Part shown: piece by piece, positions 1 through 25,441 of the stretch
Layout: each line of letters begins with the position of its first letter
How positions within the stretch are numbered: the first letter of the stretch is position 1
IMG/VR virus record: IMGVR_UViG_3300044797_000077
Span: 1 to 25,441 of that record
DNA: 25,441 bases
DNA from: a virus
Strand: one strand, 5' to 3'
Position numbers and translations under genes: made by a program
The notes under the pieces: generated by a model
The model's database searches: none
What the model was told of the DNA's origin: nothing
Seen by the model: only the letters and a program-made list of their open reading frames with translations

Positions 1-34
1 GCAGTCTCGTAAGGCGGTTATGCAACATCTGAAC

Positions 35-63
35 CCCACGACTTCAGTCGTGGGAGTATGTCA
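35..63 (+). repeat. IS200/IS605-type terminal hairpin (likely right end of an element lying left of the window)
   Basis: A perfect palindrome, CCCACGACT-TC-AGTCGTGGG (35-54), is followed by GAGTATGTCA. From general knowledge, IS200/IS605 and stand-alone TnpB elements end in subterminal hairpins of this kind, often with a CTTCAGTC core followed by a short tail ending in TCA. The bases before it (1-12) read Ala-Val-Ser-stop in one frame, which could be the C-terminus of a plus-strand gene such as tnpB, but three residues prove nothing. A related hairpin lies at 25331-25350 in the same orientation. The family resemblance is recalled rather than searched. Confidence 0.55.
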
Positions 64-113
64 GGATCAGAAGAAGACCAAAGCAGCAGCATAGATAGAA
101 AAGACCAACAATC

Positions 114-148
114 GCCCCAAGGGAGGAAAGCCTCTCTTGGGGCTTTTT
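114..148 (+). terminator. Intrinsic (rho-independent) terminator, plus strand
   Basis: GCCCCAAG (114-121) pairs with CTTGGGGC (136-143). The inner GAGG/CCTC pairs extend the stem to 13 bp with one G-U wobble and an AAAG loop, and a run of five T follows (144-148). The T-run is on the plus strand, so this ends transcription entering from the left, perhaps of the gene that ends at position 12. It is not suited to ending the minus-strand virion operon, because no T-run follows in that direction. Confidence 0.85.
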
Positions 149-426
149 GGTTATAAGAGTGCGGAAGCGTTAGGATTTTTTGTTCCAAAAGGGAAGGGGG
201 CCCCCCGCCGACATGACCCTACCCCCATCGACGCTTGGCATCGATGTCTTGAACGGTAGCAGCCTCTCCCACCATTCGGATGTAAGCGCCTATGCTCACA
301 CACCTATCAGCCTATGTATGCTGACAGCCATTGCCATTACAATCGATTGATTGCAACGGGCAGAGCATCGGGAGGCAACGGGAACAAACGGGGCTTGGCA
401 GTGGCAATGCGCGCCAGCAATCGGCA

Positions 427-453
427 AGAAGAGCGAAGCTCCTGCGGAGCAGT
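427..453 (+). repeat. 27-nt palindromic repeat, copy 1 (intergenic)
   Basis: These 27 bases recur exactly, in inverted orientation, at 1744-1770. Within the unit GAGC-GAA-GCTC and GCTCC-TGC-GGAGC are two overlapping mini-hairpins that share the same GCTC, so only one can form at a time. The shape resembles short bacterial palindromic repeats (REP-like or Rickettsia-type palindromic elements). The assignment to any named family is not made. Confidence 0.75.
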
Positions 454-710
454 CCTAACCTAACCGGGAAGCACGGGAAGGCGGAAGGATAGACGAGGTG
501 GAACTGAACGCTTGACTACTGAACTTGACGGCTGTTTGGTTGATGTTTGGTCGAACTGCTTGCTAACTGCTTGATATTATTGAGAACGCAACAGTTTGAT
601 AAACCGTTTGATGTAGGCAAAGCTGTGATGTTAGATGTTGTGCGATGATGTAGTGAAAGGTGGTGTAGGAAAGGCTTGTTTTTTATGTGTTTGGGCACAA
701 ATCGCTTTAT

Positions 711-739
711 GACCCCCTGCCTACACTTGACAGGGAGTC
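711..739 (-). terminator. Stem-loop behind the last gene, possible weak terminator
   Basis: GACCCCCTG (711-719) pairs with CAGGGAGTC (731-739), giving a 9-bp stem with one wobble pair and an 11-base loop. It lies about 70 nt beyond the stop codon at 807, where the minus-strand operon should end. No clear T-run follows on the minus strand, so it would be a weak or factor-assisted terminator, or merely an RNA 3' end stabiliser. Confidence 0.35.
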
Positions 740-806
740 GGACGATGGTTATTGTATATTGGTAATAAATGGTTGCTCAACACCCTCAAAGATTGAGACG
801 GTTGCA

Positions 807-1229
807 TTACCCGGCATCCCTGAGGCTACAATTGCTATAATAGCCTCGCTTATACGGAACGCTCGCGCCAAGCTCAATCATTATTTCATCTATAAGACTT
901 CCTCTTCCAAATCCTACAACGGAACCATTCCTATTCCAAGTCAATCCAAGGAAAGAGAATATAACAGACTTATGTATTGTGCCATAACCTTTCCCACATT
1001 CTACTTTATTAGATAGAATATCCTTCCACTGTTGGTATTGTGATAGTTGCTGGGATTGCTTCTCTAAATGTGCTTTTAGCAATAATAAGTGTTCAAGAGG
1101 AATATTTTTAGGCTTTGGTATTGGAAGCTTTTTGCGTCTGCAAGAACGACATTTCTGACCGAATGTATCAAGATGGGATATCTGCTCTTCTGTCAATGGG
1201 AGAAAGCATACTTTGCAATAGATTGCCAT
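807..1229 (-). CDS. Small zinc-ribbon protein of unknown function (140 aa)
   Basis: I do not recognise the family. Four cysteines in two CxxC pairs (C5/C8 and C27/C30), spaced by 18 residues, form a plausible zinc ribbon or treble-clef knuckle. A basic patch (RRKK, 31-34) follows, then a helix rich in Leu and Gln (about 45-65), then a Gly/aromatic-rich C-terminal half. The start at 1229 is preferred over the ATG at 1262 because it falls just after the stop of the upstream gene, at a TGACAATG junction identical to the one that starts that upstream gene. This suggests coupled translation. It is the last gene of the operon. Zinc fingers of this type occur in phage transcription regulators and HNH-like nucleases, but no catalytic His-Asn-His is seen, so no role is assigned. 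Cys rules fit a real protein, but coding status rests mainly on frame length and junctions. Confidence 0.6.
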   Translation of the reverse strand: MAIYCKVCFLPLTEEQISHLDTFGQKCRSCRRKKLPIPKPKNIPLEHLLLLKAHLEKQSQQLSQYQQWKDILSNKVECGKGYGTIHKSVIFSFLGLTWNRNGSVVGFGRGSLIDEIMIELGASVPYKRGYYSNCSLRDAG

Positions 1230-1231
1230 TG

Positions 1232-1570
1232 TCAGCACATTTGATTTATATCGAATATCCAACGATCATTCCCATCCGAATGATATTCTCTTGTTGGTGG
1301 ATGTTGTCTAATGTTATCGAATTGTTGCCAACCATCTAAATAAAGCCATATATCATCTTGGCATAGATTAGGATCAGGAAGATACGGATAGAAAGCGTTT
1401 GGCTTGTATTTGTGTTCTGGGATTATGACAAGCGTTGGAATGCAGCAACCATCTTCACAACAAGTTGGTGTGAATAGGTTTTTGGCGAAGCAGAAGTTGT
1501 CTTCTCGTAGGATACAACCTTTTGACACAGCTTTTGCAAGGTCGAATATGTCCTGATATACACTTTCCAT
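1232..1570 (-). CDS. Cysteine-rich small protein of unknown function (112 aa)
   Basis: I do not recognise this protein. It has eight cysteines, with a striking CCEDGCC cluster near residues 37-43, followed by a segment rich in Pro, Tyr and Trp (about 50-85). The pattern could bind a metal or form disulfides. There is no signal peptide or membrane segment. ATG at 1570 comes two bases after the upstream stop (TGACAATG), and its own stop is followed by the same junction for the next gene, so the three small genes look like one coupled unit. No good Shine-Dalgarno is visible, which fits coupling. Alternatives are a short regulatory protein or a host-takeover factor. Neither can be supported from the sequence. 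Confidence 0.55.
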   Translation of the reverse strand: MESVYQDIFDLAKAVSKGCILREDNFCFAKNLFTPTCCEDGCCIPTLVIIPEHKYKPNAFYPYLPDPNLCQDDIWLYLDGWQQFDNIRQHPPTREYHSDGNDRWIFDINQMC

Positions 1571-1572
1571 TG

Positions 1573-1782
1573 TCAGTTTGATTGTATGGGTTTGTTTGTT
1601 ATCAAAGAACTTTGTTGTGCTTCAATCAATAACTCCAATGCCTTCAATAACTCTTCCTTCAATATCTTGTATTCCGCTATTGTCCTCACAAGTTCATCGT
1701 GTTTCTTTTCCTGTCTAATGATGTTAGAAAGGAACTCACTATTACTGCTCCGCAGGAGCTTCGCTCTTCTAATCATTGCCAT
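1573..1782 (-). CDS. Small coiled-coil protein carrying an in-frame palindromic repeat (69 aa)
   Basis: The frame gives a short basic N-terminus (MAMIRRAKLLRSSN) and then a mostly helical, charged chain, roughly residues 15-60, with Leu/Ile at heptad-like spacing (KILKEELLKALELLIEA). It probably forms a coiled coil. The basic N-terminus is encoded by the 27-nt palindromic repeat (1744-1770) that also occurs in the noncoding flank, so this part may be an acquired insert. It overlaps the upstream membrane protein by 14 nt. A second ATG at 1776 would give a protein two residues shorter. In many phages a small coiled-coil protein following a one-span membrane protein belongs to the lysis or virion-accessory set. 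Here that is only positional inference. Confidence 0.6.
   Translation of the reverse strand: MAMIRRAKLLRSSNSEFLSNIIRQEKKHDELVRTIAEYKILKEELLKALELLIEAQQSSLITNKPIQSN
1744..1770 (-). repeat. 27-nt palindromic repeat, copy 2 (inside a coding sequence)
   Basis: This is an exact inverted copy of 427-453. Read on the minus strand it encodes RRAKLLRSS in frame, at the N-terminus of the 69-aa protein. The unit ends at the stop codon region of the upstream gene (TAG at 1771-1769), so the repeat also sits right at the junction of two genes. Confidence 0.75.
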
Positions 1783-2050
1783 CTTTTTTGTATCCTTCGA
1801 GCAACATATTGACTTTCGTTAGTAATGCCGATTGAACTTGAATATCATCTTTGATATGGGTATTCAATATATCGGTCGTCTTCTCAACCGCAAGACTAAT
1901 CTTTGTTGCATTATCGATTATATTGCGGGCTTGTTGCTTGGCATTTTCTTGGATTTCTTGCGATTGCTTTGATGTGAAACCTCTCACCCATACTATGATG
2001 AATAATATGATTGTTAGGCTTGCTTGAATGATTTCGATTGCTGTTGTCAT
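1769..2050 (-). CDS. One-span membrane protein with coiled coil, holin- or spanin-like candidate (93 aa)
   Basis: An N-terminal hydrophobic segment (about residues 11-25, ASLTIILFIIVWVRG) is followed by a Lys and then a long polar helix (about 28-87) rich in Gln, Ala, Asn and Lys, with coiled-coil character. The topology is a single membrane anchor with a helical tail. Similar layouts occur in inner-membrane spanins, some holins and DUF2730-type phage proteins, but no specific family motif is visible. ATG at 2050 overlaps the stop of the LamG-like gene in an ATGA junction. Its place after the virion genes suits a lysis role. No endolysin is seen nearby, so this remains a guess. Confidence 0.65.
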   Translation of the reverse strand: MTTAIEIIQASLTIILFIIVWVRGFTSKQSQEIQENAKQQARNIIDNATKISLAVEKTTDILNTHIKDDIQVQSALLTKVNMLLEGYKKDGND

Positions 2051-2763
2051 ATATTATACAAGGTTGAAACATAGTTTTGCACTTGTGTGCGTTGTGCTGG
2101 TGTTGCGGTTCCACTGATAACTATTACCTCATAGAATTGTGCAGTGGTGGAAGCATAAGTTGCGAGCACTTGATACCCTGAACTACCTGCTTCAATGTTG
2201 CCAACTGTATTAGTTGACAAAGTTGCAAGATTGCCATTGACATAGAAATTGATTGTTGTGCTTGACCAATCATATTCTAATAGATTGACGCTGGGATATG
2301 ATACCTGTTGAGATGTCTGTATTGCCGAGACTGCCACACCATCAGAATAGACATAATCTGTATAAGCAGCATCTTCATTGTATAAACCAATATAAGGTGA
2401 GCCAACACCCATTTGCATCATACCGGCAGGGGTGGTTTGCGGTGCTTGTGCCACAATCCAAACTGTTCGTGTAGTGCCGAATGGCAGGACATTGGTTGTG
2501 GAAGATAAGAAACAACCAGTTGCACCTTGCAGATATGGTCGGTTATTCTGACCGCCTGAACTATGATATGCAGGTTGATAATTAGTATTGGATTGCATGC
2601 AATTATTATGATTTGATGATTGGTCGTTCCATTGAGATACTTTATTGGATGATGTTGTGATGCCAAGATCGGATCGTAGCCATAATGCTGGTGATAACGC
2701 TGTTGGGCTCCAACTTCCTTGCGTTGTAAGGAAGTTCCAATCTGTGGAAGATATCAACATCAT
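2047..2763 (-). CDS. LamG / concanavalin A-like virion surface protein (238 aa)
   Basis: The pattern LSPALWLRSDLGI followed by VSQWNDQSSNHNN (about residues 24-56) is typical of laminin-G-like or concanavalin-like beta-sandwich domains found in phage appendages and secreted proteins. So are a later strand motif with YVNGNLATL (about residues 192-200) and a C-terminal TPAQRTQVQNYVSTLYN helix (about 222-237). Such domains often bind sugars. The start at 2763 is chosen because it shares one base with the upstream stop (TAATG). The longer reading from 2802 would overlap that gene in a second frame and looks spurious. No signal peptide is present, as expected for a virion protein. It probably decorates the tail or head and may contact the host surface. 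That role is inferred. Confidence 0.75.
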   Translation of the reverse strand: MMLISSTDWNFLTTQGSWSPTALSPALWLRSDLGITTSSNKVSQWNDQSSNHNNCMQSNTNYQPAYHSSGGQNNRPYLQGATGCFLSSTTNVLPFGTTRTVWIVAQAPQTTPAGMMQMGVGSPYIGLYNEDAAYTDYVYSDGVAVSAIQTSQQVSYPSVNLLEYDWSSTTINFYVNGNLATLSTNTVGNIEAGSSGYQVLATYASTTAQFYEVIVISGTATPAQRTQVQNYVSTLYNI

Positions 2764-3233
2764 TATGCCGTTCCGCCACCTTGTTGCATATACGCACGGC
2801 AAATAAAGCTTCCGCTTGTATTAGTCCAAACCAATCGCATCCACCTAAAAGGTTGTGTGTTTGTGATGATAATGCTTGTATCTGATGAAACTGTCTTTGA
2901 TGATACCCAAGCAGACGAAACGGTGTCATACCAATACAAAGTTGCCCAATTATAGACAGTATTATCTGATAATCCTAATGCTTGTGTCAATCTGCCAATA
3001 TCATTAGACACCTGAATTGCGACGGTGCCACTAGGACTACCAGTAATAGCGGAGAATTGAACCGACCACGAATAAAGAGATCGTGTATATACCGGAACAG
3101 TGGTAAAACTGGCGGAAACAAGATAGCCGTCTTGTCCGTCCAGATTACCAAGTAGATTGATATTTGGTCCGGGCGATGTATAACCGTCTGATGACCATTG
3201 AAGTGGAAAGGTTTGGTTGAATGATTTTGACAT
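2763..3233 (-). CDS. Beta-sandwich virion accessory protein (156 aa)
   Basis: The chain resembles a recurrent phage structural protein type. An early segment ends in TVPVYTRSLYSWSVQFSAI (about residues 45-63), a GTVAIQVSND strand follows (70-79), and the C-terminal RWMRLVWTNTSGSF (about 130-143) is the usual closing strand motif. It is probably a small galactose-binding-like or jelly-roll sandwich that decorates the particle or a fibre. An AGGAG six bases before the ATG is a strong ribosome site. Its stop overlaps the start of the LamG-like gene by one base, so the two are co-translated and may assemble together. The fold is inferred from pattern only. Confidence 0.7.
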   Translation of the reverse strand: MSKSFNQTFPLQWSSDGYTSPGPNINLLGNLDGQDGYLVSASFTTVPVYTRSLYSWSVQFSAITGSPSGTVAIQVSNDIGRLTQALGLSDNTVYNWATLYWYDTVSSAWVSSKTVSSDTSIIITNTQPFRWMRLVWTNTSGSFICRAYMQQGGGTA

Positions 3234-3263
3234 ATTGAACTCCTAACAGAACAAAAACGAAAC

Positions 3264-3521
3264 TTATTTGAGAACAGAGACTTTTATTGCCTTTGGTTGC
3301 CCTTTGTGATTTGTTCCAATCTGATATGAGACGATATCTCCTTTATTCAGATTGCGATAACCTTGTTGATTGATGTCGGTGTGATGAACGAAAATATCCT
3401 TATCGGAATGATCGGGTTTGATAAAGCCTATTCCGTGGGAAAACCAAACAACTTGTCCTGATAGGTAAGGTTGGAATAACTCTTCTGGCATTAGATTTTC
3501 TTGCATACTATTATTCGGCAT
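3264..3521 (-). CDS. Cold-shock-domain nucleic acid-binding protein (85 aa)
   Basis: Residues 21-84 form a cold-shock domain. VVWFSHGIGFI (24-34) matches the canonical VKWFNxxKGFGFI with the RNP1 core, and DIFVHHTDI (42-50) is RNP2. Then come GDIVSYQIG and KAIKV near the end. The aromatic residues that stack on single-stranded nucleic acid are largely present (W26, F27, F33, F44, H46), but the usual Lys and first Phe of RNP1 are His and Ile. The start at 3521 is chosen because it lies just after an AGGG site and overlaps the previous stop by 11 nt. The longer frame from 3686 runs through the upstream gene in another frame and is rejected. Two more ATGs (6th and 11th codons) could be the true start. 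The family binds RNA or single-stranded DNA and unwinds RNA. Finding it inside a virion gene cluster is unusual. Confidence 0.85.
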   Translation of the reverse strand: MPNNSMQENLMPEELFQPYLSGQVVWFSHGIGFIKPDHSDKDIFVHHTDINQQGYRNLNKGDIVSYQIGTNHKGQPKAIKVSVLK

Positions 3522-6117
3522 TATTACCCTGTAAGGATGCTGTTGCTGGTGCGATGTTTTGTGATTTGAGCTTGCCAATGTTTTGCGCTGGAACCGTAGA
3601 GGTTTGAGATTGCGTCTCTTGATTGGCAGAGCCATACTTTGCTTGCAGATTGGAAGCGAATGGCGCAAGCGGATCGGGAATGCCAAAAAACTTATTTACT
3701 GATTTTTGTTCTTGCACTGGTAGTTTTACATCTGGATGCTGCATTGCATACTTGACAATATTGTCCTTCATCATTTGATGTATCATCGGATATACAGTTT
3801 GAAGAGCATTGATATGATCTTGCGATAAGGTGCCGGAATGAAGATGATTTAGAACCGACATTGGATTTGCAACGGTTTCAATCTTATCTCTCCAAGCCTG
3901 CATATCATTTGGATGCGGTTTCCAAGTGTCTGTTGGTGCGAATAATTGTGTTGGAGCATTTGGCGGTTTTGGCATTGTCTGATAAAGGTAATTGACGGAC
4001 TGTGTAAATTTGTCCGCGTATGCTTTTGCCGTCTCTGGTGATAGGTTTTGGAATGGTGCGGATACGGCGCTTGCAAGTTGTGATGTTGCGTAAGGATTTG
4101 TTCCAAGCGTTGTAAGACGAGATTGCAGTTGTTTCAATTGTTCCGCTTCCGACTTGTCATCGTGCTTATGATCGAGCAAATGAGATAAGCCGGTTTTCTC
4201 TAATGCAAGCGATGTTGGAGCAGCGGAACGCAATGCCATTGCGTGGATTGTATCTCCAACCTTTGACATTGATGCTTTTAGTCGTGTTGTTGCATCTTCA
4301 CCGAGGATTGTTGCGAATGTCTCGGCAGATGAACCGCTTTTCAATGCTGTGCGAGTTGCATTGGATAGAATTGGCATTCCTTTATCTTCGAGCCATTTCT
4401 TCGCAATTAGGTCAAGTAAGCGTCCGGGTATCTTGGCGCCAGCAGCGCCGAGCAGTGCGCCTGTGAGCGTGCCTGTGAGCGTGCCTTGGCTATCTCCGGT
4501 TGCTGCGCCTCCGATGGCGCCACCTATTGCACCTCCAACGGCTTTGCCTGCAAACCCTGTGAGATTGGATGCGAAGCCATTTCCCGCGTGCATTTCTCCT
4601 GTCAGAGAAAAGAGCTTATTGCCTGCTTGTTGAGCATTGACATTGTTCGCCATATTCTCCAAGTCGGCAAGTTTTGAATATTCCTGCTTGTATTTAGAAA
4701 GCTTGCCAAAGAGATCGGCTTTCTCCGGCCCGCCTGCTTCCGCTGCGAATTGGTCAAGCTTGCGTTCGAAAGTATCTTTTGCATATGCGTATGCTTGTGC
4801 TTTGATTGCGTCCGCTGGCGTGATTGTCTCAACGCCTCGGATACCACCTTCATTCATAACCTTTCTTGATGCTTGTCCGTAGCGTTTTCCAAGAGTGTTA
4901 GATATGAAGTTTTGGACTTTCTCGAATGGTATAACCTCTTGATCATTGATCTTCTCTGGTTTGATCATATCTGCTGATTGAACGATCTTATCTACGATGG
5001 CTTTCGCTTCCGCATTGATTGGCATATTCAAATCTTCGCTTGCCATTCTACGAAATAGCTCTGCTCCAAGCTCTCCGGGTTTGAAACCGTGAGCGACCAT
5101 ATCAGTTCCTTTGCGAAGGATTGAATCTGCAGCTTGGATATGCTCTCCAATATTTGATCCCATATCTTGCTTGGCTTGACGAATTGCATCACCGATCTCT
5201 TCTCTTGTCATTCCTGATTTTACGAAACCTTTTTCTTGCGCATAATCAAGTAGCTCGTCTGTCCGATCCATTCCGAGCTTGTTTGTGTTTCGGCGCTGTG
5301 CTCCAATGGCATTCGCTGTGGAAGTGCGATTGAGGTCTGTTAGCTTGTCTTTGACGAGGTTGGAAGAAAGAGCTTTATCCGCAAGGCCAACAACACCAGA
5401 CTTCAAAGATGATAGAAGTTCCTCACCTGAACCTAATGCAACTCCACCACCAACACCCCATAAGAGACTTTCTGCAGCTTGCTTTGGATCACCAACTGCA
5501 AGTTGCGCCATTGCTTGTGGAGTAGAGTAGAGAGCACCTTCGGTTCCGACTTGTGCAGCTTTGGCAAAAGCTCTGTGCGCAAGACCAGCATTAGCTATCT
5601 CTTCCGGAAGAATAGCGTCTTTGACTGCATTGCCTGCTTCGCCAATTTTACCTAATGCGCCAAGTTCTCCGCCTGCAAGCATTGACCCTGCAAAACCTGC
5701 TATACCTCCGGCGGTTCTTACTTCGCTGTGGTATTGCTCAACAAGGTCTCTCTTTTCCTTTTCTTCTGGTGATAGCGTTGCGTCCGATATAATACCTGGA
5801 ACACCCATAAGGAGTTGATTGCCAAAAGACCTTGCACCTTCTACAAGCGAGCCCGTTAGTCCTTTGGCTTTTTCTTCTTCATTGACTTGGTGTTGTAATT
5901 GCTCGTGATGAGAAGCAAGTGAATATTGACCGGATGCAATAGCATTGGCGACTTGATCTGCTGGAAGAGTTTTGATTTCTCCTGTTGGAGATTTGACCGC
6001 TACGGGTGCTTCGTCCGCTGCAAGAGCAATACTGCCATCAATAATGCCTTTTTGTGCTTGATCTAACGATAAATCAGGGATTGCTTGACCCGTTTGACGG
6101 GAATAAAATGTTGGCAT
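3511..6117 (-). CDS. Large internal virion / DNA-ejection protein (868 aa)
   Basis: This long soluble protein has helical, Ala- and Gln-rich regions and no enzyme motif that I can find, which is typical of podovirus internal (ejection) proteins. The N-terminus (1-70) holds two related short units, GIIDGSIALAADEAPVAV and NAIASGQYSLAS, around a PTGEIKTLPADQV link, a pattern seen at the start of phage structural proteins. Glycine-rich hydrophobic stretches occur at about 135-160 and 525-567 (GKAVGGAIGGAIGG). They look like glycine zippers that could insert in a membrane during DNA delivery. The C-terminal third is Gln- and Pro-rich. ATG at 6117 comes directly after the stop of the 558-aa gene. 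No lysozyme or transglycosylase catalytic signature is visible. The role is assigned from size, composition and position after the tail hub. Confidence 0.65.
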   Translation of the reverse strand: MPTFYSRQTGQAIPDLSLDQAQKGIIDGSIALAADEAPVAVKSPTGEIKTLPADQVANAIASGQYSLASHHEQLQHQVNEEEKAKGLTGSLVEGARSFGNQLLMGVPGIISDATLSPEEKEKRDLVEQYHSEVRTAGGIAGFAGSMLAGGELGALGKIGEAGNAVKDAILPEEIANAGLAHRAFAKAAQVGTEGALYSTPQAMAQLAVGDPKQAAESLLWGVGGGVALGSGEELLSSLKSGVVGLADKALSSNLVKDKLTDLNRTSTANAIGAQRRNTNKLGMDRTDELLDYAQEKGFVKSGMTREEIGDAIRQAKQDMGSNIGEHIQAADSILRKGTDMVAHGFKPGELGAELFRRMASEDLNMPINAEAKAIVDKIVQSADMIKPEKINDQEVIPFEKVQNFISNTLGKRYGQASRKVMNEGGIRGVETITPADAIKAQAYAYAKDTFERKLDQFAAEAGGPEKADLFGKLSKYKQEYSKLADLENMANNVNAQQAGNKLFSLTGEMHAGNGFASNLTGFAGKAVGGAIGGAIGGAATGDSQGTLTGTLTGALLGAAGAKIPGRLLDLIAKKWLEDKGMPILSNATRTALKSGSSAETFATILGEDATTRLKASMSKVGDTIHAMALRSAAPTSLALEKTGLSHLLDHKHDDKSEAEQLKQLQSRLTTLGTNPYATSQLASAVSAPFQNLSPETAKAYADKFTQSVNYLYQTMPKPPNAPTQLFAPTDTWKPHPNDMQAWRDKIETVANPMSVLNHLHSGTLSQDHINALQTVYPMIHQMMKDNIVKYAMQHPDVKLPVQEQKSVNKFFGIPDPLAPFASNLQAKYGSANQETQSQTSTVPAQNIGKLKSQNIAPATASLQGNNAE

Positions 6118-7794
6118 TTACTTATCCCCATCGCTGCCATCGGTTCCTGCTGCTTGTGGTATTGCATTATTACCAAATTGATTAGCAAAACCAACCGCTT
6201 TTCTTCGCAATGTATCTTCGCTATCTCCCGCTTGTGGTAAAAACGGTTTTACAACATTTTCAATTATTCTTGGAGAATAACGCAACTCGGACAAGCGCGC
6301 TCTCATTGCAGCTTGTGTCTGCTCCAATTCTTGCTTGTTAGCAAATTCTCCTGTTCCTTGGACATTACGGGAAACAGGCGACCAATTTGTTGATTGGCTT
6401 GGCATTGATGTTAGTCTTTGAACAAGATCGGGTTTCATTGGAATGGGTGTTTTTGTATCGCCTTTCTGTGGATGCGATATATCGGAGCGTTCTCCGCCAA
6501 CTGGAATGCCAAGACCTTGTTGCGCTCCGCGTTGCAATGCTTCTGTCCAAGAGATTGGCTTACCTGCCGTATTGGCATCGTCGAATTGCTTTTGTGCTCT
6601 ATCAAGAACCGCTTTGCGTTGCTCGGGATTAGGTCCAACCGATCTAACAGGATTTGCTTTCACTTGATAATTCATTTCCTGATCGGTTTGTGTCTTCTTC
6701 ACTTCTGCAATCTTCTCTTGGATGCCAAGTTTCATTTGCTGAAAAGCAGTGTTTGCGGTATAGTTATCGCCAAGAAGTTTCGCTTGTCTATCAAGATCTC
6801 TATCTGCAACTGTCCAAGCAGAGAGCTTGCTTTCGCCTTCCGCTCGTATCATTGCAAGATTTGCATCGAACTTGTTGTTCGCAAGTTCTCCGCGTTTGGA
6901 TAGAACTTTATATGCTTTATCCATATCATATTTCTGTGATTCTATATCATCATCAATCTGCTTATTGACAATATCTAACGCTGGATTGCCTGAACGCCTT
7001 GCAAGACCTTGCCCAAATTGCGTTAGACCGATTGTAAGAGCGTTGCCAATGTTAGCAGCCGTTCCAGCGTTTTTGAAGTATCGCTTTGGGTCAAGGCCTT
7101 TTGCATCAAGTTCATCTAATTGAGCATTGATCTTGGAGTGCATACCATCATAATCTTTGCTAACCTTGTTGCGCCGATCGGCTAATTCTTTTTGATCGTG
7201 CTCAAACTGCAAGCGTGCAATAGTGGAGTTTTCTAATAATGTTTGAGATTGCTCGGCGCGTTGGCGGTTGGCTTCTTCTTGTGCAGCGGTTGCTTCATCA
7301 AGAGATTTGATGTGCTCTGCATTGATTTTTGTCTTGTCATCAAGGTCTTTCTTGTAAGCAGAAAGGGGAACGCCTCCCGTTTGACGAGTTTGAAGAAATG
7401 AGCCTAATTCGGCTTCGCTCGGACCGCTTGCCGTTGGCTGTGCTGTTGGCTGTGCTGTTGGTGGCGGTAAAAGGTCTTTTGCATCTTTTGCAACGGGAGC
7501 GGGAACAGGCGCTGAAGCTGGCACGGAAGACTGTGGTAATCCTGCGATTGCCGTATCTGCTTGTGCTTGTGATAAAGTGCCTGCTTTGACCTGTGCCATT
7601 ACAGCAGCTTTTGCGTTTGCTGTTTCTTGTGGCGTCATTCCACTATAATTAGATGGTGGTGGAGTAGGCATCGCTGCTGGTGCCTGCTGGCTACCAATTG
7701 CTATTCCAGGGGGTTGTGCTGGTGCTGGTTGCCCGTTGGTAGCTTGCGGAAAATCAGGGTTATTCAAATCATTATTGACGTCTAATGGGTTCAT
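6118..7794 (-). CDS. Coiled-coil internal virion protein, ejection-protein candidate (558 aa)
   Basis: A Pro/Ala/Gln-rich low-complexity N-terminus (1-130) leads into a long charged helical region (about 130-250). Then comes a conserved-looking segment, GNALTIGLTQFGQGLARR (about 250-267), followed by NPALDIVNKQIDDDIESQK. That motif recurs, as far as I recall, in internal proteins of short-tailed phages. More coiled coil and a Gln-rich tail follow. There is no signal peptide. Its ATG shares one base with the stop of the S74 protein (TAATG). It probably packs inside the head or tail and leaves with the DNA together with the 868-aa partner encoded next. Alternatives are a tail-associated structural protein or a scaffold-like spacer. 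Confidence 0.6.
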   Translation of the reverse strand: MNPLDVNNDLNNPDFPQATNGQPAPAQPPGIAIGSQQAPAAMPTPPPSNYSGMTPQETANAKAAVMAQVKAGTLSQAQADTAIAGLPQSSVPASAPVPAPVAKDAKDLLPPPTAQPTAQPTASGPSEAELGSFLQTRQTGGVPLSAYKKDLDDKTKINAEHIKSLDEATAAQEEANRQRAEQSQTLLENSTIARLQFEHDQKELADRRNKVSKDYDGMHSKINAQLDELDAKGLDPKRYFKNAGTAANIGNALTIGLTQFGQGLARRSGNPALDIVNKQIDDDIESQKYDMDKAYKVLSKRGELANNKFDANLAMIRAEGESKLSAWTVADRDLDRQAKLLGDNYTANTAFQQMKLGIQEKIAEVKKTQTDQEMNYQVKANPVRSVGPNPEQRKAVLDRAQKQFDDANTAGKPISWTEALQRGAQQGLGIPVGGERSDISHPQKGDTKTPIPMKPDLVQRLTSMPSQSTNWSPVSRNVQGTGEFANKQELEQTQAAMRARLSELRYSPRIIENVVKPFLPQAGDSEDTLRRKAVGFANQFGNNAIPQAAGTDGSDGDK

Positions 7795-10700
7795 TACGAT
7801 TTCTTTCCTTCCAATTTATTGATGCGTTCATTTAGATATGCCTGCGATGCCATCATTACGGGAAGCATACCTTTGTAATCGACCATTTTTCCGTTAGGAG
7901 TATCTTTTACAAATTGCTTGCCAATTTCTGATTTTTCAATATCCTGTGCCATCACACCAGTCCTTTGACCTGGCATAGCTCCGGGCGCATTAGGATTTTT
8001 ATATCTATAATTATATGCGTGAAGATTATTGAGAAAGTCTGCTTGCTTTTTGTAATCTTCTTTTGTATCAGTTTTCTTGTCTTCATCTGATGACAACCAT
8101 TGAGACATAGGTGTTGTTCCAGTGGTGGAATTAGCGGAGAATAATGCTTGTTGATTAGCGGGAAGATTAGCCATATTCTGCGAGTTTTGATTTAGCCATT
8201 GTTGCTTTTGGCTTTGCAAAACCATATTATTTTGTTGTCCATTGACTGTATCCATCATACCACCATTGCCGGACATATCTGCTGGATTAGGTTGTAAGAC
8301 ACCATTACCATTAGTTTGTTGTGCTTGTGCCTGTGTATAACCTCCGGGAGTAAAACCACCAGCATTCGTTATACCGCCACCAAAAACGCTTCCTTGTTGG
8401 ACACCACCAGACGAATTGGTTCCGCCAAAGGTTGGACTTGAATTATTATAGCGATTTTGACCATACGGAATAGGCATACTTGTTGGCATTGGTCTATCTG
8501 CTTGGTTTTGCGATTGCGGGTTATATCCTTGTTGTTGGAAAGGACTGGAATTGCCGGAATTATTTGCGTTGGTTTGTTGATTGGCTTGTTGAAGGAACGA
8601 TTGAATACCTTTGGAGCCAGAAGAGATAGCTTCTTTTTCTCTATCGTCGGACAGTTGCCAAGATGGTGCGTCCGATTGAACTTGGACATTATCATCAATT
8701 GGTGTTGTGGTAGTTCTAACCAAACGTTGATTGCCTTTGGAACCAGTAGTGGAATCCACTGCATTACCTGCCGTCGAGCCAGCCAAACCGCCTACTACTC
8801 CACCTAAAACACCACCAATTGCAGTGCCTACACCTGGAAAGATTAGAGTTCCAAGAGCAGCACCACCAGCAGCGCCAGCAGCAGCACCACCAGCACCTCC
8901 AAGTTTTGCTCCAAGACTGCCATCCGTGTTAGCTTGTCCGGGAGTTCCGACTACTTTGGTTGTTGTTTGAGGTGCGCTTGATTGAGTAATGGGCGAAGAA
9001 GAAGAATTTGAGCTTTGTAGGCTGGAATCATCTTCTTTGAGATTATCTAAAAATGATTGAAGCATCGGATTGCCACCCTCAATACCTGTTTTTAGATTTT
9101 CATCGGATGAAGTGTCATCACCACTATCATCGGGATAATTGCCGGGAGTTGAACTTGTATTACCTGTGAATTGTCCGGGACCATTTACAACGGTGCCTCC
9201 TGAACTATTGAAGGTTCCACCACCATTAGAGAAAGAACCTCCTGTTGCTGGGTTCTGTCCAGCATAAGGATTAGAATTGAGTGAATTGAGACCATATCCA
9301 GTACCAGCACCAACCGCCGACATAAAGGAACCAACAAGATTAGTATTATTACTCGCAGCATTTGCATATGCATTGGCATTGATCTGGTTATTACCAAGAT
9401 TTTGCTGCACGGCTAATTGTTCCGCAGATAGATCAGCAGCGCGATTGCTTTCTGATATACCGGTTTCAGCACCAAGAAGAGCATCGGTTTGATCGGCATT
9501 GAGAGTGGCGTTTTGTAATGTCATCTGTTGATTGGCGAGATCGCTTTGTTGCTGATTTGCGATGTTATTGTTCGTCATCGTATTCATCGCACTAGCATTA
9601 TAGACATCCGCTGCTTGTTGATTATTGAGATTTTGCATACCAAACTGATTTTGAGCATTCATATTGTTCGTAATCATTTGGTTGTTATAGCCAAGATTGG
9701 CTATATTGGTTGTATTGGCTGCCGTCGCATTCTGACTTGCCATATTGTTTTGAGCGGTAAGATTAGCAAGGTTCATTCCTTGTGTGAGACCAGCATTCGT
9801 TGTATTGGCTGCTTGTTGATTATTGACATTCGTAGTAGCCATATTTTGCGAAAGATTGGCATTGAATTGATTGTTAGTGTTCGCATTGTTCGCATTCAAT
9901 ACATTGGTTGCTTGTTGTTGCTGGCTGTTCTGGCTAATCATCGAATTAGCGTTTTGCATATTAGCCAATGCCACTGCATTAGAATTATTTGCATTTGTCG
10001 TTGCAGCCTGTTGCGCTTGTGCAGAGTTTTGCAATAAGGCGCCTTGTGCAAGATTTGCATTGAGATTATTTGTATTTTGATTGAGTTGCGCTTGGGTGAT
10101 ATTGAGATTTTGCAATTGACTATTGGCTGTGCCAGCAACATTGCCAACCGTATTCTCTGCGGTATTTACTTCTTGTTGTCTCGCAAGGCTTTGATTTGCA
10201 GCAAGATTTTGTTGCGCCGATGCTGCTTGTTCTGCTGCTTGTCTTTGAGCAAGTGCTGTATTAGCTGCACCTCTTTGAGAGCCAATTTGAGCAAGTTGAT
10301 TTGCAACTTGTTGTTGTTCTCCTTGTTGTAATTGAATACCTGCAACCGATGGTGCCGTGCCATTGACAACATTTTGTAATTGTTGAATATTTTGTTGTTG
10401 GTCGTTTTGAAAGACTGTTGGATTGGCAATTGTAGCACCGTTGGTTTGTGCATAACCACTTTGCGCTGCTTGCATTTGTGCTGCTCTTGCTTGCGCTGCC
10501 TGTGCTTGCGCTGCTTGTGCGGTTGCCAATTGTGCGGACGCTGCTTGCCCTTGCGCTGCTTGCATCGATGCTGCATTGCCCGTTATAGCTTGCCCATTGA
10601 TAGAGTTGCCGTTCTGTGCTGTGCCTGTGATTGCTTGTCCTGTTGCTGGATTTACCTGTGCAACTTGTTGATAATTTCCTTGTGCAGCATTTGCATTAGC

Positions 10701-11087
10701 ATTGCCTTGCGGAATAACTTGAAGGTTATTATTGATACCATTCCAAATCTGATTTAGACCAAAGTTGCCATCATTAGTACCACCAAGAACAGCATTAGCA
10801 CCGCCCGTCGTTCCTGTTAGTTCTCCGTTGGCATTGATTGGAAGATTATTGGCTTGATATATACCAAGACCTAAAAGACCTGGATTTTGTCCCGCTCCGC
10901 CCGTGCCTTGCGGAATGCCATTATCAAATGTTTGGGTTGGAACAGGCATTTGAGTAGAACCACCAGTAGTAGTAGGGTTAGTGATCTGCCCAGTGGCTGG
11001 ATTGATAGTTCCTGTTGTGGTAGAGCCATTAGGGTTCAATTGATCTACGTTGTAGCTTGGTTTTGCTCCGCTATTCATTTGTGGCAT
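7794..11087 (-). CDS. Asn/Gln-rich virion protein with C-terminal S74 intramolecular chaperone domain (1097 aa)
   Basis: Residues about 100-610 are extremely rich in Asn, Gln and Ala (runs such as NANNANTNNQFNANL). The C-terminal ~98 residues match the peptidase S74 / endosialidase-type chaperone: SDEDKK at S1000-K1005, FLNNLHAYNYRYK, TGVMAQDIEK, MVDYKGMLPVMMASQAYLNERI, then a short coiled coil. In that family Ser and the Lys five residues later form a dyad that cuts the chaperone off after trimer folding, and both are present here. Two earlier copies of the start motif occur at S661-K666 (SDENLK) and S813-K818 (SDDREK), each followed by a similar QSFL segment but without the rest of the domain. 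A glycine-zipper hydrophobic stretch lies at about 720-777. It has a good Shine-Dalgarno (AAGGA). It is likely a trimeric tail or fibre protein, though its place before the ejection genes would also allow an internal role. Confidence 0.8.
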   Translation of the reverse strand: MPQMNSGAKPSYNVDQLNPNGSTTTGTINPATGQITNPTTTGGSTQMPVPTQTFDNGIPQGTGGAGQNPGLLGLGIYQANNLPINANGELTGTTGGANAVLGGTNDGNFGLNQIWNGINNNLQVIPQGNANANAAQGNYQQVAQVNPATGQAITGTAQNGNSINGQAITGNAASMQAAQGQAASAQLATAQAAQAQAAQARAAQMQAAQSGYAQTNGATIANPTVFQNDQQQNIQQLQNVVNGTAPSVAGIQLQQGEQQQVANQLAQIGSQRGAANTALAQRQAAEQAASAQQNLAANQSLARQQEVNTAENTVGNVAGTANSQLQNLNITQAQLNQNTNNLNANLAQGALLQNSAQAQQAATTNANNSNAVALANMQNANSMISQNSQQQQATNVLNANNANTNNQFNANLSQNMATTNVNNQQAANTTNAGLTQGMNLANLTAQNNMASQNATAANTTNIANLGYNNQMITNNMNAQNQFGMQNLNNQQAADVYNASAMNTMTNNNIANQQQSDLANQQMTLQNATLNADQTDALLGAETGISESNRAADLSAEQLAVQQNLGNNQINANAYANAASNNTNLVGSFMSAVGAGTGYGLNSLNSNPYAGQNPATGGSFSNGGGTFNSSGGTVVNGPGQFTGNTSSTPGNYPDDSGDDTSSDENLKTGIEGGNPMLQSFLDNLKEDDSSLQSSNSSSSPITQSSAPQTTTKVVGTPGQANTDGSLGAKLGGAGGAAAGAAGGAALGTLIFPGVGTAIGGVLGGVVGGLAGSTAGNAVDSTTGSKGNQRLVRTTTTPIDDNVQVQSDAPSWQLSDDREKEAISSGSKGIQSFLQQANQQTNANNSGNSSPFQQQGYNPQSQNQADRPMPTSMPIPYGQNRYNNSSPTFGGTNSSGGVQQGSVFGGGITNAGGFTPGGYTQAQAQQTNGNGVLQPNPADMSGNGGMMDTVNGQQNNMVLQSQKQQWLNQNSQNMANLPANQQALFSANSTTGTTPMSQWLSSDEDKKTDTKEDYKKQADFLNNLHAYNYRYKNPNAPGAMPGQRTGVMAQDIEKSEIGKQFVKDTPNGKMVDYKGMLPVMMASQAYLNERINKLEGKKS
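8010..8095 (-). other. S74 cleavage motif and start of chaperone domain (third and intact copy)
   Basis: Codons for S1000-D1001-x-x-x-K1005 start at 8090 and are followed by the FLNN and YNYRYK strands. By analogy with endosialidase chaperones, peptide cleavage would occur just before S1000 and release a C-terminal fragment of about 98 residues. Confidence 0.7.
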
Positions 11088-11112
11088 ATTTGTTCCTTGT
11101 AATTATGTACTT

Positions 11113-14100
11113 TTATAGCCTGCTAAATCGTTTTCTACTCGGAAGACGATTACCCTTATCCTTCAATTGAATTTCCAATGTCAAAACCGATAAGGACATT
11201 GCTTGACCGGGTGATTGCTCATTGTCTGAAAATTGAAAACGCACGGCAGTACATTTGGTATCAATATCAAAACAGAAGTTATAGACACTATCGCCATAGT
11301 ATCCGCCACCAAAATAAGGATCGGCGCCATAGGTAGTGGCAGTTCCGTAATTGGTTGTTGGTCCCGTTCCAAGTGCCGTATCAACAATCACACTCTCATA
11401 ATCTTTGAAGGATGTTTCATAATCGAAACCAATCGCACAAGAAAGATTATGAGTAGAGAAATAGGAACCAAGGAGATATGCTTTGCAGACACGCATATAC
11501 CCATTGATAACGGAAGGTGTGATCCAAGCCGTTGTTAGAGATAACGGATAGAACGCGCCATTGTCGTTATAAGTAGATGTCTGTTGAATATGAACGCTGC
11601 CATTTGGATTGGCAAAGACGAATAGATTGTTATTACCAAGATAAATATCGCTATCGATTGCGGTATGATTCGTGAATTTTTTCCAAGTATCATAAAAGTA
11701 ATCATAGACGATTGCGATATCGGTTGAAGTTGTTTGGAAGATTACCCATTGCGGAGGAACAACGGTTGCGGATTTGACAGGAACAAAGGATGATCCCCAG
11801 AAGCCAATTGCTGGTGCTCCCTTCAATGAAACATTGTGTCCTTGATCCAAAAGATATATACCTCCGTTCGGAGCTTGAAAAAACATTCCTTGTGGGATTG
11901 AGGCAATTGAGTTTTGATTGTAGCAACCGACATCCGATGGTATTTGCGTAGGATCGCCAAAGTCGGAGTTTTGTCCATTTGCGTCTGGACCTTGCCCTTG
12001 AAGATAGAATATACCATTCTGGCAAAAGATAATTAGACATTGTCCAAGAACGCCAAGAGCCGTAATTACTCCAACGCGAGGATCGATATCAATCGTTAGC
12101 TCGGCGCAAAACTGTGCCGGTGTATTTGGAATGATTTGTTGTGTGTATTGAATGCGATTAGGCATTTCATTGGAAACAACGAAAAGGCGACTTGCATATG
12201 ATGTGATCAGACGGACCGAAGGAGGTGCAACATTTTCAAGGGTTGTTGGCGCTCCAACAACATCCGGTTGCGTATATAAAAGAGCATTAGATTGTAAAGA
12301 AGCATCGGATTGTGTGCTTGTGAATGTAATGCTATCTTGCGTTGGATCATTATACTTCGGAAGAAGAGCCGAGCTATCGCGATAGAATAAGGTGCCGTTC
12401 GCAATCGTCCGATAAAAAACAACCTTGACATTGGTTTTACCTGTCAAGCGAAGCATTGGTGCGGTGATTGTTGCTTGATTCGTTGTTCCTGAATTGAAAG
12501 CAGTAGAGATCGAAATTGATGGTGTGCTTATGGCAGTGTCTGCATTATTGTCAGCGCTCTCATATGTGATGATCCAATCATAGGTCCCAGTTCCAAGATT
12601 GCCACCAGTGCCAGAAGTTGAAACGCTTGCGCCTTCGGGATATTGATGAAAACCACATTCGAAAAACTTGCTGCCATCATATTGAAGAAGAATACCGCCA
12701 ACGGTATAAAGGGAGTTATTGAATGTTGCAGAAAGGAATTGATTGCTATCGAAAAAGTCAAGCTTTGTAGAATGCACTCCAAGAAGACCAAAAACAGTTC
12801 CAAGCTCGGATATTGGAACACCATATTCGAGATTGGCAAATTTGAATATCCCTGCTGATATTGATTGACATTCAGGAAGAATATAATCGGAGTTTTGTAT
12901 AACTCCACCCGATAGACTTGGAAGCATCTTTGCTATCGTATTGCCGTATTGGTCAAGAGTGAAATATGTTGGTTGAAGAGCAGATTGAAAGACAACATTG
13001 AGCAGAATGGTATTGTTATAATAGAATGGCTTGGATGCCAATCCTAATGCTCTTTTGAAAACGCTTGTTGTGCCAACGGTTCCAGATGTTGAGATCGTGT
13101 TCTGATAGATAACATTATTATACACACCACCAACTACGTTGCCCATTGCCTCGGCATAAATATTACCATTGATTGATACGATCGCTGTTAGAACTCCCGT
13201 TGATTGACTGATGGTAGTTGTCGCAGCAACAAGAGAAGATAGCGAAGAAGTATAGATTGCGGTTTTAGCCTGATCGTTGTTGTTAGCGTCCGAAAAGGAA
13301 ACATACACATTGTTAGAAAGATCACTACCAACATTGATACAGCCAATGGGTGAGGCTCCAATTGTAGAGACCTGGACTTGTTGAGCGATTTGCATTGACG
13401 AATTGACTTGGACCAACTGAACTGTTGTGCTCGTATAAAATGCGATATACAGACTACCAGCAATAACAGCAGCATCATAGTAAGCAGGATCGGAAAGACC
13501 ATTCAAGAGAATATTTACATAAGTCGGAACTTGGCTTGGATTGCTTGGATTGACCGTAGTAAAAAGAAGTTGTCCGCTTGCATTCACAAAGAGAATGACA
13601 ATTTGATTTCCAAAAGGAAGCGTCTTTGGTCTGACATTGGCAGAAGGGCAATTAGTGTAAAGAATACTGTCATTGAGAATTATATTTCCAACCGTTGCGT
13701 CTAAAACAGAATAGCGAAGCGATCCTCTGGTATCCTCCCAAGCATATACCTCTATTCCGTTGAGTGAGGCAAAATCAGGTGAAAGTTGCTGGTTGTTGTT
13801 CGCTACGATTCCTTCGCCCGACACAATAACCGATCTTGCGGTTCCTCGATTTAGCCATTGATCCGTAGATTGTGAATATGAATAAGCATAAGTATTGTCG
13901 AACAGAAGCATTTCTTCTTCAAATGCATTGAGAGCAAAAGCGGAAGATATAGTTGAAGTAGAGCCAACAATGCCTTGACCGAGTTTCTTTGTTCCCCAGC
14001 GTTTATCTACACGTCCAGTTTTAGTGAAGATACCATTTTGCAAATCATAGAGCTTATTTGCTGGTAATTGAAAAGGATCGCTTTTTGTATCAACCCCTAC

Positions 14101-14133
14101 GCCAAGTGGAATCGGATATAACTGATATGGCAT
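11113..14133 (-). CDS. Tail hub / DNA-stabilisation protein, P22 gp10- or T7 gp12-like (1006 aa)
   Basis: The N-terminus has the pattern LGVGVDTKSDPFQLPANKL, followed by LQNGIFTKTGRVDKRWG (about residues 10-48). I know it from short-tail hub or nozzle proteins of podoviruses, where the ordered N-terminal arm precedes a large beta-propeller. The rest is beta-rich with repeating strand motifs and ends in a basic tail (NRLPSRKRFSRL). Length exceeds P22 gp10 (about 470 aa) and T7 gp12 (about 790 aa), so an extra beta domain is likely. Its ATG overlaps the stop of the glycine-rich gene by one base. It would close the head after packaging and hold fibres. The family assignment rests on the N-terminal pattern and on position beside adaptor and fibres. 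Confidence 0.7.
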   Translation of the reverse strand: MPYQLYPIPLGVGVDTKSDPFQLPANKLYDLQNGIFTKTGRVDKRWGTKKLGQGIVGSTSTISSAFALNAFEEEMLLFDNTYAYSYSQSTDQWLNRGTARSVIVSGEGIVANNNQQLSPDFASLNGIEVYAWEDTRGSLRYSVLDATVGNIILNDSILYTNCPSANVRPKTLPFGNQIVILFVNASGQLLFTTVNPSNPSQVPTYVNILLNGLSDPAYYDAAVIAGSLYIAFYTSTTVQLVQVNSSMQIAQQVQVSTIGASPIGCINVGSDLSNNVYVSFSDANNNDQAKTAIYTSSLSSLVAATTTISQSTGVLTAIVSINGNIYAEAMGNVVGGVYNNVIYQNTISTSGTVGTTSVFKRALGLASKPFYYNNTILLNVVFQSALQPTYFTLDQYGNTIAKMLPSLSGGVIQNSDYILPECQSISAGIFKFANLEYGVPISELGTVFGLLGVHSTKLDFFDSNQFLSATFNNSLYTVGGILLQYDGSKFFECGFHQYPEGASVSTSGTGGNLGTGTYDWIITYESADNNADTAISTPSISISTAFNSGTTNQATITAPMLRLTGKTNVKVVFYRTIANGTLFYRDSSALLPKYNDPTQDSITFTSTQSDASLQSNALLYTQPDVVGAPTTLENVAPPSVRLITSYASRLFVVSNEMPNRIQYTQQIIPNTPAQFCAELTIDIDPRVGVITALGVLGQCLIIFCQNGIFYLQGQGPDANGQNSDFGDPTQIPSDVGCYNQNSIASIPQGMFFQAPNGGIYLLDQGHNVSLKGAPAIGFWGSSFVPVKSATVVPPQWVIFQTTSTDIAIVYDYFYDTWKKFTNHTAIDSDIYLGNNNLFVFANPNGSVHIQQTSTYNDNGAFYPLSLTTAWITPSVINGYMRVCKAYLLGSYFSTHNLSCAIGFDYETSFKDYESVIVDTALGTGPTTNYGTATTYGADPYFGGGYYGDSVYNFCFDIDTKCTAVRFQFSDNEQSPGQAMSLSVLTLEIQLKDKGNRLPSRKRFSRL

Positions 14134-14972
14134 TAGCCTCCAATCATAATCAATGTGATCTGTCCTGAACCACCTGAGCCACCATTGCCACCGGTGCCAG
14201 CAGTAGTGCCGTTGCCACCTTGACCGCCTCCTCCACCACCTGCCCCTGAATTAGCAGCAGCAGAGCCACCAACGCTCCCTGAACCAGCAGTACCGGACGC
14301 TACGCCGTTGCCACCATTGCCACCCGCTCCCCCACTGCCACCCGGACCTGCACCACCACCTGAGCCAGAACAACCACCCGAATTAGTAGTTTTGGTTCCA
14401 ACTGTTCCGGCTACACCACCTGAACCTTGACCAACGATATTGGCATTGCCGTTATTACCAGCAACACCATTGCTAGTGCCGTTAGCTCCTGGGTTATTGC
14501 CACCAGCAGCAAATAAAGTATAAGTAGGTGCAGTGCCAACACTTGGACTGGCAGAATAACAACTGACGTTGCTTCCACCTTGATAGCCATCGGTAAAAGG
14601 AGCTCCACCATAACTACCAGAGAAGCCACCTGGTTGTCCACCCGAAGCACCATAGAATGTTGCTAATGAACCAAAAGTGCTATTGCCACCTGCACTACCA
14701 GAGTTATTACCAGCAGCCCCACCTGCACCACCCGCACCGATTGCAACTGTATAAGTTGTTCCTGGAACCACGGTTATATAAACAGATGATTGGATAGATC
14801 CACCACCGCCCGCACCACCGCCACCGTTTTGAGTAGTAGTGCCTGAGCCAGAACCACCACCACCACCACCTCCTCCGCCACCATAGCCAATTAGTAGTGC
14901 TTCGGTGATACCGGCGGGTGCCGTCCATTGAGTGCTACTTGCCGTGAAAACTACTTTGCTAAAACCTGACAT
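14133..14972 (-). CDS. Glycine-rich receptor-binding adhesin candidate (279 aa)
   Basis: The first 30 residues (SKVVFTASSTQWTAPAGITEALL) lead into GYGGGGGGGGGGSGSG. The rest is dominated by Gly, Ser, Asn and Ala, and the chain ends in GSGQITLIMIGG. This matches the glycine-rich domain proteins of phages, including the tip adhesin gp38 of S16-type T4-like phages, whose core is a bundle of polyglycine type II helices with variable loops. Two Cys (about 147 and 206) lie in longer loops that could be receptor-contact segments. It has a strong Shine-Dalgarno (AAGGAAACAATG) formed by the end of the fibre gene, nine bases away. It probably sits at the tip of the fibre encoded just upstream. No homologue search was possible. 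Confidence 0.75.
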   Translation of the reverse strand: MSGFSKVVFTASSTQWTAPAGITEALLIGYGGGGGGGGGGSGSGTTTQNGGGGAGGGGSIQSSVYITVVPGTTYTVAIGAGGAGGAAGNNSGSAGGNSTFGSLATFYGASGGQPGGFSGSYGGAPFTDGYQGGSNVSCYSASPSVGTAPTYTLFAAGGNNPGANGTSNGVAGNNGNANIVGQGSGGVAGTVGTKTTNSGGCSGSGGGAGPGGSGGAGGNGGNGVASGTAGSGSVGGSAAANSGAGGGGGGQGGNGTTAGTGGNGGSGGSGQITLIMIGG

Positions 14973-14981
14973 TGTTTCCTT

Positions 14982-16400
14982 TTAGGATAAGAGCTGCCAA
15001 TTACTACCATCGCTGGAAGTTATTGTGTATGAACCAAAATTCGTTTGAAGAACTCTGCTTGCTGCAAGTCCTTCGATATTCTCACTTCCGTGTCTAACAA
15101 GCGTGCAAGGATTTGTTTCTAATGCTCCTGAAACATCCTTTACAACAATCACTCTTCCGAGTGTTGGTGCCGGTAATGTTAGATTGAATGCAGAAGAAGA
15201 ATTGAGATAGATTAGGTAATCATTGCCAGAATTATCTACTGTGTATGATCCTGTTATAGTTCGAACACCGGCAACAACAGGCGCAGATAACCCTGGCGCT
15301 ATTGCGGACCATACTCCGCTTTCCCTAACATAGATTGCGGAAGCATTCGTGCCGTCGGTTCGTAAGAATAGGCTACCATTAGGTTGAGTTGTAGATGGAA
15401 TACCAGTTCCTCGTGATATTGTCGGATCTGTTCCAGGAGTTGAACCTATTCCTAATCCACCTGCACTTGTAGCATCCGTGGAAAGAATAAAAGCCTCGAC
15501 TGTATTCCCAGCTTGAAAGTAGATATAGCCATCATATCCGCTCCCTGTTTTAGCACCGGATGCAATTGTAATGCTTCCACCAGTATTATTGCTACCAGCA
15601 GCACTTTGAGCAGATATTGTGAATGATGATCCGGCACCACTTGCGGGAGCCTGAGTTATTCCGGTTGCTTGGATTGTCGTTCCTGCCGAAAACACGATTT
15701 TATTTTGCCTAATGAAACTTTCACCAGATTGTGTAAATGACCAGTGTCCAGCACCATCAGCAACAAGACTACAATCACCATAATTATGCTGGAAGACAAC
15801 ATTGCTATTGGATCCATTGATTGTGTCTGTCCCATTTGGAATCAATGTAATACTATTGGTTTCGCTATTCCCATTGAAGTCTGAAAACTTGTATCTACGT
15901 CCGGCATTTAGAGCGCTATTAGATGGTAGATTGATTGTTGATGCAACACTTGTTGTATTGACATCATACCAGCCATATGGATCGCTTGTGAGAATTGTAT
16001 AGTTCCCAGAAACGGATAGCTTGGCTTGATATTGTTCGGCACCAGGAACGATACTTGATCCTTCCGTGATACGAACGGCTGTGCCTAAACCATTGATCCA
16101 ATAGCCATCATTTCCTACTGCTACTAATTCACAAACATCGCTTCCCAAAGAAGGAACCGAAGTTAGATTTTGTAAACGTAAGGCTCTAACATTCGTTATG
16201 TTGTAATTGCCAAAGGATAGATCAGCATTGATAAGAATAGATGACGTTGGAATTATAATTCCAGTTGCAACACCATTACCTAACAGCCTATCAAAAGCTA
16301 ACAGTGCATTTTGAGTATTCAGACCCCAAACCGGAAACGGGTCTTGGAGATTATTGCTAATGGTAATGCCAAGATATGGTGTTTGAATTGTGTTAGTCAT
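14982..16400 (-). CDS. Tail fibre / tailspike-like protein with duplicated beta module (472 aa)
   Basis: The protein is almost wholly beta. An N-terminal part (1-120) that may attach to the tail is followed by module A (about 132-221: NYTILTSD, TINLPSNSALNAGRRYKF, ITLIPNGTDTINGS, VADGAGHW). A Ser/Gly-rich stretch resembling a beta-helix comes next (about 250-300), then a linker with NGSLFLRTDG and ESGVWSAI (341-367) that is common in phage fibres. Module B (about 384-472: SYTVDNSG, LTLPAPTLGRVIVV, NPCTLVRHGSENIEG, SSDGSNWQLL) closes the chain. A and B are clearly related by eye. AGGAG four to five bases before ATG gives strong initiation. It most likely forms a trimeric fibre for host recognition. 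No enzymatic site is visible. Confidence 0.7.
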   Translation of the reverse strand: MTNTIQTPYLGITISNNLQDPFPVWGLNTQNALLAFDRLLGNGVATGIIIPTSSILINADLSFGNYNITNVRALRLQNLTSVPSLGSDVCELVAVGNDGYWINGLGTAVRITEGSSIVPGAEQYQAKLSVSGNYTILTSDPYGWYDVNTTSVASTINLPSNSALNAGRRYKFSDFNGNSETNSITLIPNGTDTINGSNSNVVFQHNYGDCSLVADGAGHWSFTQSGESFIRQNKIVFSAGTTIQATGITQAPASGAGSSFTISAQSAAGSNNTGGSITIASGAKTGSGYDGYIYFQAGNTVEAFILSTDATSAGGLGIGSTPGTDPTISRGTGIPSTTQPNGSLFLRTDGTNASAIYVRESGVWSAIAPGLSAPVVAGVRTITGSYTVDNSGNDYLIYLNSSSAFNLTLPAPTLGRVIVVKDVSGALETNPCTLVRHGSENIEGLAASRVLQTNFGSYTITSSDGSNWQLLS

Positions 16401-16406
16401 TGTCTC

Positions 16407-16733
16407 CTATAATACCATTATATCAACCACTACCGGGGCAGATGCATTCAAACAGACATATTGTGTCTTATCCACGGTCTGCCCATTGAAAGTGTTTTTC
16501 TGATAGATATATGCCTGTGTGCTTGTTGTTGGAATACCAATAAAGCAAGTTATAAGTTTGCGTCCTAATCCGTGCGCAACAAGATTATCTCCTGAATTGA
16601 GATTGACGAGAGAAATAAAGTTCGTTTCAACAAGAGGACGATTTATCAATTGCTTGGAAAACTTCTCTATATTGAGTTGCACTTCATCAAGATCGGGAGT
16701 TTGCGATTTGATTTTGACAAATGGCGCTACCAT
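16407..16733 (-). CDS. Small virion-associated protein (108 aa)
   Basis: A polar N-terminal helix (about 14-32) is followed by a beta-rich half: GDNLVAHGLGRKLITCFIGI (about 48-67), then YIYQKN, and a closing YVCLNASAPVVVDIMVL. This strand set, with an AHGLGR turn and a final SAxVxVDxxV strand, is common in small phage tail-associated proteins of unknown role. It overlaps the adaptor gene by 7 nt, implying coupled translation, and sits between adaptor and fibre. It may be a fibre-attachment or plug protein. That is inference from position. Confidence 0.65.
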   Translation of the reverse strand: MVAPFVKIKSQTPDLDEVQLNIEKFSKQLINRPLVETNFISLVNLNSGDNLVAHGLGRKLITCFIGIPTTSTQAYIYQKNTFNGQTVDKTQYVCLNASAPVVVDIMVL

Positions 16734-17446
16734 CCGTTATGCCCCCCGCGTCCTCTTCGCTTATGCACAACGCGATAGGCTTCGCCGTCGTCTCTTGGTG
16801 CGCATTGTGCCATTACTCTTGCCATTGCTTTATCGCGCATTTGGATCATAGCTTGCGCACCATCATAGTTTTCTTCTTTGAGAAAGGCTCTTGACGCTGC
16901 ACCAAAAACGATACATTCGTGCCAACCCCCAATAGAAAGCCAGTAGCCATCGATGCTATCAGTATCATTGACAAGTTGAGGCACATCAGGAACATAGGAG
17001 ATATTATATGTGTTTGTTGCAACTGATATGGGAGTAATCTCTAAAAGACTTCCCCATAAATTATATGCAACTGCTCTTTGGTTGGTATAAGGATAGGTTG
17101 CGGTTCCAAAGTATTCTTGATAATCTCTGGAATTGAGCCTTGGGACTTTGATCCAAGGTGGTTGAGGATTGGCATTTGCTACCTGCAATTGGCGAAGTAT
17201 CCAAAAATCAGGAGCAATGCCAAGACGAAGATCAATCGTATTACCATTGGATATTGTAAATTGAACTTGATTCACATTCCAATCTTGATACGAACTTGTT
17301 ATCGTTCCGTAAAGCGAAGCATTTTCAAAATTGATATATGAATTGAGATCGCTGGTAGATATGAAAGATGTAGCCGTGATGTTGTTGCGGTCGATTTGAC
17401 TTGCAACAAGAGTGCGAAGGCTTGCTAATGTATTTGTTCCAGACAA
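16727..17446 (-). CDS. Head-tail adaptor protein, P22 gp4-like (239 aa, TTG start)
   Basis: The layout fits the adaptor that docks below the portal in short-tailed phages: an N-terminal helical part (LASLRTLVASQIDR), a beta-rich middle ending near YVPDVPQLVNDTD, then GWHECIVFGAASRAFLKEENYD and a helical, basic C-terminus (VVHKRRGRGG). The last helix-rich block is the most characteristic part. The start is TTG at 17446, two bases after the stop of the acidic gene and seven after an AAAGG site. No in-frame ATG lies near, so TTG is the best choice. The protein would seal the portal and receive the tail hub. The assignment is by pattern and by place between head and tail genes. Confidence 0.7.
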   Translation of the reverse strand: MSGTNTLASLRTLVASQIDRNNITATSFISTSDLNSYINFENASLYGTITSSYQDWNVNQVQFTISNGNTIDLRLGIAPDFWILRQLQVANANPQPPWIKVPRLNSRDYQEYFGTATYPYTNQRAVAYNLWGSLLEITPISVATNTYNISYVPDVPQLVNDTDSIDGYWLSIGGWHECIVFGAASRAFLKEENYDGAQAMIQMRDKAMARVMAQCAPRDDGEAYRVVHKRRGRGGHNGW

Positions 17447-17448
17447 TT

Positions 17449-17727
17449 TTAGCCTTTCTTGGGAGAGGCAATTATTAGAAGTCCTTTACCTTTGTGGTCG
17501 TCTTCTGGCATTGGCATCTTATCGTCTTCTTCGCCATCATCAGGATCGCAAAGAGACATTGCAGAAGTTAGAGCATCTGCAACGGCTTGTGCATCGCCTG
17601 TTTTGATTGCGTCAATAAGTGCTTTTGAAGCAGCAAGCAAGCCATCTTTGGTATCAGGCTCACTATCTTCTTCGTGTGCTGTTGGATCAAGATCGGAGTT
17701 TAGAGCAGAAAGATCATCGTGTTTCAT
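17449..17727 (-). CDS. Small acidic protein of the head cluster (92 aa)
   Basis: A strongly acidic chain with Asp/Glu clusters at both ends (DLDPTAHEEDSEPDTKD, about 12-28; DPDDGEEDDKMPMPEDD, about 61-77) flanks one amphipathic helix (LLAASKALIDAIKTGDAQAVADALTSA, about 30-56). It ends in a small hydrophobic/basic tail (GLLIIASPKKG). AAGG seven bases before ATG supports the start. The family is not recognised. Acidic small proteins next to capsid genes may bind portal, scaffold or basic tails of head proteins, but nothing in the sequence proves this. Confidence 0.6.
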   Translation of the reverse strand: MKHDDLSALNSDLDPTAHEEDSEPDTKDGLLAASKALIDAIKTGDAQAVADALTSAMSLCDPDDGEEDDKMPMPEDDHKGKGLLIIASPKKG

Positions 17728-17821
17728 ATATTGCCTTGTGAAGAATTGTGGCGTAAAAGCATTACTGCTTGAACTGCTAGCGTTGCAGACCTTACAACAT
17801 TATCCGCTGAATAATGAGGGA

Positions 17822-18310
17822 TCATCCGCGAACTCTGCTCTGCTTCAATGTTAGCGAAATCCAAAACCCACTGTGAGCTTGTGGATCGGTTAGAGCACCA
17901 GTTGTTGGATGTCTGAAACGAATAAGAATGGTTTTGATAGCAACAATTGGATCGGTGCCAGGATAAAGAGTTGTTAGATCGCTTGAAGTTGAACCAAGCA
18001 CATTCGCCATAACACTTGGTATAACTTGGACATTCGCGCCTTGATCGGATAATGCAACTTTTGCAGATAATAGAGCAGTTGCAGTAATTGAATTGTCAAG
18101 CTCAAACGTATATAATCCTGTTGAAGTATGAACAGGCACGGTGTGGCTTGCGCCGTTCATATAACTATAAGGACCCGACAATGCTTGTGCAGCGGTTGCT
18201 GTTGGATATAAACCAACAACATTAGATAAGCTATCTAATGCTACATAGCCGTCGACCACAACTACATTTGTATTGAGATGTTTTATGAATGCTGACGAAA
18301 ATGATGACAT
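17822..18310 (-). CDS. Head decoration / capsid-stabilising protein candidate (162 aa)
   Basis: The protein lies directly after the major capsid gene, the usual place of head decoration proteins. From the ATG at 18310 it reads MSSFSSAFIKHLNTN and is mainly beta, with VVVVDGYVALDSL, a Gly/Tyr-rich loop (about 42-50), FELDNSITATALLSAKVALS and a conserved-looking IKTILIRFRHPTTGAL near the end. AAGGAAAATCAATG provides the ribosome site, so the 51-codon upstream extension of the frame is rejected because it crosses the intergenic hairpin. The function is inferred from position and fold character. A neck protein is the alternative. Confidence 0.55.
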   Translation of the reverse strand: MSSFSSAFIKHLNTNVVVVDGYVALDSLSNVVGLYPTATAAQALSGPYSYMNGASHTVPVHTSTGLYTFELDNSITATALLSAKVALSDQGANVQVIPSVMANVLGSTSSDLTTLYPGTDPIVAIKTILIRFRHPTTGALTDPQAHSGFWISLTLKQSRVRG

Positions 18311-18472
18311 TGATTTTCCTTTTCTGAATTGCCAAGCGGGCGAGCAACACGGAAAATCCAATGTTGTCCCTCGTGAAACAATTCCATTGATTAGATACAA
18401 AAATATAGATAGGAAGCAAACTGCTAACCGGTTGCACCTACTACAACCGGTTAGCAATTTCAAGATAAGATA
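18311..18472 (-). other. Intergenic leader between capsid and decoration genes
   Basis: This 162-nt gap is the longest in the module. It holds the stem-loop at 18422-18456 and then about 110 nt of leader before the decoration gene. No clear -10/-35 pair is visible in it. The gap probably sets relative expression of capsid versus downstream genes. Confidence 0.5.
18422..18456 (-). terminator. Strong stem-loop after the capsid gene (attenuator, terminator or RNA stabiliser)
   Basis: A perfect 13-bp inverted repeat (18422-18434 with 18444-18456; core GCTAACCGGTTG) has a 9-base loop and lies 17 nt behind the capsid stop codon. On the minus strand only a broken T-run follows, so it would be a partial terminator or a 3'-end stabiliser of capsid mRNA, as is common behind phage capsid genes. 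Confidence 0.65.
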
Positions 18473-19795
18473 TTATGATGCTGGGAAGAGAATATTGCAC
18501 ATATTCTGTGGATTAGTTGGAACAAGCTGTGAATAGCTTACCCAATAACCTGCGATGACATCATTGTCAGTGATACGCAAGAAACCGCTTGCGGTATCTT
18601 TTCCACCGCCCGTGTGAATTAGATCATTGACAGAAGCGAGAATCCACTCTGTTGGATCAAGTAATTCACCTTGCGTTGTTGGACAACCGTGGCTTGGAAT
18701 GACATTGACATCGCCACAACCGGTATAGACTTTTAGTCCCGTAAAAGAGAAGCCAGGGGCACTATCTGCTTTTACTTCAAGGAAATTGACCATACCGCGT
18801 GAAGATAGTTCAAGCACCATATCGCTGAATTTGGAATAATCAACGATGCCGGTATTTGCCATACCATTGTTTTTAGCAAGTTTATTGCCTGCACGAACAA
18901 CGGCTTCAAGTGGAGTATCAGAAGTTCCGTCATAGCGTGTTCCTGAAAGACGCGTGACGTCTTGTGAGCGATCAAGACCCCAGCAGTTATCACCATTGAC
19001 AGGTGCGGTTGCTGGACAGTAAAAAGAAAAGCCCTTGATGACTTTGTTTCGTGTGTCTTGTCGTGCGAGATAGTCTCCAACCACAAGGGCAGGGATACCA
19101 TAAGTTGCGTCGTTATTTGCAACAAGAGCGCCTGTTAGCGGATTCTTGAATGAGATAACGCCGGTATCACGATTTAGCGCTCCAACGATTGCACCTTGCC
19201 CATATGAGTTTAGAGCACGGTCAGTTCCGTTAGTTGTTGCACAAGATACGATACGATCGCCAATTTCGAATAGAGTTGCATCGCTTGGATTGACGAGAGT
19301 GAATGATGTTGCAGAAGCAGAAGACGAAGTTGATACTTGTCCAATTGTGCCTGAACCATCACGGAATGAATGTTGATAAAGCACATTCGCCATTGTTCGG
19401 AGAATTGACTTGATTTCAAAGGTTTTTAGTTCGATGACAGCGCCATCGCCAGCGGATCGCTCAACTGACTCATTGTCTAATTGGATTGAACCGAATAGAC
19501 AAGATGAGAAAATCTCAAAGCCATTGACGAGTGAAGAAGCTGTTGAAGCAATTAGATTGGATGTTTTGAGAACGCAAGAGACAGCAGGGTGCCCACCAAT
19601 TGCCATCGGTGCGTGCCATCCACGCTTACCGGCTGTGCTGGCATCTGCTGAACCGCCTGCACCTCTCCAACCCGTCCAAGTTGGAAATAATGCAAGATGC
19701 TCTTTGTCATCATATGTTAGTTCAGGTATGGGAACGTCCCTTACCATTTGGTTATATGCGAAGTCTAATGATGCTAATAGGTCTGATGATACCAT
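18473..19795 (-). CDS. Major capsid protein (440 aa)
   Basis: The N-terminus (DFAYNQMVRDVPIPELTYDDKEHLALFPTW) leads into a middle region with KTFEIKSILRTMANVLYQHSF (about 128-148), the kind of spine-helix segment found in HK97-fold capsids. A beta-rich insertion follows (about 155-250) and a conserved-looking C-terminal part with DYSKFSDMVLELSSRGM and an ending of MCNILFPAS. The length of 440 aa is normal for the fold. It directly follows a scaffold-type gene, is preceded by AAGGA at good spacing, and is followed by a strong hairpin, which together suit the most highly expressed virion gene. I could not name a closer family. Confidence comes largely from gene order. Confidence 0.75.
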   Translation of the reverse strand: MVSSDLLASLDFAYNQMVRDVPIPELTYDDKEHLALFPTWTGWRGAGGSADASTAGKRGWHAPMAIGGHPAVSCVLKTSNLIASTASSLVNGFEIFSSCLFGSIQLDNESVERSAGDGAVIELKTFEIKSILRTMANVLYQHSFRDGSGTIGQVSTSSSASATSFTLVNPSDATLFEIGDRIVSCATTNGTDRALNSYGQGAIVGALNRDTGVISFKNPLTGALVANNDATYGIPALVVGDYLARQDTRNKVIKGFSFYCPATAPVNGDNCWGLDRSQDVTRLSGTRYDGTSDTPLEAVVRAGNKLAKNNGMANTGIVDYSKFSDMVLELSSRGMVNFLEVKADSAPGFSFTGLKVYTGCGDVNVIPSHGCPTTQGELLDPTEWILASVNDLIHTGGGKDTASGFLRITDNDVIAGYWVSYSQLVPTNPQNMCNILFPAS

Positions 19796-19811
19796 TGTAA
19801 TTCCTTATATG

Positions 19812-20960
19812 TTATTTCTTTGGTGTTGCGGTATATGTCATTTTCCGCGGTTGCCAAAAAGGGGTGTTAGATGTTGCGACTGTTGAGGCTTCATTGTTTT
19901 TCGCTTGGGAAGCCACTGTTGGTTTTGCTTTGGTATCATTGCTGGTAGTCTGACCAGCAAGAAGTTTGTTATATTCTTCTGCCTTTTGGCGGAAGTGTTT
20001 CTCAATGAGATTAGCCATAAAATTATGATCTCTGGCTTGTTCAATGAGCTGTGCTTTTGTTAGTCCTTCGGGAGATTTGTAATCCTCTGGTAAAGCAGAT
20101 GCTTTATGCCAACGGTCTAACATTGTGTCATAGAGGCGTTGTGGTGCCTCTGTCCCTAACTCGTGTTGAATTAGAGGAAACTTGGTTTTGTCTGCAAGTA
20201 ATGGAGTTAGCACGTTATTCCTGTAATCTAATGCTTGCTGATTAGTAGCGCGTTCTTCATATTCTTTTGACGAGCGCGAAACTTCTTCCTTCGCAATGGC
20301 TCGGATTTGCTCTTGTGTAAGCCCTTGCTCCTTTGCTTCTTGTATCTGCTTACTGGAATATCCTTGTGATTTTAGCCAAGCGTGCGTATATTCTTCGGGA
20401 GTAATACCAAGATTGCGTTGGACAAAGCCAACAGGGTCTTCCTTTGCGCCTGCTTGTGCTTTGGTCATTATATTTTCGAGATATGTTAGTCTTTCGCGTT
20501 CCTTTGCGAAGGCTTGTTTCTCTTGTGCAAGTTTTTTGGAAGCGTTGGTAAGCTTTGCCATTCTCTTTGCATAATCATTTTCAGAAATCTTTTCCTCTGC
20601 TAATGGCTTGTCCGCAACTTCCTCTGTTTTGGCTTCCGTTGTCGCTTCCGTTGCGTCCGCTTTGGCTTCGGTCGCTACTTCCGTCGCTTTGGCTTCGGTC
20701 GCTACTTCCGTCGCTTTGGCTTCGGTCGCGTTTGCAACTTTTGCAACTTCTGGCTTCGCTGGCGCTGCCTTCGCTGCCTTCTGCTCCTGTGCCCATTTGA
20801 GCGCGCGTTCGCCGATGCCAAGCATTGACCCTTGCAGAGCCTTCGGAAGTGTGTCGGTCGCTGGCGCCGTGCTGGGATTGCTACTTGCGATGTTTGGCGT
20901 TGTTGCTGGACTTGGTGTTGGACTTGGTGTTGGACTTGGACTTGCTGCTTCGTTTGACAT
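19812..20960 (-). CDS. Capsid scaffolding protein (382 aa)
   Basis: The chain has the hallmarks of a scaffold: highly charged, helical and without hydrophobic core. A Pro/Ser/Thr-rich N-terminus (PSPTPSPTPSP, 8-18) is followed by Ala/Glu/Lys-rich repeats (about 78-112, 9-residue unit ATEVATEAK), a long coiled coil (about 120-175), a segment with NLGITPEEYTHAWLKSQGY (about 183-201), more helices, and a basic C-terminus (TATPKK) that could dock on capsid protein. It lies just before the capsid gene. The start at 20960 has AGGA upstream. The extension to 21050 is rejected since it runs through the previous gene. No protease triad is visible. Confidence 0.75.
   Translation of the reverse strand: MSNEAASPSPTPSPTPSPATTPNIASSNPSTAPATDTLPKALQGSMLGIGERALKWAQEQKAAKAAPAKPEVAKVANATEAKATEVATEAKATEVATEAKADATEATTEAKTEEVADKPLAEEKISENDYAKRMAKLTNASKKLAQEKQAFAKERERLTYLENIMTKAQAGAKEDPVGFVQRNLGITPEEYTHAWLKSQGYSSKQIQEAKEQGLTQEQIRAIAKEEVSRSSKEYEERATNQQALDYRNNVLTPLLADKTKFPLIQHELGTEAPQRLYDTMLDRWHKASALPEDYKSPEGLTKAQLIEQARDHNFMANLIEKHFRQKAEEYNKLLAGQTTSNDTKAKPTVASQAKNNEASTVATSNTPFWQPRKMTYTATPKK
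20661..20730 (-). repeat. Tandem 27-nt repeat inside the scaffold gene
   Basis: Two exact 27-nt units (20661-20687 and 20688-20714) and a partial third encode the nonapeptide ATEVATEAK. Exact nucleotide identity suggests recent slippage or a strongly selected linker length. The repeat lengthens a flexible acidic/helical linker. Confidence 0.8.
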
Positions 20961-21321
20961 TGGATTTTCCTTTGGTTTTTGCTTTTGTATGTTTCTTCTT
21001 ACTATTTGCGATTGCCTCTGCTGCTGCTCTATCTCTATTCTCTTGTGCAATCTCTCTTGCTCGGATTACTTCATATGCAGATGGCGGAAGGACGAATGCT
21101 GTATCTTGTTGGTCAGGTGGTAAAGTTGAGATTGCTGATATATCGTCCGCTTCCCTTTCTTGATTTAGATAGTCATACTTTGGAGCTTTCAGAACAACCG
21201 TTCCCGATATCTCTCCACCATATTCCCTAACGATAGCGTCCGTCATTGATGATGATTTTTGCTTTACTTTGTCATCATCAATAATCTTGATACGATACTT
21301 GCCATAATTTACGATTGTCAT
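20881..21321 (-). CDS. Basic-tailed small head-cluster protein (146 aa)
   Basis: From ATG at 21321 (ATGA overlap with the portal stop) the protein starts MTIVNYGKYRIKIIDDDKV, a beta-like N-terminal domain with GGEISGTVVLKAPKY (about 35-49). A helix, AYEVIRAREIAQENRDRAAAEAIAN (about 82-106), follows. The C-terminal ~40 residues are Lys/Ser/Asn/Thr-rich (KKKHTKAKTKGKS onward) and probably bind nucleic acid or acidic scaffold. The last 80 nt overlap the scaffold gene in another frame. The longer reading from 21447 would run through the portal C-terminus and is rejected. The family is not recognised. The position between portal and scaffold suggests a head assembly role. Confidence 0.65.
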   Translation of the reverse strand: MTIVNYGKYRIKIIDDDKVKQKSSSMTDAIVREYGGEISGTVVLKAPKYDYLNQEREADDISAISTLPPDQQDTAFVLPPSAYEVIRAREIAQENRDRAAAEAIANSKKKHTKAKTKGKSNVKRSSKSKSNTKSNTKSSNNAKHRK

Positions 21322-23192
21322 TGTTGTCCTTGCTGTGGTTGTGGTTGCTGTGGTTGTGGTTGCTGTGGTTGTGGTTGCTGTGCTTGTTGTTGCGCTTGTG
21401 CCTGTTGTTGTTTCAATGCCTGGTTTTGCAATGCCTCTTTGAGCCATCGGCGCAGATCTTGAATTACGCTATCAGGAGCTTCGTTATATTCAGCACGAAG
21501 CACGGCAGATTGTGCTTTTGATACTGCAAGATCAACATCTGCTATTATATCAGGTGCAATATATTTCTTGCCATCTTGGATCATAGATAGACACATATTG
21601 ATGTTATCACGAGACGCACACATTTCTTCTTGCCAATCACGAAGAATTGGCATTTGCGATTGTGCGATAACAACATCGGGAGGCATCATCTTTGAATTGC
21701 CAAGGTCAATTATCTGTTGTAAGCGTTCAGCAGGATCATCAGAAAGAATTGATGTTGGATACATTTTGAGCGTATATAGGTCTTCATCAAGAGAAGCATC
21801 CTTCCAATTGATGTCTTGAACATAAGCCCAACCCGGTGCTTTGACGGATAGATTCTGTTTCTTCTCATATAGATCGGTTGCAAGAAGTAATTGGATTTTG
21901 GCTCCACGAAGTCTTGCACGCTCAAAACGAAGACTATCAAGAGCAAATCGCTCGCTTTCCCGTTCATTGAGAGTTTGCAAAGCAGAATTAGCCACAATCC
22001 CGGGAGGCTTGATAGATTGTGTGCTCATTTGAGAAAGACCAATATCAGCGAAAGAAGACTGATATATCCATTGGAGATATTCGAAAACGCCATTGGCAAT
22101 GGGTTGCGGAACAGAGAATTGAATGCCATCCGTAGAATTGACAAGATGGATTGAGATTTCGTCTGATATTGAATTAGGAGATAGACCAGAAGATTTTGGA
22201 ATAAAAATCCTTGGAACGCCATATTCGTGAATTGCACGACAGATGCTTTCCATTATGTATGTGATTTGGAATTGCTTACCAAGCAATGCTTGTGCAATGC
22301 CGGAACCGAAAGGTCCCGAAGTTGGTGGAGTGAAAAAGTCATACTCAATTGGAAGAAGGTCTTGGTGATAATCATTATATTCAAGACAAGCACCACGAAT
22401 GACTTTGCGATGAACACCATTATTAGAGCCGGGAAAAGTGTTTCTGCGCCATCGTTCAACAACACATACTTTATTCATATCGGCAAGATATGTTTGCTCT
22501 CCAATCCACGTGCGGGAAGCATTCTCAATCTCATTGGCAAAATCAGGATAGCGATCAATTACTTCGTCTTTGTCGTATAAATGTTCATAGCCCCATTCTA
22601 ATTGTTCGTCATCATCATATAGGCTATCCGTAAATTCAATGAGTGCCTCATCTGCCTTGATAACGCGGGCTTTTAGCCTATTATCCTCGGTGTAATGCAG
22701 AATATAAGAAGAGCCGTGAATGCCTGCGTTTAGAACTGACTTTTCTCGCTTTGGTGCGAGGTTAGCCATCTCAGCAGCACCTACAAGAAAATCTGTTAGC
22801 TTCGTTGCTTTTTTGATTAGACGATCATCGCCCGATGATGGCAGGACGGTTGCTTTTGGTGGATTTTTAGCAATGCGAGAAGCCCAAGTGTCAATAGCAG
22901 ACTTGATAACATTGAGCGATATTGCTTGTGATGGGATGAATGGCATTGTTGTATGATCTGCTGTTAGATACATACCGGCAAAGTTGCCGTAAAGGATTTC
23001 ATACTCTTTTAGATTGACACGATACTTGATCTGCCTATCTTTGATATTGCGAGCGTGGCTAAAAAGAGCATCTGATACTTCTTCTCTGGACGCGCGAAAC
23101 CATCGCTGTTTCGATCGCGTTGTCGGTTCCTTTGTGCCATAGACAACAGTCTCTTTATTGCCTGCGGTTGTGATACCATTGCGTTTTCTCAT
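21318..23192 (-). CDS. Portal protein (624 aa)
   Basis: Portals form the dodecameric DNA channel at one head vertex. The evidence is length (624 aa, within the podovirus range), place between terminase and scaffold/capsid, and pattern. NVIKSAIDTWASRIAKNPP (94-112) followed by KATVLPSS is the usual N-terminal clip/wing entry, and later come VLNAGIHGSSYILHY, GSGIAQALLGKQFQITYI, and a long helical crown region with LNERESERFALDSLRFE. The last ~32 residues are Gln/Pro-rich with PQPQQ repeats encoded by a 15-nt tandem repeat (21331-21378). AAGGA five bases before ATG supports the start. Family subtype is not determined. Confidence 0.85.
   Translation of the reverse strand: MRKRNGITTAGNKETVVYGTKEPTTRSKQRWFRASREEVSDALFSHARNIKDRQIKYRVNLKEYEILYGNFAGMYLTADHTTMPFIPSQAISLNVIKSAIDTWASRIAKNPPKATVLPSSGDDRLIKKATKLTDFLVGAAEMANLAPKREKSVLNAGIHGSSYILHYTEDNRLKARVIKADEALIEFTDSLYDDDEQLEWGYEHLYDKDEVIDRYPDFANEIENASRTWIGEQTYLADMNKVCVVERWRRNTFPGSNNGVHRKVIRGACLEYNDYHQDLLPIEYDFFTPPTSGPFGSGIAQALLGKQFQITYIMESICRAIHEYGVPRIFIPKSSGLSPNSISDEISIHLVNSTDGIQFSVPQPIANGVFEYLQWIYQSSFADIGLSQMSTQSIKPPGIVANSALQTLNERESERFALDSLRFERARLRGAKIQLLLATDLYEKKQNLSVKAPGWAYVQDINWKDASLDEDLYTLKMYPTSILSDDPAERLQQIIDLGNSKMMPPDVVIAQSQMPILRDWQEEMCASRDNINMCLSMIQDGKKYIAPDIIADVDLAVSKAQSAVLRAEYNEAPDSVIQDLRRWLKEALQNQALKQQQAQAQQQAQQPQPQQPQPQQPQPQQGQQ
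21331..21378 (-). repeat. 15-nt tandem repeat encoding the portal Gln/Pro tail
   Basis: Three exact 15-nt units of TGCTGTGGTTGTGGT (plus-strand reading) and a decayed fourth encode PQPQQ repeats at the portal C-terminus. Such a tail is likely disordered and length-variable. Confidence 0.8.
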
Positions 23193-23199
23193 CTAATCC

Positions 23200-23418
23200 T
23201 TATTTTAGGCGAAGTTGCTCGTCTCTTTGTTCAGGTGTCATATTCTGGAAGATTGACATTGCTTCAATTGCTGATTTCTGATGAATAGGTTTTTTTTCGT
23301 CTTTGGGATTTAGTTCAATTTTGAGATCGCCAAAGGTTAGTGTTTTTAGATCACCAGCACGAGCAATTTTGACCAATTGCTCAATATCAGCGACCGACAG
23401 TGTTTTCTTTGCTGGCAT
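23200..23418 (-). CDS. Small protein of the packaging cluster, unknown (72 aa)
   Basis: The short chain has a Lys-rich start (MPAKKTLSVADIEQLVKIARAG), a beta turn (DLKTLTFGDLKIELNPKDEKK) and a helical end with MTPEQRDEQLRLK. The first 22 residues could form a helix-turn-helix-like pair, but the signal is too short to call. It overlaps the upstream stop by one base (TAATG) and lies seven bases before the portal gene. Since no small terminase is otherwise visible, it is a weak candidate for a packaging cofactor. Confidence 0.6.
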   Translation of the reverse strand: MPAKKTLSVADIEQLVKIARAGDLKTLTFGDLKIELNPKDEKKPIHQKSAIEAMSIFQNMTPEQRDEQLRLK

Positions 23419-23792
23419 TATCGGTGCCCTTTCTGTGTATCAATCTTCACGAGAAGGGGAGCACAATCCGTGCAACAGACGACATACTTATAGCGTTCAT
23501 CGAATGGCATTTCAGATCGAAACTCTTGGCGAAGAAGAGAAAGAGGCTTGCCCATAACTTCGGATCGTTCGATTGTCATTGAAGCGGAATAAGTCGAACA
23601 TATAGGACATAAGCGATATTTTCGTTCATCGCGTTCTTTGGATAGATTTGGATTTTCTGATCGTTTGAATAATTGTTCGTCAAGCCATTTCTCACCTTCA
23701 TATTGTGAAAGCTTACGCTCGGTGCGCTTGCCGGTTTCAATTGGCTTGGTTGGTAATTGTTTTGATGGCGATGGTGTGCTCTTTCTTGACAT
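23418..23792 (-). CDS. Zinc-ribbon protein next to the terminase (124 aa)
   Basis: A basic, disordered N-terminus (1-35) leads to a helix (GEKWLDEQLFKRSE, about 33-46), then RLCPICSTYSA (C62, C65), a helical insert with a run of charged residues, and VVCCTDCAPLLV (C106/C107, C110). Two CxxC-type knuckles 40 residues apart make a plausible zinc ribbon that could bind DNA or RNA. The ATG shares one base with the terminase stop (TAATG), so it is co-translated with the packaging motor. I do not recognise a family. Possible roles are DNA recognition in packaging or gene regulation. Both are inference. Confidence 0.7.
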   Translation of the reverse strand: MSRKSTPSPSKQLPTKPIETGKRTERKLSQYEGEKWLDEQLFKRSENPNLSKERDERKYRLCPICSTYSASMTIERSEVMGKPLSLLRQEFRSEMPFDERYKYVVCCTDCAPLLVKIDTQKGHR

Positions 23793-25312
23793 TAGTATTT
23801 CCTTCCTTTGAATACAGAATAATTGCTACCAAGTGCATAGGTATTATCTATCATTGGCTTTCCAAGAAACTTATAACGTTGATCTCTTGTTTTTTCATAT
23901 TCTCTTGTGTTCTGGTCTATGATTGCGTTGATTCGTGCCTCTTCATAATCTTGTGTTCCAAATTGTGGCTTTGGTGGTTCAGGGGTTGTGTTCGCATAAT
24001 GTCGAGAATGACGAAATGCGTAGAGAGCCCCATCGGAACAGTCTTTGGAAAATCTCTTATCCGGCTCAAACTTGCCAGCAAGCTTCAATGTGTGATCCCA
24101 TATGAGAGTTTTGTATTCTTCTTGCAATGGCTTGGTGTTGGGTAAGAGCTTGATCTTGCCAGTTAGAAAATCAGAGTTCATGAATTCTATGTTGGAGCGC
24201 TTGGCTGTTTTTTCAGCAGACCGCCACGGTAATCTTGGGTAGCGACCTTTCATCGTTTCTGATACTTGCTTGCCACCTCCACCATCATCCACAACGAGTT
24301 CTATGAACTGATATTTGGTATGTAGCTTTTCCGCCATTGCAGAAGCATCATCTGCTGTGAAGGATTGGAAGCGAGAACATTCGACAACATAAAGCACAGG
24401 ATCGTGCGGAGACCACGCAACAACAGTAAAAGTTGTGAATGCAGTCCAACCAAGATCAATTCCAAGAATATAGACATATTTCTTTGGATCGTCTGGTAGT
24501 GCTGCAATTGTATTGAGCAACGGATCAAAACGATATATCTTTGCCGTATCTTCGATCACCCATTGATGGCACCAATCACGGAGATAATTAGGTGTGTGAA
24601 TGATGAGAGGATTATCCTCAATCATCTTATCGTGCATCCTTGTGAGCTCTTTGAGCTTGATCGTATTCTGTCTCCAAGACCACTCATAATAAGACCAACC
24701 TTTGATTGGTTGTCCTGTGCAAGTTGCAGAGCCTGTTGATACATCGAAGCAAAGCCCACGATGAATATCGGAACACGTGCCAGCAAGCACAACGCGAGCG
24801 CCTTCGCTATCGGATGATGCCGGAAGGACTTTCGAATATACAGCGTCATATGTATTTACGCGCTGATAGTGTGGTGCCTCATCAAACAATGCTAATTGGA
24901 GTTTTGATCCAAGAACTTTTGATAGCTCATATTCATTCGCGTCCGCACCTCGGAAGAATATCTTGCTACCATTGGACATTTCAATCATATTGCGTTCGTA
25001 ATTATATGTCGCTTTCAGCTTGTGCTTTGTCTTGATCTCATTCATTGGACGCAACATAATCTGTTGCGTTGTATGCCTTGTTAGCCCAAGATAGAGACTG
25101 TCCGTGTTTGGATATTGGAGGGCTGTCCAATACAAAAGTGTTGCAAGTGTTCGAGATTTTCCAACGCGCCGATCGCCAAGCACGAATGAAAGAGGATTGG
25201 TTTCAAAAAGCAAGTCTTGTTGATATGACATAAGATCATCCACGAGATTGGATAAAACCTGTTCTCGTGCAATAAGAGCTTTCCTTGCTTCAATTGGTGA
25301 TATTTTATTCAT
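23792..25312 (-). CDS. terL: Large terminase subunit, ATPase and nuclease (506 aa)
   Basis: This is the DNA-packaging motor that translocates DNA into the head through the portal and cuts it. The ATPase domain shows a Walker A-like loop GDRRVGKS (46-53, with the Arg-rich terminase variant), Walker B LFDEA (142-146, D144/E145) and coupling motif LAGT (176-179). The nuclease domain has an RNase H-like triad: GIDLGWTA (D286), VVDDGGGGK (D342/D343) and KDCSDGALYAF (D424/D427). Length is normal for the family. ATG at 25312 has only a weak AAGAAG just upstream and lies about 10 bases beyond the hairpin at 25321-25360. It is the first gene of the minus-strand module. No small subunit is visible in the window. 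Confidence 0.93.
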   Translation of the reverse strand: MNKISPIEARKALIAREQVLSNLVDDLMSYQQDLLFETNPLSFVLGDRRVGKSRTLATLLYWTALQYPNTDSLYLGLTRHTTQQIMLRPMNEIKTKHKLKATYNYERNMIEMSNGSKIFFRGADANEYELSKVLGSKLQLALFDEAPHYQRVNTYDAVYSKVLPASSDSEGARVVLAGTCSDIHRGLCFDVSTGSATCTGQPIKGWSYYEWSWRQNTIKLKELTRMHDKMIEDNPLIIHTPNYLRDWCHQWVIEDTAKIYRFDPLLNTIAALPDDPKKYVYILGIDLGWTAFTTFTVVAWSPHDPVLYVVECSRFQSFTADDASAMAEKLHTKYQFIELVVDDGGGGKQVSETMKGRYPRLPWRSAEKTAKRSNIEFMNSDFLTGKIKLLPNTKPLQEEYKTLIWDHTLKLAGKFEPDKRFSKDCSDGALYAFRHSRHYANTTPEPPKPQFGTQDYEEARINAIIDQNTREYEKTRDQRYKFLGKPMIDNTYALGSNYSVFKGRKY

Positions 25313-25320
25313 CTTCTTGA

Positions 25321-25360
25321 CGCAGGGATACCCTTGGCTTCAGTCAAGGGATGAACTGCG
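25321..25360 (+). repeat. IS200/IS605-type hairpin beside the terminase start
   Basis: CCCTTG (25331-25336) pairs with CAAGGG (25345-25350) around GCTTCAGT. CGCAG (25321-25325) pairs with CTGCG (25356-25360) as an outer stem. The inner part has the same CTTCAGTC core, same orientation and same CCC...GGGA frame as the hairpin at 35-54. It could be an end of an insertion element lying to the right, or a structured leader of the terminase mRNA on the minus strand. It overlaps neither neighbouring gene. Confidence 0.55.
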
Positions 25361-25441
25361 CTCCGTTTGTTATAGGTTGTTATGTATTTTCTGGCGTATA
25401 CTAAAACTATATCTGTTCTTTTACCATTTTGATTTATTCGT
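25361..25441. other. AT-rich right flank, presumed upstream region of the operon
   Basis: The last 81 bases are AT-rich with motifs such as TATACT and TATAGT-like hexamers on both strands, but no hexamer pair with proper spacing stands out. The promoter for the minus-strand module, or the start of a plus-strand element gene, may lie here or beyond the edge. Confidence 0.35.

Follow-up and report, generated by a model that had tools for sequence, protein, structure and literature searches.

Detached heads of a predicted Peptidase_S74/ICA domain within a phage protein and on neighbouring genes

S74/ICA domains have been portrayed as self-attached folding sensors that work once, with a single cleavage site lying beside its own cutter, after a beta-structured trimeric fibre. 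In the ICA domain of MyRF, a cleavage segment termed the "cable" is followed by helix 1, the strands of a "donut" cutter and a coiled-coil helix (PMC8326128). The cable of one subunit threads the donut of its neighbour and carries both dyad residues, S587 and K592, and mutating either of them to Ala abolishes the cleavage (PMC8326128). The K583A variant of MYRF still oligomerises (PMC3742443), and a pre-cleavage trimer structure of the S911A variant of endoNF (3gw6) is known, as cited in PMC8326128. Chaperones may also be separate from the protein they serve: Alteromonas phages A5 and V22 possess separate tail-fibre chaperones related to ICA domains, which bind the fibre via beta-strands (PMC10579305). 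In Salmonella phage SPN3US, ejected head proteins are described as being matured by the prohead protease (PMC10052503).

We analysed a 25.4-kb stretch of viral DNA (25,441 nucleotides, hereafter the window). On its minus strand it encodes a terminase, a P22-like portal and a T4 gp9/10-like protein. The 1097-aa protein under study (7794..11087, minus strand) is an open reading frame with orthologues in L016, L103, L104 and L105; judging from its gene neighbourhood, it is a virion-module protein probably located in the virion. From N- to C-terminus, it comprises a helical N/Q/A-rich rod, head copy 1, a glycine-zipper segment, head copy 2, a linker and a complete S74/ICA domain, the heads being copies of the domain start. 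The conserved part of the rod (about residues 226–345, including GSQRG; 10053..10412, minus strand) ranks with the best conserved windows across the five orthologues, which are the window protein and its four relatives. The hydrophobic glycine-zipper segment between copies 1 and 2, assigned from its sequence (about residues 727–775; 8763..8909, minus strand), has Gly-rich hydrophobic counterparts at the equivalent position in all four relatives, and we would guess it to be a membrane-inserting or membrane-active ejection peptide. A Gly-rich stretch of this kind also comes after the head in L088 and before the tail head in L063. A tape-measure match of the 1097-aa protein, phrog_23574, sits on the glycine zipper and was discounted as composition; a PDB search with the whole protein likewise gave only a chance match to this segment. 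A Pfam search, in which a beta-helical or fibre domain was sought, found no match upstream of the S74 domain, and AlphaFold2 predicted residues 641–987 to be mostly unstructured with some helix, at low confidence.

The adjacent 1006-aa protein (11113..14133, minus strand) weakly matches phrog_511, an internal virion protein family (E 5e-4), and in 53 relatives the S74 gene lies at most 400 nt after the homologue of this neighbour. The L086 homologue also matches an amidase-labelled family. INPHARED searches with the whole 1097-aa protein, its C-terminus, the terminase, the 1006-aa neighbour and two relatives returned no match, and no cultured relative was found; the portal retrieved one distant record and a relative's homologue of the 1006-aa protein one weak match. 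Single-sequence scans of viral contigs with the 1097-aa protein, its 1006-aa neighbour and the terminase gave no matches, nor did the pattern MVDYxx[LM]LPVM[LM]A in viral contigs.

Residues 1000–1097 (7797..8090, minus strand) are a predicted Peptidase_S74/ICA domain by profile, dyad spacing and a fold with a long helix. PF13884 matches residues 1000–1052 only (E 4.7e-8, 33.6 bits against a cut-off of 22, profile positions 1–51 of 58), and the family profile finds 3gud, 6f45 and 8jov by sequence. The dyad S1000–K1005, with its S-x4-K spacing at the domain start, forms invariant columns in a 53-row alignment and aligns with the start of 3gud. An AlphaFold2 model of residues 988–1097, built from a 53-sequence alignment, adopts a confident ICA fold (pLDDT 89.7) with a long C-terminal helix at model residues 84–108. 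Its best solved counterparts are the MyRF ICA 7dc3 (Foldseek E 1.5e-4), endosialidase NF 3gw6 (Z 7.3), the T5 fibre 4uw8 and the GA-1 appendage protein 3gud, all of them ICA domains, and the entries after these folds reach only Z 2.9. Thus the protein is like the described S74/ICA domains in its C-terminal SDxxxK dyad domain, the order of helix and strands, the long C-terminal helix, and the profile and fold matches. With 7dc3, the closest solved fold by Foldseek E-value, the C-terminal copy shares the dyad, the YxYxYK aromatics and short beta3–beta4 strands in place of long tentacles. However, MyRF has one head per chain and one cut, whereas the window protein has three heads; the extra two are found 187 and 339 residues upstream, where they follow a helical rod and disordered linkers, and relatives have them on separate proteins.

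Sequence analysis revealed that SDxxxK occurs exactly three times in the 1097-aa protein, at S661–K666, S813–K818 and S1000–K1005 (codons starting at 9107, 8651 and 8090, respectively, minus strand), and in none of the other annotated proteins of the window. Head copy 1 (SDENLKTGIEGGNPMLQSFLDNL, residues 661–683; 9039..9107, minus strand) corresponds to the cleavage-site cable and helix 1, and head copy 2 (SDDREKEAISSGSKGIQSFLQQA) spans residues 813–835 (8583..8651, minus strand). Both are colinear with the domain start in SDxxxK and a hydrophobic position 9, and copy 1 also has FL at positions 19–20, as in the C-terminal domains. The match of SDENLKTGIEGGNPMLQSFLDNL and SDDREKEAISSGSKGIQSFLQQ covers the cable and helix 1 and goes no further: the beta1–beta4 cutter and the C-terminal coiled-coil helix are absent, a low-complexity linker stands in their place, and PF13884 finds nothing there. 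Only the last copy goes on to the aromatic YxYxYK strand and the remainder of the domain. Given that PF13884 covers residues 1000–1052 only and that residues 988–1097 are modelled as an ICA fold, the final copy is a complete domain, whereas the inner two amount to heads and do not qualify as S74 domains. An earlier, sequence-only reading of this DNA had claimed as much, namely three SDxxxK motifs in one protein, the aliphatic stretches MLQSFLDNL, IQSFLQQ and ADFLNNL after them, a complete C-terminal S74 domain with an intact S1000/K1005 dyad, and inner copies of the domain start only; each of these points is borne out here. Copy 1 scores 21.3 bits against a hidden Markov model (HMM) of S74 heads; a control of reversed and shuffled sequences, six times larger, reached 3.8 bits at most. 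For copy 2 the score is just 1.1 bits, so that its case rests on the orthologues. The AlphaFold2 model of residues 641–1097 is uninformative overall (pLDDT 41), with the inner copies predicted as helical islands at pLDDT of about 50–60 against about 31 around them.

The four diverged orthologues, retrieved from IMG/VR, share about 35%–40% pairwise identity with the window protein. The C-terminus led to L016; L104 and L105 were matched by I[EQ]GGNPM alone, a pattern free of the S, D and K of copy 1; and copy 2 never served as a search pattern for any orthologue. We looked for homologues lacking the inner Ser or Lys, which would speak against the sequence-only reading, and found S, D and K present at the two inner sites in each of the five orthologues. 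Among 1075 windows of 23 residues in the five orthologues, copy 1 ranks first in conservation, copy 2 ranks 105 and the head of the C-terminal copy 243. Ser661 is encoded by TCC, TCG, TCA, TCT or AGC and Ser813 by TCC or AGC; since both inner sites switch between TCN and AGY, the Ser has survived changes of codon family. The inner motifs are thus very probably a conserved working module.

Among 84 S74 proteins, the head HMM gave 20 inner matches above 0 bits in 13 proteins, 13 of these matches scoring at least 4.5, whereas the six-fold larger reversed and shuffled control gave 20 above 0 bits and none above 3.8. Further inner matches in L016 (at 766), L078 and L092 are weak and unsure. The position-specific counts include hand-chosen copies selected on SDxxxK, so their S, D and K columns are not evidence, and a scan that ignores motif positions 1 and 6 (Ser and Lys) was used instead. 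In this blind scan, all 14 of the 14 best matches carry both Ser and Lys; at 9 bits or above, 18 of 26 carry both, and the other eight equal the number in the reversed control (8). Half-decayed copies were absent from the blind scan. The residue before the Ser is hydrophobic in 69% of inner copies and 62% of genuine C-terminal sites, compared with 37% of the background. In many relatives there is just one copy and no tail. On a tree of the 1006-aa neighbour (a quick search with some long branches, the placement of L066 and L083 being unsure), the multi-copy state requires 8 changes, at least 5 of them forced by well-supported branches, and therefore recurs. Six SDxxxK matches (L020:154, L021:395, L042:64, L066:475, L083:29 and L022:353) were judged to be chance and excluded.

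Several relatives show other arrangements. In L084 (8564–10258), the sole SDxxxK lies 100 residues before MAQD rather than the usual 40–53, owing to a long insert between it and helix 1, and helix 1 has no other SDxxxK ahead of it; the distance between a cable and its own domain can thus be large. In L044 (984–2396), one S74 domain begins with two SDxxxK motifs spaced by 24 residues, which apparently arose by insertion or local duplication within the head. L024 (1518–3860), L030 (920–3757) and L037 (2–682) encode, upstream of the S74 gene studied, a second separate protein whose S74-like C-terminus, with SDxxxK, is of the usual fibre type.

The main new finding, unseen in the sequence-only reading, came from scanning all open reading frames of the loci for the head and then reading the gene starts: separate proteins can likewise carry the module as a C-terminal tail. 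The tree of the 1006-aa protein places L059 as the immediate sister to the window clade (100% SH-aLRT), and this phage has three consecutive genes in place of the single one of the window. The first encodes a 385-aa rod protein, homologous to the window rod at about residues 226–345, which ends in MMLM followed by the head SDINTKKNIVIANSQLNKMLRRFAF; the second encodes a 177-aa protein ending in QLAM followed by the head SDMNAKKNIRPIRADIDNFLRGVYSNVIAKRK; and the third encodes a 409-aa protein with a complete S74 domain (PF13884). Each has its own start codon, the first two being ATG after AGGAG-type (Shine–Dalgarno-like) sequences. Between L059 and the window, the middle and linker segments show no similarity that could be detected, so that their match between the fused and split states rests on gene order and tails. 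Heads also form C-terminal tails of separate genes in L063, where the downstream gene product has a glycine-rich hydrophobic stretch and the head at its end, and in L082, and L088 has one within a separate gene. The head-bearing genes of L082 and L088 are separate rod genes. The S74 proteins of L066 and L072 contain the head themselves, and L072 is a well-supported sister of L088. Genes have clearly been fused or split, both between L059 and the window clade and between L088 and L072. Four of the five separate-gene heads score 13.9–15.5 bits compared with 8.7 for the best among reversed open reading frames (1.07 million residues); the fifth, the rod tail of L059, scores 4.9 bits and was accepted on position and exact motif. 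The evidence base is thus five orthologues and five separate-gene heads, from records that are fragments. Given that L059, L082, L088 and L063 carry the head on neighbouring genes, it is a portable module found detached from the cutter. We found no report of multiple or detached S74 heads in the open-access literature.

These observations enable us to propose a putative model, to which we assign a probability of about 0.5, in which the inner heads are extra self-cleavage sites served in cis or trans by the C-terminal S74 trimer, so that the protein would be split as a polyprotein. Each chain would most likely offer three cable segments to the three cutters of its trimer, and the bonds before S661, S813 and S1000 would be cut to yield the rod (1–660), a glycine-zipper piece (661–812), a linker piece (813–999) and the S74 trimer (1000–1097). 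Sister phages would make the same parts as separate proteins with the head at or near their C-termini, served in trans. Cutting would thereby equalise the fused and split gene states, with the rod, middle and linker pieces all freed from S74. Given that the dyad lies on the cable and that cutting already takes place between subunits, a detached head need only reach a donut. What counts against inner-site cutting is that one trimer has only three cutters and that many relatives make do with one copy and no tail. We know of no demonstrated cutting of a cable held far from its cutter. Conjectural as its cuts and their order are, the staged cleavage into four pieces put forward in the sequence-only reading fits all findings and is favoured by the sister phages that carry the pieces as separate genes. 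Sharing of the cutters, a putative sequence of cuts and a function in head or ejection assembly are likewise our inference. It is conceivable, at somewhat lower odds than the cutting itself, that several virion proteins, each bearing a short Ser–Lys head tag, are served in trans by one S74 trimer, whether they are encoded separately or as a polyprotein, the cut or docking step being decoupled from the cutter domain. Such a trimer would act on another polypeptide, as the A5/V22 chaperone does; there the chaperone is a separate gene, whereas here it is the cleavage-site head that is detached. Several virion proteins would arise from precursors, as is described for SPN3US, with a dedicated protease there and with cut sites carrying their own Ser–Lys dyad here.

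The strongest alternative is that the heads are uncleaved docking tags, the inner and tail heads binding a released or intact S74 trimer as assembly addresses that gather rod, zipper and linker. The tails on separate proteins do resemble address tags, and helix 1, which builds an inter-subunit collar in MyRF (PMC8326128), is kept in the window clade, L059 and L063. However, docking needs neither Ser nor Lys, yet both are kept in every confident copy and across the Ser codon switches. The oligomerisation of MYRF K583A and the pre-cleavage trimer of endoNF S911A make this retention point to cutting over docking. Moreover, a tag would be largely redundant in the fused proteins, yet copy 1 is their best-conserved stretch, and several diverged inner copies keep SDxxxKxxI after losing a recognisable helix 1. 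We regard docking as possible and less likely than cleavage. A second alternative, that the inner copies are helix-1 collars or registration marks for the rod trimer, unrelated to the C-terminal cutter, is improbable: it accords with their prediction as helical islands and with the triangular collar formed by helix 1 in MyRF (PMC8326128), but the part most widely kept is SDxxxKxxI rather than helix 1, and an invariant Ser and Lys would be unneeded. To our knowledge, a collar without a central coiled coil has no precedent.

The sequence-only reading had also offered relics of domain duplication, and heads lacking the rest of the domain do look truncated in phages where fusion and fission have occurred. 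That relics of duplication or gene fusion were kept by chance is nevertheless very doubtful, given that copy 1 ranks first of 1075 windows with synonymous codon variation at invariant residues, that the blind scan shows no decayed copies, and that the multi-copy state recurs on the neighbour-gene tree; the relic proposal is accordingly dropped. That a short motif simply turned up by chance in a low-complexity protein, as the low score of copy 2 might suggest, can be dismissed on the shuffle tests (on average 0.05 SDxxxK motifs per shuffled 1097-aa protein, three or more in 0 of 20,000 shuffles, and in 2 of 20,000 when the C-terminal half alone is shuffled), the colinear spacing to the FL helix and the conservation in four diverged orthologues.

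In summary, this study describes S74 heads that lie apart from their cutter, within one protein and on separate genes. If heads work in trans, they would represent a short self-cleaving tag worth study. If detached heads are conserved both in cis and on neighbouring proteins, the S74/ICA domain would become a small shared processing or assembly system, and this would explain how several internal virion proteins come from one gene in some uncultivated podovirus-like phages.
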